Shown here: piece by piece, positions 1 to 64,000 of the stretch
Layout: every line of letters begins with the position of its first letter
Numbering within the stretch: the stretch's first letter is position 1
NCBI GenBank assembly: GCA_021083345.1
Contig: JAJGRE010000001.1
Span: 372,001 to 436,000, forward strand
Source: Calditrichales bacterium MX18-03
GTDB taxonomy: Bacteria > Bacillota > Clostridia > Lutisporales > Lutisporaceae
Direction of reading: 5' to 3'
Length of the DNA: 64,000 nucleotides
Made by a program: the position numbers and the translations under genes
Notes under the pieces: generated by a model
What the model was told of the DNA's origin: nothing
The model's input: the letters and a program-made list of their open reading frames with translations, nothing else
Databases searched by the model: none

Positions 1-422
1 TCTACATAGGTCTGATGCTTCTCCGCCTCGTACTTCTGCTGGATCTCATTTATTTTCAGATTCATTTTTATCCTGGAAATCAAATCCGGCGATTTGATGG
101 GCTTTATGGCAAAATCGGTAGCCCCTGCCGCTATGAATTTTTCCGCGATTTCCTGCCGCTCGTCTACTGTGAGCACCAATATGGAAACAGCACTGTCAAA
201 CTGGCGAATTTTTTTAACAGTGGTCAGTCCGTCCCAGTCCGGCATGTGATAATCCACAATGGCCAGGTTGGGCTTGTGTACCTTGCATAGCTCATAGCCC
301 TGCTTTCCGTTTGAAGCGCCCACGGCATCCCATCCCCCGTGGGTGCAGATTTCCTTGATGGTATAAAGAATATCGGGCTCATCGTCAATGATGACGATCT
401 TGCTGCCATTTGCCTTTTTCAA
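1..422 (-). CDS. Response regulator receiver protein (partial, C-terminus outside window)
   Basis: N-terminal receiver domain of a response regulator, cut by the window edge. Reading from a TTG start at 422 it begins MKKANGSKIVIIDDEPDI, with the acidic pair (DDE), the phospho-acceptor Asp in AIVDYHMP, a conserved Thr in VLTVDE and the Lys in FAIKPIKS. A linker-like helix follows, so any output domain lies outside the window. The start is 5 nt after the kinase stop, and the AGGTGA ribosome site spans that stop, which implies translational coupling. It is the natural partner of the adjacent histidine kinase. Its target genes cannot be inferred here. Confidence 0.85.
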   Translation of the reverse strand, partial: MKKANGSKIVIIDDEPDILYTIKEICTHGGWDAVGASNGKQGYELCKVHKPNLAIVDYHMPDWDGLTTVKKIRQFDSAVSILVLTVDERQEIAEKFIAAGATDFAIKPIKSPDLISRIKMNLKINEIQQKYEAEKHQTYV

Positions 423-427
423 ATCTA

Positions 428-1819
428 TCACCTCTGTCTTTCTTGCTGGTCTTCTATAAACCGGATGTCCAACGGCAGGGAAATGGTAACAGACGTTCCC
501 TGGTCAGGCTGGCTTGATACCGCTATAGTCCCTTCATTGTCTTCAATGATCTGTTTGGCAAAGGGAAGTCCCAAACCGGAGGTATTGTTGGTGGAATAGC
601 CCACCTCCCATATTCTGGGCAGGTCCGCCTCGTTGATCCCGATGCCGTTGTCCTGAATGATGATCAGCAGTTTGTCGTCCTCGGGCTTTACATCCATCCG
701 GATCAGCTTGTATGGGTGCTTGTAAGGAACAATGATGGCGTTTTCCAATATATTGATCACTGCCCTTGCAATCCGGATCTTGTTGACATAGATTTCGGGC
801 AATTCTCCCTCTATATGGATGTCGAACTTGATCTTTTCATCCTCCAACGGCAGCTGCGCCCTGATGTAGCTGATCAGATCGGTAGCCTTCAGTTTTTGGC
901 GCGAGGATTCATATAAAAAGCTGGAAATCATTTCACTCATCTTGGTGACGGAATTCTCAATCCTGTCGCTGTATTCCTCCAGCTTTCCCTGGTTGTTTGA
1001 GAGGGTCAGCAGGGAATTCAGACCGCGTATGGTTACCAGCGGTGTCTTCAGATCATGCACCAGGGATTTTACTTCCTGGTAGATCCGGTTCTCCAAGGCT
1101 TTAGCCCGCATATTCCGGATTTCGCTTTCTTTTTCATAGTTTTCCCGCATCATATGAATGTTTTTTGAATAGCTCATGAACAAGGTGGCAGTAATGAATG
1201 CAGAGGTTATGAAGGGCAGGAAAAATGCAAAACCGGTAAAATTCAAAACAGTGGCAGCCTGTAAATAAACGCCGGCAATTTTGATACTGTAGGAGATATC
1301 GCTTTGGCCAATTCGGTATATGGAAAAAAGCGGCATGATATTCAACCACTGAAATGCGAAAAACACCTGGACGGATACGATGGAGACCTGTATGAAATTG
1401 TAGGTCTCTTCGAAAAGCCTTTCAAAAAGGAATAGCGTAATCAACAAGGCCATTATGGTGGAAATGGGCTCCCAGGGTAGGTCGAAAACCAGCCCGTTCA
1501 GCCAGTGCAGTACCAATATGACGGAAAAGGACAGCAGGTAGACTTCAATCCTTTTCATTGTCTGCTTAAGCTCGGATTGATGGATGACCAGCATCACACC
1601 GAGAAACAGCATTGTGCATTGAACGGCATAAAGGAAATTAGCTGATGCGGATGCCAGGATCAGGTGTCCGCTGTCCCCCGCATTGATGGCTTCACGGATT
1701 TTTACCACAATGTCAAACCAGACATACTGTGTAAACAAGGGAAACAGCAAACCCAGGCAGACTAATAGGGCGCCGCCGGTCATCATTGCTTTATGGCGCT
1801 TCATATTTTGTGTTACCAT
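428..1819 (-). CDS. Membrane sensor histidine kinase
   Basis: Sensor kinase of about 463 residues. The N-terminal half is a run of hydrophobic segments, roughly seven to eight helices (residues 10-220), with no evident large extracellular domain. A short coiled linker follows, then the H-box (VHDLKTPL), N-box (NILENAI), G1 (DNGIGI) and G2 (GLGLPFAK) of the HATPase domain. I chose ATG 1819 because GGGAGAGG lies 7 nt upstream. A longer reading frame to 1855 has no such site. It sits in an operon after a solute-binding protein and a DUF6305-like protein and just before its response regulator, so those extracytoplasmic proteins may feed it a signal. That link is inference. Confidence 0.9.
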   Translation of the reverse strand: MVTQNMKRHKAMMTGGALLVCLGLLFPLFTQYVWFDIVVKIREAINAGDSGHLILASASANFLYAVQCTMLFLGVMLVIHQSELKQTMKRIEVYLLSFSVILVLHWLNGLVFDLPWEPISTIMALLITLFLFERLFEETYNFIQVSIVSVQVFFAFQWLNIMPLFSIYRIGQSDISYSIKIAGVYLQAATVLNFTGFAFFLPFITSAFITATLFMSYSKNIHMMRENYEKESEIRNMRAKALENRIYQEVKSLVHDLKTPLVTIRGLNSLLTLSNNQGKLEEYSDRIENSVTKMSEMISSFLYESSRQKLKATDLISYIRAQLPLEDEKIKFDIHIEGELPEIYVNKIRIARAVINILENAIIVPYKHPYKLIRMDVKPEDDKLLIIIQDNGIGINEADLPRIWEVGYSTNNTSGLGLPFAKQIIEDNEGTIAVSSQPDQGTSVTISLPLDIRFIEDQQERQR

Positions 1820-1866
1820 AATCAACCTCTCCCGAAAAACAGATCCGTCTTGCATGGCAGCAGCAG

Positions 1867-2466
1867 CTAGCGGAATGCTGAAGCAAAGGGACCGGATACG
1901 TCGTTGATTTCTTTCACCAGGGTCAGCGGAAAACCATTGCTTCTTGCCAGCTCTCCAAGAAAGTCGTCTTCATCGGCTTCCCTTAATCCGATCAGATAAT
2001 CCGTTTTCTTGCCGATCATTTCGATGAGTACATCGTTTTTATTGCCTCGGCGCTGTTTTCCCCCAATGTAGACTGTCAAGACCGTCAACCCTTCATGCTC
2101 GGCCTTCTCCAAAAGCTGGCTGATCCTGCCCTTCTCTTCCTCATAGCTGATGCCGTGCAGCTTGATGCCCAAAGGGCTGTAGCCTGCTACGAACACCAGC
2201 GTGCGGATGTCCTTCAGGTCAGCCGCCTTAGCCTGAGGCATGAAGAAGTTGCGTATCAGCAGCTGATTCGCAATATCCCTGATGATATAGGAATCCGTAC
2301 TTTGTCCTGCAGAGGTAATCAAAACCGTCTCCTTGGCAATAGGCCGCGGGAGCCCGGGCAGTGTGTGCAATTTTGTCCCGGCTTTACTTAAAGAGCCGAG
2401 GCCCCATAAGGCAAGAAAAATGAGCATGGCTGCCGCAAGCGCCGCTCTGAGTACTTTTGATCTCAT
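1867..2466 (-). CDS. DUF6305-like secreted/anchored protein
   Basis: A 199-residue protein with an N-terminal hydrophobic segment (residues 7-26, signal peptide or anchor) and a mature domain beginning ETVLITSAGQSTDSY. The ITSAGQS start and the later VFVAGYS resemble the small DUF6305 family often found near ABC transporters and sensors. I recognise this from memory only. ATG 2466 follows GAGGAA at good spacing. The gene starts 23 nt after the binding-protein gene and ends 47 nt before the kinase start, so it belongs to the same operon. Its biochemical function is unknown. An accessory ligand-sensing role is a guess from context. Confidence 0.6.
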   Translation of the reverse strand: MRSKVLRAALAAAMLIFLALWGLGSLSKAGTKLHTLPGLPRPIAKETVLITSAGQSTDSYIIRDIANQLLIRNFFMPQAKAADLKDIRTLVFVAGYSPLGIKLHGISYEEEKGRISQLLEKAEHEGLTVLTVYIGGKQRRGNKNDVLIEMIGKKTDYLIGLREADEDDFLGELARSNGFPLTLVKEINDVSGPFASAFR

Positions 2467-2489
2467 ATCACAGATTCCTCTACTGTTTG

Positions 2490-4133
2490 TTATTCTAACC
2501 CGATATCCACATGCTCCAGGGATTCAACCCCCGTCATATGGGGTATAAAGCCTTTGACGGACAGTCTTGCAGCCAATACCGGCATGGTATGGACCAATGG
2601 GATCGACGGCGTGTCGTAATTGACGATTTCCAGCAGGTTCCGGTAAAGGCTTTTCCTGAATACCATATTGGAGGTCTGCCTTGCCTGTGTCAGCAGCTGA
2701 TCTGCATTCTTGTTCTTATAAAAGGAATAGTTTCCCGCCAATCCCGGCTTTGCGTTGTCGGAAGCCAGAAGCGTATAAAGGAAATTATCAGGGTCAATAT
2801 AATCGCCGGTCCAACCGATGAGCGCCAACTGGTGCTCTCCATTTTCGATCCGTTTCAGGTATTCGTCAAAGTCGAAAACCTTGATCTCTGCCTGGATATT
2901 GATCTGAGCCAGGTTTTCTTTAACGTACTCTGCAACCTGTACAGGCTTCGAGAAGTACTCCCTGGGTCCTTCCATCACCCATAGCATTGTTTTGAAGCCA
3001 TCGGGATATCCGGCATCCGCCAGCAGCTGCTTGGATTTTTCCGGGTCGTATTCGTATGGAACGATGTTTTCATTATAGCCCCATAGAATCGGCGGTATAA
3101 AGGTTTTGGCGGGTTTGGCCAGATTGTTGAAGACATCCTTGATCAACGCTTCCTTATTAATAGCGTGGCTGATAGCAGCCCTGACCTCTCTCACGTCAAA
3201 GGGCGGCTTTTCGTTGTTAATGGCTATGTATCCCACATTGAAGCTGGGCCGCAGATACAGATACAGCTTCGAATCCGATTTGATTTCATTTTCAATAGAA
3301 ACAACATCCTCCGGGTTCAGGTTGTCCGCAATATGGATCTCTCCCTGCCTGAGCTGCCCCAGCCTGTCTGCGTTTGAAGGAATGACCCTGAACTCTACCT
3401 GGCCGACCTTGGCGCTGCTGTTCCAATACTTGTCGTTGCGGCAGAGAACAATACGCACATTGGGCTCCCACAGTTCAAAGCAGAACGGTCCGGTACCCAC
3501 CGGGTGCTGGTATAAGTCATCACCGTATTTCTTTATGGCATCCGGACTGGAAATACCGAATACCGGCATGGCAAGTGCGCTTAGAAAAGGCGCAAAGGGT
3601 TTGGAGAGCTTTATCTCAACCGTATAGTCCGAAAGTGCGGTAACACTTCTGACAAAGCCCGGAAAGCCTCCAAAGATGTAATTCCAATAGCTGAACTGGC
3701 CGTTATGGTACGGATTGCCGGCATCCATCCAGCGATGGAAGTTAAAGGTCACAGCATGGGCATTAAAGGAGGTCCCGTCATGAAAACGGACACCCTGGCG
3801 AAGCCGAAACACCCAGGTTAACCCATCTTCGCTGGATTTCCAGCTTTCTGCAAGACAAGGCACAATGTTGTTGCCTTCACTTTCATATTTGACCAGGGTC
3901 TCAAAAATATTGACAGTCACCTTGAAGGAGTCCATCTCCGTAGTACTGGCCGGATCCAGGCTGATGGCATCATTGGCACGGCCGATGATGAGCTTTTTGC
4001 CGTCATCGGAACGGCTGAAGGCATTGACAAAGCGGTCATATTGACCGGCCATGTTGGCACAGGGTCCTACGGCTGCAACCAATACCAATATGAAAATCAG
4101 AATAACCAGAATTAACCTGTGCCTGTTGCTCAC
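2490..4133 (-). CDS. ABC-type peptide/nickel solute-binding protein (SBP_bac_5)
   Basis: A 547-residue family-5 solute-binding protein (DppA/OppA type). It has an N-terminal hydrophobic signal/anchor (residues 5-24), then LIIGRANDAISLDPASTTE, typical of the mature start, then YESEGNNIVPCLAESW and the GVRFHDGTSFNAHAV signature. It starts with GTG at 4133 behind GGAGGAG. No canonical lipobox is visible: the only nearby Cys is in VGPCAN. It is the first gene of an operon with a DUF6305-like protein, a kinase and a regulator, and no permease or ATPase gene is adjacent. It may therefore act as a ligand receptor for the kinase rather than for transport, which is inference. The ligand is unknown. 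Confidence 0.88.
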   Translation of the reverse strand: MSNRHRLILVILIFILVLVAAVGPCANMAGQYDRFVNAFSRSDDGKKLIIGRANDAISLDPASTTEMDSFKVTVNIFETLVKYESEGNNIVPCLAESWKSSEDGLTWVFRLRQGVRFHDGTSFNAHAVTFNFHRWMDAGNPYHNGQFSYWNYIFGGFPGFVRSVTALSDYTVEIKLSKPFAPFLSALAMPVFGISSPDAIKKYGDDLYQHPVGTGPFCFELWEPNVRIVLCRNDKYWNSSAKVGQVEFRVIPSNADRLGQLRQGEIHIADNLNPEDVVSIENEIKSDSKLYLYLRPSFNVGYIAINNEKPPFDVREVRAAISHAINKEALIKDVFNNLAKPAKTFIPPILWGYNENIVPYEYDPEKSKQLLADAGYPDGFKTMLWVMEGPREYFSKPVQVAEYVKENLAQINIQAEIKVFDFDEYLKRIENGEHQLALIGWTGDYIDPDNFLYTLLASDNAKPGLAGNYSFYKNKNADQLLTQARQTSNMVFRKSLYRNLLEIVNYDTPSIPLVHTMPVLAARLSVKGFIPHMTGVESLEHVDIGLE

Positions 4134-4171
4134 TTCTTACTCCTCCGATGGTTGATATAAGACTTACTATG

Positions 4172-4200
4172 ATTGTAGCTTAAAATCCCGAAAAAATCAA
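4172..4200 (-). promoter_or_regulatory. Sigma-A-type promoter of the binding-protein/two-component operon
   Basis: On the minus strand there is a -35 TTGATT (4200-4195), a 17-nt spacer and a -10 TACAAT (4177-4172). It lies about 40 nt upstream of the GTG start at 4133, and the next gene upstream ends in a terminator. It is therefore the likely operon promoter. Confidence 0.65.
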
Positions 4201-4243
4201 AATATTTGCAACTCCATTGTGCAGATTCACAGTATTTCCTATA

Positions 4244-4273
4244 AAACAAAAAAAGAAGCTTGGTCAAAGCTTC
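4244..4273 (-). terminator. Rho-independent terminator after the DUF445 gene
   Basis: On the minus strand the stem GAAGCTT/AAGCTTC with a 5-nt loop is followed by a run of seven T. It lies 30 nt after the stop of the DUF445 gene and separates it from the operon downstream. Confidence 0.8.
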
Positions 4274-4303
4274 CTTTATGTACCTATTTCAAGGATTGGC
4301 CGG

Positions 4304-4900
4304 CTAGATGAACCGAATGATAATGCCTTGGACTAGTCCGATGACGGCGCCAAGCACGCCTCCCAGCCATTCGATGTGCTTCAGCTCCTTGGCTGATACG
4401 CTGAGAATGATTTCCTCCAGCTTCTCCAGTTCAAAATCGTCGATTTTTCCTTCCACCATTTTTTTTATATTGATCTGTTCCATGGCCTTCCCCGAAACGC
4501 TGTCGATGGTGCTTTCCAGTATCATCGGCGCCTCTTTCTGGATCTGCTCCTCAAGATAGCTTATCATCTTGTACCTGAAGGTTGAGGGAATCAGCACAGG
4601 TATTTTATATTCAACAGCTTTCAGGATCTTCTCTTTTATGATGGTAATTGCCTCGCTTTTATTCTCTTCCGTCATCAGCCTGCTCATGATGTCATGCATG
4701 GATACAAACTCACGTTCAACAATTTCACCGATGCTTTTTGATATTTCACTCCGCCGCTTCGGTATCAAGCCTTGAATCACGATGGGAATCAAAGGCAGTT
4801 TTATAGGATTTATCGGTCTGAAAAGCATTTTGATGGCCAGCACATTGGTCAGCCATCCGATCATTGCTCCCACCAATACAAGAAAAGCGGTTTTCAGCAT
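4304..4900 (-). CDS. DUF445 family membrane protein
   Basis: A 198-residue protein of the DUF445 (YheB-like) family. An N-terminal membrane helix contains GAMIGWLTNVLAIKMLFRP, the family hallmark. It is followed by GLIPKRRSEISKSIGE, a long alpha-helical middle part, and a C-terminal helix (GGVLGAVIGLVQGIIIRFI) that returns to the membrane. The length is short for the family, whose members are often 200-400 residues, but both ends are intact. ATG 4900 follows GGGGGAG. It is transcribed alone, with a terminator downstream. Its function is unknown. Family members are found in many Firmicutes, but I know of no assigned reaction. Confidence 0.85.
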   Translation of the reverse strand: MLKTAFLVLVGAMIGWLTNVLAIKMLFRPINPIKLPLIPIVIQGLIPKRRSEISKSIGEIVEREFVSMHDIMSRLMTEENKSEAITIIKEKILKAVEYKIPVLIPSTFRYKMISYLEEQIQKEAPMILESTIDSVSGKAMEQINIKKMVEGKIDDFELEKLEEIILSVSAKELKHIEWLGGVLGAVIGLVQGIIIRFI

Positions 4901-4967
4901 TATAGAGCTCCCCCGGTTATCTTTCGTGTAATTCTGTCATATACGGACATTATAGCATAGCTGTCCT

Positions 4968-5900
4968 TTATAAACCATATTTGTTTGTTTCTCTGGTGGT
5001 ATTCTGCTTTTTGCAGAGCTCGCATTGGGTACAAACCGCAACCCTCTCTCCGAATACGTTTATGATGGTCTGTACAAGTTCCTTATTCTTGAAGCTGTCA
5101 ATATCATGAATGATCATTTTTCTGGGTGAGATGGTAATCAGCGTGCTGATGAGCAAATCGTCAAAGTTGATCCCTTCATCCGCAATTTCTGCACGGAGCT
5201 CGTCAAAGTATTCACTGCTGATGCGGCTGCCTAAGCCGTCTGTAATCAGGTATCTGCCATCCTCTCCCTGCTTGAGGTGAATCACATCCACCTTGCATTC
5301 TTGGATCTCTACAAAATATTTCAGCAGTCGAATGAATTCATTGTATTCCCTTTCTGCCACATAGACTTCCAATGCCCTTTCTACCGCTTCATTCAGGTCT
5401 GTGATATAGCTTCCCAGCCTGAAATTCACATAGCCGTCAATATTGATCTGGTTTTCGCTTTCCAAGTATTCCATCAGAGCTTTTGTCAGTTTGCTTCTCC
5501 TGGTAGCTTTGTAAAAACCTCCTGGCTGCATCATCTTGTCTTCTTTCAACAACCTGGATGTGATACTGGCGACACAGCCCTTTTCCTTCTCCGTCAGATA
5601 GAAATAATTGTCCTTGATCATCTTACGGATCAATCTGGGCTCCCAACTGCACAAGATGATTTCTGCCAGCACCAAAGCCAAATGGTATCTGAATTCATCC
5701 TGGCTTCTTTTATCTCCCAGCCTTGCCAAACTTGTCAGTATGGTATCTTTAATGCCGCACTTGATCATGCGGCAGTCTCCTGCCTCATAAACTTCTGAAA
5801 AAATGTCAAAGCCTTCCTTGCCAAGTTCCTCCAGCCTGCTGCACAACAGGTCCCTGATATTGTCTTTGTCGTATATTACACCAACGCTAACAAGAAACAT
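4968..5900 (-). CDS. ytxC: Putative sporulation protein YtxC
   Basis: A 310-residue protein of the YtxC-like family, known from spore-formers and annotated as a putative sporulation protein of unknown mechanism. I base the call on overall length, the mostly helical body with EVYVAEREYNEFIRLLKYFVE, and the C-terminal region ISPRKMIIHDIDSF ending in a CTQCELC motif. The two CxxC pairs near the end could bind metal, which is inference. ATG 5900 is preferred because AAAGGAG lies 8 nt upstream. The frame is open six codons further upstream without a ribosome site. It is one of several sporulation markers in the window. Confidence 0.75.
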   Translation of the reverse strand: MFLVSVGVIYDKDNIRDLLCSRLEELGKEGFDIFSEVYEAGDCRMIKCGIKDTILTSLARLGDKRSQDEFRYHLALVLAEIILCSWEPRLIRKMIKDNYFYLTEKEKGCVASITSRLLKEDKMMQPGGFYKATRRSKLTKALMEYLESENQINIDGYVNFRLGSYITDLNEAVERALEVYVAEREYNEFIRLLKYFVEIQECKVDVIHLKQGEDGRYLITDGLGSRISSEYFDELRAEIADEGINFDDLLISTLITISPRKMIIHDIDSFKNKELVQTIINVFGERVAVCTQCELCKKQNTTRETNKYGL

Positions 5901-5999
5901 TCGGACAACTCCTTTCATGTTGGTGAAGAAACATGATTTTGGTTTCTGGACATAAAACAGTCTGTAAGAGGAACACCAAAATACTTTTGCTGTTCTTGA

Positions 6000-6119
6000 T
6001 TAGTATTCGCGTAAATACCTCTTGTATTCAATGCTGCTCCGTACAAGCAGTCTTGAAAACCAGACCATGCCTGCATTGTCTTTCTGTTTTTTTGTTACGC
6101 TGCGCTTAATTTTTTCCAT
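6000..6119 (-). CDS. Possible small basic protein (39 aa)
   Basis: A short open frame from ATG 6119 to TAA 6002-6000 encodes a Lys/Arg-rich peptide that begins MEKIKRSVTKKQKDNAG and ends RSSIEYKRYLREY. It starts 22 nt after the stop of the DUF6873-like gene on the same strand. AAGGG lies about 12 nt upstream, which is a little far. It fills most of the otherwise empty 240-bp gap before ytxC. I do not recognise a family. It may be a genuine small protein or chance. Confidence 0.4.
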   Translation of the reverse strand: MEKIKRSVTKKQKDNAGMVWFSRLLVRSSIEYKRYLREY

Positions 6120-6141
6120 TTTTTTAGCAGACCCTTTTATG

Positions 6142-6894
6142 CTATTTCTGAAATAAGGGAAGAATGGATCCGATATCGGTCATTTGGCCGGTGTTTAAGG
6201 AGACAAGGTCAAGCCCGCATTTTTCTATATACGCCGCTATTTTTACGCCGTCCTCATGCTGCTCAATCGTACCCGTGAACGCAATGCTTTTTTCTGAGAT
6301 CAAACCGCTTGCGCCACCGATAAAGCCGTATTCCATTCCGGTAAGACCGATGCTGCCGGGCTTTACGAGAAGGCTTTCAACGCCATATTTCTCAGTTGTT
6401 TGGGCGAGCTTGTAATCTGAGGTGATGATATGGCGTTCATCCAGAATACAGACAGCACACTTGGAATAACCCTGATTGACATGAACCAGTTGGATTTGCT
6501 GCTCTTCCAACACCTTCAGAATCTCCGGATCGGTGTGTCCGGTATGATGGAATGCCAGACCGCCAATCCTTAATACATTATATGCGATATTTTCCGGATA
6601 GTTTCTAGCCAGCCAAGTTGCACCCTTTGTCACGGCAAATCCTTTTTTCTCCAATGTTGGTGCCAGACTGCCGTATACATTGGGTGCCAGTATGACCCGG
6701 TCGTGTCCAACCGGATAAAGGATTATATCGGGATGGCCATTGATGGCTTCATACAGGTCCGGGCAGGGCATCGTCTTGATCAATTCCATTCCCATTGATG
6801 TCAGGGAGGCTTCCGCTTCGGCCGAGATCCTGTAATCCACCACGGCCAGTACGACTTGGTTTTTCGGTATGCACGGTGTTTCTATGTATCTCAT
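6142..6894 (-). CDS. DUF6873-like protein, possible guanidine-modifying-enzyme fold
   Basis: A 250-residue cytoplasmic protein. Features include NQVVLAVVDYRISAEAEASL near the start, HPDIILYPVGHDRVILAPN (about residues 58-76), LAFHHTGHTD, HVNQGYSKCAVCI and YGFIGGASGLI. Segments of the type VNQGYSKC, GGA and a late FTG resemble the clostridial DUF6873 family, which is labelled as having a GME (amidinotransferase/dimethylarginase-like) fold. I recognise this from memory and give it only moderate weight. ATG 6894 follows AGGAGAT at 6 nt. An ATG seven codons upstream lacks a ribosome site. The substrate is unknown. A small basic ORF follows it closely. Confidence 0.55.
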   Translation of the reverse strand: MRYIETPCIPKNQVVLAVVDYRISAEAEASLTSMGMELIKTMPCPDLYEAINGHPDIILYPVGHDRVILAPNVYGSLAPTLEKKGFAVTKGATWLARNYPENIAYNVLRIGGLAFHHTGHTDPEILKVLEEQQIQLVHVNQGYSKCAVCILDERHIITSDYKLAQTTEKYGVESLLVKPGSIGLTGMEYGFIGGASGLISEKSIAFTGTIEQHEDGVKIAAYIEKCGLDLVSLNTGQMTDIGSILPLFQK

Positions 6895-6975
6895 AATCCG
6901 ATCTCCTGTATACATCTTTATATTTCATTAAACAGCTTTAACAAGCAAAGCAACGGCAGCCTGCTTCAAAAACAT

Positions 6976-7001
6976 AAAAAAAACTTATTGTTTCCAATAA
7001 G
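6976..7001 (-). terminator. Terminator of the tRNA operon
   Basis: On the minus strand the stem CTTATTG/CAATAAG with loop GAAA is followed by eight T. It lies 17 nt beyond the CCA of tRNA-Cys, the last tRNA of the operon. Confidence 0.9.
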
Positions 7002-7017
7002 CTGCTTTTAACGTTGA

Positions 7018-7091
7018 TGGAGGCGACACCCGGATTTGAACCGGGGGTGAAGGATTTGCAGTCCTCTGCCTTACCACTTGGCTATGTCGCC
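7018..7091 (-). tRNA. tRNA-Cys (GCA)
   Basis: Cloverleaf with acceptor stem GGCGACA paired to the 3' strand, anticodon loop CTGCAAA (anticodon GCA) and T-arm loop TTCAAAT. The terminal CCA is encoded (7020-7018). It is the last of five tRNAs in one operon. Confidence 0.95.
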
Positions 7092-7115
7092 TTAAATAGC
7101 CATGTATTAGATTTA

Positions 7116-7190
7116 TGGAGCGGGTGACGAGATTCGAACTCGCGACTTTCACCTTGGCAAGGTGACACTCTACCACTGAGTTACACCCGC
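7116..7190 (-). tRNA. tRNA-Gly (GCC)
   Basis: Acceptor stem GCGGGTG/CACCCGC, anticodon loop TTGCCAA (GCC), T-loop TTCGAAT, encoded CCA. Fourth in the tRNA operon. Confidence 0.95.
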
Positions 7191-7199
7191 GTGGATTAG

Positions 7200-7275
<76 letters not shown>

Positions 7276-7298
7276 AAGTTATTCAATTTTAAAAAAGA

Positions 7299-7375
7299 TG
7301 GCGACCCAGAACGGGCTCGAACCGTCGACCTCCAGCGTGACAGGCTGGCATTCTAACCAACTGAACTACTGGGCC
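7299..7375 (-). tRNA. tRNA-Asp (GTC)
   Basis: Acceptor stem GGCCCAG/CTGGGTC with one G-U pair and G73, anticodon loop CTGTCAC (GTC), T-loop TTCGAGC, encoded CCA. Second in the tRNA operon. Confidence 0.95.
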
Positions 7376-7394
7376 ATGTTAATGTCTGCGATTA

Positions 7395-7470
7395 TGGTGG
7401 GCACAACAGGGCTCGAACCTGTGACCCTCTGCTTGTAAGGCAGATGCTCTCCCAGCTGAGCTATGCGCCC
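7395..7470 (-). tRNA. tRNA-Val (TAC)
   Basis: Acceptor stem GGGCGCA/TGTGCCC with A73, anticodon loop CTTACAA (TAC), T-loop TTCGAGC, encoded CCA. First gene of the five-tRNA operon, 24 nt from the -10 box. Confidence 0.95.
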
Positions 7471-7493
7471 CTCATCGACTAGCGACATGTTTT

Positions 7494-7522
7494 AGTATAT
7501 CGCAGAGACACCTCAAAGTCAA
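7494..7522 (-). promoter_or_regulatory. Promoter of the tRNA operon
   Basis: On the minus strand there is a -35 TTGACT (7522-7517), a 17-nt spacer and a -10 TATACT (7499-7494). This near-consensus housekeeping promoter sits just upstream of tRNA-Val, as expected for a strongly expressed stable-RNA operon. Confidence 0.85.
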
Positions 7523-7673
7523 AACGCGTAAAATTACATTACATAAAACTGTTTTTGCTTTTCACGGATTTCCTCTTATAATCTTTAGATAGCTACACAA
7601 TCTGATAAATTAAATGGCAGCCCTTGCCATATTCATTATTTAGTATGCACCGGCCTGTTCGGTCTTATACTTC

Positions 7674-8558
7674 TTAAGCCTTAGCTTTTTCAAGCATTTG
7701 AGACAAGTCTTCCTTGTCAAATTGATATTTCCGGTTGCAAAAATGGCATACGACCTCCGCCATGTTCTGCTCAATGATCATATCGTTTATTTCCTTCTCT
7801 CCCATACTGATGAGCGCCCTTTCGATCCTTTCCCTGCTGCAATCGCATATGTAACGGATATCCATGTTTTCATATATCTGGTAAGGGATATCGCCCAAAA
7901 TCTCCTTAATGATGCTTTCCACGTCACGATCATTCTTCAGCATATCGGTAACTGATGCCAATCGGGTTAAATTTTGTTCTATTTTTGAAACGGTACTGTC
8001 GTCAGCTTCGGGCAATACCTGCAAGATGAAGCCGCCTGCCGCGCTTACCCGTCCGTCCACTTCAACAAACACACCCAATCCTACTGCCGTCGGTGTCTGT
8101 TCCGATGCTGCAAAATAGCTGGTGAGATCGTCGCCGACTTCACCTGTGGTAAGCGGTACCTGTCCCATATAGGGTTCCTTGAGCCCCAGATCCTTGATAA
8201 CGGTCAGCGTGCCGTCGACGCCGACTGCCCGACCCACATCCAGCTTGCCGTTTTCCTTCTGCATCAATTCCACCTGTGGATTATGAATATAGCCCTTGAC
8301 ATTTCCGGTATGGTCGGAAGTCACCACGATGCTGCCTGCCGGTCCTCTTCCATTGATTTGGATAGTCAGCCTGTCTTTTTCCGATTTCAGCATGGTGCCC
8401 ATCATGCATCCGGCTGTCAGCAGCCGTCCCAGTGCTGCTATCGATACCGGGTAGCAATCGTGTATGCTTCGTGCTTCTTCTACCAGCATGGTAGTATTGC
8501 AGGCAAAAAAGCGAATCCCGCCGTCCATGCTGGCACCTCTGATCAAATAATCCTTCAT
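7674..8558 (-). CDS. hslO: Redox-regulated chaperone Hsp33
   Basis: A 294-residue Hsp33, a cytoplasmic holdase activated by oxidative unfolding. The body begins MKDYLIRGASMDGGIRFFAC and includes the family segment GRLLTAGCMMGTMLK and TIQINGRGPAGSIVVTSD. The zinc redox switch is intact at the C-terminus: CDC (about residues 235-237) and CHFC about 29 residues later form the CxC...CxxC cluster. ATG 8558 follows GAAGGAGGA, while an in-frame TTG at 8573 overlaps that site and is rejected. The gene lies 16 nt after a methyltransferase gene and is probably cotranscribed with it. The weak stem ATGGCA/TGCCAT at 7614-7630 may end transcription. Confidence 0.97.
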   Translation of the reverse strand: MKDYLIRGASMDGGIRFFACNTTMLVEEARSIHDCYPVSIAALGRLLTAGCMMGTMLKSEKDRLTIQINGRGPAGSIVVTSDHTGNVKGYIHNPQVELMQKENGKLDVGRAVGVDGTLTVIKDLGLKEPYMGQVPLTTGEVGDDLTSYFAASEQTPTAVGLGVFVEVDGRVSAAGGFILQVLPEADDSTVSKIEQNLTRLASVTDMLKNDRDVESIIKEILGDIPYQIYENMDIRYICDCSRERIERALISMGEKEINDMIIEQNMAEVVCHFCNRKYQFDKEDLSQMLEKAKA

Positions 8559-8574
8559 TTCGTCCTCCTTCAAA

Positions 8575-9327
8575 TCATTCCATCACATTCTTTGATGCGG
8601 CAAAGAAAACCCGGTCGCTTTCTGCCTCCGGGGCATCAAAGCTGAAAGCCTTAAATGCCTCAATACCTGAAAATCCTGCATGTGCCAGAAAACACTTCAG
8701 TCTGTCAACGGCATAGACCTTTTGTGTATGATGCTCTTCGAGCTTTTTGAAAAGCTGCCCTTGCGGCACAAAAAAGACCAGATCCATTTCCACCGTCTCA
8801 TTGCTTTCTATAAAATTATTGTTCCATATATAATGGATATTATTTTTCTCTTCGTAGAACACATTGTCGCCCAGTATGTGGCGCAGCTTGTATTCGCTGC
8901 TTATATCAAAAACGAAGATGCCATTTGGCTCCAGCAGATCAAAAACGGATTTGAAAAAACACTGCAATTCCGCTTCCTCAGTAATATAGTTGACACCGTC
9001 GCACATGCAGGTGACGGCATCAAACCTTTCATTCAACTGAAGCTTTGCCATGTCCTGGTTTAAAAATCTGATTTTCAGCCTTGCCTCCCTGGCCTTCTGC
9101 TCCGCCACTGCCAGCATCTCTGCCGACAGGTCCAGACCCCACATCCGGAAGCCCTTTCCTGCCAGGGGCAATGTGAGGTTTCCTGTTCCGCATGCCGCAT
9201 CCAGGATTTTCTGAGGCGTCCGTTCATACCTGCTGAAAATACCGGTCACATATGCCGCCCACGCTTCATAATCCACCTCGTCCATCAGCTGGTCATACAG
9301 ATCCGCCATATGCTGATAACTGTTCAT
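8575..9327 (-). CDS. Class I SAM-dependent methyltransferase
   Basis: A 250-residue methyltransferase with the SAM-binding motif I LDAACGTGNLTLPLAGKGF near residues 41-60, an acidic loop-2 (GLDLSAEML), DAVTCMCDGVNYITEE and FVFDISSEYKL. This pattern matches the small-molecule/unknown-substrate Methyltransf_25 type that commonly begins Y..MADLYDQLM. ATG 9327 is chosen because AGGGGG precedes it. The frame extends 14 codons further without a site. It overlaps no other gene and leads directly into hslO. The substrate is not predictable. Confidence 0.88.
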   Translation of the reverse strand: MNSYQHMADLYDQLMDEVDYEAWAAYVTGIFSRYERTPQKILDAACGTGNLTLPLAGKGFRMWGLDLSAEMLAVAEQKAREARLKIRFLNQDMAKLQLNERFDAVTCMCDGVNYITEEAELQCFFKSVFDLLEPNGIFVFDISSEYKLRHILGDNVFYEEKNNIHYIWNNNFIESNETVEMDLVFFVPQGQLFKKLEEHHTQKVYAVDRLKCFLAHAGFSGIEAFKAFSFDAPEAESDRVFFAASKNVME

Positions 9328-9369
9328 CCCATACCCCCTAACGAGAAAAGTTTTACTTTCCGGATACAA

Positions 9370-9399
9370 TAAACAAATAGCAGCTTCTCCCGCTGCTAT
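9370..9399 (-). terminator. Terminator after the SASP gene
   Basis: On the minus strand ATAGCAGC/GCTGCTAT with a 7-nt loop is followed by a T-rich tract (TTGTTTATT). It begins just after the stop of the small spore protein gene. Confidence 0.75.
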
Positions 9400-9401
9400 C
9401 C

Positions 9402-9605
9402 TTAAATCATATCGACCCTATCCACCTGCGCCGCATCAGCGGCCTTTTTCTTCCTGGTGATGATGCCGCCGATCCTTCCGGTCTCCTTGGCAGTCAGGCC
9501 TCCCCAGCCTACCTTCGACAGCTTTTCGCTGAGTCCCAGCTCGGCAGCCACCTCATATTTCATGATTTCCTCAGGTGTCAGCACTTTCTCCTTTTTTTTC
9601 TTCAT
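9402..9605 (-). CDS. Small acid-soluble spore protein, alpha/beta type
   Basis: A 67-residue spore DNA-binding protein. The family core is visible as EIMKYEVAAELGL near residue 13 and GRIGGIITRKKK near residue 43, matching the alpha/beta SASP pattern of KYE.A.ELG followed by G..GG.IT+. The insertion SEKLSKVGWGGLTAKET between the halves resembles the clostridial variants with an SLG/W.GLT element. The Lys-rich N-terminus is unusual. These proteins coat DNA in the forespore and protect it. The gene has a strong ribosome site (AAGGAGTGATGGT), its own terminator, and a sigma-G-like promoter about 60 bp upstream, which fits forespore expression. Confidence 0.88.
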   Translation of the reverse strand: MKKKKEKVLTPEEIMKYEVAAELGLSEKLSKVGWGGLTAKETGRIGGIITRKKKAADAAQVDRVDMI

Positions 9606-9663
9606 ACCATCACTCCTTGTGTGCTGTGGTTTCTGGCATTAATTTGCGCACCTTTACACAGGT

Positions 9664-9693
9664 TAGTATGAAGAAATATTCCAATTTTATTCA
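9664..9693 (-). promoter_or_regulatory. Sigma-G-like promoter of the SASP gene
   Basis: On the minus strand TGAATA (9693-9688), a 17-nt spacer and CATACTA (9670-9664) match the forespore sigma-G pattern (gnATR, then CATnnTA). The -10 box ends about 58 nt before the SASP start codon. Confidence 0.7.
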
Positions 9694-9721
9694 GATTTTG
9701 CTAATTCCCTCTAAGAGCTCC

Positions 9722-11008
9722 TTAATCCCTGAACAGGTACATGGATCTGCTTCTCCGCTTTTTCCTGGACATCCGGCCTACGATGAAGCCCAATGCAAAT
9801 CCCAGTACCAGAAGCACCGTACCCTGATACTTAAAGCCGGAAAATGTCCGTGCCATTGCTGCAAATGGATTCGGCTTCCTATCGCTATCTTTTGGCTCAG
9901 CAGCACTTGGAGCCGGTACAGCGGGTTTACTTTCTTCCCTTATATAGCCGTTGCTTTCAAGCCAGAAGCCCAGATAGGCGCCCTTTACCTCACTGTACAA
10001 AGCTTTAACGGCTTCTTCCAACGCCGCGGCATTGGCTATGGTATCGTAATACTGTATCTTGTCAAAAGCTGTCTTGTACCGCATCCGGTCAGGATAGACC
10101 TTGGTCAGGTCCAAGTCCTCCAGCTTTTCCAGATAGCCTATGTAATCGCCGCCCAGTCTCAAAGCTTCTGCCTGGGCCATCCTGACCTGCTCCGGCTCAA
10201 GCTTTGCGTCAAGAGGTGCAGCCAGGTATTCATCACAAAGCACTGACGCTTCAGTGAATTTTTTACCCACCACCGCCCGTGCGATAGCCTTGGGCTTTTT
10301 ATAAACGCTGGCCAGAAGCTTGCCGTATAGCAGCTTCTCAACCGGTTGATACCGCACTGTTATGCCGGACTGCCCTTCCATGGTCAGATTGACTTCGCCT
10401 GTATCGCTAAAGTGCTCATAAGGCAGCCCTTCCAGCGCAATCAGATCGTAGGGCCTGAAGGCTTCAGCTGCCAGCTTGAAAGGAAGCCTTGTCCCTTTGA
10501 TGACACCGGCATACCCCCTGCCTTCCAACAGCTTCAGCGTGTAGCTGTTATCCTTGTCCTGCGGTACGGCTGCACTCAAATCGATTTTGAAGGTGCGCGC
10601 CTCACCGGCGCCAATGTTGACATTAAATAAGAACCACAGCTTTTTCTCCGGTTCAATGCCCTGTACCCCATAGTTCCGCTGCAGGTATGCCTCGTCTCTT
10701 GTCCGGTATTTCACCTGGCTGCCGTCTACGGTAGGAACAAACCGGTGTATCCCGCTGTCCGGCACGCCGAATACCGCTTCAACCGCTGTACTGTCTTTAT
10801 TGAGAATCGTATATTCATAGACCGTCCGGACCTGGTCCTGGCTGACCGTAACGGTTTCACTGCCGGCAGCAACCTCTATGTTCAAATTCTTAAGGTTGTA
10901 TACACCGTAGTGATTATAGCCTTCAGGATCATCACCGTATACCGAAGCAGACAAAGCAAACAGCATACAGGCAACTAACAGAACGGCTGCATACATTTTT
11001 TTCTTCAT
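9722..11008 (-). CDS. Membrane-anchored exported protein of unknown function
   Basis: A 428-residue protein with a signal peptide (MKKKMYAAVLLVACMLFALSA), a large extracellular part and a C-terminal membrane helix (TVLLVLGFALGFIVGRM, about residues 397-413) followed by a basic tail (SRKKRRSRS), so it is predicted to be anchored at the C-terminus. The N-terminal half looks beta-rich (VTVSQDQVRTVYEYTILNKD), resembling an Ig-like or intermembrane fold. The second half (about residues 230-350) is helical. A Pro/Ala/Lys-rich linker precedes the helix. ATG 11008 follows AAGGGGTGAG. I do not recognise the family. The neighbours (SASP gene, peptidase) give no clear role. Confidence 0.8.
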   Translation of the reverse strand: MKKKMYAAVLLVACMLFALSASVYGDDPEGYNHYGVYNLKNLNIEVAAGSETVTVSQDQVRTVYEYTILNKDSTAVEAVFGVPDSGIHRFVPTVDGSQVKYRTRDEAYLQRNYGVQGIEPEKKLWFLFNVNIGAGEARTFKIDLSAAVPQDKDNSYTLKLLEGRGYAGVIKGTRLPFKLAAEAFRPYDLIALEGLPYEHFSDTGEVNLTMEGQSGITVRYQPVEKLLYGKLLASVYKKPKAIARAVVGKKFTEASVLCDEYLAAPLDAKLEPEQVRMAQAEALRLGGDYIGYLEKLEDLDLTKVYPDRMRYKTAFDKIQYYDTIANAAALEEAVKALYSEVKGAYLGFWLESNGYIREESKPAVPAPSAAEPKDSDRKPNPFAAMARTFSGFKYQGTVLLVLGFALGFIVGRMSRKKRRSRSMYLFRD

Positions 11009-11070
11009 TCGCTCACCCCTTTGTCAACAAATACTTCAGCCCACGCCCCATTCAGTCGGGGCACGGCCTG

Positions 11071-12228
11071 CTACAGACAAGCTTTATATAAATTATAGAA
11101 CAATTGAATCCCATATAGCAATATTTCTTCATTAAAATTAAACTTGTTGTTATGCAGTGAATGCACATGCCCCAATTCCGCATTGCGGCTGCCCAGCATA
11201 AAAAACAGTCCGGGAACCTGCTTCTGGTAGTAAGAAAAATCTTCGGATATGGTCTGTGGCTTGATAAGCTCCAGGTTCTCCTTTCCCGCTGCCTTTTCCA
11301 GCAATGCATACAAGCCCTCGTTATTGCACACGGCTGGATACATATCCCTTATTTCATATTCCAATCCGCATTCATAGGCTTCCGCAACAGACTGCATCAG
11401 CTTGATGATCCGGCCTCGGATCCGGCTGTAAGTCTCTTCGTTGAAGGCCCGCATGGTTCCTTCCAGGACGGCTTCACCGGCAAGCACATTGCGGCGCTCG
11501 CCGCATACCATCCTTCCGACGGTGACGACAGCCGGCTCCATCGGGTCAATATTCCTGCTGACCACCGACTGCATTGCCAAAGCCAGGCTCGCAGCCGCCA
11601 CGATGGCATCCTGTCCCTTATGGGGCATGGCGCCATGACAGCTTCGTCCCTTTATCCGGATATCGAATTCCCCTGTCTGTGCCATCATGGCCCCTGGCCG
11701 GCAGCCTACCAGCCCCTCCTGGACCTCGGGATAAATATGCAGTCCGAATATGGACTTTACACCGTACCGCTCCAGTACGCCGGACTTCACGATGGGCTCG
11801 GCGCCGCCCGGCCCTTCCTCGGCCGGCTGAAAGATAAACAGCAGATTTTTCTTTATCAGCTGCCTGTGCTCACTAAACAGCTTTGCCGTTCCCAGCAAAA
11901 TGGCGGTATGTCCGTCATGTCCGCAGGCATGCATGTAGCCCGGATGGGTCGAACAATACGGCATACCTGTCTGCTCTTCCACCGATAGGGCATCGATATC
12001 AGCCCGGAAAGCCACAGTCTCCGCTCCCGGTTCACCTGGCAGGTATCCGATAACGCCGGTACCGCCCACACCGACCTCCGCTTGGATGCCCAGCTGCCGC
12101 AGCTCTTTCAGTATCAGCTCTGTGGTCTTATGCTCCTCTGTTCCCGGTTCCGGTATCTGGTGAAGCTGTCTCCTGATGGAGACAGCATATTCCCTCAAGA
12201 CCTCTACACGATTTTCCACCTGTATCAA
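11071..12228 (-). CDS. M20-family amidohydrolase, candidate N-acetyl-diaminopimelate deacetylase
   Basis: A 385-residue M20D metallo-amidohydrolase. Motifs seen: RRQLHQIPEPG, the metal ligands in HACGHDGH (about residues 101-108), the catalytic/metal pair in QPAEEGPGG, GLHIYPE, and the dimer/substrate motif SCHGAMPHKGQDA. This group includes N-acyl amino acid hydrolases and the N-acetyl-L,L-diaminopimelate deacetylase that follows DapH in the acetylase lysine route. Because it diverges from a dap operon carrying dapH, the deacetylase role is attractive but inferred. The start is TTG 12228 behind GAGGTG. An inverted GC-rich repeat at 11038-11066 without a T-run lies beyond the stop. Confidence 0.85.
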   Translation of the reverse strand: MIQVENRVEVLREYAVSIRRQLHQIPEPGTEEHKTTELILKELRQLGIQAEVGVGGTGVIGYLPGEPGAETVAFRADIDALSVEEQTGMPYCSTHPGYMHACGHDGHTAILLGTAKLFSEHRQLIKKNLLFIFQPAEEGPGGAEPIVKSGVLERYGVKSIFGLHIYPEVQEGLVGCRPGAMMAQTGEFDIRIKGRSCHGAMPHKGQDAIVAAASLALAMQSVVSRNIDPMEPAVVTVGRMVCGERRNVLAGEAVLEGTMRAFNEETYSRIRGRIIKLMQSVAEAYECGLEYEIRDMYPAVCNNEGLYALLEKAAGKENLELIKPQTISEDFSYYQKQVPGLFFMLGSRNAELGHVHSLHNNKFNFNEEILLYGIQLFYNLYKACL

Positions 12229-12508
12229 TCTAACACCTCGTTTGTTTGATCATTTTTCATTCTCTCCTTGGCTGTATGGGATGCCGCAACAGCCGCTATG
12301 CTGTCTATTCTCTATTTTAAATGATATGCAGGCATTTTACAAATAAAGTAGGGGTGTTTATTGAAGTTTTATGCAGTTTGGGCCTTCACACTGCTGCCCT
12401 CTGCATATTATTGCATTTTTATACATATTCATGAGCTGTATGCATAAAGTACATTTCATCGAAAACATGCTAAAAGAAAAACATTCGGACAAATTTGTTG
12501 ATTTTGGG

Positions 12509-12538
12509 TTGACACACAAACAAATGCTGTGATAGTAT
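12509..12538 (+). promoter_or_regulatory. Promoter of the lysine operon
   Basis: A consensus -35 TTGACA (12509-12514), an 18-nt spacer and a -10 TAGTAT (12533-12538) place the transcript start about 25 nt upstream of the lysine riboswitch. Confidence 0.7.
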
Positions 12539-12567
12539 AGTTATAATTTAAAACCAAATCCCTAATT

Positions 12568-12773
12568 CTGGAGATAGAGGCGCACTTCTTAAAGAGTATG
12601 TTTATTCATTCCTACCCGATCAGTTAATGGCTGTCAGGGCAAGGTTGGTGGCAGACCGGATGAACAGAAAGGTAAAAGTGCCGAAGGCGAAAGCTTGCCA
12701 CAGGCTTGCGACCTGGTCCCGACGTGAACAACGGCCGGACTGTCACCGCCCCAAAGGCGGTGGAGAGCTATAC
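12568..12773 (+). ncRNA. Lysine riboswitch (L-box)
   Basis: The leader carries the conserved L-box elements in order: AGATAGAGGCGC, then AAAGAGTATG, a stem with GAAAGGTAAAAGTGCCGAAG, the GACGTGAACAACGGC segment, GGACTGTCACCG, and a closing GGAGAGCTAT whose CTAT pairs with ATAG at 12574-12577 to form P1. It precedes asd, the first gene of a five-gene lysine/diaminopimelate operon. A rho-independent terminator 60 nt downstream suggests control by premature termination when lysine binds. Confidence 0.93.
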
Positions 12774-12833
12774 ATGGATTGGTGTATTTGTTCAGCTTTG
12801 CTTTGTTTTGCTCTGGACAGATATATTCATTCA

Positions 12834-12869
12834 TGTCAGCCTATATCGAAAGGTATGCTGGCATTTTTT
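12834..12869 (+). terminator. Riboswitch-controlled terminator
   Basis: The stem TGTCAGC/GCTGGCA with partial inner pairing, followed by six T, lies between the lysine riboswitch and the asd start. It is the likely expression platform. The antiterminator pairing was not resolved by eye. Confidence 0.75.
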
Positions 12870-12953
12870 ATTTGTATTATATCCCGGCGTACGCATTCAG
12901 CAGAAAAAGAATATAATAATAGAAGGGATTTATTCGAATAGGAGGTATTTGTA

Positions 12954-13943
12954 GTGAAGAAATACAACGTAGCAGTCGTCGGCGCCACCGGCATGGTGGG
13001 CAGAATGTTCCTGAAGGTGCTGGAAGAGAAAAAATTCCCCATCGACAACTTTTATGCCTTTTCAAGCGCCAAATCGGCAGGCAGTAAAATTGAGTTCGAC
13101 GGCAGGGAATATACGGTAGAAGAATTGACTGAGCAGTCCTTTGACCGGCCTATCGACATTGCGCTCTTTTCAGCCGGAGGATCTACCAGTCTTAAATATG
13201 CGCCCATTGCAGCCTCAAAGGGCGTGATGGTTGTGGACAATAGCAGCGCCTGGAGAATGGATAAGGACGTACCTTTGGTGGTACCGGAAGTGAACCCCCA
13301 GGATATAGAATGGCACAAGGGCATCATTGCCAACCCCAATTGCTCCACCATTCAGGCTGTGGTCGCCTTGAAGCCGCTGCATGACAAATACCGGATCAAG
13401 CGGATCGTGTACTCTACGTACCAGTCGGTTTCGGGCACCGGCGTCAAAGGTGTTTCGGACCTGGAGGAGGGCTTGAAGGGTAATCCCCCGAAGACCTATC
13501 CCCACCCCATAGCCGGCAACTGCCTGCCCCATATTGATGTTTTCCTCGATAACGGCTATACCAAGGAAGAAATGAAAATGATCGAAGAAACAAGAAAGAT
13601 CATGGGTGACGATACATTGAGGATCACAGCTACTACCGTACGGGTTCCGGTGCTTTACAGCCATTCCGAATCCGTCAACGTGGAATTTGAAAACGACTTC
13701 GACCTGGATGAATTGAAAGCGCTCCTCCAAAATAGCCCTGGCATCATCGTGGAGGATGACGTATCGAAAAACCTATACCCCCTGGCTTTAAACGCAGCAG
13801 GCAAAAACGAAGTCTTCGTCGGCAGGATCCGCAGGGACTACTCGGTGGACAACGGAATAAACCTATGGGTGGTTGCAGATAATGTAAGGAAAGGTGCGGC
13901 AGCCAATGCCGTACAAATAGCTGAACTTTTGATCAACCGGTAG
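12954..13943 (+). CDS. asd: Aspartate-semialdehyde dehydrogenase
   Basis: A 329-residue enzyme reducing aspartyl phosphate to aspartate semialdehyde with NADPH, the second step of the aspartate pathway. The N-terminal nucleotide-binding motif is VAVVGATGMVG, and the catalytic cysteine lies in IANPNCSTIQ (about residue 128). RITATTVRVPV and the catalytic-His region around GHSE-like LYSHSESVNVE are present. It begins with GTG at 12954 behind AGGAGG. The gene opens the operon asd-dapA-dapB-dapH-lysC below a lysine riboswitch. Its placement before dapA is usual in Clostridia. A structured spacer follows the stop. Confidence 0.96.
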   Translation: MKKYNVAVVGATGMVGRMFLKVLEEKKFPIDNFYAFSSAKSAGSKIEFDGREYTVEELTEQSFDRPIDIALFSAGGSTSLKYAPIAASKGVMVVDNSSAWRMDKDVPLVVPEVNPQDIEWHKGIIANPNCSTIQAVVALKPLHDKYRIKRIVYSTYQSVSGTGVKGVSDLEEGLKGNPPKTYPHPIAGNCLPHIDVFLDNGYTKEEMKMIEETRKIMGDDTLRITATTVRVPVLYSHSESVNVEFENDFDLDELKALLQNSPGIIVEDDVSKNLYPLALNAAGKNEVFVGRIRRDYSVDNGINLWVVADNVRKGAAANAVQIAELLINR

Positions 13944-13950
13944 ATAATCA

Positions 13951-14012
13951 GAAAGGGGCATTCCTTAACGTAAAAGGAATACCTTCTGCTCGAGCCAGGT
14001 GTGTCCCTTTTC
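13951..14012 (+). other. Structured asd-dapA spacer, predicted three-way junction
   Basis: An outer stem GAAAGGGG (13951-13958) pairs with CCCTTTTC (14005-14012, one G-U). It encloses a hairpin ATTCCTT/AAGGAAT (13960-13966 and 13974-13980) and a second hairpin around CTG/CAG near 13986-13998. There is no T-run after the outer stem, so it is not an ordinary terminator. It could protect or process the mRNA between asd and dapA. Confidence 0.5.
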
Positions 14013-14036
14013 ATTAGTAATTAAGGAGGAAGAGTT

Positions 14037-14924
14037 ATGGCATTATTCAGAGGCTCAGGTGTAGCGATCGTAACCCCCTTTAACGACAGCGGCGTGGATT
14101 TCCAGAGACTGGGTGAGCTATTGGAGTGGCATGTGGAGCAGGGTACCGACGCCATCATTATTTGCGGTACCACCGGAGAAGCACCTACCATGTCCGATGA
14201 CGAGAAAAAAGCGGCTTATAAATTTACTGTGGAAAAAATCGCGGGAAGGATCCCCGTTATCGCCGGAACAGGCAGTAATGATACGCATCATTCCATCGAA
14301 CTGTCAAAATATGCAGAAAGTGTAGGCTGTGACGGCGTCCTATGCGTGACACCCTACTACAACAAGACAACGCAAAAGGGCTTGATAGCGCATTATACGG
14401 CTATAGCAGACGCCATCAGCATCCCGGTCATCGTCTACAATGTCCCGGGCAGAACGGGACTCAATGTCAATGCCGATACCCTGAAGGTACTGGCACAGCA
14501 CAAGAATATAGCAGCTGTCAAGGAAGCCAGCGGCAATATCAGCCAGGTGGTGGATATCGGCCTCTTCTGCGGTGATGACTTTGCCATGTATTCCGGCAAC
14601 GACGACCAGGTGGTGCCTCTGCTTTCCGTAGGCGGCATCGGTGTTATTTCAGTCGTGGCAAATATTGACCCGAAGGTCATGCATGATATGGTCGTGAGCT
14701 ACTTGGACGGCGATGTCAAACGTGCAATGGCGCTTCAGCTGAAGATTAAAGCGCTGAACGACGCATTATTCTGCGAAGTCAATCCCATTCCCGTGAAAAC
14801 GGCAATGAACCTAATCGGCCTGGATGCAGGCAAGCTCAGACTGCCATTGGTGGAAATGAGCGACAAGAACCTGGAGTATCTGAGGAAAACGCTGGTCGAT
14901 TACGGCTTCAGCCTTAGGGGGTAA
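14037..14924 (+). CDS. dapA: 4-hydroxy-tetrahydrodipicolinate synthase
   Basis: A 295-residue TIM-barrel aldolase that condenses pyruvate with aspartate semialdehyde. Motifs: [17 protein letters not shown] near residues 41-57, [35 protein letters not shown] with the catalytic Tyr, YNVPGRTG, and the Schiff-base lysine in [10 protein letters not shown] (about residue 162). The size is normal. ATG 14037 follows AAGGAGGAAGAG. It lies in the lysine operon, 3 nt before dapB, with the dapB ribosome site overlapping its end. Confidence 0.98.
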
Positions 14925-14927
14925 AAC

Positions 14928-15695
14928 ATGATCAATATACTAATGAACGGCTGCAACGGTAAAATGGGGCAGGTCATTACCCGGCTATCCAAGGAGCATC
15001 CTGACATGCAGATTGTAGCGGGTGTTGATAAGAACCCGGAGCTGCATGCCAATCCCTACCCCGTTTTTGAAAGCCTCCAGTCAGTACAGGATATTCGCGT
15101 GGATGTGGTACTGGACTTTTCACATCCCAGTACCCTTCCCTCACTTATTGCCTTTTGCCTGGAGCGAGAGGCTGCACTTGTCGTGGGTACCACCGGCCTT
15201 TCAGAAGCGGATTATGGGCAAATGAGACAAGCATCGGAAAGGATGGCTGTCTTTACATCCGCCAATATGTCTTACGGCGTCGCCGTGTTTATGGACCTGG
15301 CAGTCAAAGCGGCGGCAGCTCTGGCAGAAACCTTCGACATCGAAATGCTGGAGAAGCACCACAACGAGAAGAAGGATGCCCCCAGCGGCACGGCCCTGAT
15401 GGTTGCCAATGCAATCAATGAGCAGCTCAACCATTCCATGCAGTATGTCTTTGACCGTTCAGAGGTCACTGAGAAGCGCAAAAAGAATGAGATCGGCATA
15501 TCCTCCATCCGAGGTGGTACCATCCCGGGCGAGCATACCGTATACTATGCCGGCAAGGATGAGATCATTGAGATCAGGCACTCTGCACTTTCTAGAGATA
15601 TTTTCGGCAGGGGCGCATTAAGGGCGGCCCGGTATATCGTAACAAAGGAAAAAGGCTTTTATAATATGAAATCCATGTTGAAGGAGTTGATATAG
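14928..15695 (+). CDS. dapB: 4-hydroxy-tetrahydrodipicolinate reductase
   Basis: A 255-residue NAD(P)H-dependent reductase making tetrahydrodipicolinate. The nucleotide-binding loop is [10 protein letters not shown] near residue 7. [20 protein letters not shown] and [15 protein letters not shown] follow, then the substrate-binding [15 protein letters not shown] (about residues 143-158) and [15 protein letters not shown]. The family motifs [11 protein letters not shown] are intact. The start lies 3 nt after dapA and uses AGGGGG overlapping the dapA stop. The stop is followed one base later by the TTG start of dapH, so the two are translationally coupled. Confidence 0.97.
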
Positions 15696-15696
15696 A

Positions 15697-16428
15697 TTGA
15701 GCACCAATACTCCCTCCTCCCTTTTTGACCTGACGGACCCTTATCAGATTGCAGCCTATATCAAGCAGGCAAAAAAAGTGACACCGGTCAAGGCATACAT
15801 CGACGGCGCCCTTGACGGACTGGATACCGGCGCTATCAAAGCTTTCGGCGGCGGTACCTTCTGGATCCTCTTCGGAGAGCATTCGGAGGTTGAAGCTTTC
15901 ATAAAGCAGCATCAAGATAAGATCAATAAATTCGAGATAGAGTTCGACCGGCGGAATTCCGCTATCCCGCTTCTTGATACGCGGTATGTGGAAGCACGGA
16001 TCGAGCCGGGCGCCATGATCCGGGAAGGCGTTTCCATCCATAAGAATGTGGTGGTCATGATGGGCGCCGTTATCAACATCGGCGCAGAAATCGGCGAAAA
16101 CACCATGATCGATATGAACGCCGTCCTTGGCGCAAGGGCGACGGTAGGGAAAAACTGCCACATCGGCGCAGGTGCCGTATTGGCAGGGGTATTGGAGCCG
16201 CCCAGCGCGGCACCCGTCATCATCGAGGACCATGTGTTGGTAGGCGCCAATGCGGTTGTGCTGGAAGGGGTCCGCGTCGGCAAAGGCGCCGTCGTAGCGG
16301 CAGGTTCCATTGTCACACGTGATGTCGAGCCGGAAACCGTGGTTGCCGGCATTCCGGCAAGACCGATCAAAAAAGTGCAGGAGCTGGCCGGTGACAAGAA
16401 TAAAATATTAGATGATCTTAGAGGTTAG
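15697..16428 (+). CDS. dapH: Tetrahydrodipicolinate N-acetyltransferase
   Basis: A 243-residue acyltransferase that acetylates tetrahydrodipicolinate using acetyl-CoA, committing the cell to the acetylase branch of diaminopimelate synthesis. The N-terminal 90 residues form the DapH-specific domain ([13 protein letters not shown]). A left-handed beta-helix of hexapeptide repeats follows ([52 protein letters not shown]), ending [12 protein letters not shown]. The start is TTG 15697, one base after the dapB stop, so coupling explains the weak start. The aminotransferase of this branch is absent from the window. A deacetylase candidate lies divergently upstream. Confidence 0.95.
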
Positions 16429-16441
16429 GAAGTGAACAAGA

Positions 16442-17647
16442 ATGTCCATTATAGTACAGAAGTACGGCGGCACCTCCGTCGGTACAATCGATAGAATCAG
16501 GCAGGTGGCAAAGCAGATCGCCGATAGAAAAGCGCTAGGCAATGATATGGTTATTGTCGTATCCGCTATGGGTAAAACCACAGACAACTTGATCAGTATG
16601 GCCTATGAATTGACCCCCAACCCGGATAAGCGTGAGTTGGACGTGCTTATGGCAACCGGCGAACAGGTTTCCATCGCATTATTGTCCATTGCACTGAACG
16701 ATATGGGATATCATGCCGTATCGTACACAGGCCACCAGGTTGAGATCAAGACTGAAGGGATCCATACGAAGTCCAGAATTGTTGATATCAATGACGGAAA
16801 TATACTTGAAGAGCTGAATGAGGGAAAAATCGTCATCGTAGCAGGCTTTCAGGGTGTCAATGAGGAAAATGAAATCACTACGCTGGGCCGTGGCGGGTCG
16901 GATACCACAGCGGTGGCATTGGCAGCAAAGCTGCAGGCAGTTTGTGAGATCTACACCGATGTTGACGGCATCTATACCATCGACCCCAGATTGTATCCCG
17001 GTGCAAAAAAGCTGGAATATATCAGTTACGAGGAAATGCTTGAAATGGCAAGCTCGGGAGCCGGGGTCATGCATTCCAGGTCCATTGAAGTGGCAGAAAA
17101 ATATAAAGTACCTGTGTTGGTAGCATTGAACACCGGCGATATACCTGGTACAATAATAAAGGAGTTGGATAACAGTATGGAAAAATCCGCCATCACCGGT
17201 CTCGCGGTGAACAGTGATGAAGCTATGATTACGCTGAACGGCGTACCTCATGATATCAAGATTATTGCCGATATATTCACCAACATTGCCAGCAAGGATA
17301 TTAACATCGACATGATCAGCCAGACCACACCGGTCCATAAACTGGTCAGCATATCCTTTACGCTGCCGAAAACGGACCTGTATCAGGCAACACAGCTCTT
17401 AGACCTGTACAAGGAAAGGATCTTCACCTTCAGTTATGAATCCTTTGAGAACATCGTTAAGCTGTCCGTCGTCGGGATCGGCATGAAGAGCCAGTCCGGC
17501 GTGGCGGCAAAAATGTTTGACATACTGGCCCAGAATGACATTGCGGTCAGCATTATCACCACATCGGAGATCAAGATCTCCTATGTCATCAACCCAGAGG
17601 ACCAGCAAAAGGCTATTGAAGCCGTTGCCAAGGAATTTGACCTGTAG
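16442..17647 (+). CDS. lysC: Aspartate kinase
   Basis: A 401-residue aspartokinase, the first step of the pathway. The N-terminal kinase signature IVQKYGGTSVG, the later VIVVSAMGKTTDNL, TLGRGGSDTTAVALAA (substrate loop) and YTDVDGIYTIDPR are intact. Two ACT domains occupy the C-terminal third (ITLNGVPHDIKIIADIF and LSVVGIGMKSQSGVAAKMFDIL), the site of feedback inhibition by lysine, alone or with threonine. A possible internal start for a separate beta subunit, as in Bacillus LysC, is not excluded. ATG 16442 follows AGGAAGTG. It is the last gene of the riboswitch operon, with a strong terminator 54 nt downstream. Confidence 0.96.
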   Translation: MSIIVQKYGGTSVGTIDRIRQVAKQIADRKALGNDMVIVVSAMGKTTDNLISMAYELTPNPDKRELDVLMATGEQVSIALLSIALNDMGYHAVSYTGHQVEIKTEGIHTKSRIVDINDGNILEELNEGKIVIVAGFQGVNEENEITTLGRGGSDTTAVALAAKLQAVCEIYTDVDGIYTIDPRLYPGAKKLEYISYEEMLEMASSGAGVMHSRSIEVAEKYKVPVLVALNTGDIPGTIIKELDNSMEKSAITGLAVNSDEAMITLNGVPHDIKIIADIFTNIASKDINIDMISQTTPVHKLVSISFTLPKTDLYQATQLLDLYKERIFTFSYESFENIVKLSVVGIGMKSQSGVAAKMFDILAQNDIAVSIITTSEIKISYVINPEDQQKAIEAVAKEFDL

Positions 17648-17700
17648 TCCGGGGGCGTGACATTGAATAAGCCATTTACATAACCCCATATTCATTATAA

Positions 17701-17751
17701 AACTGCAGCCGCTCATATGGATAGCCATATGACAACTGCAGTTCTTTTTTT
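17701..17751 (+). terminator. Terminator of the lysine operon
   Basis: The outer stem AACTGCAG/CTGCAGTT encloses an inner CATATG/CATATG stem and is followed by seven T after one C. It lies between lysC and the convergent yitT-like gene. On the minus strand it is followed by TTTTA, so weak bidirectional use is possible. Confidence 0.85.
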
Positions 17752-17754
17752 GTT

Positions 17755-18627
17755 CTATATGCCCCTGTTTGCGAAGCCGTAGCCCAGCACCTCTGCGGTG
17801 TCGTTGACCGCCATAAATGCATTGGCATCGATTTCCTTTACGATCTGCTTCAGCTTGGCCAGCTGGCCCAGGCTAACGATGCAATACACTACTTTCTTCC
17901 TGTTGCCGGTATAGGCTCCCTCCCCTTCCAGATAGGTCACCCCTCTGCCCAGCTTTTTCAGGATTTCATCCGCCACCTGCTGCTCTCTGTCCGTTATGAT
18001 CATAACCGCCTTGCTGGTTCCAAAGCCCTGAAGCACCTTATCCAGAACAGCCGATGTTACATACATGGAGATCAGTGTGTACATCGCAGGCTTTACACCG
18101 TAAAAAAGCGAAGCAACCGCAACAATGGAGAAATTGATGATCAGGGATGAGCTCCCCAGATTGATGGACCAATACTTCTTGGCTATGACCGCCAGAATAT
18201 CGATTCCCCCTTGGGATGCGCGATTCCTGAAAATGATGCCCAAACCCACGCCCCCCAGCACACCGCCGAAGATGCAGGAAATCATAATGTCTTCTATTTG
18301 AATCATCTCTTGCAGAAAGCTGAAATAACTGATGGAAGCCGAAAAGGATGACATTCCTACCAGGCTCATCAGAATGAACTCCCTGTCGATAAAACGGTAA
18401 CCCAGCACAAAGATCGGTATATTGAAAACAAATATCAGGATACCGGGGTTCAGTCCGAACAGGTAGTTCAGAATTAGCGCAATTCCGCTGATCCCTCCGC
18501 TCAGAAGCTTGTTGGGGATCAGGAACACATTAAATGCAATGCCGCTTATAGCGCTGCCCAGCAGGACTAAGAGCAGCATGGGAATATAGCGGTATTTGCT
18601 TTCGTATAGACGATCGATTATCTTCAT
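17755..18627 (-). CDS. YitT family membrane protein
   Basis: A 290-residue protein with the DUF161 membrane region (about residues 15-215) and a cytoplasmic DUF2179 domain (about 220-285). The first helix is followed by FNVFLIPNKLLSGGISGIALIL, a clear YitT hallmark. GGVLGGVGLGIIFRNRASQGGIDILA is the second repeat, and YLEGEGAYTGNRKKVVYCIVS marks the C-terminal domain. These proteins are widespread in Firmicutes, and no transported substrate is established. ATG follows AAGAAGGGG. It converges on the lysine operon, sharing the terminator region, and is preceded by a corrinoid adenosyltransferase gene on the same strand 24 nt upstream. Confidence 0.92.
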   Translation of the reverse strand: MKIIDRLYESKYRYIPMLLLVLLGSAISGIAFNVFLIPNKLLSGGISGIALILNYLFGLNPGILIFVFNIPIFVLGYRFIDREFILMSLVGMSSFSASISYFSFLQEMIQIEDIMISCIFGGVLGGVGLGIIFRNRASQGGIDILAVIAKKYWSINLGSSSLIINFSIVAVASLFYGVKPAMYTLISMYVTSAVLDKVLQGFGTSKAVMIITDREQQVADEILKKLGRGVTYLEGEGAYTGNRKKVVYCIVSLGQLAKLKQIVKEIDANAFMAVNDTAEVLGYGFANRGI

Positions 18628-18651
18628 ATGACCCCTTCTTTACGTTGAATT

Positions 18652-19188
18652 TTATTCTTCTATGCCAACCCGGGCAGGCACACCTGCATTAAAATAGTGT
18701 TTGACCTCCCGCATCTCTGTTACCAGATCCGCCGCATCCAGGATTTCCTTGGGCGCATTTCTGCCCGTCACAATGATTTCCATTGTTTCCGGCTTTGATT
18801 TCAGCATTGCCACGACTTCATTCACGTCCAGCAGTTTGTTGCCCAATACGCCCAAAAGCTCATCAATGATCAGGATATCGCACGAATTCTTCTTAACTGT
18901 CTCTTTGATAAAATCAAAGCCTCTTTCGATATCCTCCTTCAGTTCCTGCTTCTCCTGTGCATTCAATGTCCAGAAGAAGCCTCTTTCCCGCTCAAAGCGG
19001 AAGATCTTGAAATAGGGCTGCAGCTTTTCGATGCTGTGAAGCTCTCCGGTATCCCCGCTCTTCAGAAATTGCACCATATATACCGTGAGCCCCCTGCCGC
19101 AGGACCGGAGACCTTGTCCCAGCGCAGCCGTCGTCTTGCCTTTCCCGTTCCCTGTATAGACCTGTATCAAACCTTTTTGAAGCGTCAT
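18652..19188 (-). CDS. Cob(I)yrinic acid a,c-diamide adenosyltransferase
   Basis: A 178-residue CobA/CobO-type enzyme that adenosylates cobalt of corrinoids with ATP. The modified P-loop GNGKGKTTAALGQGL starts near residue 12, followed by VYMVQFLKSGDTGEL, the Walker-B-like DILIIDELLGVL, VTGRNAPKEILDAADLVTEM, and the final HYFNAGVPARVGIEE. ATG 19188 is chosen because AAAGGATG precedes it. The frame extends ten codons upstream. No other cobalamin gene and no cobalamin riboswitch lie nearby, so it may serve salvage or supply a B12-dependent enzyme elsewhere. Confidence 0.93.
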   Translation of the reverse strand: MTLQKGLIQVYTGNGKGKTTAALGQGLRSCGRGLTVYMVQFLKSGDTGELHSIEKLQPYFKIFRFERERGFFWTLNAQEKQELKEDIERGFDFIKETVKKNSCDILIIDELLGVLGNKLLDVNEVVAMLKSKPETMEIIVTGRNAPKEILDAADLVTEMREVKHYFNAGVPARVGIEE

Positions 19189-19307
19189 TCTATCATCCTT
19201 TCTCATCTGTATAGACAATTATTCATATGGATAACCTGCTAGATCTACTGTACATATCCCATTATATAATTTTTTCGTCATGTTTTGAAGAGCAAAAGAT
19301 AAAAGAC

Positions 19308-19341
19308 AAAAAGCGCATGGCATCCGCACTTGCGCTTTTTT
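19308..19341 (-). terminator. Terminator after the SSB-like gene
   Basis: On the minus strand AAAAAGCGCA pairs with TGCGCTTTTT across a 13-nt loop, directly after the stop of the SSB-like gene. Confidence 0.8.
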
Positions 19342-19343
19342 GA

Positions 19344-20012
19344 TTATTGTTCCTCATTTTCCGGTTCCGATGCTTCCTCTGCTTCCTCTGCTTCGTTGTT
19401 GACTTCCATTTTCGAAATGGATACCTCATATGCCGTTCTCGTCACAATCTGGTCTTCCGACAGCTTCTTCTGGTATACCCGGCTCTGGATCCTGCCCCAG
19501 ATCTTGATCCGGTCACCCACCTTCAGATTCTCCGAGTACCTTGCATTTCTGCCCCATGCAATACAGGGTATATAATCCGATTTATTATACGGCCTGTTAA
19601 CGGCAAGCAGCATATCGGTAATTTCACGACCGAAAGGTGTTGTTCGATATACCGGATTTTTGCAGATAAACCCATCCAGGTATATTTGATTGGGGTTCTT
19701 TACTTCCTCATCCGCTGTTTTCAGACTCCGGGCAAAAACCGTCAAGATGAGCTTGTTGCTGCCGTCCTGATATTTGTTGTAAGACCTTAATTGACCCTCA
19801 ATCTGGATTGCGCTGCCGATGTCGATATTCTGACCAGCGAGAAGGCGTTCAGATACTGTTATAGGAAGTATATCAGCCGTATCGCTTAATCTCGGCACAT
19901 CTAAAAGAATCGTATAAAAACCCTCACCATACATTTCATGGCTGAATTCCGGTTTGCTCGTAACGATACCGTATACCGATACAACATTGCTCTCTATGAC
20001 CTTATCAACCAA
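19344..20012 (-). CDS. SSB-like protein with two OB-fold segments
   Basis: A 222-residue protein that appears to contain two tandem OB-fold segments. The first (about 10-95) includes GIVTSKPEFSHEMYGEGFY and ILPITVSERLL. The second (about 105-190) begins NQIYLDGFICKNPVYRTTPFGREITDMLLAVNRP, reads very like a bacterial SSB core, and continues DYIPCIAWGRNARYSENLKVGDRIKIWGR. A very acidic tail follows but lacks the DDDIPF-type tip that binds SSB partners. I chose TTG 20012, 8 nt after GGGAG. A GTG at 20021 abuts the ribosome site. It probably binds single-stranded DNA but is distinct from the housekeeping SSB. Confidence 0.75.
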   Translation of the reverse strand: MVDKVIESNVVSVYGIVTSKPEFSHEMYGEGFYTILLDVPRLSDTADILPITVSERLLAGQNIDIGSAIQIEGQLRSYNKYQDGSNKLILTVFARSLKTADEEVKNPNQIYLDGFICKNPVYRTTPFGREITDMLLAVNRPYNKSDYIPCIAWGRNARYSENLKVGDRIKIWGRIQSRVYQKKLSEDQIVTRTAYEVSISKMEVNNEAEEAEEASEPENEEQ

Positions 20013-20129
20013 TGCCCCCACTCCCTTCGTTGTTCTTGCGTGTTTCGACGATTAAGCCTACAGTATACATATTCAGTGGAGGCTGGCATTATGAATTAAT
20101 TTTTATTTATACATCAAAAGATTTCTTGC

Positions 20130-21551
20130 TCAGAAAACCAGTTTGACACCTGTATTCAGTTTCCGGATATACCGCTGTGCATCATTCATCTCTTCTCCCC
20201 CCAGGATCAGGAGCAGGTCGCCTTCCTGAAGCTGGGACAGTGCATGGAGCAGTGCATGCTGCAGCATGTAGTAATACTTCAAACTGCTCAAGCCGGCTTC
20301 CTTAAAAAACCGCTTGTAGACCTTCACCGCCTTCAGCGGCATTTCCTTTGCTTCATAGTCATCATCCATGCAGCTGGTCAACACCACTTCGGTACAGTTC
20401 AATACCCTGCTCCACTCCGCCATGGTCTTTGCCCGCTCCTTATGATGATCGGCGGCATCCCCCTCATCGATTGATACCACGGCAAAAAGCCGCTTATACT
20501 GAAGCAGCTGGACAGCCTCCATTGCCGCTTCCATATCGGATACCGAGCGGCAATAATGGTCCATAACGGTATAATTCCCTTCAAATATCTTCTTGAACTG
20601 TCTGCTTACAGGGCGGTAGCCTTCCAATGCCGTCTTGACGGTATCCATCGGGATATCGTAATAGAGGGCGCAGGTTATAGCAGCCAACGCCTGGTAGATA
20701 TAATGCTGCCCCGTCAGATTCATCCGAAGGGATGTCTCAAAGGGCTCAATCAGGTTGCCTGCTTTTGTCTCGAAGCTTCTTTGCAGGCAATAGGTAAACC
20801 CGGTTGTCAGATCAATATTCATGCTGGATGCTGTCACAGCTGCCTTCATATTCATCCCGTAGGTAATGGGAATAATCTGCTTGCAGTGGGCGACGGCCTG
20901 CATGACATCCTGCTGGTCACCGTTGATGAAGACCGGCCGGTGTGCAGGCATACGGGAAAAGAAAGCCTGGTAGGCTGAAATGGTCCTCTCGTTCTCAGCC
21001 GCGCCGCTGGAAAAACCGGTGTCGGTCAATATACTGCAGTCATAACCGATACCGCTCAGAAAATACAGATCCTTTGAATCGGTGTTCAGGGATACCGGAA
21101 TTCTTTTGATTCCCAGGTCAGAAAGACGGCCTATCCTTTCAAACATTCCTTCTATGCTCATCATGCGGCTATATCGTATGCTTGGTATGATTTCGCTGGC
21201 ATCCTTGCCGTACTGCAAGCCGGAGTCCCTGTACATGATACACTCGATCATATCCATCAGGACATGGCTATCACTGCTGCCCACAACCGCGATCAGGCTG
21301 ACAGCTTCGCCAGGATGGCCCAAAAACTTCCCAAGCAGTGTGACCAAGGTGCTATGCGGATCCCTGACCTTGATCACTGGCAGCTCGGGATCATAGATGT
21401 TTCTTGATGTAAATATGAGGGAAGCGCCATTTTTGCTTGCCGTGTAAATATCCTTTCGGTCCCGCTTGCCGGACAAATCCACAAAAATCATGCCATCCCT
21501 TACCTTGTGCGGATCGGCAGTGGCACCTGTGGTTCCAAAGTGGTTTCTCAT
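20130..21551 (-). CDS. Mur-ligase-like protein lacking the ATP-binding P-loop
   Basis: A 473-residue protein built like MurE/MurF. The N-terminal UDP-substrate-like domain reads HKVRDGMIFVDLSGKRDRKDIYTASKNGAS. The central domain begins SLIAVVGSSDSHVLMDMI where active ligases have VTGTNGKTT. LTGQHYIYQALAAITCALYYDIP matches the family GxxNxxNALAA segment. The C-terminal domain (about 320-473) reads EGYRPVSRQFKKIFEGNYTVMDHYCRSVSDMEAAMEA. The P-loop Lys and Ser/Thr are missing, so ATP-dependent ligase activity is doubtful. ATG follows AGGAG. It may be a scaffold or regulator of peptidoglycan synthesis, which is inference. Confidence 0.8.
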   Translation of the reverse strand: MRNHFGTTGATADPHKVRDGMIFVDLSGKRDRKDIYTASKNGASLIFTSRNIYDPELPVIKVRDPHSTLVTLLGKFLGHPGEAVSLIAVVGSSDSHVLMDMIECIMYRDSGLQYGKDASEIIPSIRYSRMMSIEGMFERIGRLSDLGIKRIPVSLNTDSKDLYFLSGIGYDCSILTDTGFSSGAAENERTISAYQAFFSRMPAHRPVFINGDQQDVMQAVAHCKQIIPITYGMNMKAAVTASSMNIDLTTGFTYCLQRSFETKAGNLIEPFETSLRMNLTGQHYIYQALAAITCALYYDIPMDTVKTALEGYRPVSRQFKKIFEGNYTVMDHYCRSVSDMEAAMEAVQLLQYKRLFAVVSIDEGDAADHHKERAKTMAEWSRVLNCTEVVLTSCMDDDYEAKEMPLKAVKVYKRFFKEAGLSSLKYYYMLQHALLHALSQLQEGDLLLILGGEEMNDAQRYIRKLNTGVKLVF

Positions 21552-21644
21552 ACCGTCAGCTCCTATATCTTACGTGTTGGACATCACCTTTGTGATGTGC
21601 TTCATATGCGTGATGTGCATTACATGCTTCTTGTGTAATTGCTA

Positions 21645-21848
21645 TTATTCCCTGCAATTGCATTTATAATCCCAGTCGCTGCGGCAGCACTCCTCTAAGA
21701 GCGGCCTTCTCCTGAATGTCAGGGACAGCAGCAGTTCATCCAGCTCTTCCTCGGCTTCGCAGGCAGATCTTGAAAGACATGCCAGGTTATACAGCAGCGA
21801 TTCGTAAAAAAGCGCCCGCCTCAGGTTTTTAATTGCACAGCGGTCCAT
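21645..21848 (-). CDS. Small Cys-containing protein of unknown function (67 aa)
   Basis: A 67-residue acidic protein starting MDRCAIKNLRRALFYESLL, with a helical middle part (EAEEELDELLLSL) and a C-terminus rich in Cys and charged residues (EECCRSDWDYKCNC). ATG 21848 is well placed behind AGGGGGTG. A longer frame to 21935 has no site. It precedes the Mur-ligase-like gene by 93 bp on the same strand and follows the RNA methyltransferase gene. Five Cys in a small protein suggest metal binding or a spore/coat role, but no family is recognised. Confidence 0.65.
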   Translation of the reverse strand: MDRCAIKNLRRALFYESLLYNLACLSRSACEAEEELDELLLSLTFRRRPLLEECCRSDWDYKCNCRE

Positions 21849-21950
21849 TTTTTCACCCCCTGGTACATTATATTTGAAACACCATCGTTCAGGAACCTGA
21901 ATCCATGGTATTTCGGCGTTTGAGTCAAACGCCATAAATAAAGATCCCGG

Positions 21951-23126
21951 CTATTCAGCCGGGAAATCCTCTTGCACTGTATTCTCTTTCCTTCTAGGGG
22001 GCTTGGGTCCGTAGAACTGGTAATAATCGGTCTTCAGCATACCGTTGTATAGCTTCCGCTTCTTGTCGGCCCGCCTTCCGAAAAACCTTTCGAAGCCCTC
22101 ATGGGCTGTGATGATGTAGAAAGACCAGGTTTCAAGCTTGGCAAAAACCTTTCCCATATCCTTGTATAGCTGTTCCACGGATTTCAAGTCTTCCATACGC
22201 TCGCCGTACGGCGGGTTGGTCACAATAAAGCCGTAAGAGTCCCTGCTGGACAGGTCCCGCACATCCCGCTTCTGAAAATGAATCTGCTCCTCCACACCTG
22301 CAAGACGGGCGTTCAAACGTGCCACCTTCAAAGCACTCTCATCAATGTCGTAGCCTTGAATCGTCATCTTTATATCCCGCCTAATCAAGGCTTCCGCCTC
22401 TTCCCTGGCTCTTGCCCAAACGCTCTTGGGAACCCGGTTCCAGCCTTCCGATATAAAATTCCTCTTTAGACCGGGTGCGATATTCATACCCTTCATTGCC
22501 GCTTCGATCACAATAGTGCCGGAGCCGCAGAAGGGGTCGATCAGAATGCGGTCCTCCCGCCAGGGTGTCAACTGCAGCATGGTTGCAGCCAGTGTTTCTT
22601 TAATAGGTGCCTCATTGGATAGCTCCCGATATCCCCGCTTATGCAGGGCGGACCCGCTGGTATCCAGATATAATGCTGCTTTATCTTTATTTAGGAAGGT
22701 ATGGATGGGATATTTGTTTCCGTTTTCCTCAAACCACTGCACCTTATGCTTGCGCTTCATACTTTCCACTACCGCTTTTTTTACGATAGCCTGTATATCC
22801 GAGGTGCTGAAAAGCTGTGATTTGATGGAAGAGGCCTTTGCAGCCGGAAACTCGCCGTTTTTGGGTATCCACTCATGCCACGGCAGCTTTTTTGTATTCT
22901 CAAACAGTTCTTCGAAGGAGGTGGCTTCAAACTCCCCCATTTTTACCAGTATTCTTTCTGCCGTCCTCAGGTGCAGGTTTGCTTTGCATATGCCCGCTTC
23001 ATCACTCAGGAAAGTCACCCTTCCGTCCTCCACCTTGGCCACCTCAAAGCCCAGCTCCTTTATTTCCCTTGCCAATACAGACTCTACTGCAAAATTGCAG
23101 GGCGCTACCAATTCTATCCTCGACAT
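21951..23126 (-). CDS. THUMP-domain class I SAM-dependent RNA methyltransferase (RlmL N-terminal/YpsC type)
   Basis: A 391-residue enzyme of the COG0116 group. An N-terminal THUMP region (about residues 5-160, with AKASSIKSQLFSTSDIQAIVKKAVVESMK) precedes the methyltransferase domain: HKRGYRELSNEAPIKETLAA, motif I LIDPFCGSGTIVIEAA, IQGYDIDESALKVA and the catalytic NPPYGER motif that marks N2-guanine methylation. Members modify 23S rRNA, as in the RlmL N-terminal half. The exact position is not predictable. ATG 23126 follows AAAGGTGGAG. A weak ATG four codons upstream is rejected. It is transcribed divergently from the moxR operon. Confidence 0.9.
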   Translation of the reverse strand: MSRIELVAPCNFAVESVLAREIKELGFEVAKVEDGRVTFLSDEAGICKANLHLRTAERILVKMGEFEATSFEELFENTKKLPWHEWIPKNGEFPAAKASSIKSQLFSTSDIQAIVKKAVVESMKRKHKVQWFEENGNKYPIHTFLNKDKAALYLDTSGSALHKRGYRELSNEAPIKETLAATMLQLTPWREDRILIDPFCGSGTIVIEAAMKGMNIAPGLKRNFISEGWNRVPKSVWARAREEAEALIRRDIKMTIQGYDIDESALKVARLNARLAGVEEQIHFQKRDVRDLSSRDSYGFIVTNPPYGERMEDLKSVEQLYKDMGKVFAKLETWSFYIITAHEGFERFFGRRADKKRKLYNGMLKTDYYQFYGPKPPRRKENTVQEDFPAE

Positions 23127-23272
23127 CTTACACTCCACCTTTGTGTTTTCTTTAACACATCATATTTTCCCCGTATTTCCTTATTTTAATTTATATTGCG
23201 CCATAAGTCAAAAATCCTGTACACTTTTACCATCTATGTTAAAATATATATAACATTAAGGAGGTGTCCCGC

Positions 23273-24226
23273 TTGAGCCATCATGAAACCGTCAAGAGAA
23301 TTGCCGCCAACATCCAGAGCGTCATCATCGGCAAAAGCCCCGAAATCTACCAGATCCTCAAGGGCATCCTTGCAGGGGGACACATTCTGGTGGAAGATGT
23401 CCCCGGTGTTGGCAAAACCACACTGGTCAAAGCCCTTGCCAAATCGCTGAACCTCCAGTATAGCAGGATCCAGTTCACCCCCGACCTGCTGCCCTCAGAT
23501 ATCCTTGGCGTTTCCATCTATAATAAGATTACCGGCTGTTTTGAATTCCGCAAAGGACCCATTTTCTCCAATATCGTTCTGGCGGATGAGATAAACCGGA
23601 CCTCCCCTAAAACACAATCCGCCCTCCTGGAGGTTATGGAGGAAAACCAGGTATCCGAAGGCGGCACCACCTTTCTGCTGGAGAAACCCTTTGTAGTTCT
23701 GGCCACCCAGAATCCTGTGGAGTATGAAGGAACCTATATCCTGCCGGAGGCACAGCTGGACCGGTTTATGATCAAAGTTAGGATCGGATATGCGGATGAA
23801 AAGAGCGAATCTGAAATACTCCAAATATATCGCAGCCGGGAGCCTCTGAAGGAAATCCAATGCATAGCAGGCGCTGCAGAAATAATGCAGATTCAGGAAG
23901 CTGTGCGCGGCATCCGTGCTTCCAGAGCCATTACGGACTATATCGTCAGAATCATGGCCGCAACCCGGGAAAGCCGCTACACGGTATTGGGTGCCAGCAC
24001 CCGCGCCGCCATGGCACTGCTCCGGATAGCCCAGGCCCATGCCTATATCGATGCCAGGGACTATATCATACCGGAAGATGTAAAAAGCAATGCCGTGGCC
24101 GTACTAAGCCACAGGATCACCCTGTCTTCCTTGGCCAGAGCCAATAATTTGTCTGCCGAAGCTGTTCTGACAGAGCTGCTGGAAAAAACGCATGCTCCAA
24201 GGGTGTATGAAAATGCTTCGCTTTAA
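23273..24226 (+). CDS. MoxR-family AAA+ ATPase
   Basis: A 317-residue MoxR-type AAA+ ATPase, a presumed chaperone for complex assembly. Walker A is GVGKTTLVKALA (about residues 45-56), Walker B is IVLADEINRTSPKTQSALLEVMEE, sensor 1 lies in VLATQNPVEYEGTYILPEAQLDRFM, and sensor 2 is in GASTRAAMALLR. I place the start at TTG 23273, 8 nt after AAGGAGG. A GTG at 23264 falls inside that ribosome site. It overlaps the start of a DUF58 gene and heads the moxR-DUF58-transglutaminase operon, a common pairing whose partners it probably acts on. Confidence 0.93.
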   Translation: MSHHETVKRIAANIQSVIIGKSPEIYQILKGILAGGHILVEDVPGVGKTTLVKALAKSLNLQYSRIQFTPDLLPSDILGVSIYNKITGCFEFRKGPIFSNIVLADEINRTSPKTQSALLEVMEENQVSEGGTTFLLEKPFVVLATQNPVEYEGTYILPEAQLDRFMIKVRIGYADEKSESEILQIYRSREPLKEIQCIAGAAEIMQIQEAVRGIRASRAITDYIVRIMAATRESRYTVLGASTRAAMALLRIAQAHAYIDARDYIIPEDVKSNAVAVLSHRITLSSLARANNLSAEAVLTELLEKTHAPRVYENASL

Positions 24227-25367
24227 CCGATGGTTTTTGGGTGCTCTAGCGGGGTTTTTCAGCTTTTCCGTCGCTTTCGGCGGCAACCTGCCTTTTTACA
24301 TATTTTACAGCCTAATGCTTATATTCTTGCTGTCTACGTTTTACATCAGCCTGATCATCAGCCGTTTCAGCATTGAAACCGCCTATCAGGCGAAAATGCT
24401 TCAGGCCGGCGATTCTGCCCGCATCCTAGTCAAATTCAACTTTGATATATGGCTGCCCGTTCCCTATGTGGAGATCAGGGGCGACATCTTTGCAGCAGGT
24501 GCAGGAGCATCTTGCGGACATATCCGGAGTACTGCCTGGGATGAAAACATATGGATTGAAAACAGCATCTGCTTTCATCAAAGGGGCATCCACAGCCTGA
24601 ATGATATTCAGGTCACAGTCAAAGATCTTTTTCACGTGGTCCGGTATGAAAGAAATTTTCAAACCGGTATCCTTGTGACGGTATACCCCAGGCTTTTTCC
24701 CATAAAGCCGGTATACGGCGGCGGTACGGATGTGTATAGGAATTCCGTCAATCTAAGGGGCCGCAGTGAAGACCCCTTCACCATCAAGGATATCCGGAAG
24801 TACCGTGAAGGCGACAGTCTGAAAAAAATCCATTGGCGGCTCAGTGCCAAGCATGATGACCTTCTGGTCAGAAACCCGTCGGAGGTTTCAGGGGATGAAG
24901 TGAATCTGCTGATTGACATGCATGCCTCCAATTATTCGTGGGATACCGAAGGGTTCATTGAAGAAAGCCTTGTGGATATGGCTTTATCTATTGTCAGCCA
25001 CATGATCAAAAAGAATATCAACGTGAAGGTGTACCTCAATGCCGCATCCGCCGCAAGCTTTCATATCTGCGGGCCTGATGACCTTGCCAGGCTTTCGGAA
25101 TACTTTCTACACCAGAAAAGCGACGGCTGTATCGAATTCGTGCATTTCATCGGCAATTGCGCTTCCGGATTGCACCGGATGAACAAGCTGCTTCTCATAA
25201 CGGCAAGCATCAATAAAGACTTGGCAGATGGTCTCATGGCAATGAGCAACTCCGGATATTCTGCCGACTTGTTCTATTGTATTCCGGATGGCAGCCCGGA
25301 AACCCTCCGGCTTCTCAGAGATAACCAAGTGGGCTGCCATTATTTCAGGGATTTTATCGTTGAATGA
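24207..25367 (+). CDS. DUF58 domain membrane protein
   Basis: A protein of about 386 residues with two N-terminal membrane helices (about 6-55) and a cytoplasmic part. The DUF58 signature is clear: LRGRSEDPFTIKDIRKYREGD followed by SLKKIHWRLSAKHDDLLVRN (about residues 190-230), and a von-Willebrand-A-like remainder with LLIDMHASNYSW. It overlaps moxR by 20 nt. ATG 24207 or 24213 are both possible because the ribosome site AAGGG fits either. With MoxR and the transglutaminase-like protein it forms a typical three-gene set, possibly tied to cell-envelope function. Confidence 0.9.
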   Translation: MKMLRFNRWFLGALAGFFSFSVAFGGNLPFYIFYSLMLIFLLSTFYISLIISRFSIETAYQAKMLQAGDSARILVKFNFDIWLPVPYVEIRGDIFAAGAGASCGHIRSTAWDENIWIENSICFHQRGIHSLNDIQVTVKDLFHVVRYERNFQTGILVTVYPRLFPIKPVYGGGTDVYRNSVNLRGRSEDPFTIKDIRKYREGDSLKKIHWRLSAKHDDLLVRNPSEVSGDEVNLLIDMHASNYSWDTEGFIEESLVDMALSIVSHMIKKNINVKVYLNAASAASFHICGPDDLARLSEYFLHQKSDGCIEFVHFIGNCASGLHRMNKLLLITASINKDLADGLMAMSNSGYSADLFYCIPDGSPETLRLLRDNQVGCHYFRDFIVE

Positions 25368-25379
25368 AAAGGTGATGGT

Positions 25380-27650
25380 ATGGTACTGCAATATATGCTT
25401 TTATATGCCTATGTCCTGCTGATCTGCCATGCGATGCAGACTTGTTACCTGATAGAAGGCTTCAGCTATGCGGTCATCTCGGTCCTTTTTCTGGCCGGGA
25501 TATTGCTTTGCCATGCAGCTGGAATGCTGCGGAACAGGATCCAGCTCCTGAGAGCAGGGCTTTATATCGCACTTCCGCTGCTCATCACTGCAGCCTACTG
25601 CAAATACGAGTTCTTGTTGGATTTTTTTCAAATCTACTACGCAGATAATTTCAATCTGATCAATCGCTCCATTTATACCACATCGCCTGTGGGTTTTGCT
25701 GCCTTTCTGCCCTTCTTCATCCTTCTCCTGCCGCTTGCGGTTGCATTTGCTGCTGCCTTTGCCGGTCAGGGACGCGGGGAAATAACATTGGGCATCCTCT
25801 TCTTTTTCATGTTCTCACTGTGGAATAACGGCTTCGACAGAGCTCTTTCCAGGCATATCTTTTTCTTTGTCATGCTAAGCATTCTATTCTTTGCTGTCAA
25901 TCAATATCTGCGGTTGGACCGGATGCACCGGGACTCCGGCATCAAGCTTGAAATTGACAAAAGAAAGATCACCCGGTACGGTATCATCATGGCACTCATC
26001 ATAGCTTCCACCGTTATGGCATTTACCCGTTCCTTCGGCGTTAAAAGCATTTTTCAGCTGAGAAAGGATTATGAGCTGGATCAGAGACGAATTATGAAGT
26101 ATGCCATGGACAGTATCTATGGTTTATCCAGCTCCGGTTACCGCACCAGTGACACAGGCCTTGGCGGACCCATTCAGTTGAGCAAAGTGGAGGCCCTCAA
26201 GGTCAAGAGCGACAGACCATTGTACCTGCGAGGCAATGTGAAGGATCATTATGACGGTTTTACGTGGAAGCAGACTTCGGATGCCCATTGGGAACTGGGC
26301 AAAAATAACCCGTTAAAAGTCACCTCCGAGCATATCCGGTTCATGCTGCTCGACCCTGCTGCCGCTTTTTCAAACGCCAAGCCCGGACAGCATCTGGTGG
26401 TGAATAAGGCCGTCATTTATCCCCAAGCCCTGCTGACCTCCACTCTTTTTGCACCGAGCCATACCTTTGAGATACAGGCAAAACGGGAAAAAATCATATA
26501 TGACGACAGCAACATCTTCATCCTATTTAAGAAAAGCACCCGTATTGACGATTACGAAGTCCGGTATTATCAGAGCGAAACCGGCGTGGAATTATTTGCA
26601 AACCTTTACGATCTGCCTTTGGGCATACCCTATGATGCCGACAGCACAGAACCTTCCAAAAAATGGTATTACGATGAGGTTGTCAGGAAAAAATACGCAC
26701 GATACCTGCAGCTTCCGCCCAACCTCTCCCAAAGGACTTACCGCCTGGTCCAGTCCATCGTCCGGGATTGCAGGACCAGCAAGGAAAAGGTGGCCAGGAT
26801 CCAGCAGTACCTGTCCGCTCACTACCCTTATTCCCTGACGGTATCCCATGTACCGCCCCAACAGGAGTTTCTTGATTACTTTCTCTTCAGTGAAAAAAAG
26901 GGGTATTGCACATACTTTGCTACCGCCACCACTGTTTTCTGCCGTATGGCAGGCATTCCGGCAAGGTATGTAGAAGGCTTCAACATGAAAGATGTAAAAG
27001 ATGCCAAAGGCCTTTACAGCGTCACAAACGACAGGGCCCATGCCTGGACGGAGATCCTTCTGTCTCCGGAAAGCGGGATATGGAGCATCGTAGACTGTGT
27101 GCCCGAAGGTGCTGAGGGCGAGCTTCTTCCGGCGCCTACGCCTTACCGGGATAAATTTGCCGATGCCTACTATCAGAATGCAAATATCCCGGCGTCTTCG
27201 GACAGTCCAGAGTCAAATACCACATATTCGTTCAACTTGTTCAAAGGCGTTTGGAGCAGGCTGGCATACCCACTTGCTGCACTTCCGCTGCTGCTTGCCG
27301 GCGCCGCCGTACTCATCGTCCTCTATAGGCTGTATCGCCTAAGCCGCACAAAAAAACGCCTCCTGGGACAGCAAAGCCTTATCCCGCTCTGCCGCTATAC
27401 CGCCGCAAGGCTAAAGTCAGTGCACTTGAGCTTACCTGTCGGAGCGTGTGAGCTTGAAGCCGTACAGCAGATTGAGGATACATGCCTGAGAGATTCTCTG
27501 GAGCTGCTTATCAGGGCATGCTACCAGGAAGCCTATGGCGGCCTGACTCCCGGTCCCTTTGACCGCATCAAGCTGTTTGACCTGCTTGAAGCGTATATCC
27601 GCAAACGGCAGCGCTTCTTATATTATTGGTACTTCCGATTGTTTTTTTAG
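25380..27650 (+). CDS. Transglutaminase-like membrane protein (TgpA type)
   Basis: A 756-residue protein. The first 200 residues contain six or so membrane helices, and one further helix lies near 635-655 (LAYPLAALPLLLAGAAVLIVLYRLY). The transglutaminase core lies between, with the Cys-His-Asp triad visible as GYCTYFATATTVFCRMAGIPARYVEGF (catalytic Cys), RAHAWTEILL (His) and WSIVDCVPEG (Asp), plus a disordered-looking stretch after it. Members may crosslink or hydrolyse peptides outside the membrane, but the substrate is not known here. ATG 25380 follows AAAGGTGATG. It is the last gene of the moxR operon. Confidence 0.93.
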   Translation: MVLQYMLLYAYVLLICHAMQTCYLIEGFSYAVISVLFLAGILLCHAAGMLRNRIQLLRAGLYIALPLLITAAYCKYEFLLDFFQIYYADNFNLINRSIYTTSPVGFAAFLPFFILLLPLAVAFAAAFAGQGRGEITLGILFFFMFSLWNNGFDRALSRHIFFFVMLSILFFAVNQYLRLDRMHRDSGIKLEIDKRKITRYGIIMALIIASTVMAFTRSFGVKSIFQLRKDYELDQRRIMKYAMDSIYGLSSSGYRTSDTGLGGPIQLSKVEALKVKSDRPLYLRGNVKDHYDGFTWKQTSDAHWELGKNNPLKVTSEHIRFMLLDPAAAFSNAKPGQHLVVNKAVIYPQALLTSTLFAPSHTFEIQAKREKIIYDDSNIFILFKKSTRIDDYEVRYYQSETGVELFANLYDLPLGIPYDADSTEPSKKWYYDEVVRKKYARYLQLPPNLSQRTYRLVQSIVRDCRTSKEKVARIQQYLSAHYPYSLTVSHVPPQQEFLDYFLFSEKKGYCTYFATATTVFCRMAGIPARYVEGFNMKDVKDAKGLYSVTNDRAHAWTEILLSPESGIWSIVDCVPEGAEGELLPAPTPYRDKFADAYYQNANIPASSDSPESNTTYSFNLFKGVWSRLAYPLAALPLLLAGAAVLIVLYRLYRLSRTKKRLLGQQSLIPLCRYTAARLKSVHLSLPVGACELEAVQQIEDTCLRDSLELLIRACYQEAYGGLTPGPFDRIKLFDLLEAYIRKRQRFLYYWYFRLFF

Positions 27651-27701
27651 AAGGATTCCCTTAGAATGGTATGTAGATAGGAATTCGAAGGAGGTTATGC
27701 G

Positions 27702-28760
27702 ATGAACACGCTTTTTTCAGGTATTACCATAAAGAACAAGCAGATCAAAAACCGCATCGTCCTGCCGCCCACGGTCTTTTTCGGCTGGACGGACGACAGC
27801 GGCATCGTTTCAGAGGATCACATCCGGCACTATGAAGCCCTGGCGGCCAGCGGAATCGGCATCATTATCCTCGGCGCCCACGCCGTCACCAAAGACGGCA
27901 GGCTGGCAAATACCCAGATGGGCCTATGGTCGGATGACCATATTGAAGGTGTGAGCAGGTTGATTGAAGCCTGCCATAAGCATGGTGCCGTGGTTTTAGT
28001 ACAGATACACCATGCAGGCTACAGAACACCTAAGAATGTAGCCGACCCCTGTGCGGCACCCTCCGACTATGTTACAGAAAAGATAAATGCAAGAGCTTTG
28101 TCCCTTGCCGAAATCAAAGCCATCCAATCGGACTTCATCAACGCTGCTGTCCGTGCCGAAAAGGCCGGTGCTGACGGCATAGAGCTGCATGGGGCCCACG
28201 GCTATCTGATCAGCCAGTTCTTTTCCCCGATAGTAAATCAAAGACAGGACCAGTACGGCGGCAGTTTTGAAAATCGAACCCGTTTCGCTGTGGAGATCCT
28301 TACAGGGATCAAAGAGAAAGTCAGCCCGGATTTCATCATCGGCTTCCGTTTGGGTGCCAATGAACCAGCCTTAGAAGACGGTATCCGGATCGCACAGCTA
28401 CTGGAAGAGACCGGTGTGGATCTTCTGCATGTTTCCGCCGGCGTCGGCTCCGACCAACTGCCGAAAGCACCGGAGGGTTTCCCCTACAACTGGATCGTCT
28501 ATATGGGAACCGAGGTCAGGAAACATGTCAAGGTTCCGGTTATTGTTGTCAATGAAATACAGACCCCAGAACGGGCTGCCTACCTTATTGAAAACGATCT
28601 TGCCGATCTTGCCGCTATAGGAAGAGGCCTGCTGGCAGACCACAACTGGGCCAGACACGCATATGAAAACCAACCCATCATCAGCTGTCTAAAGTGCCCG
28701 AAATGTGCCTGGTTTGTAAACGGCAAGAATTGCCCGAGATATCCTTTACAGAATGTATAA
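27702..28760 (+). CDS. NADH:flavin oxidoreductase of the old yellow enzyme family
   Basis: A 352-residue FMN-binding TIM-barrel. Motifs include NRIVLPPTVFFGWTDDSG, VLVQIHHAGYRTP, DGIELHGAHGYLISQFFSP, NQRQDQYGGSFENRTRF, HVSAGVGSD, and an FMN-phosphate region AAIGRGLLADHNWARHA. A compact four-Cys cluster, CLKCPKCAWFVNGKNC, sits at the C-terminus (about 326-341), suggesting an iron-sulfur site. No FAD/NAD(P) domain follows, so it is the short single-domain type. ATG 27702 follows GAAGGAGG. A bidirectional terminator is downstream. The substrate (an enoate, ketone or enoyl compound) cannot be read from sequence. Confidence 0.93.
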   Translation: MNTLFSGITIKNKQIKNRIVLPPTVFFGWTDDSGIVSEDHIRHYEALAASGIGIIILGAHAVTKDGRLANTQMGLWSDDHIEGVSRLIEACHKHGAVVLVQIHHAGYRTPKNVADPCAAPSDYVTEKINARALSLAEIKAIQSDFINAAVRAEKAGADGIELHGAHGYLISQFFSPIVNQRQDQYGGSFENRTRFAVEILTGIKEKVSPDFIIGFRLGANEPALEDGIRIAQLLEETGVDLLHVSAGVGSDQLPKAPEGFPYNWIVYMGTEVRKHVKVPVIVVNEIQTPERAAYLIENDLADLAAIGRGLLADHNWARHAYENQPIISCLKCPKCAWFVNGKNCPRYPLQNV

Positions 28761-28761
28761 T

Positions 28762-28803
28762 AAAAAATCAATGCACCCTTTCACTTGGGTGCATTGATTT
28801 TTT
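28762..28803. terminator. Bidirectional terminator between the OYE gene and pdaB
   Basis: A perfect 17-bp stem AAAAAATCAATGCACCC (28762-28778) with 28787-28803 and an 8-nt loop has A- and T-runs on both sides. It serves the convergent genes on each strand. Confidence 0.95.
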
Positions 28804-28804
28804 A

Positions 28805-29584
28805 TTATAGCTTTTTCTGCATTCCGGTATGGTCTATGTAGTAGTTATCCTTGTAGATCAGCTCTGAAATGGGAACGATCTGGTATCCCTCCTGCTGAAG
28901 CCTTTCCAGTATGACCGGCAGCGCATCCTTTGTATAGGTGGCATTGTTATGGAATAAGACGATGCTGCCGTTCTTCACCTTGGAGAGCACCCGCTTGACA
29001 ATGGCATCCGCGCCATAGTCCTTGTAATCCAGCGAATCCACATCCCACTGAATCACCTGTATGCCAAGCTCCCTGGACGTCTCGATCAGCCGATTGTTAT
29101 AGTCGCCGAAGGGCGGCCGGAAAAGCGTCACTTTCTTGCCGGTGAGCTTTTCAATTCTTTGAGAGGTAGAATTCAGCTCTTCAAGGATCTGCTCCTTGGA
29201 AAGCTGTGACATTTTGGGATGCTTGGAGGAGTGGTTTCCAATCTCATGCCCCTCTGCGTCGATGCGTTTCACCATCTCCGGGAAGTTGTCGACCCAGAAG
29301 CCTACCAGGAAAAATGTGGTTTTGACATTGTATCTTTTCAAAATCTGAAGCAGGTTCTCCGTATAGTCGGACCCCCAGGCCGCGTCAAACGAAATCGCAA
29401 TTTTCTTCTCAGCCGTATCTACACAATAGATAGGCAGCTGCCTGTTGTTATTGTTGAAAACACTCACGATCCCCAGGTTGCTCATGCTGGTATAAACCAG
29501 CGATATACCTGCAATCAACATCACAAGCACCACATTGACCAGCCTATCGTTCCTTTTGAATTGCCTAAAGCCTCTGAACCTCAC
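28805..29584 (-). CDS. pdaB: Polysaccharide deacetylase family sporulation protein PdaB
   Basis: A 259-residue polysaccharide deacetylase of the PdaB type, needed in Bacillus for normal spore peptidoglycan or late sporulation. An N-terminal membrane anchor (about 17-36) is followed by PIYCVDTAEKKIAISFDAAWG (about 51-71) with the first catalytic Asp, the metal-binding GNHSSKHPKMS, RPPFGDYNN and VIQWDVDSLDYKDYG. KNGSIVLFHN follows. The DTAEKKIAISFDAAWG form is diagnostic of PdaB. The start is GTG 29584 behind AGGAGG. It ends at the bidirectional terminator. It is one of several sporulation markers in the window. Confidence 0.93.
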   Translation of the reverse strand: MRFRGFRQFKRNDRLVNVVLVMLIAGISLVYTSMSNLGIVSVFNNNNRQLPIYCVDTAEKKIAISFDAAWGSDYTENLLQILKRYNVKTTFFLVGFWVDNFPEMVKRIDAEGHEIGNHSSKHPKMSQLSKEQILEELNSTSQRIEKLTGKKVTLFRPPFGDYNNRLIETSRELGIQVIQWDVDSLDYKDYGADAIVKRVLSKVKNGSIVLFHNNATYTKDALPVILERLQQEGYQIVPISELIYKDNYYIDHTGMQKKL

Positions 29585-29675
29585 ACCGCACCTCCTATAG
29601 TAGAAGCTCTCTCACACCCGTTTCCTCATAATATTTTTATTCGCCGAAACCTTAAATAGACCTCACGAATACCAA

Positions 29676-29704
29676 AAGAAGGCCAGTGAATCACTAACCT
29701 TCTT
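29676..29704. terminator. Possible hairpin terminator in the pdaB-cupin gap
   Basis: AAGAAGG (29676-29682) pairs with CCTTCTT (29698-29704), enclosing AGTG/CACT. On the minus strand it is followed by TTTTGG. It lies 150 bp beyond the stop of the cupin gene, between that gene and pdaB. It may end transcription of the cupin gene. Confidence 0.5.
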
Positions 29705-29854
29705 AGTTGCTATATCTAAACTTTTGTACTGGTTACTGCAATATTTATCTAACGAACATTTATATACCCAGAGTAAAAACATATTGCTATCTGAAAAGCG
29801 AACCACAAAGCGGTAATAGACACTTCTTATATCATTCAGATCGATGTTGTATTA

Positions 29855-30436
29855 TTAGTCATTGTGCTCTTCAGCAGCTTGGGCATCTGCTTTAGTTTCA
29901 TGTACTGTGCTAAAAGGATGCTGCGGAGGTGCATAAATCGAGTACAATTTTAAAGGTTTCTTGCCTGTATTTACAAGATTATGCCATTTCCCGGCAGGTA
30001 TTATAAATGCAAAATCATCTTGGACGCTTTCCTGGAAATCCAACCTGTCTTTTTTATCTCCCATTTTCACAATACCCTGGCCTTCTTCTATACGTATAAA
30101 TTGATCAAGGTTGGGATGAATCTCCAGGCCGATGTCCTCCCCGACCTTGATACTCATCAGAGTAAGCTGCAAGTGTCTTCCCGTCCATAAAGCAGTACGA
30201 AAAGCATCATTTTGCTTGGTCGCCTCTTCAATATTGACAACAAACGGTTCTCTCCCATAATCCTTCAGCTTTATCGGCGCATCGACTTCCGGATCATCAT
30301 AATAAAGATCGCTCTCGCTGCTAAACTGTTTCTGGAGGTCTAAGTTAGTTATCGGTTGGTTGAAATAGTAGGGGCATGGATACATTTTGCAAGCATTACA
30401 TGGATGCATTTTATACACTTCGCTCATCCCTTTCAT
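29855..30436 (-). CDS. Cupin-domain protein
   Basis: A 193-residue soluble protein with an unusual N-terminal segment (HPCNACKMYPCPYYF, four Cys) and a cupin beta-barrel at about 80-170. The two cupin motifs are partly visible: GLEIHPNLDQFIRIEEGQGIVKMGD (motif 1) and FIIPAGKWHNLVNTGKKPLKLYSIYAPPQHP (motif 2). The metal-binding His/Glu set looks complete (H, E, H). The start is uncertain among 30436, 30427 and the Met in KMHPCNACK, none of which has an ideal ribosome site. The spaced Cys pairs might bind a metal or iron-sulfur cluster. Function unknown. Confidence 0.85.
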   Translation of the reverse strand: MKGMSEVYKMHPCNACKMYPCPYYFNQPITNLDLQKQFSSESDLYYDDPEVDAPIKLKDYGREPFVVNIEEATKQNDAFRTALWTGRHLQLTLMSIKVGEDIGLEIHPNLDQFIRIEEGQGIVKMGDKKDRLDFQESVQDDFAFIIPAGKWHNLVNTGKKPLKLYSIYAPPQHPFSTVHETKADAQAAEEHND

Positions 30437-30609
30437 AGGCCTTTATCATTAATATATGCGCTATGCTTCGGAGATGTGCTACGACGCAGTTTTCTCAATT
30501 CTAAATAGGTCGCTTGCTATTATCGGGGCTTTTTTCATGCAAAGATGGGCAGCGGGCTGTTGTATTTGCTATAATAATCATATGCAATACGACTAAAGGA
30601 GGTATTATT

Positions 30610-30696
30610 ATGAGCACTGGTGTTTTGGTTGCAGTGATTTTTGTACTGACAGTATCTGTTTCTATTGCCATCAAGAGCAGCAAGTCAAGCAAATAA
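30610..30696 (+). CDS. Small single-helix membrane peptide (28 aa)
   Basis: A 28-codon frame from ATG 30610 to TAA 30694-30696, reading MSTGVLVAVIFVLTVSVSIA followed by IKSSKSSK: one membrane helix and a basic Ser/Lys tail. A perfect AAAGGAGG sits 8 nt before the ATG, much stronger than chance, so this is very likely translated. It lies in a 370-bp gap between the divergent cupin gene and a membrane protein. I recognise no family. The rest of the gap shows no clear promoter or terminator. Confidence 0.65.
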   Translation: MSTGVLVAVIFVLTVSVSIAIKSSKSSK

Positions 30697-30806
30697 AATA
30701 AGAAATCCATATGGGGTGCATTCATGTATGACTGATTACCGGCTTGCCAATACTATATTCAACTAGAAACTATCTATTAGACCGATGCGCTTGTTAAGGA
30801 GTCAGT

Positions 30807-31292
30807 ATGATGAAGCTTTTCTTGTCTATAATACTGGGCTTTATAGCCCCTTGGATTCTTGGCGTGTATCTATACCGTAGAGCAAGGCTGATTATAGCAA
30901 TTATAGTCCCGTTTGCATCGGCATTAGGTTTTTCATTGAATACCATTGGGATGGACCTTGGTTATTTTTACCCAACTGTAACGACTCACACCTTCATGCA
31001 TTCCATTACTATTCTCGCTAACCTGGGACTTTTAGCTATAGAATCATGTCTATTTATATTCCTGATAGAACGTATCAGAATCAGTACATTCCTTTTGAAC
31101 ATCCTTGTATCGCTGGTATCCTCTTTGATTGATGTGTTGTTTATCGTCTTAAAGCTTCTCGCTTATAATCCACCATGGAATATATATTGGACATTCATCT
31201 TTTATTTCATTTGTTTTTACATCATTAATTTTTACTACCTATGGGTAATGAAGCTGTTTAGCACAGTACCTACCAAAAAAGAAAGCAGCTAA
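30807..31292 (+). CDS. Integral membrane protein of unknown function
   Basis: A 161-residue protein with four predicted membrane helices, starting [16 protein letters not shown] and including [21 protein letters not shown] and [20 protein letters not shown], with a short Lys-rich tail. Aromatic and hydrophobic residues dominate. ATG 30807 follows AAGGAG. Its last four bases overlap the convergent AraC-type gene end. No family is recognised. The nearby tRNA-Ala, gene fragment and small membrane ORFs make this an accessory-looking stretch. Confidence 0.7.
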
Positions 31293-32164
31293 GGCTGCTT
31301 CTTCATAACCGGTATCCAGATTTCGCTTCTGAAATCCGGTGCCGTTGTATCCTTCTTCTCATTCCAGAGGATTTCAGGTCCTTCCGTCTGCTCATAACCC
31401 GAGGAAGGGAACCATTCCGAATAGATTCGTCCCCATATGTTCTGCAGTGTATCCGGAAAAGGTCCTACTGCTTCGAAAACAGCCCAGGAAGAGGCCGGCA
31501 CCTCAAGTTGCGCCATATCCTCCGGGCACACTGCATTGGTTGCAACGCCTATATAGTGGTCTAGTTCCCCATTCTCCAGCCTTCCCTCTGAAAAATTCAA
31601 AGAGGCGCTAATCAGCCCCAAAGGCTCAATATTTGAAAGCGCCTTCAGCTGTTTGATCCGTACCTCCGTCAGGCTTCTCCACATTGCCGCAATCTCCGGG
31701 TTTACCCCATGATAGATCAATGGCACCCTTTTCATGAGGCCCACGATGCGGAATGCCTCTTTTTCTACGATCCTGTAGTTCATTTCAATTCCTCCTTGAA
31801 TAGTCAATTGAAAGGTCATCTTGGGATATGCTTTCAGCATCTGGCCGGTACTTCTGGCTTCGGTGGGCGTTATCCCATGCATGCTCAGGAAAGCTCTTGA
31901 AAAAGCGTCCGGAGAATTGTACCCGTACTTAAATGCAACATCTATAATTCTCGTGCTGCTGCTCTGAAGTTCAAAGGCAGCAAGGGTAATGCGCCTGCGG
32001 CGGATATACTCCGACAAGGGAATTCCTGCCAGGAAGGAAAACATCCTTTTGAAATGGTACTCTGAGCATATTGCCAGTCTGGCAGCTTCTACGTAGTCAA
32101 TTTCACCGGTCAGGTTGTCCTCAATATAGTTTAATGCATCATTCAAGTTTTTCAGCGTATCCAT
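31289..32164 (-). CDS. AraC-family transcriptional regulator with GyrI-like effector domain
   Basis: A 291-residue regulator. The N-terminal AraC/XylS DNA-binding region has two HTH motifs: [22 protein letters not shown] and [28 protein letters not shown]. The C-terminal half (about 120-290) is a GyrI-like small-molecule-binding domain, with [14 protein letters not shown] near its start. The architecture is that of the multidrug/oxidant sensors Rob and MarA-GyrI fusions. ATG 32164 has a strong AAAGGAGG. It overlaps the convergent membrane gene by four bases, and its targets are unknown. Confidence 0.94.
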
Positions 32165-32260
32165 CCGTATAACCTCCTTTCACTATTAGAATAGCAGAAA
32201 CAAAATGCGGCTATCCGACATTTGGTGCCCGATAGTGCAGGGTATATAAATATCATCATG

Positions 32261-32818
32261 CTACTTCGTGAGCAGCTTATACGCTTTCTCAGGCATTGTT
32301 CTCAACAAAATTGTTTTCAGCTCTATTCCTGCATCATCGTTGGCAGGAGGAGTCTCAACACTTTTTTCCCATGTCTCTGCGGTGCAATAAAGAAATGTTG
32401 ACCAGTATGGGTTCAGGACCTTTCCGTTTTTGTAAGCAGTAATATTTAGATTTTCCAGAAGAAAGTCGAAAGCTTTGGTAAATATTTTCGCCTCCATACC
32501 GGTCATGGACCTTAAAGTTTCCATATCCGAAATGCCTATATTCTTCAGGTTTTCATAAATTTGAATTGACTCAATGCCTAACGGTTTTCTGGTCCGGCAC
32601 TGCTTTAATAAAAAGTATGCTTGTCTTGAGAGGTATGTTGTTCTTTTCCTGTATGCCTTGCAGTAGAACAGGTCATGGGAGTCAATCAGGGCTGTAGCAT
32701 CAGACCAGGCATATCCCAAATCAATAAGCGAAGGTAAATAAGGATTTGAATTGCAGGTAAGAATACCGGCAAAATCCAAATAGTCTTTCAAGCTCATTTT
32801 GTCTTTCGGGTTTTCCAT
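32261..32818 (-). CDS. Uncharacterised protein, possibly AlkZ-related
   Basis: A 185-residue soluble protein starting MENPKDKMSLKDYLDFAG and containing CKAYRKRTTYLSRQAYFLLKQCR and a winged-helix-like pattern around IQIYENLKNIGISDMETLRSMTGMEAKIFTKAF. By feel this resembles small AlkZ-related proteins of Clostridia, but I cannot confirm the family. ATG 32818 follows AAGGGAG. It stands alone on the minus strand upstream of the AraC-type gene. Function unknown. Confidence 0.7.
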   Translation of the reverse strand: MENPKDKMSLKDYLDFAGILTCNSNPYLPSLIDLGYAWSDATALIDSHDLFYCKAYRKRTTYLSRQAYFLLKQCRTRKPLGIESIQIYENLKNIGISDMETLRSMTGMEAKIFTKAFDFLLENLNITAYKNGKVLNPYWSTFLYCTAETWEKSVETPPANDDAGIELKTILLRTMPEKAYKLLTK

Positions 32819-32895
32819 ATTTTCATCTCCCTTACCATGGCCGCGTCAGTCTATTGTAATAATTTTCTAGCAGATGTATAATATAGTCAATATAT

Positions 32896-32971
32896 GGGGC
32901 ATTAGCTCAGCTGGGAGAGCGTCGCGTTCGCAATGCGAAGGCCAGGGGTTCGATCCCCCTATGCTCCACCA
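32896..32971 (+). tRNA. tRNA-Ala (CGC)
   Basis: Acceptor stem GGGGCAT/ATGCTCC contains the G3-U70 wobble that defines alanine identity, with A73. The anticodon loop TTCGCAA gives anticodon CGC, the T-loop is TTCGATC, and CCA is encoded. It is a lone tRNA on the plus strand. A T-rich stretch follows immediately, and a truncated reading frame on the opposite strand ends at this tRNA. Confidence 0.95.
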
Positions 32972-33047
32972 TTTTTATCTTGTTCTTTTCCCATAGATCT
33001 CTGATTACTTCAATTTCACCATATGAAATATCCGACACTGTTTTCAT
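32972..33047 (-). pseudogene. Fragment resembling the N-terminus of a GNAT acetyltransferase
   Basis: From ATG 33047 (site AAGGAGG, 11 nt upstream) the frame reads MKTVSDISYGEIEVIRDLWE with KNK after it, then runs antisense through the tRNA-Ala and stops. The pattern I..IRDLWEKN is like the first helix of clostridial GNAT acetyltransferases, so the gene seems to have been cut short exactly at the tRNA 3' end. Only about 25 codons lie before the tRNA. Confidence 0.4.
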
Positions 33048-33076
33048 GCTTATTCCCGCCTCCTTCTAATACGTTA

Positions 33077-33241
33077 TTATATTTCTTTCCTTAGCTTCTT
33101 GCGTGTTTCAGAAATCAGACTAAACGGAAACACGCCTTGCTCAAATAGAATTAACAGTGAACAGACGGCTTCAGTAAGGCCGATCATGAAATATAAAACG
33201 TGAAGGAAAGCAATCGATTGGAGCATGATGTCGAGCCTCAT
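33077..33241 (-). CDS. Possible small hydrophobic protein (54 aa)
   Basis: A frame from ATG 33241 (or ATG 33226, preceded by GAGG) to TAA at 33079-33077 encodes MRLDIMLQSIAFLHVLYFMI and a further hydrophobic stretch (AVCSLLILFEQGV), ending in a basic tail (SETRKKLRKEI). An in-frame stop directly precedes the first ATG, and TATACT lies about 35 nt upstream. It could be a small membrane protein or a relic. No family is recognised. Confidence 0.4.
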   Translation of the reverse strand: MRLDIMLQSIAFLHVLYFMIGLTEAVCSLLILFEQGVFPFSLISETRKKLRKEI

Positions 33242-33369
33242 TTATTGCATTCATTAATCATGTACTCAATAAAAGTATAGCATAGGCAGTAAATTAATGC
33301 ATTTGGCAGGATTGCTTTTCATGCTTGTAGAAATACTATGTGTAGTCTTTTAGAGGAAGGTTATGGATT

Positions 33370-33477
33370 ATGTTGGAATTCATCAAACAGCATCCCATTG
33401 TGTTCAGCATCCTTGTCGTCATCGTTTTTATCAGTCATCTATATTCACTCTACAAATTCCTGACGCGTATGAAGTGA
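33370..33477 (+). CDS. Small single-helix membrane peptide (35 aa)
   Basis: A 35-codon frame beginning MLEFIKQHPIVFSILVVIVF and ending SHLYSLYKFLTRMK: a short basic N-terminus, one membrane helix and a basic tail. GAGGAAGG precedes the ATG by about 10 nt. The stop codon abuts a strong hairpin terminator, so this frame plausibly forms its own short transcript. It lies between the gene fragment near tRNA-Ala and the sugar-acid operon. Function unknown. Confidence 0.6.
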   Translation: MLEFIKQHPIVFSILVVIVFISHLYSLYKFLTRMK

Positions 33478-33524
33478 AAAAATGACGGTCATTCTGCAAT
33501 ATCTCGCAGAACGCCGTCATTTTT
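33478..33524. terminator. Terminator shared by the small peptide gene and the uronate operon
   Basis: The outer stem AAAATGACGG (from 33479)/CCGTCATTTT (to 33523) and an inner TTCTGC/GCAGAA stem are flanked by A- and T-runs. It follows the plus-strand small peptide stop and lies 20 bp beyond the minus-strand dehydrogenase stop, so it serves both. Confidence 0.85.
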
Positions 33525-33543
33525 GTTCTCTGAATTTCAAGCA

Positions 33544-34344
33544 TCAGGGCTGTTTACCGATATAGGCAAGGATGCCGCCGTCAACGTAAAGTATATGCCC
33601 GTTGACAAAGTCTGAAGCCGGAGAAGCCAAGAAAACCGCCGGACCGGCCAGGTCCTCCGCATTTCCCCAGCGGGCGGCAGGCGTTTTGGCGATGATAAAC
33701 TGGTCAAAGGGATGACGGCTGCCGTCAGGCTGCTTCTCGCGCAGCGGCGCAGTTTGCGAGGTAGCGATATAGCCGGGGCCAAGGCCGTTGCACTGGATGT
33801 TGAAGGCGCCGAACTCACTGGCTATGTTTTTGGTCAGCATCTTCAAGCCGCCTTTGGCTGCCGCATAGGCCGCTACGGTTTCACGTCCCAGCTCGCTCAT
33901 CATGGAGCAAATGTTGATGATCTTGCCCCCACCTTTCCTGATCATGGCAGGAATAACCGCCTTTGCCATAATAAACGGCCCGTTCAGGTCGATATCCACA
34001 ACCTGCCGGAAATCCTGAGCGCTCATTTCCAGCATGGGAACACGCTTGATAATGCCCGCATTGTTCACCAGGATATCAATTACGCCAACCTCTTTCTCGA
34101 TACGGACCACCATCGCATTGACCGCTGCTTCATCAGTAACATCAAAAACGTAGCCCTGAGCCTTGATACCCATATCCTCATATGCTTTCAGGCCCGCATC
34201 GGCCGATTCCTGCGATGTACTGTTGAATACAATGGTTGCACCGGCCTGATGAAGTGCCGCAGCGATGGCAAAGCCGATGCCGTGGCTTCCGCCGGTGACG
34301 AGGGCAACCTTCCCTTCAAGGGAAAAAGCTTTCAAATAATCCAT
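33544..34344 (-). CDS. SDR oxidoreductase, KduD/gluconate-5-dehydrogenase type
   Basis: A 266-residue short-chain dehydrogenase. The cofactor motif is VTGGSHGIGFAIA (about 17-29), with NNAGIIKRVPMLEM, the catalytic YAAAKGG (Tyr-x-x-x-Lys), and the C-terminal NGHILYVDGGILAYIG. It matches 2-deoxy-gluconate 3-dehydrogenase/gluconate 5-dehydrogenase proteins. Placed after kduI and a GH88 gene, the likely role is reduction of 3-deoxy-D-glycero-2,5-hexodiulosonate to 2-keto-3-deoxygluconate. ATG 34344 follows GGAGG at 8 nt. It is the last gene of the operon, and the kinase and aldolase that would finish the route are not in the window. Confidence 0.9.
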   Translation of the reverse strand: MDYLKAFSLEGKVALVTGGSHGIGFAIAAALHQAGATIVFNSTSQESADAGLKAYEDMGIKAQGYVFDVTDEAAVNAMVVRIEKEVGVIDILVNNAGIIKRVPMLEMSAQDFRQVVDIDLNGPFIMAKAVIPAMIRKGGGKIINICSMMSELGRETVAAYAAAKGGLKMLTKNIASEFGAFNIQCNGLGPGYIATSQTAPLREKQPDGSRHPFDQFIIAKTPAARWGNAEDLAGPAVFLASPASDFVNGHILYVDGGILAYIGKQP

Positions 34345-34376
34345 CGGAATAGCCTCCATTCATTATTCAAATTTTT

Positions 34377-35219
34377 TTATCGGATATCCGCTATGGCCAC
34401 ACCGTCCATATCGTCGAAGGCCTGGTTCTCACCGCCCATTGCCCAGATGAAAGAATAGCTTGCCGTTCCGCAGCCCGAGTGGATGCTGAAGCTGGGTGAA
34501 ATAACCGCTTCCTCATTCTGCATAACGATATGGCGGGTTTCGGACGGCTGGCCCATCAGATGAAAAACCACATTATTCTCCGGAATGTCAAAATAAGTAT
34601 ATACCTCCATACGCCGCTCATGGGTATGCACCGGCATTGTGTTCCAGACACTGCCTGCTTCAAGAACGGTTAGCCCCATAGAGAGCTGACAGGTTTTCAA
34701 CACATCAGGATGTATGAATTGATTAATTACACGCTTATTTGCTGTCTCAAAAGCACCCAACTGCCTTTTGGCAGCATCGGCTTGCGCTATGAATTTCGTT
34801 TCATAAGCGCAGTGGGCAGGCGCAGACACTCCATAAAACTTTGCAGGTTTCTTTGCATCATCACTCTGGAAGCTGACATCACGGGCTCCCATTGTAATGT
34901 AGATGCAGTCCTTATTGCCCATCTTGAAGGCTTTTCCGTCCACGCTGCATACGCCTGAACCGCCAAGGTTAAAAAAGCCGGCCTCGCGGCGTTCCAGGAA
35001 AAACCGTGTTCCAAAGTTTTTCCAGATATCGATGCCCTTATCAATGGGCAACGCTTCCGAGACAGGCATTATGCCTAATACCACCATGCGGTCGACATGA
35101 GAGTATGTGGCGCAAACCTGGTCCGGCACGTATAGTCCTGTAATGAGGAATTCCGACCGAAGCTCCTCTGTGGTATATCTCTTCACATCACGGGGATTGG
35201 TTGAATAGCGAATATCCAT
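34377..35219 (-). CDS. kduI: 5-dehydro-4-deoxy-D-glucuronate isomerase
   Basis: A 280-residue KduI that isomerises 4-deoxy-L-threo-5-hexosulose uronate, the product of GH88 or oligouronide lyases. The start MDIRYSTNPRDVKRYTTEELR is characteristic. FFLERREAGFFNLGGSG, the metal-binding PVHTHERRMEVYTYF and the final SFSIHSGCGTASYSFIWAMGGEN follow, so the zinc ligands (two His, Glu, His) appear intact. It lies between the lyase and dehydrogenase genes in one operon, with a 19-bp gap to the lyase gene. The ribosome site is GGAGGTG. Confidence 0.97.
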   Translation of the reverse strand: MDIRYSTNPRDVKRYTTEELRSEFLITGLYVPDQVCATYSHVDRMVVLGIMPVSEALPIDKGIDIWKNFGTRFFLERREAGFFNLGGSGVCSVDGKAFKMGNKDCIYITMGARDVSFQSDDAKKPAKFYGVSAPAHCAYETKFIAQADAAKRQLGAFETANKRVINQFIHPDVLKTCQLSMGLTVLEAGSVWNTMPVHTHERRMEVYTYFDIPENNVVFHLMGQPSETRHIVMQNEEAVISPSFSIHSGCGTASYSFIWAMGGENQAFDDMDGVAIADIR

Positions 35220-35238
35220 AACAACACCTCCATCATTT

Positions 35239-37245
35239 TTACCAGAGTAAAACCGTACCTATTTCATTTTCTCCTTTTTTACGGTCGAAAACAACGGCTG
35301 AGCCGAAGCCCGTGCAGCCGTCCGCAAAAAAGGTATCCGTGGGGCTGGCGTATTCCTCATGGGCAATCACCAGTGTATAATGCCTATCTCCGTGCCGGAT
35401 GTTCAAAGCCTCAATCTGGCTGTCGTCAAATACAATACCCTTGAAGTTTGAGCGTACCGAGACCTTTTCTACGGCCAGAGCTATCTTGGAATCCGGATCG
35501 GATAAGGCAATTACAGTGTATGCGCTGGTACCGGCAAGACTGGACATAACCGTCTGATTTTTTTCATGATGATTATAATGCCTTGATATGCGGGTTTCGA
35601 GAACTTCACTGTCAAGCTCGGGCGCTATCAGAAGCAGTTCCGCACGGACACGGCTGCTCTGATAGGTGTATCGGCTACCCTCGACCCATAGCCTGCCTGC
35701 ATTGTTAAAATGGAAGAACTGGTTTGCCGGATAAACGTCCACGCCATAAAATTCGTCCGCAATGACCAGAATATCCGGTTTCAGATAAATCACCCGCCGG
35801 TTCACAAAAACACCTTCCGGCTTCATATAAGCCAGATGGCCGCCTTCTGCGTAACCATACCGCTCATCCGAATAATATTTTTGATTGACCGGGCGGGACA
35901 GATCATGACAAGCCCAGCTGTCCTTGCAGACATAAATATCACGCCGGTTCACTCGGATCGTGTTGTGTGCGTCCAATTCCTTGTATGGCACACGCCCCTC
36001 ACCGAACACATAGCTGTGCCGGCCTGCATCAATAAGAATATCCTCGCCGCGGCTGAACAAGTCCACATGCAGCTTGTCGGCATGCCCATGCCCTGCGCCC
36101 AATGGTCCGCAATGAAAATGGACAAATGTATCGTCTGTGCCCCAACCGCTTCGAAAATAGAAGTTTCCACTATCGCAGAAGGCCTTATCCGTACTTGCCG
36201 GAGTCTCTGCACTCATAGCAGCATATTCCGAAAGTCCCGCTTCTCCGATATCCCATGCGGTATCAAAGTCAGGCAGCACATAGCCTCTGCCTTTCAAAAT
36301 ACTGTCACCAAACAGGTATGCACCTTTGGATATGATGTCCCGCTGGTCGATTTCGTCGCTGTCACCCATGCTGATTTCGTTGTGGTCAGGCTTTGCTGCA
36401 TATAGATCGAACATGCACATGGCATGGGTTTTTCTCAAGATCGATTCCGGCAGGGTGATACCGTTCCGCTTTGCCAGCAGGACCACATCCAGGTAGCAGT
36501 GTGCGACTTCATTATGGTACATGGGACTCTGCTCCCATTGCATGCCGTCTCTGTATACCTGTATCTGCATCTCCAACTCCAGCCTGCGCAGCGCTTCTGC
36601 AACGTATTCCTTAGCGCGTGCCGTTTGCGGAAGCATGACACCGGCTATGAACAATCCATGATTCGCCATGACCCCCCAGTTGCTCATCAGGTTATAGCTG
36701 TTCCAAATGCCCATGATAAATTCCGCATGCTCAGTGACACTTTCTACAAATGCTGTGATCACTGCATCGTCAACAGCCGGACTGGCCTCAAAATAGCGCA
36801 TGGCTTTCTGCCAATACTCCAGCCGCAAGCCTACTTCTATACTACGCCACGCTTTCTCATTCCTGGGGTCCTCACGCCGAACCGCAGCAATCCAGTGACA
36901 CAACTGCTTTGCAAAGGTTCTTGCGTATTTCTCATCCCCCGTCATGGCGTAGGCCTGTCCCAGGCAAATCCAGAAGCGCATGCGGTTAAATGCAAAAATC
37001 CATTCCGGATCGTCACCCGGCTGATACAGCCAGTCAATCTCATTTTCAAAAATGACATGGGAGTACGTACGCTCCATGTCCCAACGCAAATCGAACTTGA
37101 AACGCCGGTTCACCACATCATCTGCCACTGAAAGAACATGCTCTGCCTCTTCTTTGCAGTTCACAAGTACATATTTTGCTACCTCAAAAGGGTCCTTAAA
37201 GAAAAAATGCCTGTCGGCTTGATTAAAAAATTCCGCCCTAGTCAT
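35239..37245 (-). CDS. Heparinase II/III-family polysaccharide lyase, predicted cytoplasmic
   Basis: A 668-residue lyase without signal peptide. The N-terminal half is an alpha-helical toroid with SNWGVMANHGLFIAG and EQSPMYHNEVAHCYLDV. The C-terminal beta-sandwich carries FVHFHCGPLGAGHGHADKLHVDLFS and ILIDAGRHSYVFGEG, the heparinase II/III signature. Candidate catalytic residues are Asn (SNWG), Tyr (MYHNE) and His (GHGHAD). The family eliminates uronic-acid links in glycosaminoglycans or other polyuronides, and the exact PL family cannot be assigned by eye. ATG 37245 is preferred, since a frame 11 codons longer lacks a site. Its ribosome site overlaps the GH88 stop. Confidence 0.9.
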   Translation of the reverse strand: MTRAEFFNQADRHFFFKDPFEVAKYVLVNCKEEAEHVLSVADDVVNRRFKFDLRWDMERTYSHVIFENEIDWLYQPGDDPEWIFAFNRMRFWICLGQAYAMTGDEKYARTFAKQLCHWIAAVRREDPRNEKAWRSIEVGLRLEYWQKAMRYFEASPAVDDAVITAFVESVTEHAEFIMGIWNSYNLMSNWGVMANHGLFIAGVMLPQTARAKEYVAEALRRLELEMQIQVYRDGMQWEQSPMYHNEVAHCYLDVVLLAKRNGITLPESILRKTHAMCMFDLYAAKPDHNEISMGDSDEIDQRDIISKGAYLFGDSILKGRGYVLPDFDTAWDIGEAGLSEYAAMSAETPASTDKAFCDSGNFYFRSGWGTDDTFVHFHCGPLGAGHGHADKLHVDLFSRGEDILIDAGRHSYVFGEGRVPYKELDAHNTIRVNRRDIYVCKDSWACHDLSRPVNQKYYSDERYGYAEGGHLAYMKPEGVFVNRRVIYLKPDILVIADEFYGVDVYPANQFFHFNNAGRLWVEGSRYTYQSSRVRAELLLIAPELDSEVLETRISRHYNHHEKNQTVMSSLAGTSAYTVIALSDPDSKIALAVEKVSVRSNFKGIVFDDSQIEALNIRHGDRHYTLVIAHEEYASPTDTFFADGCTGFGSAVVFDRKKGENEIGTVLLW

Positions 37246-37259
37246 CACTGAAACACTCC

Positions 37260-38432
37260 TTACCAATATGGCTTCCACTGCGGCTTATGCAGCCGTGTAA
37301 GCGCTTCCATATAAAAATAGTCACCCCAGGAGACACATTCATCCACACCCTCCGGCGTACAGGTATTGTAGGGTGATTTTTTACTGTACGTGCCGTGTGC
37401 AACCAGTCCGTTTGATAGTCGGGCGTCTTTGATGCTGTAATGGTCCGCAAGGGACTTCAGCATTTGCCGTGCCAGCGATTCATAGGTTTTTGCCTCCTCG
37501 ATTGGAGCAAGCTTCGCCATTTCCAGCAGCCCGCAAGCGACAATGGACGCGCTGGAGGAGTCACGGGGTTCCGACCCTCCGCTCATAAAAATCATATCCC
37601 AGTAAGGGACCAGGTCCTCGGGAAGACGGTTAAGATAGAACTCTGTTACACGGTGAAATGCCTTCAGGTATTCCGGATTTCGGGTGTATCTGTAGCTGAG
37701 TGCCGTTCCATATACCGCCCAAGCCTGCCCCCGTGCCCAGTTCGAGTCGTCGTGATAGCCTTGGCAGGTGGCACCGCGGCTCATCAGTCCCGTATGTGGA
37801 TCCATAAAGACTGTATGGTAGGTGCTGCCATCCTCTCTGATAGAGTACCTCAGACAGGTTTTAATGTGACTCAAGGCTGTCTCTGCATACTTGCGACTGC
37901 CGGTCTGCTCACTGGCCCAATAAAGGAGAGGAAGATTCAACAGACAATCAATGATATACCGGTAGTTGTCAGGTGCCCCCAACGCGCCCCATGCCTGAAT
38001 AAATGCGCCAACAGGCTGGAAACGGCTCATGAGCTGGTCTGCTGCCAAGAGCGCTGCTTTTCTCGCGTTTTCACTCCCGGTCAGCATCCAGGCCGAAACA
38101 CAGGATGGGCAATACAGGAATCCCATATCATGATGGTCAACCTCAACTTTGTTTATGATCCTGCCCAGGAAGCTCTCTGCCAATACCAGCCCAGCTTGCT
38201 TGAAAATATCCTTGTGGGTATGCTCAAAGCTCAACCAGACTTCTCCGGGCCAGAAGCCGCAGGTCCATTGGTTGTTTTCACAAGGAGGATACCATCCGTT
38301 AACACTGGAGTGGTTTTGACACCGGTAAGTAAAGTCAGCTAAATTACTGCTTACTTGCGAGACTGCCGTATCCAGCGCTGCCTGCACTTCTTCAGCGCTG
38401 ATTTCCGGCTTGTCGGGAAAAGCTTGCATCAT
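37260..38432 (-). CDS. Glycoside hydrolase family 88 (unsaturated glucuronyl hydrolase)
   Basis: A 390-residue alpha6/alpha6-barrel hydrolase. It releases 4,5-unsaturated uronic acid from lyase products by hydrating the vinyl ether. The segment NKVEVDHHDMGFLYCPS carries the proposed acid/base Asp, and YHDDSNWARGQAWAVYG a second conserved Asp. These match UGL enzymes acting on unsaturated disaccharides. No signal peptide is seen, so it is cytoplasmic. The ribosome site AGGTGAAG precedes ATG 38432. It lies between the permease and lyase genes, consistent with import followed by intracellular breakdown. Confidence 0.93.
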   Translation of the reverse strand: MMQAFPDKPEISAEEVQAALDTAVSQVSSNLADFTYRCQNHSSVNGWYPPCENNQWTCGFWPGEVWLSFEHTHKDIFKQAGLVLAESFLGRIINKVEVDHHDMGFLYCPSCVSAWMLTGSENARKAALLAADQLMSRFQPVGAFIQAWGALGAPDNYRYIIDCLLNLPLLYWASEQTGSRKYAETALSHIKTCLRYSIREDGSTYHTVFMDPHTGLMSRGATCQGYHDDSNWARGQAWAVYGTALSYRYTRNPEYLKAFHRVTEFYLNRLPEDLVPYWDMIFMSGGSEPRDSSSASIVACGLLEMAKLAPIEEAKTYESLARQMLKSLADHYSIKDARLSNGLVAHGTYSKKSPYNTCTPEGVDECVSWGDYFYMEALTRLHKPQWKPYW

Positions 38433-38443
38433 CCTATCTTCAC

Positions 38444-39280
38444 CTACCCTTTTATGCCTGACGAAGCGACACCTTGTATGAAGTATTTCTGCAGGGATAA
38501 GAAAATGACAAGCACGGGAATAAGTGCTACCACACTGGCCGCCATAATAAGCCCATACTCTGACGAATACTGGGTAATGAACATGCGAAGGCCGATCTGG
38601 ATGGTCTTAAGCTCTGTCTTGGTCAGGTAGATCATCGGGCCTAAGAAGTCATTCCAAGTATTTACAAAAGTGAATATGACAAGGGTTGAAATAGCCGGCT
38701 TGGAATTGGGAAGCATGATCCGGAGCCATATCCCGAACTCACTGAGTCCGTCGATACGCGCCGCTTCACATAGCTCATCGGGTATACTCTGATAGAACTG
38801 GCGCATTAAGAACACGCCGAAAGCTGAAAATGCCTGGAGACATATGATAGACATATGCGAGTTATTCAATCCGAACTGACGCATCATGATAAACTGTGGA
38901 ACCATGTAAGCCTGCCAAGGCACGGCAATGGTCGCTATATAGGCCATGAACAGAAAGTTTCTGCCTTTGAACCGCAGCTTTGCAAAAGCATAAGCCGCAA
39001 AACTGGAGGTGAAAAACTGCAAAAGCGTAACGATCACCGAAAGCTTGGCAGTATTGAAAATGAACTTGCCCAGCGGTATTCTTGTCCAGATGTCGGAATA
39101 GTTCTGGAACCGCGGCTCCTCGGGAACCCACTGCATGGGAAATGTAAAAACATCCTTGCTGAGCTTCAGCGACGAAGAAAGCATCCAAATGAACGGTACC
39201 ACCGTCATAGCCGCCAGAAGGATCATCATAAGGTAGATCATCATCCGGCTGGACCGCAGCCCTTTCTTCTCTTTATTCAT
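38444..39280 (-). CDS. Carbohydrate ABC transporter permease (MalG type)
   Basis: A 278-residue inner-membrane permease with six helices. The EAA loop is seen as ELCEAARIDGLSEFGIWLRIMLPNSKPAISTLVIFTF, the signature of the MalG/CUT1 group. The N-terminus (MNKEKKGLRSSRMM) is cytoplasmic and basic. ATG 39280 follows AGGAGG, 8 nt away, while a longer frame starts from TTG two codons upstream. It sits directly after the partner permease and before the GH88 gene. No ATPase is encoded here, so the transporter must use a shared MsmX-like ATPase elsewhere. Confidence 0.95.
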   Translation of the reverse strand: MNKEKKGLRSSRMMIYLMMILLAAMTVVPFIWMLSSSLKLSKDVFTFPMQWVPEEPRFQNYSDIWTRIPLGKFIFNTAKLSVIVTLLQFFTSSFAAYAFAKLRFKGRNFLFMAYIATIAVPWQAYMVPQFIMMRQFGLNNSHMSIICLQAFSAFGVFLMRQFYQSIPDELCEAARIDGLSEFGIWLRIMLPNSKPAISTLVIFTFVNTWNDFLGPMIYLTKTELKTIQIGLRMFITQYSSEYGLIMAASVVALIPVLVIFLSLQKYFIQGVASSGIKG

Positions 39281-39292
39281 CCTCAATACCTC

Positions 39293-40237
39293 CTATGCGA
39301 CAAATTTTTTCTCACTGCGGAACTGAATAATCGTAATTCCCAGTACCAGAAGGAATAAGACCATTGCCATCGCGCTTGCATATCCGAAGTCAAGCGCACG
39401 GAATGCGGTGTTATAAATCTGATAGACCAGTACCCGCGTCGTGTCGCTCAACTGATTGTCACCGCCGGCAAACATTGTAATAAACACGTCGTAAACCTTA
39501 AATGAGTTGATGATGAGTATCATTGACACGAAAAACGTGGTGGGTGCAAGCTGGGGCAATGTGACATTCCAAAACTTTTGCCAGCTATTGGCGCCATCAA
39601 GGCTTGCCGCTTCATATAACTCCTGATTGACACCTTGCAGTCCTGCCAGATAGATAACCATATAATAACCCATGTTTTTCCATACCGAAAAAAGAATAAC
39701 CGTAAACATAGCCCAATTCTTGTCAGCGGCCCAGCGGGGCAGCTCCTCAATGGGTATGCCGGTCAGGGCATTCAGCATCAGATTGATAGGTCCCTTGGTG
39801 GGACTGAACAGAAAATTCCAGACAGCTGCTACAGCCACCAGCGATGCAACATAAGGAAAGAAAGAGATCGTACGGCTGAGATTACGGCCGAGAACCTTCT
39901 GATTGAGCATGATGGCAAGTCCTAGAGCACATACCATGGTAAACGGCACGACGCCGGCGGTATACAGTATCGTATTACAGAGAGCTCTGTGAAAGGTCTT
40001 ATCAGTCAGAAGCCTTGAAAAATTAGCCAGCCCAACAAATTCCATTGGATTTGCGCCGTCCCATTTCAAAAATGAAAGTACCAATGCGAAGATGAGAGGA
40101 ACCAAAGTAAAAACGGCAAAGCCGATCAGGTTGGGAGCAATAAAGCTGTAAGCGACTATGGCATCCCGCACGTTTTTGGACAGTCTTTTTTTTCGGCGCG
40201 GCTTGGGCTCAAATACAACAGAATTCGGAACCATCAT
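39293..40237 (-). CDS. Carbohydrate ABC transporter permease (MalF/UgpA type)
   Basis: A 314-residue permease of the CUT1 class, with an Arg/Lys-rich cytoplasmic N-terminus (EPKPRRKKRLSKNVRD), six helices starting IVAYSFIAPNLIGFAVF, and the EAA loop ELYEAASLDGANSWQKFWNVTLPQLAPTTFFV. It is paired with the MalG-type gene 12 bp downstream. A long structured spacer separates it from the binding-protein gene, which probably lowers its expression relative to the binding protein. The cargo, by context, is a uronate-containing oligosaccharide. Confidence 0.95.
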   Translation of the reverse strand: MMVPNSVVFEPKPRRKKRLSKNVRDAIVAYSFIAPNLIGFAVFTLVPLIFALVLSFLKWDGANPMEFVGLANFSRLLTDKTFHRALCNTILYTAGVVPFTMVCALGLAIMLNQKVLGRNLSRTISFFPYVASLVAVAAVWNFLFSPTKGPINLMLNALTGIPIEELPRWAADKNWAMFTVILFSVWKNMGYYMVIYLAGLQGVNQELYEAASLDGANSWQKFWNVTLPQLAPTTFFVSMILIINSFKVYDVFITMFAGGDNQLSDTTRVLVYQIYNTAFRALDFGYASAMAMVLFLLVLGITIIQFRSEKKFVA

Positions 40238-40256
40238 TCATCCCTCCCGGTATTAA

Positions 40257-40431
40257 TAAAAAAGCTGGCTCACACCGCTTTTTTTCGCTATGGAACCCTA
40301 TGGTTCCCTTCGACGAATGCAAGCATTCTGAGCACCCTCCTTCAACGGCAGAGGGATTCTCCCCCTTGCATCCCCCATAGTACAGTTGTTTATACTTCCT
40401 GTACTATGAAAAGGCGGGCTTACGCCCGCCC
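40257..40431 (-). promoter_or_regulatory. Array of hairpins between the binding-protein and permease genes
   Basis: Four or five stems lie in a 215-bp gap: GGCGGGC/GCCCGCC followed by TTTTC on the minus strand (40413-40430), ATAGTACAG/CTGTACTAT (40377-40407), GAATGC/GCATTC (near 40314-40327), GGAACC/GGTTCC (40291-40306), and AAAGC/GCTTT near 40260-40280. On the minus strand the first resembles a leaky terminator after the binding-protein gene. The set probably gives more binding-protein than permease mRNA. Confidence 0.55.
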
Positions 40432-40451
40432 TGTTGAAGCGCAATATGCAA

Positions 40452-41771
40452 TTACTTGCGGTTTAGAATTTCCTGGACTCTCGTGTTCATATCCTGGATT
40501 CCCTTATCAACGGTGACATTGTTGGTCATAATGGCATCGTGGCACTCGTTGAGTACGACTTCGATTTCTGCACTCTTTTCATGGATGGGCATTTCGAGAT
40601 ACTTTTGTGCAGTATAGAGAGCTGCTTTGCTGTTGTCGTCAGCGGGGAATCCGTCTACGGCGGTGATAGCAGCAATAACCTCGTCATTGACAACAGCCGG
40701 AATTGTGCCGGTCTTGGCAATGACTGCCGCACCGTCCGCACCGCAGATGAAATTCATGAAGTCAAGCGCCGCTTCCTTATTGACGGATTTCTTGTTTACT
40801 GCGGCGGAGGTAATGGTTCCAAGGGTTGTTCCGGCTGGAACACCGTCCGGATGAGGATACTTCACCAAGCCCCAGTTCTTCGCCAGGGATTCGCCTGACT
40901 TGATCTTGTTGATCTGGGTTGCGATAAACCAAGATCCCATGTTCAGCATGGCGGTTTGATTGTTGAAGAACACACCGGAGTAGTGGGTGCTAGAGGTTTT
41001 TAATGTAGCGTAATCCTGAACGATGCCGTCCTTTTGTTCTTTCAGAACGCGCTCATAATATGGCTTTAGGAAATCATATGTCCCATTCACGATGGTGTTT
41101 TTGCCGTCCAAAATACCGAACAGCTGTACAGCACTTCTCCAGGTGTGGTAGTGGGCACCATAAACCTTCTTGGCTCCGCTTCCTTTGGTGAGCTGGCGGG
41201 CAAGAGCGTCATACTGGTCAAGAGTCATGTCGTTTGTCGGATAAGCAACGCCTGCTGCGTCAAACAAATCCTTATTATAGTAGATAAGCCAGAAGTCTGA
41301 ACGGAAGGGCAGTGCGTAGTATTCTCCGTCTATCGTGATCTGTTCGACGGTACCGCCATATACGGAGGTGTCAATGCTATTAGCGCTTGCAAATCCCTTC
41401 AAGGGTTCCAAATGTCCCTGCTTGACAAGATTGGCATAACCCGGGATATCCTTGATGCACAGCACGTCCAGATCTGCTCCTCCGGAAAGCTGTGTGCTCA
41501 GCATGGTCATGTAGTCTGCGCTTCCCAGGTCAACCATCTCGATTGTCACATGCGGATTCTTAGCCACATAAGCATCAATCAGAGGCTGGTAGTAAACGGT
41601 CAGGTCCTTGTCCCACAAAGCCCACTTCAAAGTGACGGGTGTGGGTTCGGCTGCTTTGGCAGCTTCGGTAGGAGCCGGTGCTGCAGGTGCAGCCGCAGGA
41701 GCAGCGGCACAGCCGGTCAGAAGTCCCAGTAATAATACAGCTGCAAGAGCAAGAGCTAGTATTCTACGCAT
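40452..41771 (-). CDS. Sugar ABC transporter substrate-binding lipoprotein
   Basis: A 439-residue family-1 binding protein. The signal peptide MRRILALALAAVLLLGLLTG ends in a lipobox, LTGC, so it is lipid-anchored. An Ala/Pro-rich spacer follows, then LKWALWDKDLTVYYQPLIDAY, ALPFRSDFWLIYYNKDLFDAAG and a C-terminal lobe with GSWFIATQINKI. It is the first gene of the uronate-utilisation operon and has a good AAGGGAGG. A TATAAT lies about 40 nt upstream without a convincing -35, which suits activation by the neighbouring AraC-type regulator. The bound sugar is presumably an oligosaccharide with a uronate. Confidence 0.95.
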   Translation of the reverse strand: MRRILALALAAVLLLGLLTGCAAAPAAAPAAPAPTEAAKAAEPTPVTLKWALWDKDLTVYYQPLIDAYVAKNPHVTIEMVDLGSADYMTMLSTQLSGGADLDVLCIKDIPGYANLVKQGHLEPLKGFASANSIDTSVYGGTVEQITIDGEYYALPFRSDFWLIYYNKDLFDAAGVAYPTNDMTLDQYDALARQLTKGSGAKKVYGAHYHTWRSAVQLFGILDGKNTIVNGTYDFLKPYYERVLKEQKDGIVQDYATLKTSSTHYSGVFFNNQTAMLNMGSWFIATQINKIKSGESLAKNWGLVKYPHPDGVPAGTTLGTITSAAVNKKSVNKEAALDFMNFICGADGAAVIAKTGTIPAVVNDEVIAAITAVDGFPADDNSKAALYTAQKYLEMPIHEKSAEIEVVLNECHDAIMTNNVTVDKGIQDMNTRVQEILNRK

Positions 41772-41881
41772 TTTTCATCTACCTCCCTTAAAATCTTGTT
41801 CTCATTATAAAACATCGGTTTGACCTTCACTATGGAATATTATCTGCACTTCATCTAAAATTTTTAGATATTTTACGCAAT

Positions 41882-41918
41882 TCTCACAAAGCTGTAAAAT
41901 CTTATCACAAACATGTAA
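41882..41918. promoter_or_regulatory. Tandem direct repeats 21 bp apart, likely regulator site
   Basis: TCTCACAAAGCTGTAA (41882-41897) and TATCACAAACATGTAA (41903-41918) are 13/16 identical and start exactly 21 bp apart, two helical turns. They lie between the divergent binding-protein and kinase genes. AraC-type response regulators often bind such paired same-orientation sites, so the YesN-like protein encoded next door is the likely ligand. Confidence 0.6.
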
Positions 41919-41974
41919 TTTTCACTCCAGATTACGGAGAGGTATTTTGCTTCACCGGAAAATGCTATATATTG

Positions 41975-42003
41975 TTGACATGCCCCTTAAAAGAAGCTAC
42001 AGT
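41975..42003 (+). promoter_or_regulatory. Promoter of the kinase/regulator operon
   Basis: A consensus -35 TTGACA (41975-41980), a 17-nt spacer and a -10 TACAGT (41998-42003) put the transcript start near 42010. This excludes the upstream ATG at 41972 as the kinase start and supports TTG 42026. Confidence 0.75.
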
Positions 42004-42025
42004 GAATCTAATGGAGGTGGTTGAA

Positions 42026-43825
42026 TTGCGAACGCGCCTGCGTACTGTGAAAACCCGGGTCATCATCATGATGATCGTTTTTGCACTGGGCGTCGTCCTG
42101 TTGGTATCAACCTTCAGTTTTTATTTGGTAGGAAGCTTCCAGCGCAGAACAACCGTGGCTTCCGCCGAGTTCAACCTCCAGCTGGTGGCCGGACTGATCA
42201 ATCAAGACCTGACCAGCTTGGGTGCCCTTGGCAAATGGTGCGGTACAAACGCGCAGATCACGGACTATTTTCTGAAAAAGCAAGTCAATGCAGAACTCAG
42301 TTTGAGAGCCTTTGACCGTATGCGCGAAGAGTTCATGAACAACCGCACTTTCAATTACATCCACCGTCTTATTATTGTTGATGCGACCCTTGAAAAAATC
42401 CTTCAAATAGGAAACTTCTCCGGATCCACCCAGCCTTTAACGGTCTACAACATTGGCAGGCTCCATGATTTCAAACTTGGTACGCTTTCCGAATGGGAGG
42501 CCATCGTATCCGACCCGTACTCCATTCCAAATGTTGAGGTGCTTCCCATGCTGTATCCCGTGTACCATCCCAATAATTTTTACAGCATTGGCACCGTCTA
42601 TTTGGCTGCCTCTACCAATATTATAACAGACAAGCTCGCAAGCTATAAGCTTCCTGAGCACTCAAAGTTATACCTGACCCTTGGTGATAAAAGCTATCAG
42701 ATCCAGGATGGCCGCTTCCTCCCTGTGGGGCTTGAATATGAAACCTTGCAGCAGAAAATAAGCGATACTGCCAGGCCTAGAACCCATACCGAGCTGGTTC
42801 GCACCTCAGATGGCAGGAAATACATGCTTGTAAGCTACCCCGTTAGAAGCGGGATCGTTCTGACACAGCTGCTTCCCGAAGATTACACAGGCACATTCAA
42901 TGGTGAATGGGCCGTATTATTGTTCGGTCTTTGTGTCCTTATTGCCATTCTGGCTTTATCCGTTACGCTCAATATGGATAGAAGCATCAGCCGCCCTGTG
43001 GCTCTTCTCCGCAAGAAGATCGATGAAATTGCCGCCGGGGATTTTTCTCCAGATAAAACCATCGAATCCGATAGTGAAATCGGGGAGGTGGGGCGCGGTG
43101 TAAACCGTTTGTCCCGGGAGGTTTCGGAGCTCATGGAGCGGCGGCTCAGCGATGAGAAGCACGAGCAGGAATTAAAATACCGGATGCTTCAAAGCCAGAT
43201 TAACCCTCATTTTTTATACAATACGTTGAATTCCATCAAATGGATGGCGACGATCCAGAATGCAAATGGGATTGCTGAGATGACGACAGCGCTGTCTAGG
43301 CTTCTCAAAACTGTGGCCAAGGATATCCGGAAAACCGTGCCGCTGAGAGAAGAATTGCGTCTCCTGGACGATTATTTCCTGATTCAACAGTACCGATATG
43401 GCGGAAGTGTGACGCTGGAAAAAAGAGTGGAGGATGAAAGCCTGTTGGAATGCGAAATCCCACGGTTTGCCTTGCAGCCGCTGGTTGAAAATGCGATATT
43501 CCACGGAATCGAACCCAAGGGCATCGGGCATATTGTGCTGGAAGTGACCAGGCAAGCAGAGGATGTCCTTGTATCCATAAGCGATGATGGTGTGGGTATG
43601 AGCGCTGAAACCATCGCCCAGGTCCTTTTCGATGATACCGAAGCTGCCGCTTCCGATTTGCAGAAGCTGGGCATGCGCAGCGTGCATGAACGCATCCGGT
43701 ATGCATTCGGAGACAGCTATGGTCTATCCATAAAAAGTGAACCGGGCCAATTTACCACCATGATCATCCGCTTACGCGCACAATATGGTACAGGCTGGAG
43801 TAAGGAGGGATACGGTCGTGATTAA
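42026..43825 (+). CDS. YesM-type sensor histidine kinase
   Basis: A kinase of about 599 residues. The first membrane helix (about 12-38, IIMMIVFALGVVLLVSTFSF) is followed by an extracellular sensor of about 250 residues, a second helix (WAVLLFGLCVLIAILALSV), HAMP (SRPVALLRKKIDEIAAGDFS), and a LytS/YesM-type kinase core with the phospho-acceptor His in QSQINPHFLYNTLNSIKWM and the ATP-binding SDDGVGMS and LGMRSVHERI. The TTG 42026 start is supported by GGAGG 8 nt upstream and by the promoter position. It overlaps the regulator gene by 8 nt. It likely senses the imported sugar or its binding protein. Confidence 0.93.
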   Translation: MRTRLRTVKTRVIIMMIVFALGVVLLVSTFSFYLVGSFQRRTTVASAEFNLQLVAGLINQDLTSLGALGKWCGTNAQITDYFLKKQVNAELSLRAFDRMREEFMNNRTFNYIHRLIIVDATLEKILQIGNFSGSTQPLTVYNIGRLHDFKLGTLSEWEAIVSDPYSIPNVEVLPMLYPVYHPNNFYSIGTVYLAASTNIITDKLASYKLPEHSKLYLTLGDKSYQIQDGRFLPVGLEYETLQQKISDTARPRTHTELVRTSDGRKYMLVSYPVRSGIVLTQLLPEDYTGTFNGEWAVLLFGLCVLIAILALSVTLNMDRSISRPVALLRKKIDEIAAGDFSPDKTIESDSEIGEVGRGVNRLSREVSELMERRLSDEKHEQELKYRMLQSQINPHFLYNTLNSIKWMATIQNANGIAEMTTALSRLLKTVAKDIRKTVPLREELRLLDDYFLIQQYRYGGSVTLEKRVEDESLLECEIPRFALQPLVENAIFHGIEPKGIGHIVLEVTRQAEDVLVSISDDGVGMSAETIAQVLFDDTEAAASDLQKLGMRSVHERIRYAFGDSYGLSIKSEPGQFTTMIIRLRAQYGTGWSKEGYGRD

Positions 43826-45443
43826 GCTTTTGATTGCTGATGATGAGCCGCTGGTTTGCGTTGGAATCCAGTCCATGCTGAAATGGGATGAGCTGGAAGT
43901 CGAGATCGTAGGGACTGCCCGCAACGGCCAGCAAGCCTCGGAGATGATCCGGGACCTGCAGCCGGATATCGTCATAACGGATATAAAAATGCCGCTTCTG
44001 ACAGGGCTCGAGCTGATAAAAAGCTGCAGGGAGGCTTTTGGCCGTGTCCCGCTTTTTATCGTGCTCACCAGTTATGAGGAATTTGAGTATGCCCGTGAAG
44101 CCATGAAGTATCAAGCAGTGGATTATCTGATCAAGCTTGAGTTGGATGCGGAAGCGCTGCAGGCAGCGGTTACCAAGGCTATCCTGATTTTACGGGAAGT
44201 CAGACACACCCCGGCCTTGCTTATGCAGAAAAGCAGCATGCAGGCCCTGCGGGAAAAATTCTTTATCCGCTTGTTCAACAGCTTGTTTGACAGCGACGAA
44301 CAGTATTGCCTGCAGCGTGAGGACTTGGGCATAGACTTCTCTTCGTCCTTCTATGCAGTGGGTTATTGTGAGATCCAGGTTTCGGAAAATGCGCCGGTGA
44401 GCGGTGAGAAGCTGCTTTCACTCTGTACAAGCACCACCCAGATGGTCAGGGAAACCTTAAGCCGATTCCTCCCTTGCTACGTTACAACCCTTGACCTGCG
44501 GCACTTTACCGTTATACTCTGCCTCTCTGATGAGCAAGTATCCAACTGGAGGACACTAGCAAGCAATGCCATCCAAAAGACTCTTACACTCCTGCACAAT
44601 TATTTCAGTGTCAGCGTCAGGATTGCGCTTGGACATATCGTGGAGGAGCCCCGCCTGATCGGGGCAAGCTATCAGTCCGCACGCCGGGGCTTTCACGAAA
44701 CCACAAAGGTAAAACCCATCATTTTCTGTGACGTGGGACACTCCGACCTTGAGGAGGCAGCCCATTTGCATGAAATACGCACCAGTATTCGCCGTGCCAT
44801 GGAGGAAATCGACATCAATACGCTTTCGCATACGCTTACAACCATTGCCGGTGAATTGAGCGCCTTCCCAGAACGGCGCTTGCAAGCAATGGACGCTGCA
44901 TATAGTATATTGTACATGGCCATTTCGCTGCTGCCGGATGGTGAAAAAATGGTAGAGCAGATTTTTTCCCATGAGCCGGACGGCTATCGCGTTATCTACC
45001 GCCTCAAGACAACGGAGGAAATCGCCGAATGGATCAGGCAGCTGCGGGACGGTCTCGGTGAGCTGCTGCATTCGCAGAAGCACCGATATAAGCGCCAAGT
45101 CATAACGAATATTCAGGAGTATATTCGAAGCAACCTCAAAAAGAAGCTGACCCTCAACAGCGTTGCGGCTGCATTCAACTTCAGCCCAAATTATCTGAGC
45201 CAGCTGTTTGCCAAGTATGCGGGAGAAAGCTTTGTCGAGTATGTAACAGGTGTCCGCATCGCCGTCGCCAAAGAGCTTCTGAGCCAGGACGAGATCCGCA
45301 TATATGAGGTGGCAGAGCAGCTGGGCTTTGAAAGTGCGTTTTACTTCAGCAAGGTGTTTAAAAAGGTAGAAGGCATATCCCCTAGAGAATACCTTCAAAG
45401 AACAGGAAATGCGGAGTCAGCGTATAGACATAAGGAGAATTAA
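43818..45443 (+). CDS. YesN-type response regulator with AraC output domain
   Basis: A 541-residue regulator. The receiver domain has LLIADDEPLV, phospho-acceptor Asp in IVITDIKMP, the Ser/Thr in VLTSYEEF and the Lys in DYLIKLEL, where the usual following Pro is replaced by Leu. A long middle region (about 130-430) precedes the AraC/XylS HTH pair: LKKKLTLNSVAAAFNFSPNYLSQLFAKYAG and IYEVAEQLGFESAFYFSKVFKKVEGISP. The start is GTG 43818 inside the kinase end, which means coupling. It is the likely activator of the divergent uronate operon and of the genes just downstream. Confidence 0.93.
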   Translation: MIKLLIADDEPLVCVGIQSMLKWDELEVEIVGTARNGQQASEMIRDLQPDIVITDIKMPLLTGLELIKSCREAFGRVPLFIVLTSYEEFEYAREAMKYQAVDYLIKLELDAEALQAAVTKAILILREVRHTPALLMQKSSMQALREKFFIRLFNSLFDSDEQYCLQREDLGIDFSSSFYAVGYCEIQVSENAPVSGEKLLSLCTSTTQMVRETLSRFLPCYVTTLDLRHFTVILCLSDEQVSNWRTLASNAIQKTLTLLHNYFSVSVRIALGHIVEEPRLIGASYQSARRGFHETTKVKPIIFCDVGHSDLEEAAHLHEIRTSIRRAMEEIDINTLSHTLTTIAGELSAFPERRLQAMDAAYSILYMAISLLPDGEKMVEQIFSHEPDGYRVIYRLKTTEEIAEWIRQLRDGLGELLHSQKHRYKRQVITNIQEYIRSNLKKKLTLNSVAAAFNFSPNYLSQLFAKYAGESFVEYVTGVRIAVAKELLSQDEIRIYEVAEQLGFESAFYFSKVFKKVEGISPREYLQRTGNAESAYRHKEN

Positions 45444-47240
45444 ATGCTTAGCGAATATATTTCAAAACTGCCTCAAAATCTGAAGCCTTTCGCGCCCTTT
45501 CCGTCTTGGACAGGGCGGGCTGAGTGGTCAATGCTGCCCGCTGGCCTGGCTGCACAGCTGGTGGCTCGCGGTGAGCAGTATCTTGGGTTCTCGTACCCTC
45601 AAATACTGGCCACCGATTATATGGCCTATTGCCGCACCGGCAACCGGGTGAATTTTGAAGACAAATATTTCGCCAGGCGCCGGGCATTGTGCGCGCTGGT
45701 ACTGGCAGAGTGCGCCGAGTGCAAGGGGCGTTTTATGGACGACATTGTTAATGCGGTCCTGCTGATTTGCGAGGAAAGCGGCTGGCAGCTTCCGGCACAC
45801 AATACCTATGTGCGGGATACGCCTGCATGGCCCCTCCCTGACTGCACCCGTCCGCTATTGGATCTGTTTGCCTGTGAAACAGGCGCCTTGCTTGCAGTGG
45901 CAGGCTATTTATTAAAGGGTAAGCTGGCAACGCACAGTCCGCTTGTCGTGAAGCGTATGGCACATGAGCTGAACGTACGCATTCTGACGCCCTATCTGAC
46001 AGACTGGTTCTGGTGGATGGGCGGTCATGGCGAGTCAACAAACAATTGGACGGTATGGTGCACTCAAAATGTCCTGATATGCGCATTTCTCTCAGATATC
46101 CCGGCAGCGGACCGCTTCTCCATTATGAAAAAGGCAGCCGACAGCACCGATGCTTTTTTGGATGAATATGGTGAGGACGGCTGCTGTGACGAGGGAGCTC
46201 AGTACTACCGTCACGCCGGGCTGTGCCTTTTCAACATCCTGGAGATACTGAACAACGTTTCCGGCGGCACCTTTGCCCCCCTATGGCGCCATGTAAAAAT
46301 AAGGAATATAGCGCGGTACATTCTCAATGTCCATGTGGATGGCCCCTATTACATCAATTTTGCAGACTGCTCTCCCATAGCCGGACCAGCCGGCGCACGG
46401 GAATTCCTGTTCGGGAAACGGTGCAATGACGCCGAACTCTGTGACTTTGCAGCGGCGCAGTGGCTTAACTGCGAGGAAAAGAACTTGCCGGAGGAATGCA
46501 ACCTTTTCTACCGCACGCAGTCTGCTTTTACGGCGCAGGAAATGACCGGGCACTCCAGAAACGCAGTCATACAGCATCCCGAGATATATTATCCCAGCAC
46601 CGGCTTATTCATCGCAAGGGATTGCACTTACTGCCTGGCCGTCAAGGCGGGCGGTAATGATGACAGCCACAACCACAATGACGTCGGCAGCTTCATGCTT
46701 TATAAGAGTGGGGTCCCCTTTCTCATTGACATCGGAGTGGAAAGCTACACCGCAAAGACCTTTTCGGCACAGCGGTATGACATTTGGACGATGCAATCCT
46801 CCTGGCACAACCTCCCTGATTTTGACGGACTTATGCAGCAGGCTGGTGAGCGTTTCTGCGCCGCCGATGTGCGTACGGCGTTCAGCGATGCTGAAAGCGC
46901 CATATCCATGCAGCTCAAGAATGCATGGCCGCCGGAGAGCAGGCTTAAGAGCTACAGCCGCAGCGTCACCCTTTTCAAGAACAAGCAAGTGGTATTGCTA
47001 GACACGTGCGAGGGAGCGTATCAGGCTGCTGTACTGAACCTGATGTTCTGTCAAAAGCCGGAGGTTCATGCAAACAGCATCGTTATATCTGAGCTCGGCT
47101 CGATTACTGTAGAAGGCGGGACGGGAATCTCCTGCCAAGCCATACCTGTTTCCGACGCGCGGCTGCTGCTTGCATGGCCCGATACACTTTACCGCGTGCG
47201 CATAGCCTTTGATAAAACCCTAGCACTGACCATTACATAA
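45444..47240 (+). CDS. Heparinase II/III-like protein, predicted cytoplasmic
   Basis: A 598-residue protein without signal peptide. The N-terminal helical domain contains the WWMGGHGESTNNWTVWCTQN region and DEGAQYYRHAGLCLFNILEIL. The C-terminal beta domain contains NDDSHNHNDVGSFMLYKSGVPFLIDIGVESYT, the heparinase II/III core. Candidate catalytic Asn (STNNWT), Tyr (QYYRHAG) and His (SHNHND) are present. It differs from the 668-residue lyase in length and in the His motif, so it probably acts on another bond or size. It starts on the base after the regulator stop (AAGGAG site) and precedes a discoidin-like protein. Confidence 0.88.
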   Translation: MLSEYISKLPQNLKPFAPFPSWTGRAEWSMLPAGLAAQLVARGEQYLGFSYPQILATDYMAYCRTGNRVNFEDKYFARRRALCALVLAECAECKGRFMDDIVNAVLLICEESGWQLPAHNTYVRDTPAWPLPDCTRPLLDLFACETGALLAVAGYLLKGKLATHSPLVVKRMAHELNVRILTPYLTDWFWWMGGHGESTNNWTVWCTQNVLICAFLSDIPAADRFSIMKKAADSTDAFLDEYGEDGCCDEGAQYYRHAGLCLFNILEILNNVSGGTFAPLWRHVKIRNIARYILNVHVDGPYYINFADCSPIAGPAGAREFLFGKRCNDAELCDFAAAQWLNCEEKNLPEECNLFYRTQSAFTAQEMTGHSRNAVIQHPEIYYPSTGLFIARDCTYCLAVKAGGNDDSHNHNDVGSFMLYKSGVPFLIDIGVESYTAKTFSAQRYDIWTMQSSWHNLPDFDGLMQQAGERFCAADVRTAFSDAESAISMQLKNAWPPESRLKSYSRSVTLFKNKQVVLLDTCEGAYQAAVLNLMFCQKPEVHANSIVISELGSITVEGGTGISCQAIPVSDARLLLAWPDTLYRVRIAFDKTLALTIT

Positions 47241-47253
47241 GGAGTGAATGTAT

Positions 47254-48051
47254 ATGAGCATTATCAAGTTAAAAATACATGACAAGCAGAGCCATACGCT
47301 GGTGTCCAGCGAGGCAGGGTCACATATTGAGCTGCTGTATACCGCCGCCTACCAGGAGGGTGACCGTATCCGTCTGGAAAGCAGCGAGCCTGGCGTATTC
47401 TGCGAAATCCGGCTTGACGACAGCATGCTGCCTGCCATCGTGTATATTGCCCGCAAAGAAATCAATTTTGAGATTCCCTTTGGCGAAAAGCGCTCAAGCT
47501 ACTCGCCAAAATCCTTCAGCGGCAGCAGGCACCTGATCTCTGCACGGCTTCTTGATGTCGAAACCATTCACGGCCGCCGCAACCTTGCCCTGAACCCGTA
47601 TGACAGGCATGGCGATACAGGCCTTTTCCCCCATGCTTCAGCCAACGTCGAAACCCGCGGAGAGTCCAAGTTTGCTGCCCGGAATGTCATTGACGGCATA
47701 TTTGCAAATGCCTCCCATGGCGAATACCCATTCCAGAGCTGGGGAATCAACCAAAGGGCGGATGCCGAGCTCAGGCTTGAATTCGGATGCGCCGTGGAAA
47801 TTGATGAGGTGCGCCTGACGCTGCGCGCCGACTTCCCTCATGATAATTACTGGACGCAGGCCACTGTTTTGTTCTCGGATGGCAGTACCGAGGTTCTGTC
47901 TCTTGTAAAAACCCATTTGCCGCAAGCCTTTAAGCTTGCGAAAAGGAAAGTAGAGTGGCTTGCGCTGAAGGAACTTGTCAAGTCTGATGAGGCATCGCCC
48001 TTCCCAGCGCTCACACAATTGGAAGTCTGGGGTTTCGTTGCAGACAGGTAA
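47254..48051 (+). CDS. Discoidin-like carbohydrate-binding protein, predicted cytoplasmic
   Basis: A 265-residue soluble protein. The N-terminal 100 residues look like a beta domain with the stretch ARKEINFEIPFGEKRSSYSP. The C-terminal part (about 110-260) has the pattern NLALNPYDRHGDTGLFPHA, FAARNVIDGIFANASHGEYPFQSWGINQ and TLRADFPHDNYWTQATVLFSDGS, typical of F5/8-type C (discoidin) sugar-binding modules. No signal peptide is seen. ATG 47254 follows GGAG, 9 nt away. It directly follows the heparinase-like gene, so it may bind the lyase or its oligosaccharide substrate. Enzyme activity is not evident. Confidence 0.75.
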   Translation: MSIIKLKIHDKQSHTLVSSEAGSHIELLYTAAYQEGDRIRLESSEPGVFCEIRLDDSMLPAIVYIARKEINFEIPFGEKRSSYSPKSFSGSRHLISARLLDVETIHGRRNLALNPYDRHGDTGLFPHASANVETRGESKFAARNVIDGIFANASHGEYPFQSWGINQRADAELRLEFGCAVEIDEVRLTLRADFPHDNYWTQATVLFSDGSTEVLSLVKTHLPQAFKLAKRKVEWLALKELVKSDEASPFPALTQLEVWGFVADR

Positions 48052-48115
48052 CAAAATTCAGGTATCTGCATAATATGTATGGATGCAAATTATCTTATGT
48101 TAAGGGGCGCGAATT

Positions 48116-48343
48116 ATGGAATCAGACAGATTTCCGGCGGATTCACAAAGCATGCAGCAATACCTGAATACACAAATCGGAAAAAAGGTGCAGGTGGAGT
48201 TTTTGATTGGCACCGGCACCCTGGCTTACCGGACAGGAATTTTGTCCAGCGTCGGAACAGACCATATCATCATTACCGGTCCCTCCGGCTTGAAAACTGT
48301 AGCAGATCTATTCTCAATCAAGTTTGTGAATATCCTTGACTAG
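48116..48343 (+). CDS. GerQ-like spore coat protein (75 aa)
   Basis: A 75-residue protein that reads MESDRFPADSQSMQQYLNTQ and then IGKKVQVEFLIGTGTLAYRTGILSSVGTDHIIITGPSG. The form QYLNTQIGKKVQVEF...GIL..VG.DHIII resembles the C-terminal beta domain of GerQ, a coat protein needed for germination, but the N-terminal tail is short. ATG 48116 follows AAGGGGCG. CATAATAT upstream resembles a mother-cell sigma -10 box, which is weak evidence. A terminator follows, so it is a single-gene unit. Confidence 0.55.
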   Translation: MESDRFPADSQSMQQYLNTQIGKKVQVEFLIGTGTLAYRTGILSSVGTDHIIITGPSGLKTVADLFSIKFVNILD

Positions 48344-48362
48344 ACGGATGTTAATCGCCATG

Positions 48363-48397
48363 AGAAGATCTCTCCCTTCGGATAGGTCTTCTTTTAT
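48363..48397 (+). terminator. Terminator after the GerQ-like gene
   Basis: AGAAGA pairs with TCTTCT, with further inner pairing around loop CTTC, followed by TTT. It lies 20 nt after the stop. Confidence 0.65.
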
Positions 48398-48439
48398 TTG
48401 TCAAATTCTGATAAAATGATATAGAACAGGAGGATACCA

Positions 48440-48919
48440 ATGAAAACATACAGTTCTATTTTGAGAAACACAGATAAGATGAAATACTTCACGGATATGC
48501 GGGTCATTTTTGATGCACTGGATGGGAAGCAAAAGAACTACAATTGGCTTGTCAGTGACATCGAGCTGAATCTCTATCCCGATGCTTCCTGGTATGACGA
48601 ACCTTTTATCTGGATCTCCGGCAGCGAGCTGACTGATTTTGTTTATAAGAATCAGCTTCAGTACAGATGGGCTGTTTTCTCCGGATTTAAGGAGAATATC
48701 CGGATTGATGCCAACAACCTGACTAACCTGCCCTTTGCGGAAGGAAATTCGGGTTTTTGGCGGGACGAGCCTAAAATTCAACATCCCCTTGCAGAGCTTG
48801 AGATCGTATGTTGGGACAGCTCGCTTACGTTATTTTTAAGCAAGGACCCTGGACTGGCCCGGAAATTCGGATCTTATTTCAAGGAAGCTCAAGATTTAAG
48901 CACTTACAATATGTCATAG
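48440..48919 (+). CDS. Protein of unknown function (159 aa)
   Basis: A 159-residue soluble protein starting MKTYSSILRNTDKMKYFTDM. It contains WLVSDIELNLYPDASWYDEPFIWISGSELTDFV and PLAELEIVCWDSSLTLFLSKD, a mixed alpha/beta pattern with many aromatic residues, perhaps one domain. ATG follows AGGAGGATACCA. It lies 34 bp upstream of the SplB-like gene on the same strand and may share its transcript. No family is recognised. Confidence 0.75.
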   Translation: MKTYSSILRNTDKMKYFTDMRVIFDALDGKQKNYNWLVSDIELNLYPDASWYDEPFIWISGSELTDFVYKNQLQYRWAVFSGFKENIRIDANNLTNLPFAEGNSGFWRDEPKIQHPLAELEIVCWDSSLTLFLSKDPGLARKFGSYFKEAQDLSTYNMS

Positions 48920-48953
48920 CTCTTAATGGTATAAAATGTAGGGAGGCTCAAGT

Positions 48954-49862
48954 ATGTCGGACACAAACACGCCTGATCTGTCAGGGGAAGCATGCTCAAA
49001 GACAGAATATAAAGAAATCCGGTGTCAAAGCGCATTGACTCAGCTGAAAAGAAAAATCCCTTACGGTTGGGACTTGAACCTATACAGAGGCTGCCAGCAC
49101 GGCTGCCGCTACTGCTATGCCATGTATTCCCACAAGTACATGGCATCGGACCGCTTCTTCGAGGACATCTTTATAAAAACAAATATCGTTGACGAACTGG
49201 AAAAGGAATTACGGTCGGACACCTGGAGAAGAGAGGTCATCAATATCGGCGGCGTCACTGACAGCTATCAGCCTGCCGAGGCCCATTATAAGCTGATGCC
49301 TGAAATATTGAAGCTGCTGATCAAGTATAAGACACCGGCCATTATTTCCACCAAATCCGACCTGGTCCTGCGGGATTTCGACCTGATTGACCGGCTGTCG
49401 CGGATTACCTATATCAACGTAGCAGCTACGATCATTGCAGCAGATGAAGAAACCCGCCTGCTGCTTGAACCCGGCTCCGCTCCGGTTTCCGACAGGTTCA
49501 ACATGCTGCGGGAATTCAGGAAAACCAATGCCTCCGTGGGCTTGCACCTGATGCCCATCATTCCTTATATCACCGACAGCCCTGAGAATTTTGACCGGCT
49601 GTTTCAGCAGGCTGCTGAGTGCCAGGTCCATTACGTTTTACCCGGAACCTTGTACCTGAGAGGCAACACCCGAAGCTATTTCTTTGACTTCGTTTCAGAC
49701 AAGTTCCCGCATCTGTATGACCCTCTAAAGGCCCTTTACAAAACCGGCGGAGCGGATAAAAGCTACAAAGCGGCGCTCTATCCCATGGTCAACGGTTTAA
49801 GGGAGAAATACGGTCTCTCTAGCAGCTACATGGCGCCTATGCGGGAAAAGCTGAAGCCGTGA
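48954..49862 (+). CDS. SplB-like radical SAM protein
   Basis: A 302-residue radical SAM protein of the spore photoproduct lyase-like group (Rv2578c type). The 4Fe-4S motif CQHGCRYC (three Cys, about residues 44-51) follows IPYGWDLNLYRG, and YAMYSHKYMASDRFFEDIF matches the SplB-like N-terminal half. INIGGVTDSYQPAEAHY, ISTKSDLVLRD and LHLMPIIPYITDSPENF follow. The group is found beside DNA repair genes. The Y-family polymerase gene converges on it with a 5-bp gap. Whether it repairs DNA lesions or does other chemistry is not settled by sequence. Confidence 0.9.
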   Translation: MSDTNTPDLSGEACSKTEYKEIRCQSALTQLKRKIPYGWDLNLYRGCQHGCRYCYAMYSHKYMASDRFFEDIFIKTNIVDELEKELRSDTWRREVINIGGVTDSYQPAEAHYKLMPEILKLLIKYKTPAIISTKSDLVLRDFDLIDRLSRITYINVAATIIAADEETRLLLEPGSAPVSDRFNMLREFRKTNASVGLHLMPIIPYITDSPENFDRLFQQAAECQVHYVLPGTLYLRGNTRSYFFDFVSDKFPHLYDPLKALYKTGGADKSYKAALYPMVNGLREKYGLSSSYMAPMREKLKP

Positions 49863-49867
49863 ACCCG

Positions 49868-51136
49868 CTACAATATGCTGCTCATAACCGGATAGTCTTC
49901 CGCACCGGAGCCCCCCATCATGGGTGCAAAGTTCCCGTCCGCGAACACAGCCCGCATCACGGCGCTGTTGCCGTAGCGGCTCCGTATCCGGTCTATGGCC
50001 GCATCCAGCGCCATCTTCTTGTCCTTCTGCTCCTGGTCAAACACCGTCATCTGCATGAAATCATCCGCTGTCAGGTCGGTTACCCGTACCCCCAGATGAC
50101 GGAGCTTCTCACCCTTCCAGCCCTCGTCAAACAGCTCTTTGACCACCCCGAAGATCTCCATGGTCACATTGGTGGCTGCAAAGATCTTGCGCTGGTGTGA
50201 ATAGCCCTGCAATTGGTCGGTCCGGAACTCCACCGATATGACCCTGCAGCAGGCACGGGCTGCCCGGAGCCGCAGAGAAACAGACTCCGTCAGGCTGAGC
50301 AGCACCTTGTATGCGTCCTCATGTGTGTCCACATCATGCTTGATGGTGGTGCTGTTCCCTATGCCCTTCATGATCAGGTTGTACCCGGCATGTACCGGCG
50401 ACTCATCCAGTCCATTGGCATAGCACCATACCACGTTCCCGAAGGATTTCAGCTTGTCGCACAGGAACTTCCTGTCAGCCCTGGCTAATTCTCCGATGGT
50501 GTAGATGTTCATCAGCTTCAGCTTCTTTTCCGTCTGCCTTCCCACCATGAACAGCTCCCGTACCGGCAGCGGCCACATCTTCTTCTCTATCTCCTCCCGG
50601 GTCATCAGGGTATGGACCATGTCCGGCTTTTTCAGCTCCCCGGCCATTTTCGCCGTCAATTTATTGGGCCCTATCCCCACATTGACGGTAAAGCCAAGCT
50701 CTTTCCTGATCCGGTCCTTGATCCGATGTGCCGCCTCCACCGGCTCTCCGAAATGGGGCTGCATATTGGTATATTCCATAAAGACCTCGTCCACAGAAAA
50801 GCGCTGCACCTTCGGCGAGTACTCCTCCAGCACCGCATAGAGCGCATTGCTGCATTTCATGTACAGGTCATAGTTCGGGGGAACCACCACCAGTGAAGGA
50901 CACTTCTGGAGCGCCTGCCACAACACCTCTCCCGTCTCCACGCCATACTTCTTTGCCGGTGTACTTTTTGCAAGGATGATTCCCCGCCGCTCCGCCTGGT
51001 TCCCGCCTACCGCACTGGGGATTTCCCGAAGATCCAGGGTAGAACCCCGCTGCAGGTCGTAGGTTGCCTGCCACGCCAAAAACGCAGAGTTAACGTCTAC
51101 ATGCATGATGATCCTTCTATGTCCGGCCATACTCAT
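49868..51136 (-). CDS. dinB: Y-family DNA polymerase (Pol IV/DinB)
   Basis: A 422-residue translesion polymerase. The palm contains IIMHVDVNSAFLAWQ (first catalytic Asp) and VQRFSVDEVFMEYTNM (Asp-Glu pair). The finger/thumb parts include PNKLTAKMAGELKKPDMVHTLM and the little-finger start NLIMKGIGNSTTIKHDVDTHEDA. It is larger than typical DinB (about 350) but collinear with it. GAAGAAGGTG precedes the start. A LexA-type box lies about 155 bp upstream, so SOS induction is likely. It converges on the SplB-like radical SAM gene. Confidence 0.94.
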   Translation of the reverse strand: MSMAGHRRIIMHVDVNSAFLAWQATYDLQRGSTLDLREIPSAVGGNQAERRGIILAKSTPAKKYGVETGEVLWQALQKCPSLVVVPPNYDLYMKCSNALYAVLEEYSPKVQRFSVDEVFMEYTNMQPHFGEPVEAAHRIKDRIRKELGFTVNVGIGPNKLTAKMAGELKKPDMVHTLMTREEIEKKMWPLPVRELFMVGRQTEKKLKLMNIYTIGELARADRKFLCDKLKSFGNVVWCYANGLDESPVHAGYNLIMKGIGNSTTIKHDVDTHEDAYKVLLSLTESVSLRLRAARACCRVISVEFRTDQLQGYSHQRKIFAATNVTMEIFGVVKELFDEGWKGEKLRHLGVRVTDLTADDFMQMTVFDQEQKDKKMALDAAIDRIRSRYGNSAVMRAVFADGNFAPMMGGSGAEDYPVMSSIL

Positions 51137-51292
51137 TCATGACACCTTCTTCAATGATGCTTTATACTGTAATGATAATATTACCAGAGAATTGGCAATC
51201 ATAAAAACGCCGCTTTTGCGCCTGACGGACCATGGCACCCTATTAAACCCTGTCCTAAGGCATATTTTGCATTTTTTTATAGTTTTTCATGC

Positions 51293-51304
51293 GAACATAT
51301 GTTC
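51293..51304 (-). promoter_or_regulatory. LexA/SOS box upstream of dinB
   Basis: The palindrome GAACATATGTTC (within CGAACATATGTTCT) matches the Gram-positive LexA consensus of GAAC, four bases, GTTC. It lies 157 bp upstream of the dinB start on the minus strand. The stretch between holds only a short open frame without clear features. Confidence 0.75.
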
Positions 51305-51329
51305 TATTTCCAACAAGGCGAAAAATACC

Positions 51330-51355
51330 AAAAAAATAGCCGGCCCCTCGGCCGG
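51330..51355 (-). terminator. Terminator after the DUF2007 gene
   Basis: On the minus strand the GC-rich stem CCGGCC/GGCCGG with a 4-nt loop is followed by CTA and then seven T. It lies 39 bp after the stop of the DUF2007 gene and about 25 bp upstream of the LexA box. Confidence 0.85.
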
Positions 51356-51393
51356 TCCTCCGTTTCACTTCTTTCCTTGAGCCTTGATCCGCC

Positions 51394-51807
51394 TTATTTA
51401 AAAAGATTGCTTATCAAGACCGCTGCAATGATGGGCAGCAAAATATAAAGCAGTATTGCCCAGGCAACACCTCTTTTTTTCATATCAAAGCGCTGTGCTT
51501 CCTTTTCGCTGTCAAAGTCGGCCGCTTGGTCCGGAAGTTCCTCCGGTTTGGCGCTGACCATGGCCTCAGCCAGCTCCAGGTGTTCCTCCGGTACAAAGAC
51601 ATCTACGCCAAACCGCGAGACACCCATATATAACTTCACGAATTCCCCGTTTTTCTTATTCTTCCGGACCATCGGAATCCCTTCCGTTCCCAACAAGGCC
51701 TCTATCAGGTCGGCCTCTCCGTCGTCGCTTACATTCCGGAGCAGCACCCAATTCATATCCTTTGCAGTTTTACCGTCATCCATGCGTGTATCCAATTCGT
51801 TAGGCAT
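51394..51807 (-). CDS. DUF2007-domain protein with C-terminal membrane helix
   Basis: A 137-residue protein: NWVLLRNVSDDGEADLIEALLGTEGIPMVRKNKK and VDVFVPEEHLELAEAM form the DUF2007 (putative signal-transducing) domain, an alpha/beta fold. A linker and a C-terminal membrane helix (GVAWAILLYILLPIIAAVLI) follow. ATG 51807 lies behind AGGAGGAAG. The frame extends eight codons upstream without a site. It follows the MnmM gene by 20 bp and ends at a terminator, so it closes the rplS-yraN-mnmM block. Function unknown. Confidence 0.85.
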   Translation of the reverse strand: MPNELDTRMDDGKTAKDMNWVLLRNVSDDGEADLIEALLGTEGIPMVRKNKKNGEFVKLYMGVSRFGVDVFVPEEHLELAEAMVSAKPEELPDQAADFDSEKEAQRFDMKKRGVAWAILLYILLPIIAAVLISNLFK

Positions 51808-51827
51808 AAGACTTCCTCCTGATCCTA

Positions 51828-52394
51828 TCAATCAATATATTTTTCAATGCATACGGCGATGGGCGGGCAATTTGCCTGATTGACAAACTCGTGCACCAGA
51901 ACCGAATAGTTCTTTGCATCAAGGGTCTTGAAATACGCCATCACCGCTTCCTTCTCCCCAAAACCGCTGTCTCCGCCGTAGTAAATGACAATCATGACGA
52001 TCCCCTCCCGGCACAGAAGCGCCAGGGCTTTTTCAATTGCCGCAATAGTCGTTTCCGCTCTTGTGCCAAGCTTATGGTCACCGCCAGGCAGATAACCCAG
52101 GTTGAACATGACTGCTTTGATGCCTTTAGGTACATACTGATCCATATTCTGATGCCCATCCCGGATCAGCGCCACCCTGTCCTGCACGCCTGCATTTTTC
52201 ACCTTTTGCCCGGTCTTCTCCAAGGCCTGCTCCTGAATATCAAAAGCGTAGACTTTGCCTGTCCCGCCCACAAGCCCGGCCAAAAACAAAGTATCGTTTC
52301 CATTGCCCATGGTAGCATCCACAACCGAATCTCCCGGCAGAACCACACGGGATACCAGTTCGTGGGATATGGTCAAAGAGTTCCTGAGTAACAT
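51828..52394 (-). CDS. mnmM: YtqB/MnmM family tRNA methyltransferase
   Basis: A 188-residue SAM-dependent methyltransferase of the YtqB family, now known as MnmM, which makes the methylaminomethyl group of wobble uridine-34 in tRNA. Motif I is VVDATMGNGNDTLFLA, then KVYAFDIQEQAL, VMFNLGYLPGGDH (the family NLG motif), and the late IVIYYGGDSGFGEKEAV. The start is ATG 52394 behind GAAAGGAAG. The frame is open for 46 codons upstream without a site. It ends 20 bp before the DUF2007 gene. The family call is from recognised motifs, and its specificity is known only for homologues. Confidence 0.85.
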   Translation of the reverse strand: MLLRNSLTISHELVSRVVLPGDSVVDATMGNGNDTLFLAGLVGGTGKVYAFDIQEQALEKTGQKVKNAGVQDRVALIRDGHQNMDQYVPKGIKAVMFNLGYLPGGDHKLGTRAETTIAAIEKALALLCREGIVMIVIYYGGDSGFGEKEAVMAYFKTLDAKNYSVLVHEFVNQANCPPIAVCIEKYID

Positions 52395-52416
52395 GGTTTG
52401 CTTCCTTTCTAAGATG

Positions 52417-52800
52417 TTAATATCCGTATCTTCCGCTGTATTGGAAAGCATCCTTGATGAGATGAATGTCATACAGCGCATCCGGTCCGTCAACGATGAT
52501 CTCAATGACGTCAAAACGGCACATGCGGTCAAAAAATGCTTTACTTTGCATGTAAGACAGCGCCGTTTTCACGATTCTGCCTTGCTTTCCCCTGTTTACC
52601 GCTTCGCTGGGGGAACCATAGCGGTCACTGCTTCTGGTCTTGACCTCAATGAAAGCAACGGTATCGCCGTCCAGGCCGATAATATCGATCTCACCCAGTT
52701 TGCATCTATAATTGCGTTCCAGTATCCTGTAGCCGTTTTTTTGCAGGTGGTCACAGGCGATGCCTTCGCCTGCATTGCCCAATAACTTATTTTTTGCCAT
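52417..52800 (-). CDS. UPF0102 family protein YraN
   Basis: A 127-residue protein of the YraN/UPF0102 family, with an endonuclease-like (restriction-type) fold: GNAGEGIACDHLQKNGYRILERNYRCKLGEIDIIGLDGDTVAFIEVKTRSS carries the E...D...ExK catalytic pattern and a Mg-binding core. No cellular role is firmly established. ATG 52800 overlaps the end of the YlqH-like gene by 14 nt and follows AAAGGTGAAG. The position after ylqH is the usual Firmicutes synteny. Confidence 0.93.
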   Translation of the reverse strand: MAKNKLLGNAGEGIACDHLQKNGYRILERNYRCKLGEIDIIGLDGDTVAFIEVKTRSSDRYGSPSEAVNRGKQGRIVKTALSYMQSKAFFDRMCRFDVIEIIVDGPDALYDIHLIKDAFQYSGRYGY

Positions 52801-53068
52801 TTGCTTCACCTTTTAACCGGTCCAGATTGGATATAAAAACAAGGATCTCAGCCACCACGCCATAGAGCTCCGGCGGTATCTGGTCCCCGATATCCAGGTT
52901 CAGCAAGGTCTCCACCAGCTCACTGTTTTCAAAAACCGGCACATTGTTTTCCTTAGCGGTTTTGACGATCCGCTCGGCAACCTCGCCTTTTCCCATCGCA
53001 GTGATCTTCGGTGCCAGCTCCCCCGGCTTGTAGGCAAGCGCAGCCGCCTTTTTCAGCTTGTTCTTCAT
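52787..53068 (-). CDS. FlhB C-terminal-domain-like protein (YlqH)
   Basis: A 93-residue protein equivalent to the cytoplasmic tail of the FlhB/YscU export switch. It reads KAAALAYKPGELAPKITAMGKGEVAERIVKTAKENNVPVFENSELVETLLNLDIGDQIP, which matches the FlhB fold AL.Y..g..aP.v.akG.g..A..I...A....vPv....eLa..Ly..d.g..IP. The autocleavage motif NPTH is absent. It is the YlqH-type orphan found beside ylqG in Firmicutes, and the stop of ylqG overlaps its ribosome site. It has no flagellar context here. Function unknown. Confidence 0.85.
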   Translation of the reverse strand: MKNKLKKAAALAYKPGELAPKITAMGKGEVAERIVKTAKENNVPVFENSELVETLLNLDIGDQIPPELYGVVAEILVFISNLDRLKGEANGKK

Positions 53069-53069
53069 A

Positions 53070-54803
53070 TCATACCCTCATATCGATGTGCATTTTATCC
53101 TGGCTTTGCTCCGAAATCACTTCTTCCAATGAAATCAGGTTAAAGGACTGCTCCAGCTGGATCACTTTGACAGGGCTCAGCGTATAGCCCTTGGCGTTTA
53201 AGGCTTCCCTCAGCATGCCGGTCTGATGGTCAATCAGATTGCCGGTTTTGCGGTCCCCGGTCCTGAAGGTGACGGACACATTTTTCTGATGGATACTGAC
53301 CAGACTTTCGATACGGCCGATATGCTTCAGGTCCAGTGCAATCAGAATGGTGGCATTTTGAGGATCCACCTTTTTGTTCCGCTTTCCTTCCTTGAAGACA
53401 TACAGCTTGGCTGTTGCCGCATTGTCGTTCATCATTACCGGGATCTGAAGATAGTTGTTATATTGGTTGATGTGCCTGATAAAGTCGATATTATCCTTCA
53501 ACCCGGAGAGGGTCTCCCTGATCTCCGGATTCTGGGTGCCTTGACGCTCCAACAGCCTTTCGATTTTTTCACCTAGCCGGAGGATGTCCTTCAATTGCGC
53601 CTGGACGTCTTCCTTCTGTTCTACCTGTCCGGGCTTTAGGAAGATCCGACGGATATCCTCCTTGATCTCCTTCAGCTCCAGGTTGTTTTCACTCTCTACC
53701 TGCTGCTGGAGCTTCTGGAGGAATTCCGAAAGCTTATCTGTATCGTTGAGGTTCTTTGTCAGCTGCTCCAGATTTTTGGGTGTGATTTCCAGGTCCTTTG
53801 ACAAAAGAAAGGCCAGTTTCTCCATATTGCTTTGGGATACGGTGTTCAATACCTTTACCGCTTTCCCGATCAATTGCTCTATGTCCTGTCCCGCGTTGAC
53901 ACCCAGCTTCTTCAGAAGCCCCAACGCCTGTCTTTCGAAGGAGCTGCCTTCTTCAACCTGCTCTGCCGTCATTGTTTTCGCTTTTATATCCGGCAATGCA
54001 GCTTGATCATCAAGCTTGACGCCTGCAGCTTTGGCCTTATCGCCTTCCGTTTTAGGCTGAAGCTGTTCTGTGCCCTGGGGATCAATGCGTTTCTCCGACT
54101 CCATCAGCTTCTGCAGTAGCTTTACGACCGGATCAGTCTCTTCGGCTTCTTCCTGGCTTCTGACTGTCTGAGCTCTCACAATCGGACTTTCAGCAGCCGG
54201 CTTTTCCTGTTCCGTATCGACTGCGCTTTCCTTTACATCCGGCTGTGCCTCCGAAGTCTTTTTTATCTCCGGCTCCGACAAAAGCACGACTTTGTTTAAC
54301 ACCTCAACCGGTGCATTCGGAAGATCAATACCCGAAAACAACAGTCCCAGTTTTCCGGATACATCCGCCTGTTTCAGGTTCTCCACATTCCGGGACAGGT
54401 TGATAAGCTCCGACAATGACTTACTGTCCACCGGCAGGTTATACTTGATCAGAAGCTTGGCAGCTTCCATATTCTTTTCATTGACAGGCAGATTCAGACG
54501 CATCAGCAGTGCCTGCACCTTTGCTTCAAGGTCGGGTGCCTTTGCCCCTTTGCTCCTGACTTCTGCGAAGACCGTGCCCTCCGTTACCCGGTTAACCAGA
54601 AGTTCGACCAAGGTCCCCTTCCGTATTTCCATACCGGCCGGCAGCGAGGCGGTCAGAACCTGTCCGCCCGGTGTCCTGATGGTGACGGTATTGGCAGTTG
54701 CCTCTGTTACCTTTCCCTTTATGACGTCTCCGGCTTCCACATTTTTCAATTGTTCGGTTTTTTCCGTCCGGACCGGCTGCGGGCCTGCGGATTCGATTCT
54801 CAT
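53070..54803 (-). CDS. YlqG-like protein with FliK-type C-terminal domain
   Basis: A 577-residue cytoplasmic-looking protein. The N-terminus (about 20-95) has a beta-rich GDVIKGKVTEATANTVTIRTPGGQV module. The middle (about 190-270) is acidic, repetitive and disordered-looking. The next part is a long coiled-coil-like stretch with many Gln. The C-terminus (LKHIGRIESLVSIHQKNVSVTFRT, HQTGMLREALNAKGYTL) resembles the FliK/hook-length-control C-terminal fold. Together with the YlqH-type protein next to it, it is a recurrent orphan pair. ATG 54803 is chosen because GGGGGTGG precedes it. Function unknown. Confidence 0.75.
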   Translation of the reverse strand: MRIESAGPQPVRTEKTEQLKNVEAGDVIKGKVTEATANTVTIRTPGGQVLTASLPAGMEIRKGTLVELLVNRVTEGTVFAEVRSKGAKAPDLEAKVQALLMRLNLPVNEKNMEAAKLLIKYNLPVDSKSLSELINLSRNVENLKQADVSGKLGLLFSGIDLPNAPVEVLNKVVLLSEPEIKKTSEAQPDVKESAVDTEQEKPAAESPIVRAQTVRSQEEAEETDPVVKLLQKLMESEKRIDPQGTEQLQPKTEGDKAKAAGVKLDDQAALPDIKAKTMTAEQVEEGSSFERQALGLLKKLGVNAGQDIEQLIGKAVKVLNTVSQSNMEKLAFLLSKDLEITPKNLEQLTKNLNDTDKLSEFLQKLQQQVESENNLELKEIKEDIRRIFLKPGQVEQKEDVQAQLKDILRLGEKIERLLERQGTQNPEIRETLSGLKDNIDFIRHINQYNNYLQIPVMMNDNAATAKLYVFKEGKRNKKVDPQNATILIALDLKHIGRIESLVSIHQKNVSVTFRTGDRKTGNLIDHQTGMLREALNAKGYTLSPVKVIQLEQSFNLISLEEVISEQSQDKMHIDMRV

Positions 54804-54817
54804 CCTCGCCACCCCCT

Positions 54818-55465
54818 TTACAGATTTTTTGTAAAGGACCTTCTATGGATCGGCAATAAGCCGTATTTCTTGATGCAGTCGATGTGCGCGCTGGTCCCGT
54901 AGCCCTTATGCTTTCCAAACCCGTAGGCCGGATAGATGCTGTCATATGCAGATATAAGCCTATCTCTCTCTACCTTGGCAATAATTGATGCCGCTGCAAT
55001 AGAGAGGCTCAGGCTGTCCCCCTTGATGATGCCCTTCTGCGGGATGTCGACATCCTTCAGGGTCACTGCATCCAGCAGAATATAGTCCGGCTGCTGCGTC
55101 AGATTCTTTAAGGCCGTTTTCATGGCGATATGTGTCGCATTGAGTATGTTCACTTCGTCAATGGTCTTTTCATCCGCCATTCCGATGCCGATGCACAAGG
55201 CTTTTGCTCTTATCTCTTCATACAGATACTCCCGCTTGGATTCCGACAGCTTTTTGGAGTCATTGACGCCGGGTATCAGTACGCCCTCGCCCAGTATGAC
55301 TGCTGCAGCCACAACCGGTCCTGCCAGTGGGCCCCGTCCCACCTCATCCACGCCGGCCAGCCGGCTGTATCCCAGGCTATAGCACTCCCGCTCGTATTCT
55401 GTCATTTTTAAGAGCCGCTGCTGCTCCTTCTCATCCATTTTAATCCTGACTGCCAAATCATGCAC
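54818..55465 (-). CDS. rnhB: Ribonuclease HII
   Basis: A 215-residue RNase H that removes ribonucleotides from DNA and RNA primers. Motifs: LAGVDEVGRGPLAGPVVAAAVIL, with the DE pair and the GRGP loop of RNase HII near residue 38, VNDSKKLSESKRE, and YILLDAVTL plus KGDSLSLSIAAASIIAKVERDRL, whose Asp residues complete the DEDD set. The ATG at 55465 follows AAAGGATG. An internal ATG is also preceded by AGGATT. Its position next to ylqG and rbgA is the usual Firmicutes order. Confidence 0.97.
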   Translation of the reverse strand: MHDLAVRIKMDEKEQQRLLKMTEYERECYSLGYSRLAGVDEVGRGPLAGPVVAAAVILGEGVLIPGVNDSKKLSESKREYLYEEIRAKALCIGIGMADEKTIDEVNILNATHIAMKTALKNLTQQPDYILLDAVTLKDVDIPQKGIIKGDSLSLSIAAASIIAKVERDRLISAYDSIYPAYGFGKHKGYGTSAHIDCIKKYGLLPIHRRSFTKNL

Positions 55466-55582
55466 ATCCTTTATCTATATATCGGTACAAAAACAAAAAA
55501 TATAAGCATATCGCTTTGCACCCGGACACCTGTCCCGGTACAGCCATATGCTCATTATACCATATTGCCGATCTTACAAAAA

Positions 55583-56491
55583 CTATTCGGTTTGTTCAGC
55601 ATCAGCTTGGCCTTGTGGCTGCTCCACCGGCTGAACCAGGTCCGCCGGCGTTTCCAGCGTGATATTTCCGATTTTTCCACCGCGGAATTCGTCAAGCAGC
55701 ATGACCGCCGCACGCTGTATATCGATCTCCCCGCCTGAAATGATGCAGCCGCGTTTTCTTCCGATCAGCTTCAGCAGCTCCAGGGGCTCCATAGCGGGAT
55801 CGATCTCCTCCAGCTTATACCTGGCCTTCAGATTCCCGGGGAAATGCTTCATGAGATGTCCTGCCAGGTTTGAAGCCAGCTCTACGATATCCAGTATCTC
55901 ATCCCGGATGGCACCGGTAAAGGCCAGATACATCCCTACCCGTTCATCCTCAAACTTCGGCCAGAGAATACCGGGGGTATCTAAGAGCTCCAGCTCCGGA
56001 CTGACCTTGATCCACTGCTTGGACCGGGTCACGCCGGGGCGGTCCCCCGTCTGCGCAATGCCTCGGCCTGCCAGCTTGTTGATGAAGGTGGATTTCCCGA
56101 CGTTGGGTATCCCGATGATCAAGGCCCTTACGGTCTTAACCAGCATCCCCTTGCTTTTCAGCTTATCCAGCTTTTCCTTCATCAGAAGCTTTGATGCAGC
56201 TAGTACATCCTTCAGCCCGTTTCCGGTTATAGAGTTGACCAGGATGACCCTTGTGTTTTCTTTTGAAAAATAGTTGATCCACTGCTTATTGGCAGCCAGG
56301 TCCGACATGTCGCTCTTGTTGAGCACGATGATCCGTTTCTTGCTGCCCACGATGCTGTCTACCTCGGGATTCCGGCTACTCATGGGGATGCGGGCATCCA
56401 GAAGCTCGATGACGATATCCACCAGCTTCAGGTCTTCCTGTATTTTTCTTTTGGCCTTGACCATATGGCCGGGATACCATTGTATGTTCAT
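55583..56491 (-). CDS. rbgA: Ribosome biogenesis GTPase RbgA (YlqF)
   Basis: A 302-residue circularly permuted GTPase needed for late assembly of the 50S subunit. The order of G motifs is characteristic: G4 VLNKSDMSD comes first, then G1 IGIPNVGKSTFINKLAG, G2 around GDRPGVTRSKQW and G3 LLDTPGIL. The start segment WYPGHMVKAKRKI is conserved. The C-terminal helical domain ends acidic. ATG 56491 is preferred over two upstream codons. It belongs to the rplS-rbgA-rnhB block and lies downstream of the structured element at 56521-56747. Confidence 0.95.
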   Translation of the reverse strand: MNIQWYPGHMVKAKRKIQEDLKLVDIVIELLDARIPMSSRNPEVDSIVGSKKRIIVLNKSDMSDLAANKQWINYFSKENTRVILVNSITGNGLKDVLAASKLLMKEKLDKLKSKGMLVKTVRALIIGIPNVGKSTFINKLAGRGIAQTGDRPGVTRSKQWIKVSPELELLDTPGILWPKFEDERVGMYLAFTGAIRDEILDIVELASNLAGHLMKHFPGNLKARYKLEEIDPAMEPLELLKLIGRKRGCIISGGEIDIQRAAVMLLDEFRGGKIGNITLETPADLVQPVEQPQGQADAEQTE

Positions 56492-56520
56492 TCCTATCAC
56501 ACTCCGATGTACCTTTATTT

Positions 56521-56747
56521 AAAACACGACACTGATGACAAATCTCTTTGTAACGGATAGTATGTATAAGCGCGTATTGTTATTCTTGTTAGACAGGTCT
56601 AGTTGCTTGGCTGGCGTCCGTACCATCCATACGCTTTTTAAATAAGCCTTCGCAAAGACCTGGGACTAACCGAATAAAGATACGACCTTATACATACCAC
56701 CGTTTTAGCAGTGGATTTGTCATCATATACTTAGCGTGTCGCATTTT
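56521..56747 (-). ncRNA. Rod-like structured element between rplS and rbgA (candidate ncRNA or MITE)
   Basis: A nearly continuous inverted repeat of about 227 bp fills the gap. Paired segments: AAAA..CGACAC (56521-56532) with GTGTCG..TTTT (56736-56747); TGATGACAAATC (56533-56544) with 56714-56725; AACGG with CCGTT; GTATGTATAAG (56560-56570) with 56687-56697; TTATTC with GAATAA; CAGGTCT (56594-56600) with 56656-56662; then TTGC/GCAA and GGCT/AGCC close an apical loop. A-C mismatches on the plus strand become G-U pairs on the minus strand, so the minus strand is the likelier RNA. No protein frame is present. Confidence 0.55.
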
Positions 56748-56786
56748 AATTATGTTACCAATACCGATTTTTCATTCACAAAATGC

Positions 56787-56809
56787 AAAAAGGGCTTTAC
56801 AGCCCTTTT
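56787..56809 (-). terminator. Terminator of rplS
   Basis: On the minus strand AAAAGGGCT/AGCCCTTTTT with loop GTAA lies directly after the rplS stop. Confidence 0.9.
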
Positions 56810-56814
56810 ATGTA

Positions 56815-57156
56815 TTATCTCAGTTCCTTTATCTTCGCAGCCTTGCCTACTCTGCCTCTCAAGTAAGTGAGCTTCGCTCTTCTTACTTTACCTCTTCTTA
56901 CAACTTCAATCTTATCCACTCTGGGTGAGTGAAGCGGGAAGGTTCTTTCTACGCCGATACTATAAGAGATTCTTCTTACAGTGAAAGTTTCCGACAGGCC
57001 GCCGCCTTGTCTCTTCATGCATACGCCCTCGTACACCTGAATTCTTTCTCTGTTGCCCTCTACAACCTTAACATGTACCTTAACGGTGTCACCCACGTTA
57101 AAAACCGGTATATCGCTTCTTAACTGTTCATTTTCAACAACCTTAATGAGATCCAT
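56815..57156 (-). CDS. rplS: 50S ribosomal protein L19
   Basis: A 113-residue ribosomal protein at the 30S-50S interface. It reads [32 protein letters not shown], followed by [51 protein letters not shown]. The length and sequence are full-length. ATG 57156 follows GGAAGGAGGGAC. A leader resembling the known L19 RNA motif precedes it, suggesting autoregulation. It has its own terminator. Its place between trmD and rbgA is standard for Firmicutes. Confidence 0.98.
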
Positions 57157-57171
57157 TGCTATGTCCCTCCT

Positions 57172-57244
57172 TCCTCATAGACGTTCATGCCTGCTTTATC
57201 TTTTTTCTTAAGCGGCAGCGGAGCGCCCGTTTTCAACGTTACAA
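57172..57244 (-). ncRNA. Putative L19 leader
   Basis: The leader of rplS on the minus strand has AACGTTGAAAACGGGCGCTC, then CGCTGCCGC, and near the gene GCAGGCATGAACGTC. CGTT pairs with AACG across the element, and TGCC/GGCA adds an inner helix. This order resembles the L19 leader motif of Firmicutes. I recognise it from memory, without a covariance model. Confidence 0.5.
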
Positions 57245-57317
57245 TTATATCACACGCCAATACCCGTTGCAATACTATTTTGTCCGGCATAGCGGTTTTT
57301 TTGCAAGGAATCATAAG

Positions 57318-58085
57318 TCATACGTTCTGATTCAATATAAGCTCAGCAGGCACACTGCCGGCTTTAATATGCGCCATCAGCTTCAGGTCCTCACGGGACA
57401 ATTCCAGCTTATCCAACAGCTCCGGCTTTTTTTCGTAGGTCCGTTTCAGGGACTGGTAGCGCCGCCACTTCTCAATATTGCCATGATGTCCCGAAAGCAG
57501 GATCTCCGGTACCGGCATGCCTTGAAAAACAGGGGGCCTGGTATACTGGGGGTACTCCAGAAGTCCGCTGCTGAAGGATTCGATGCTGTGAGACTCCTCC
57601 TCCTTCAATACACCCGGAATAAGCCTCAGGGTAGCGTCCACAACAGCCATGGCTGCAATCTCGCCGCCTGTCAGCACAAAATCGCCCAGTGAAAGCTCTT
57701 CGTCCACCAGGGCTTCCGTCACCCGCTCATCGATTCCCTCATAATGTCCGCAGATAATGAGTAGGCTGTCACAGGCAGCCAGCTCCCTGGCCTTTTGCTG
57801 GTCGAAGGTCTTGCCCTGGGGACTCATCAGAATCACATAAGGCTTCCTTCCCAGCTGAGCCGTGACCTGCTCCACACCGGCAAAAATAGGCTGGCATTGC
57901 ATGACCATGCCCAAACCGCCGCCGTAAGGATAGTCGTCCACTTTTCCGTGCTTGTTATCGGTGAAGCCGCGGATGTTATGGAAATTCAGTTCAAAAAGAT
58001 TTTTTTTCATGGCTCTCCCGATAATGCTGGCACCTAAAACCGCTTCCAGCATTTCAGGGAAAAGCGTCAAAACATCTATTCTCAT
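57318..58085 (-). CDS. trmD: tRNA (guanine-37-N1)-methyltransferase
   Basis: A 255-residue SPOUT enzyme that methylates G37 of tRNAs to prevent frameshifting. It begins MRIDVLTLFPEMLEAVLGASIIGRA. Motifs: DDYPYGGGLGMVMQCQP (SAM-binding loop region), LLIICGHYEGIDERVTEALV and LSLGDFVLTGGEIAAMAV, which builds the trefoil-knot core. ATG 58085 follows the rimM stop directly (TAAATG), so they are coupled. The order rimM-trmD-rplS is standard. Confidence 0.98.
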   Translation of the reverse strand: MRIDVLTLFPEMLEAVLGASIIGRAMKKNLFELNFHNIRGFTDNKHGKVDDYPYGGGLGMVMQCQPIFAGVEQVTAQLGRKPYVILMSPQGKTFDQQKARELAACDSLLIICGHYEGIDERVTEALVDEELSLGDFVLTGGEIAAMAVVDATLRLIPGVLKEEESHSIESFSSGLLEYPQYTRPPVFQGMPVPEILLSGHHGNIEKWRRYQSLKRTYEKKPELLDKLELSREDLKLMAHIKAGSVPAELILNQNV

Positions 58086-58589
58086 TTAAATCAAACCCTC
58101 TGGCAGCTGAACGATGATCTTTTGATCCCGGATATTGATTTCCTTTACAATTTCCTTAAGGGCAGGAATCAGTACTTCCTGTTCACCGATGCGGACAATA
58201 TAAACATCATTGCTGCCGGTCTGCATCACGTCTTCCAGCTGTCCCAGCTGTTTTCCTTCGGTGTCATATACCGCCAGGCCGATGATGTCGCAGATGAAAT
58301 AACTGTCCTGGGGCAGCTTCACCGCCTTGCTCCGTTCTACTTTGACATAGAAGTTCCTCAGCTTTTGGGCGGCTTCCTCGCTGTCTATGCCGTCAAGCTT
58401 CAGAACCACCGTGTTCTTCAGGAATTTGACCTGCTGCACCATGTGCTTTTTCAGCCCCTCGGGATATGCTACATACACCTCTCGCAGGCCTTCAAAACGC
58501 GAAATATCATCGGTCAGGGGATAGACCTTGACGTCTCCCTTAAAGCCGTGTACATTGACGATTTGACCGATACTGAGATGCTCCAACAT
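58086..58589 (-). CDS. rimM: Ribosome maturation factor RimM
   Basis: A 167-residue 30S maturation factor. The N-terminal domain begins MLEHLSIGQIVNVHGFKGDVKVYPLTDD, and the C-terminal PRC-barrel carries DIIGLAVYDTEGKQLGQLEDVMQTGSNDVYIV and QEVLIPALKEIVKEINI. It binds ribosomal protein S19 in homologues. ATG 58589 is chosen because the conserved LSIGQIVNVHGFKG start needs nothing further upstream, though the frame is open for another 37 codons. The gene abuts trmD. Confidence 0.97.
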   Translation of the reverse strand: MLEHLSIGQIVNVHGFKGDVKVYPLTDDISRFEGLREVYVAYPEGLKKHMVQQVKFLKNTVVLKLDGIDSEEAAQKLRNFYVKVERSKAVKLPQDSYFICDIIGLAVYDTEGKQLGQLEDVMQTGSNDVYIVRIGEQEVLIPALKEIVKEINIRDQKIIVQLPEGLI

Positions 58590-58610
58590 TCGTATCACCC
58601 ATCCTAGCCG

Positions 58611-58635
58611 AAAACTGCGCCTCGCGACGCAGTTT
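58611..58635 (-). other. Intercistronic hairpin between khpA and rimM
   Basis: AAACTGCG (58612-58619) pairs with CGCAGTTT (58628-58635) across an 8-nt loop. On the minus strand the stem is followed by TTCGG, so it is not a full terminator. It may act as an mRNA-stability hairpin. Confidence 0.55.
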
Positions 58636-58644
58636 CTTGATAGA

Positions 58645-58872
58645 CTATAGTATTTCCACGATGACTTTCTTATCCAGCTTTGCGGCACTGGACTTGACAA
58701 CCGTCCGGATCGCCCTGGCTATACGGCCGTGCTTTCCGATGACCTTACCCATATCCTCAGGGGCCACAGTCAGCTCAACAATGATTGACTTGTCTCCTTC
58801 GGTTTCCTTGACCTTTACCTGGTCCGGGTAATCCACAAGGGCTTTTGCAATGATTTCAACCAACTCTTTCAA
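58645..58872 (-). CDS. khpA: KH-domain RNA-binding protein KhpA
   Basis: A 75-residue single KH domain (YlqC). The signature GKVIGKHGRIARAIRTVVK contains the GxxG loop that grips RNA, and the start MKELVEIIAKALVDYP is the usual beginning. I chose TTG 58872, 8 nt after AGGAG. A GTG at 58881 falls right behind that site. KhpA partners with KhpB in cell-division and envelope regulation in other Firmicutes. Its place between rpsP and rimM is the standard order. Confidence 0.95.
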   Translation of the reverse strand: MKELVEIIAKALVDYPDQVKVKETEGDKSIIVELTVAPEDMGKVIGKHGRIARAIRTVVKSSAAKLDKKVIVEIL

Positions 58873-58900
58873 TTGCAACACTCCTATCCGTGTGCCTATG

Positions 58901-59146
58901 TTATTCGATGATGCCGCTCTTCTTCAAGAGTGCCTTCACGGTATCTGAAGGCTGAGCACCGTCGGCCAGCCACTTCTTTGCCTTTTCAGCATCGATCTTG
59001 ACTTCTGCCGGCTCGCTGATGGGATTGTAGTAGCCCAATTCCTCGATGAACTTGCCGTCTCTCGGGGATCTGGAGTCAGCAACAACTACTCTATAGAAAG
59101 GTGCCTTCTTTGCTCCCATTCTTCTCAATCTGATTTTTACTGCCAT
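58901..59146 (-). CDS. rpsP: 30S ribosomal protein S16
   Basis: An 81-residue S16, an early assembler on the 5' domain of 16S rRNA. It begins [40 protein letters not shown], which matches the family fully, and ends with an acidic and Lys-rich tail ([24 protein letters not shown]). ATG 59146 lies behind AAGGAGGTGA. The gene follows ffh and precedes khpA. Confidence 0.99.
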
Positions 59147-59173
59147 TGTTTCACCTCCTTAAATAAATTGTAT

Positions 59174-60517
59174 TTATTTAAAGAAAGGCAAGCGTTTTTT
59201 ACCCTTCTTTATATCTTTTTCCATACCTGCAAACTGCTTCATCATTTTCTTGGTCTGCTCGAAGTTTTTCATGACGCGGTTGACTTCCTGGATGCTGGTA
59301 CCGCTGCCTGCAGCAATGCGCTTGCGGCGGCTGCCGTTGATGATGTCCGGGTTGTGCCTTTCCTTTTTCGTCATGGAATGGATGATGGCCTCCACTTTGA
59401 CAAGCTCCCGATCATCAACCTCCATGCCCTTCATCTTGGCATTATTCATGCCGGGTATCATTTCCATGATCTGGCTCAGCGGTCCCATTTTCTTCATCTG
59501 CTGCAGCTGATCCAGAAAGTCGTCGAAGGTGAACTGCTGGCTGCGGATCTTCTTCTCCAACTCCAGTGCCTTTTTCTCATCAAAGGCTGTCTGCGCTTTT
59601 TCGATCAGGCTCAATACGTCGCCCATACCCAGTATTCTGGAAGCCATACGGTCGGGATGGAATACCTCCAGGTCCTCCATTTTTTCCCCCATACCGGCAA
59701 ATTTGATGGGCTTGCCTGTAACGGCCTTGACGGACAGTGCTGCACCGCCCCGGGTATCGCCGTCCAGCTTGGTCAGTATGACCCCGTCGAGTCCCAGTTT
59801 CTCATTGAAGCTTTCGGCCACATTGACTGCATCCTGCCCCGTCATGGAATCTACCACCAGAAGTATTTCAGTGGGTCTGACGCTCTGCTTGATATTGAGC
59901 AGCTCATCCATCAGCTCTTCATTTATATGAAGCCGTCCCGCCGTATCGATGATGACGACATCATTTCCGTTCTTTTGTGCCTGCGCGATAGCGGCTTTTG
60001 AGATGTCCACCGGGTCAACCTTGTCCCCCATGGTGAAGACATCAACACCGACCTTCTCACCCACAACCTGAAGCTGCTTGACAGCCGCAGGCCTGTAGAC
60101 GTCACATGCGACCAGCAGCGGGTTCTTGCCCTGCTGCTTCTTAAGCACCAGTCCCAGCTTGCCGCAGGTAGTGGTCTTGCCGGCGCCCTGCAGTCCGACC
60201 ATCATCAGGATGGTGGGCGGCTTTGAGGCGAACATGATCTTGCTCTGGGTATTGCCCATCAGTTCGGTCAGCTGGTCATTGACAATTTTGACAACCTGCT
60301 GCCCCGGGGTAAGGCTCTCCAGGATTTCCTGCCCTACTGCCCTTTCCGTTACTTTATTGATAAAGTCCTTTACCACCTTAAAGCTTACATCCGCTTCAAG
60401 CAAGGCCATTTTGACCTCCCGCATGGCGTCCTTTATATCTTTTTCATTGAGTTTTCCTGCTCCCCTGAGCTTTTTCAACGTTTGCTGCAGCCTCTCGGCC
60501 AAACCTTCAAAAGCCAT
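59174..60517 (-). CDS. ffh: Signal recognition particle protein Ffh
   Basis: A 447-residue SRP54. The N domain leads to a G domain with P-loop GLQGAGKTTTCGKLGL, KNPLLVACDVYRPAAVKQL, VIIDTAGRLHINEELM, LDGVILTKLDGDTRGG and FAGMGEKMEDLEVF. The Met-rich M domain, which binds signal sequences and 4.5S RNA, reads QLQQMKKMGPLSQIMEMIPGM and RRKRIAAGSGTSIQEVNRVM. The C-terminus is Lys-rich. It works with FtsY and the YlxM-type protein encoded nearby. ATG 60517 follows GGGAGG. Confidence 0.98.
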   Translation of the reverse strand: MAFEGLAERLQQTLKKLRGAGKLNEKDIKDAMREVKMALLEADVSFKVVKDFINKVTERAVGQEILESLTPGQQVVKIVNDQLTELMGNTQSKIMFASKPPTILMMVGLQGAGKTTTCGKLGLVLKKQQGKNPLLVACDVYRPAAVKQLQVVGEKVGVDVFTMGDKVDPVDISKAAIAQAQKNGNDVVIIDTAGRLHINEELMDELLNIKQSVRPTEILLVVDSMTGQDAVNVAESFNEKLGLDGVILTKLDGDTRGGAALSVKAVTGKPIKFAGMGEKMEDLEVFHPDRMASRILGMGDVLSLIEKAQTAFDEKKALELEKKIRSQQFTFDDFLDQLQQMKKMGPLSQIMEMIPGMNNAKMKGMEVDDRELVKVEAIIHSMTKKERHNPDIINGSRRKRIAAGSGTSIQEVNRVMKNFEQTKKMMKQFAGMEKDIKKGKKRLPFFK

Positions 60518-60536
60518 TCAAATACCTCCCGGCTTT

Positions 60537-60902
60537 TTATACTGCACTTCCCAGCAGTCCGTCCACATGCTCCCGAATGCTGTCCAGCTTCTCCCTTGCA
60601 CTGTCGCTCAGCGCTTCAGTCCGCAGAATTTCCTCCAGCATCAGGTCCACCTGGCTGATGCCGTTCTTTTGTTCTATGAAGCGGTTCACCAGCTTCAGTT
60701 TTTCCTCATAATCAAAAAGCGTTTTCTCCGCCCTTTTCAGCGCATCGTATACACCCTGCCTGCTGATTCCCAGCTGCTCGGATATTTCACTCAACGACAG
60801 ATCGTCGTTGTAGTACATTTCCACGATTTCAATCTGCTTATCTGTAAGAAGCTGTCCGTAAAAATCAAACAAAAGCGCGATCTGAACTATCTTCTCGTAC
60901 AT
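60537..60902 (-). CDS. ylxM: SRP-associated HTH protein YlxM
   Basis: A 121-residue protein with a sigma-70 region-4-like HTH: MYYNDDLSLSEISEQLGISRQGVYDALKRAEKTLFDYEEKL. YlxM proteins are found next to ffh in Gram-positives and associate with the SRP in streptococci. The start ATG 60902 follows GAGGTG. A long perfect palindrome ends four bases upstream of the ribosome site. It lies 19 bp before ffh and belongs to the same transcript. Confidence 0.94.
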   Translation of the reverse strand: MYEKIVQIALLFDFYGQLLTDKQIEIVEMYYNDDLSLSEISEQLGISRQGVYDALKRAEKTLFDYEEKLKLVNRFIEQKNGISQVDLMLEEILRTEALSDSAREKLDSIREHVDGLLGSAV

Positions 60903-60914
60903 GCTTCACACCTC

Positions 60915-60956
60915 AAAATAACAATGTAAAGGTTTTAACCTTTACATTGTTATTTT
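60915..60956. terminator. Perfect 42-bp palindrome between ftsY and ylxM
   Basis: The 20-base arms AAAATAACAATGTAAAGGTT (60915-60934) and 60937-60956 are perfectly complementary around a TT centre. The minus-strand hairpin would end in TTTT right before the ylxM ribosome site, so it may terminate ftsY transcripts partially or bind a regulator. The gap holds nothing else. Confidence 0.6.
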
Positions 60957-60983
60957 ATAGATGTATGGATGAAATGTCAAGTG

Positions 60984-62222
60984 TTATTCTGCAAATAATG
61001 CTTCCGCAAAGGCTTGCGGGTCAAAATCCTGCAGATCGTTAACCTTTTCGCCTACGCCGATCAGTTTGACGGGAATAGCAAGCTCCGACTTGATGGCTAT
61101 GATGATACCGCCTTTGGCCGTGCCGTCCAGCTTGGTCAGAATAAGACCGGTTATATCCGCAACTTCCTTGAAAATTTTGGCCTGTGAAATGGCGTTCTGT
61201 CCGGTAGTGGCATCCAGCACCAGCAAGGTTTCCCGATGGGCCTCAGGATATTCCCTTTCAATGACTTTAAAGATTTTTCTCAGTTCTTCCATCAGATTTT
61301 TCTTGTTGTGAAGTCTTCCCGCGGTATCGCAGATCAGGACATCCGCTTTCTTTGACTTTGCAGAGTTGATGGCATCAAAGATGACTGCTGCCGGATCTGC
61401 ACCTTCCTGATGCTTGATGACCTCTACACCGGCCCGCTTGCCCCATATCTCCAACTGGTCAATGGCTGCCGCCCTGAAGGTATCCGCAGCCGCGATAATG
61501 ACCTTCTTGCCCGACTTCTTCAGCCGGTTTGCAATCTTCCCGATGGAGGTGGTCTTGCCCACACCGTTGACACCGATGATCAGAATAATTTCTGGAGAAT
61601 GCTGGCCGATATTCCCGGCATCCGTTCCCATGATCTGCGTAATTTCCTGCTTCAGCAATTCCTTTACCGACATGGGATCCTTTATGCTTTGCTCCTTGGT
61701 TCTTCTTCGCAGGCTGTCTAATATCTGCATGGTGGTCGCAACACCCACGTCTGCCGTAATCAGGATCTCTTCCAGTTCTTCAAAAAGCTCTTCATCCACG
61801 CTCTTGAAGTTCAAGAGCACGTCGTTGATTTTTTCGGTAATATTTTTTCTTGTCTTGAAGAGTCCTTCCTTGAGGCGGCTGAAAAAGGAAGTTTTTCCTT
61901 CCTGCTGCTCTTCCGGCTCTTCCGGCTCTTCAGGCTCTTCAGGTTCTTCTTCTGAGGCTTCCTCTGATAGTTCCTCGAAAGGTTCTTCGTAACGCTCCTC
62001 GTCAGATACTTCTTCTAGCTCTTCTGCAGGCTCATCTCCGGTCTCTTCTCCCAACACCCCTGCAGGCTCTTCCTGCTGTTCCGTTTCAAGTGGTGTCTCA
62101 TTCATTTCTTCTGCCAGCATTGCCTCGATTTCCTCATCCGAGAGCTGCTCCTCCTGTTGCCCCAATATCTCTTCTTCTTTTTCCTTATCTTTTTTGAACA
62201 GCTTGGAAAAAAAGTTGGCCAT
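60984..62222 (-). CDS. ftsY: Signal recognition particle receptor FtsY
   Basis: A 412-residue SRP receptor GTPase. The first 110 residues are a highly acidic linker with a Glu-Pro repeat (EEPEEPEEPEEPEE) that likely contacts the membrane or SecYEG. The NG domain follows: P-loop IGVNGVGKTTSIGKIAN, AADTFRAAAIDQLEIWG, LICDTAGRLHNKKNLMEEL, LTKLDGTAKGG and GVGEKVNDLQDFDP. ATG 62222 follows GGAG. It lies between smc and ylxM-ffh, the standard order. Confidence 0.97.
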   Translation of the reverse strand: MANFFSKLFKKDKEKEEEILGQQEEQLSDEEIEAMLAEEMNETPLETEQQEEPAGVLGEETGDEPAEELEEVSDEERYEEPFEELSEEASEEEPEEPEEPEEPEEQQEGKTSFFSRLKEGLFKTRKNITEKINDVLLNFKSVDEELFEELEEILITADVGVATTMQILDSLRRRTKEQSIKDPMSVKELLKQEITQIMGTDAGNIGQHSPEIILIIGVNGVGKTTSIGKIANRLKKSGKKVIIAAADTFRAAAIDQLEIWGKRAGVEVIKHQEGADPAAVIFDAINSAKSKKADVLICDTAGRLHNKKNLMEELRKIFKVIEREYPEAHRETLLVLDATTGQNAISQAKIFKEVADITGLILTKLDGTAKGGIIIAIKSELAIPVKLIGVGEKVNDLQDFDPQAFAEALFAE

Positions 62223-62274
62223 TCTATTACGCTCCTTTTGAAAATTCTATCATCTATTGCCTGCAGCCTTACTG

Positions 62275-64000
62275 CTAACTGACCTTGTCCTCAAGCTTGA
62301 CGGAAATCAGTTTTGAAACACCGCTGTCCTCCATGCTGACGCCATAAAGGCAATCTGCTGCTTCCATTGTCCCTTTCCGATGGGTTACGATAATAAACTG
62401 GGTAGTCGCCGAAAACTCCACCAGGAACTGTGCATACCGGTCCACATTGGCATCGTCCAGTGCCGCATCGATTTCGTCCAGCACGCAGAAGGGCGCCGGC
62501 TTCATTTTCAGAATCCCGAAAAGCAGTGCAGTAGCCGTCAAAGCTCTTTCGCCACCGGAGAGCAGCATCAGGTTCTGCAGCTTCTTGCCCGGCGGCTTTG
62601 CGATGATCTCTATCCCGGACTCCAGCACGTTCTCTTCATCGGAAATCACCAGCTGTGCAAACCCTCCGCCAAAGAGCTTCTGAAAGACCTGTCCGAAATT
62701 CTCATTGATCTTGTTGAACTCCGTGATGAACTGGACCTTCATGTTCTCAGTAATCTCCTGGATCACACCGATCAGGTTATCCCGCGCCCTGGTCAGGTCA
62801 TCCACCTGATTCTTCAGGAAGAGGTAGCGCTCCTGAAGCTTTTCATACTCTTCCACCGCATTGACATTGACGGTCCCCATCTCACGGATCTCGCCTTTCA
62901 GCTCCTCGCAGCGCTTGCCGGCCCAGCTGAGATTCAGCTTGTCGTCTTTATACTCCATTGCTTTGACATAGCTCATGTCGTAAGTCTCCAGAAGCTTCAT
63001 CTCCACATTGTCCAGCTCCACCTCAATCCTGGCGAACTGCATTTCGATGCGGTGCAGGTCTCCTTGCAGGTTAGCAGCATCCTTGCTGCACTCCTTCATG
63101 CTCTCTTCCACATGCTGAAGAGCCTGCAGCATTTCCAACCGGCTTCCTTCCTTCACATTGTGCTGCTGCTGCATTTCATCGATTTCCGCCCGCAGCACGC
63201 CCATCGCCCCCCGCTTCTCCTGAAGCCTTGCAGTCAGTGTGTCCGCTTCCGAGGCTTCCCGCAGGATTTCCTGCTCATTCCCCTCTATCTCCTGAAGCAG
63301 CTCCTGTATCCTTTGCTCCAGATCACGGACCAGGTTCTCCGCGGTCCTTTTATTATGCTCAACGGAGGCCAGTTTTATTTTAAGGTCGGTGATCTCTTCA
63401 TTGTAGTCATCCCGAACTTCCTTGAACTGCTTCATCTGCTCCTGCAGTGCGGCAATGTCTTCCTCCGCCGCTGTCTTCTCCCGGTTTACCGCTTCTGCTT
63501 TTTTTGTATTCTCATCGATGATGCTGCCGGTATCTCCCAATTCCTTGTTCAGCTCTGCCAAGTCCTTGCGGTTCAAGCCGATGCGGTCGGAAATGATTTG
63601 CAGGTCATTTAGGATGTTATCACAGCGGTTCTTATAGTTGTTGATATCAATCAGCAAGGAATGGTGCAAATCGGTCTTGAAGCCGATATCCGCCGTAAGG
63701 TCTGCGGCCTTCTGTTTCAGCGTCTCCAGCTGTCGGCTGCTTTCCGCAAGCGCGGCACTCTTTTCCTCGTATTGCGTTTTCAGGCTCTCTATCTCATTTT
63801 TTCTGGACAATACCGAGCTGGAGGCGGCATGCAGGCTTCCACCGGTAATGGAACCGCCGGCATTGATGATTTCTCCCGCCAGCGTAACGATTCTGAACTC
63901 ATAGCCCGCCGCCCTTGCAATCCGGATAGCTGCATCCATATCCTCAACCACTGCTATTCTGCCCAGCAGGTTCAGCATAATACCGTTGTATTTGGCATCA
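62275..64000 (-). CDS. smc: Chromosome segregation protein SMC (C-terminal part, partial)
   Basis: The C-terminal part of SMC, truncated by the window edge, with the 5' part missing. At the right edge the frame reads DAKYNGIMLNLLGRIAVVED, which is the end of the hinge. A long coiled coil follows (about 350 residues of heptad-like EE/QL repeats), then the ATPase head with GGFAQLVISDEENVLESGIEIIAKPPGK, the ABC signature LLSGGERALTATALLF and Walker B PFCVLDEIDAALDDANV. Condensin function in chromosome organisation is well established. It lies 52 bp upstream of ftsY. Confidence 0.95.
   Translation of the reverse strand, partial: DAKYNGIMLNLLGRIAVVEDMDAAIRIARAAGYEFRIVTLAGEIINAGGSITGGSLHAASSSVLSRKNEIESLKTQYEEKSAALAESSRQLETLKQKAADLTADIGFKTDLHHSLLIDINNYKNRCDNILNDLQIISDRIGLNRKDLAELNKELGDTGSIIDENTKKAEAVNREKTAAEEDIAALQEQMKQFKEVRDDYNEEITDLKIKLASVEHNKRTAENLVRDLEQRIQELLQEIEGNEQEILREASEADTLTARLQEKRGAMGVLRAEIDEMQQQHNVKEGSRLEMLQALQHVEESMKECSKDAANLQGDLHRIEMQFARIEVELDNVEMKLLETYDMSYVKAMEYKDDKLNLSWAGKRCEELKGEIREMGTVNVNAVEEYEKLQERYLFLKNQVDDLTRARDNLIGVIQEITENMKVQFITEFNKINENFGQVFQKLFGGGFAQLVISDEENVLESGIEIIAKPPGKKLQNLMLLSGGERALTATALLFGILKMKPAPFCVLDEIDAALDDANVDRYAQFLVEFSATTQFIIVTHRKGTMEAADCLYGVSMEDSGVSKLISVKLEDKVS

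Follow-up and report, generated by a model that had tools for sequence, protein, structure and literature searches.

Mur ligases are essential enzymes and drug targets. In plants the MurE homologue PAP11/MurE-like is described as one of the peripheral subunits of the plastid RNA polymerase (PMC12681378, PMC9456514), and by analogy it sets a precedent for a MurE-related protein within a nucleic-acid machine. The fungal Dis3L2/Ssd1 pseudonucleases are proposed in PMC8097288 to derive from a bifunctional enzyme whose active site was lost at least four times, with another region conserved. A YlxY/Pda/PdaB-type protein is named in Moorella spores in the excerpted text of PMC8745062, where Mur ligase is unmentioned. 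Literature searches joining Mur ligase with pseudoenzyme or catalytic inactivity, Mur ligase with sporulation in Clostridia, and Mur ligase family protein with spores found no paper, and those on pdaB with SSB in spores and on sigma E with pdaB gave unrelated matches only. Among the matches listed for pseudoenzymes, moonlighting and ordinary Mur ligases, no bacterial Mur pseudoenzyme family was named.

Within the window, the whole 64,000-nucleotide stretch of DNA analysed here, an open reading frame on the minus strand (20130-21551) encodes a 473-aa protein, hereafter X, which was assigned a Mur ligase fold with a degenerate catalytic site from the reading frame, domain scans, a structure model and a residue table. 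The reading frame is genuine, its ATG being preceded by the ribosome-site-like AGGAG, and many relatives likewise start behind GGAG-type sites. Pfam Mur_ligase_M (4.6e-4) and Mur_ligase_C (5.9e-6) matched narrowly below their curated cut-offs, while the MurE-type models NF001126 (2.8e-22, 78.9 bits, cut-off 373) and TIGR01085 (59.3 bits, cut-off 257.3) gave scores too low for X to be classed as MurE. All matches to X in the Pfam and NCBIfam scans were to Mur ligase models and below cut-off, and the scans returned no model specific to X. An AlphaFold model built from 20 family members (pLDDT 82.1, pTM 0.77) predicted a complete three-domain Mur ligase fold that aligned with MurC (1gqy, Z 31.8, 387 residues), pMurE (7tzi, Z 29.9, 421 residues), MurE (4bub, Z 29.4, 427 residues, 16% identity) and MurF (3zl8, Z 27.2, 401 residues). 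The domain matches and the full-length agreement of the model with MurE, MurC and pMurE bear out the preliminary description of a Mur ligase homologue with MurE-like domain order, and the term MurE-like is apt for the fold but not for the grouping, as X stood apart from MurE in the tree described below. Compared by fold, the PAP11 chain 8r6s_Q also resembled the X model (Z 26.6), although three aligned PAP11 chains keep a GTNGKTT or GTHGKTT P-loop and the gene context of PAP11 is unrelated.

Seven proteins of the genome matched Mur_ligase_M, namely X, MurE, MurF, MurD, MurC, cyanophycin synthetase and FolC, and each of the six besides X scored above an NCBIfam cut-off. Since the canonical ligases are encoded separately, the genome has no need of X as a ligase, and the idea that X is a second MurE standing in for a missing one was ruled out by the presence of canonical MurC, MurD, MurE and MurF.

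In the alignment with MurE of the same genome, GTNGKTT is matched by residues 89-97 of X, VVGSSDSHV, in which GSSDSHV (codons 91-97, 21261-21281, minus strand) replaces the P-loop. This agrees with the earlier claim that the loop had been exchanged for a sequence lacking the Lys. A search of the whole window protein for G..GK[ST] and [AG]....GK[ST] was empty, which excluded an alternative P-loop elsewhere in it. Also missing were the Glu of EVSSH, the His of DHLD, the carbamylated Lys, the Asn of xNVYN, the Asp and His of DYAH and the Ser and Arg of DSR, all of which we take to have catalytic roles in Mur ligases. The middle domain of X carries Ser, Ser and Tyr in place of the Glu, His and carbamylated Lys, a combination that departs from a catalytic Mur ligase.

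Relatives were recovered by a profile scan of genomes, a single-protein scan having yielded none. The X family was defined by residues K236, T240, S243, C-x-Q-R and E272 together with a PRK05813 gene next downstream, and the window gene has both. Among the 21 relatives of the same family that were searched, 20 carried X (matches at 3.1e-25 or better), and the remaining one, G005, matched only at the level of a canonical Mur ligase. Wider-family members included Lutispora thermophila, L. saccharofermentans, Clostridiales bacterium GWB2_37_7, Alkaliphilus serpentinus, Anaeromonas gelatinilytica, Petroclostridium sp. X23 and an Alkalibaculum bacchi MAG; the A. serpentinus form (L077) is intact and that of Petroclostridium sp. 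X23 (L091) single-domain.

Fifty-five X loci were compared. Thirteen were intact, having G..GK[ST] along with almost every catalytic residue, a count that includes L079 in spite of its shortened 317-aa reading frame. Sixteen formed the degenerate window family, fourteen of them encoding 422-485 aa and two encoding 332 aa (L055) and 396 aa (L056). Two were transitional, the P-loop being retained and the catalytic His gone (L222, L049), and twenty-four were without a P-loop, twenty-three of these encoding 160-244 aa and the other being L080, which at 352 aa was counted here though it is not single-domain. Three weak assignments (L209, 34 bits; L218, 69 bits; L210, 100 bits) entered the residue and locus counts but not the second tree. 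Eight of the shorter proteins were scanned against Pfam, of which four matched Mur_ligase_M (5e-9 to 1e-13) and four, including both 171-172 aa forms, were unmatched. The model of a 216-aa form (pLDDT 83.5, pTM 0.86) aligned with the MurE middle domain over 200 residues (Z 19.7), and the short forms have no N-terminal UDP-binding domain. Outside the fifty-five loci, L085 (195 aa, GSRGKT) and L088 (354 aa, GTHGKT) are shortened and have a P-loop, so P-loop loss and shortening were not always coupled.

The intact relatives resemble MurE in their P-loop and in the motifs EVSSH, DHLD and Lys, none of which remains in window X. They differ from MurE in that all thirteen are without Arg in the DNPR motif. 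In the window family the EVSSH Glu, the DHLD His and the carbamylated Lys were each found in none of the sixteen loci, as against 13/13, 13/13 and 12/13 of the intact forms, respectively. The P-loop Lys was present in 9/16 compared with 13/13, and the full G..GK[ST] occurred in L056 only (1/16). To the question of whether relatives conserve the loss the answer is therefore divided, as three catalytic residues are gone throughout the family but the missing P-loop Lys of window X is not a family trait, being present in nine loci. Together with the motif of L056, this means that nucleotide binding may persist in some members of the window family.

A set of residues, Y231, G232, K236, T240, S243, C255, Q257, R258, E269 and E272 (codons 231-272, 20736-20861, minus strand), forms a patch that is common to intact, degenerate and single-domain X with few exceptions. 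In the window family K236, S243, Q257 and E272 were found in 16/16 loci, T240 and C255 in 15/16 and R258 in 14/16, the other two having Lys. The twenty-four P-loop-less loci retained K236 (19), T240 (23), S243 (24), C255 (22), Q257 (22), R258 (23) and E272 (24). Across all loci C255 was present in 52/55, Q257 in 53/55 and E272 in 55/55, with Ser or Tyr at position 255 in three. By contrast, MurE of the same genome shares only the Glu at 272 and has no C-x-Q-R. In the predicted model the patch residues fall in strands 239-246, 250-256 and 271-277 or in adjoining loops (blocks of pLDDT 87-95), and by this model the patch is on or beside a three-stranded sheet of the middle domain.

A middle-domain tree of 59 rows was rooted on MurE/MurF. 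The X proteins formed a group of their own, apart from MurE as well as from a second MurE-like group (support 92/99, slightly below star level). Intact forms occupied several basal positions, and from this rooting the intact form appears to be ancestral. Four changes between intact and lost states were needed, comprising the window family with L052, L080 with L169, L222, and L049 with twenty-two short forms, and a tree that placed all forty-two lost rows together as a single loss was rejected (AU p 0.0013). In the second tree, made with the catalytic columns and three long rows removed, four changes were still needed (bootstrap range 3-5, at least two of them forced by the starred branches), and a single loss was again rejected (p 7.7e-5). 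The tree counts alone carry no direction, and the changes were read as losses rather than gains because of the outgroup and the complexity of the site. Horizontal transfer may also have contributed to the history of X. The second MurE-like group (L031, L033 and L149) consists of proteins of about 520 aa, and the P-loop is present in L031 and L033, for which no SSB gene was found in the neighbourhoods examined (L050, L051).

Ratios of dN/dS (NG86) were obtained for twenty chosen close pairs, the X value being unusable in two. Values for X were 0.06-0.18 in the window family (nine pairs), 0.06-0.21 in short forms (five usable pairs) and 0.08-0.21 in intact forms (four usable pairs), all of them rough since dS exceeded 1 in many pairs, compared with a value near 1 expected of an unconstrained gene. 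The neighbouring SSB gene and pdaB gave 0.02-0.12 and 0.03-0.08. X evolved faster than its neighbours in the window family, its identity (55-81%) being lower than that of the adjacent SSB gene (83-95%) in all nine pairs. Judged from these codon comparisons, X of the window family is under purifying selection. A pseudogene was ruled out by the dN/dS values and by the presence of X in nearly all same-family relatives. The earlier proposal of a non-catalytic Mur homologue is thus well supported at the sequence level, by the absence of three catalytic residues from every window-family member and by purifying selection, and X probably has a second, non-enzymatic job.

The gene next downstream of X in the window (19344-20021, minus strand) encodes a PRK05813 SSB-like protein (NF004476, 360.7 bits, cut-off 171) with an SSB domain at residues 111-206. 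In 24 of the 26 clustered loci X adjoins this gene on the same strand with a gap of 36-302 nt; the remaining ones, L050 and L051, lack SSB and carry another MurE-like gene. The sporulation gene pdaB is usually upstream of X in relatives, in many directly. In the window pdaB (28805-29584, minus strand; TIGR02764 spore_ybaN_pdaB, 240.5 bits, cut-off 237.4) is separated from X by a methyltransferase gene and by moxR, DUF58, transglutaminase and FMN-oxidoreductase genes on the plus strand. Eighty regions were taken, seventy-nine centred on SSB matches and one (L153) on an X-like match without SSB. The seventy-nine comprised 23 with X and pdaB, 8 with X alone, 26 with pdaB alone and 22 with neither, and since eleven had been picked for a known nearby X, the 31/79 with X is no unbiased frequency. 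Where pdaB was followed by the SSB gene and X was undetected by its profile, X would be dispensable. SpoIVA was found in 50/52 X-bearing genomes (missing from G001 and G074) versus 281/391 overall, a hand count confounded by kinship, and the link of X to sporulation is an indirect one, drawn from this co-occurrence and from the pdaB neighbourhood. The PRK05813 SSB-like protein itself was above cut-off in 275/391 genomes of the class and often lies behind pdaB.

Taken as a whole, we consider it reasonably probable that X is a conserved Mur-superfamily pseudoenzyme in which ligation has been lost repeatedly and binding through the patch kept, acting as an adaptor or regulator in endospore formation with PdaB and the SSB-like protein. 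The ancestor would have been bifunctional, combining ligation with the capacity to bind a partner or ligand at the patch; ligation would have become dispensable and been lost several times, with patch binding kept. Parallel loss of the ligase site beside one retained patch is expected of a bifunctional ancestor, and from this we infer the binding function. The neighbouring genes suggest that X would serve endospore formation alongside PdaB and the SSB-like protein with its two OB folds, and its likeliest role there would be that of an adaptor or regulator. Repeated active-site loss with another region retained is the pattern shared with Dis3L2/Ssd1, although that protein is unrelated to X and X also loses whole domains. 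A more far-reaching version is doubtful, in which X would be a Mur ligase of spore-forming Clostridia with a second function via its surface patch and a repeatedly discarded chemistry, reduced in the end to a single-domain adaptor between spore-wall modification by PdaB and an OB-fold nucleic-acid-binding protein. It would then parallel, in bacteria, the plant MurE homologue in the RNA polymerase of plastids.

The retention of all three Mur domains in window X, with the aligned P-loop Lys in nine window-family loci, would also suit a sensor that can still bind a nucleotide or cell-wall precursor but not turn it over, and that signals its supply to the SSB-like partner. This is unlikely though worth considering, as the P-loop, DSR motif and catalytic Asp and His of window X are degenerate and the short forms are without the UDP-binding domain. 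The near-invariance of the polar residues at 255, 257 and 272 could instead mark a different enzyme with C255, Q257, R258, E272 and K236 as an ATP-independent active site, but the same residues occur in X with intact ligase motifs and so are not a later replacement, and position 255 varies in three loci, making this a rather improbable alternative. That X is a functionless gene decaying towards deletion would fit the loci with no detected X between pdaB and the SSB gene (26/79), the stepwise shrinkage of the proteins and conservation below that of the neighbours. It is nonetheless very improbable, as the selection data (0.06-0.21) largely contradict it; the near-invariant patch, a shared element upstream of X and the retention of X in 20/21 relatives also speak against it. 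Intact, transitional, degenerate and single-domain forms coexist in living Clostridia, all of them next to this SSB-like gene, so that the proposed passage from enzyme to non-enzyme is open to direct testing. The site of the surviving function is predicted by the conserved patch, and X, which has no family model of its own and is placed at the pdaB locus, is a testable sporulation candidate.

The preliminary description had X following a small Cys-containing protein. This 67-aa reading frame (21645-21848, minus strand, best start 21848) is matched by a homologous frame immediately ahead of X in 15/16 window-family loci including the window, L044 ending at a contig end, as found by an iterated profile search among the reading frames of window-family upstream regions. 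Its position in the family was thus upheld but its cysteines are not conserved and were dropped as a functional clue. In L041 and L042 an inverted repeat, CACCTCCTTAATA...TATTAAGGRGGTG, was seen by eye over the ribosome site of the small reading frame; its centre is TATAAT-like and common to many relatives, and it may be a terminator, a translational switch or a promoter.

The element ATACATAAAA, with one mismatch allowed, was found upstream of X in 14/16 window-family loci (mononucleotide shuffles gave an expectation of 1.4) and in 15/39 other loci (expectation 4.2), and upstream of the SSB gene in 2/16. In L042, for example, it lies about 40 nt ahead of the ORF start, and in several loci it is followed by TATCAGC and ATATAT. 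In the window it is ahead of the SSB gene and not ahead of X. The element is possibly a promoter. Elsewhere in the window, a lysine riboswitch (12567-12778) is located ahead of a run of genes that includes dapB and others resembling, by eye, asd, dapA and aspartokinase, and a Clostridiales-2 small RNA (RF02937) was identified on the minus strand at 40303-40383.

Follow-up and report, generated by a model that had tools for sequence, protein, structure and literature searches.

The window analysed here is a stretch of clostridial DNA of 64,000 nucleotides, in which the gap between rplS and rbgA measures 318 nt and contains, between the rplS terminator and rbgA, a rod-like inverted repeat of 227 nt that directly precedes the rbgA ribosome-binding site. 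The rod, its helices and coordinates, the one-sided 10-nt bulge and the placement relative to the two genes are all as described in an initial annotation of this DNA. When both strands are folded, the plus strand reaches -83.8 kcal/mol, versus -47.2 (sd 4.3) for dinucleotide shuffles (z -8.5), and the minus strand -90.5 kcal/mol (z -9.6), the minus strand being the more stable in this copy; none of the shuffles is as stable as the real sequence. Elsewhere in the window, a lysine riboswitch is found at 12567-12778 (+; 88 bits) and a Clostridiales-2 sRNA (RF02937) at 40303-40383 (-; 76 bits).

A search of the 4.69-Mb genome showed that the rod is a dispersed repeat; once a further query and a covariance model were added, the tally stood at about ten other copies and two single-arm fragments. 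The copies are intergenic, lie in either orientation and stand beside many different genes, as judged from mechanically found open reading frames. A second near-full copy (L023) is 87% identical to the window element over 242 nt, and there are many partial matches besides. The window copy, being 13% diverged from its closest sibling, is probably old. One copy (C8:674k) has an internal deletion, and in three others (L026, L028 and L030) the apical region contains an additional inverted repeat, some 40-50 nt long. The element has no phage, plasmid or viral-contig match.

The initial annotation could not assign the rod to any known class. A comparison of the window with Rfam at gathering level gives no match at the element. 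In genomes of the same bacterial family, copies keep a conserved apical core, and several of them score above the cut-off of TwoAYGGAY (RF01731, clan CL00106; curated threshold 43 bits). A covariance model, R1, was built from eleven of these same-family relatives and zero sequences of the window's own genome; several of its source copies exceed the Rfam cut-off. It recovers eight copies in the own genome, with 42-93 bits and E values of 1e-7 to 1e-20. These copies share with TwoAYGGAY a homologous apical core, the sense strand, the two-hairpin plan and loops of the form A-N-GGA-N, although they are divergent, the best scores of RF01731 itself being 24.9 and 23.9 bits, below the curated 43. R1 gives 15 bits (E 0.27) to the window copy and 21 bits to L023, because the second apical hairpin is missing from both; comparison with full copies, among which C13:106k and C8:692k keep both AYGGAY hairpins, shows that the lost segment is bordered by short microhomology. 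Common descent of the window copy is indicated by its identity to L023, by arms common to it and the full own copies and by the R1 matches in this genome. With one AYGGAY hairpin (ACGGAC) left and the second deleted, it is a truncated derivative of TwoAYGGAY and not a full member. The sense strand of TwoAYGGAY is the minus strand of the window. The proposal of a free-standing non-coding RNA is partly right, in that the family is a known RNA class read in the minus sense; the window copy is truncated and lies below the family threshold. TwoAYGGAY was first listed by Weinberg et al. in 2010 (PMC2864571), without a function; mobility is not mentioned in the portion available of its published description.

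Table 1. Features of the palindromic element and its surroundings (R1, covariance model described in the text)
Feature	Position	Strand	Basis
Entire palindromic element	56521..56747	- (TwoAYGGAY-sense)	Folds, own-genome copies, strand assigned to copies by R1
Outer terminal inverted repeat, low-coordinate side, AAAACACGACAC	56521..56532	.	Common to L023
Outer terminal inverted repeat, high-coordinate side, GTGTCGCATTTT	56736..56747	.	Pairs with 56521-56532, two A-C mismatches
One-sided 10-nt bulge separating outer and inner arms	56726..56735	.	L023: same position, other letters
Conserved sense motif CTTTGCGAAG by apical core, opposite 56597-56609	56648..56657	-	Own copies and relatives
Remaining apical hairpin GGATGGT-ACGGAC-GCCAGC(C)	56609..56628	-	Local fold
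ACGGAC hexaloop of remaining hairpin	56616-56621	-	No variation in loop columns across nine own copies
Second AYGGAY letters, ATGGAT, in stem, outside loop	56625..56630	-	Predicted fold
Internal-deletion junction (second apical hairpin removed), CAAGC microhomology	56605..56609	-	Comparison with full copies
rplS terminator, outside element; upstream in element's sense direction	56788..56809	-	Kept in relatives
Single-arm fragments, own genome	C8:101k, C8:440k

The best view of how such elements end comes from G057, a complete 3.1-Mb genome from another family of the same class, which has 18 copies at E < 0.001. There, 11 of the 15 copies with recognisable 16-bp ends (CTGYRATTCGTAATAT) are flanked immediately by exact direct repeats of 7-11 bp; repeat length was left free in this test, and shuffling of the partners, including shuffles that returned a copy's own partner, gives a mean of 0.7 duplications. 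Other elements with matching ends, some short (50-136 bp), others longer (up to about 600 bp), are present in this genome, and five of them have duplications. Core-less deletion derivatives carry target duplications, meaning that movement is independent of the core. In a draft genome (G083), many matching ends are found no more than about 200 bp from the end of a contig, the pattern that recent repeats would produce by interrupting the assembly. In G057 the TwoAYGGAY unit sits in MITEs whose terminal repeats measure 16 bp and whose target duplications are 7-11 bp long, which is a new observation. No transposase was found between matching ends in the genus of G057. As a possible autonomous element, a repeat pair of 3.5 kb in G412 was considered and rejected: it encloses a GntR-type-like regulator and an ABC transporter ATPase-like gene, and no transposase. 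Two further structures were seen in G057, a 598-bp element (L178) with the same ends and several AYGGAY-type hairpins in a row, and a palindromic unit of about 113 bp inside one arm, in four copies (L114-L117) and both orientations, like a nested MITE. At the window copy, the terminal sequence AAAACACGACAC resembles the ends of copies in G008, its outer end not being set by a target duplication; such a duplication was sought by eye there, and among several candidate ends none was convincing. Of the dispersed copies with target duplications that would mark a MITE, the dispersal is seen in the own genome; terminal repeats with duplications are seen in G057 and not in the window's genome, none being clear at the window copy.

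The arms covary. Among own copies, compensatory double changes affect 13 of the 60 consensus pairs, and in eight genomes double Watson-Crick changes lie roughly 2-7 fold above independence, an estimate that includes alignment error and shared ancestry. If pairing were driven by the RNA, G-U should exceed A-C on the sense strand. Single mismatches in the rods of 88 copies from nine genomes amount to 57 G-U and 64 A-C; counting against the consensus in five genomes gave a similar balance. RNA-strand selection on the arms, tested in these two ways, is unsupported, and the hint of minus-strand pairing in the initial annotation fails across copies; the better fold of that strand in the window copy is not a general preference. 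From the equal counts we infer that the arms are kept paired at the DNA level, by hairpin-templated correction. Compensation in the arms yet no G-U/A-C strand bias is a new finding for these elements. In the f26 genomes some arms, by eye, run far past the core, complementary within a copy and differing between copies; the very long arms of L197-L201 (G402) behave in the same way, with a purine-rich 5' side. ERIC is a large palindromic, MITE-like bacterial repeat. The present family resembles it in being short, non-coding, intergenic, dispersed and inverted-repeat in form, with compensatory arm changes, and differs from it by its conserved CsrA-type module and, in G057, by target duplications of 7-11 bp.

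The apical loops evolve differently from the arms. In the 20 copies of G036 the loop reads A(20) N G(19) G(20) A(19) N, both N positions being 45% divergent versus a mean of 6% for the central region. In the own genome, none of the six ACGGAC columns varies across nine copies, versus a mean divergence of 20%. The closing stem of loop 2 in G008 changes from C-G to T-A in 5 of 12 copies, a clean compensation. That the loops keep A-N-GGA-N with N free, as at CsrA sites, is a further new finding. A second link is the distribution of csrA, which is present in 32 of the 34 genomes with TwoAYGGAY versus 134 of 393 overall (hypergeometric P ~2e-14 over 393 genomes of the class, ignoring phylogeny and genome size); by genus, P is ~2e-10, allowing one of 24 genera to lack csrA. 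This co-occurrence, seen in genome sequences, is new as well. csrA is present in the window's genome, next to what we take, from reading the sequence, to be fliW-like and flagellin genes. CsrA sites in TwoAYGGAY had been predicted by Gardner and Eldai (PMC4333381). When the literature was searched for CsrA combined with MITEs, the Rfam 12 paper alone matched, the two terms being unrelated there.

Three other explanations have to be weighed. The initial annotation had considered a dedicated cis-regulatory element of rbgA, and the rod is indeed co-directional with rplS and rbgA. However, the other copies adjoin many different genes with no consistent orientation, the loop and the ribosome-binding site are over 100 nt apart, and in 15 relatives with rplS and rbgA on one contig the gap is 39-139 nt long and the element is absent. 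This explanation is therefore unsupported, and we hold it to be very improbable. In two further relatives the gap (L172, 345 nt, in G021; L176, 286 nt, in G007) holds extra sequence other than the element, with an inverted repeat in G021, so that it may be insertion-prone. Absence from the same site in relatives favours a MITE, which, with the dispersed copies and the terminal repeats and duplications of G057, is the best supported of the three options originally put forward. The copies might also be ordinary sRNA genes of the CsrB/RsmX type, multiplied by duplication without transposition. Loop conservation, the csrA association and the several copies per genome would all fit; but the copies share no flanks, neither a promoter nor a terminator is enriched at the window copy, and the terminal repeats with target duplications already contradict this in G057, so that we consider it improbable. 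The sponges CsrB, CsrC, RsmX, RsmY and RsmZ are similar in their paired GGA motifs in hairpin loops, their Rfam clan and the presence of csrA in the genome, whereas they are dedicated sRNA genes and the present family consists of dispersed palindromic copies for which CsrA binding is predicted.

The most serious competitor is a purely selfish family of MITE palindromes in which a role at the DNA level, such as recognition by a transposase or a hairpin used in replication, preserves the apical loops and CsrA is uninvolved. Arms lacking an RNA strand bias, insertions in both orientations and the core-less derivatives with target duplications in G057 are what it would lead one to expect. It accounts poorly for loops in which the two N positions are free, as at CsrA sites, and for a TwoAYGGAY unit almost confined to csrA genomes; moreover, a core that is dispensable for movement must be conserved for another reason. 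We regard it as rather unlikely.

Our preferred reading is that a non-autonomous MITE-like palindrome, moved in trans by some transposase, inserted into the gap separating rplS from rbgA. The family to which it belongs bears a TwoAYGGAY unit on the apex of a long rod, namely two small hairpins with A-N-GGA-N loops that agree with the published CsrA binding rule, and sense transcripts of intact copies would bind and titrate a CsrA dimer. That the element is a dispersed, TwoAYGGAY-related mobile palindrome is, from the sequence comparisons, very probable. CsrA binding by intact members is a prediction that we find fairly probable, and the same holds for the two propositions taken jointly. No promoter stands out at the window copy and the orientation of flanking genes relative to the copies is random, so that transcription of most copies is putative. 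The window copy itself has lost one hairpin by internal deletion; with a single loop remaining it is probably a relic, weak or without function, and activity on its part is unlikely.

It is plausible that intact copies are mobile CsrA sponges. The broader idea, that TwoAYGGAY elements as a whole are mobile sponges spreading paired CsrA-binding hairpins through csrA-bearing Clostridia, with RNA-level selection keeping the loops, DNA-level hairpin correction keeping the arms paired and copy number tuning free CsrA, is tentative, and we would place it somewhat short of even. The family would link a mobile element to CsrA control and offer an example of MITEs spreading a regulatory RNA module. A TwoAYGGAY that is transposon-borne, multi-copy, tied to csrA and conserved in its loops may allow CsrA sponging in Clostridia to be tested directly.
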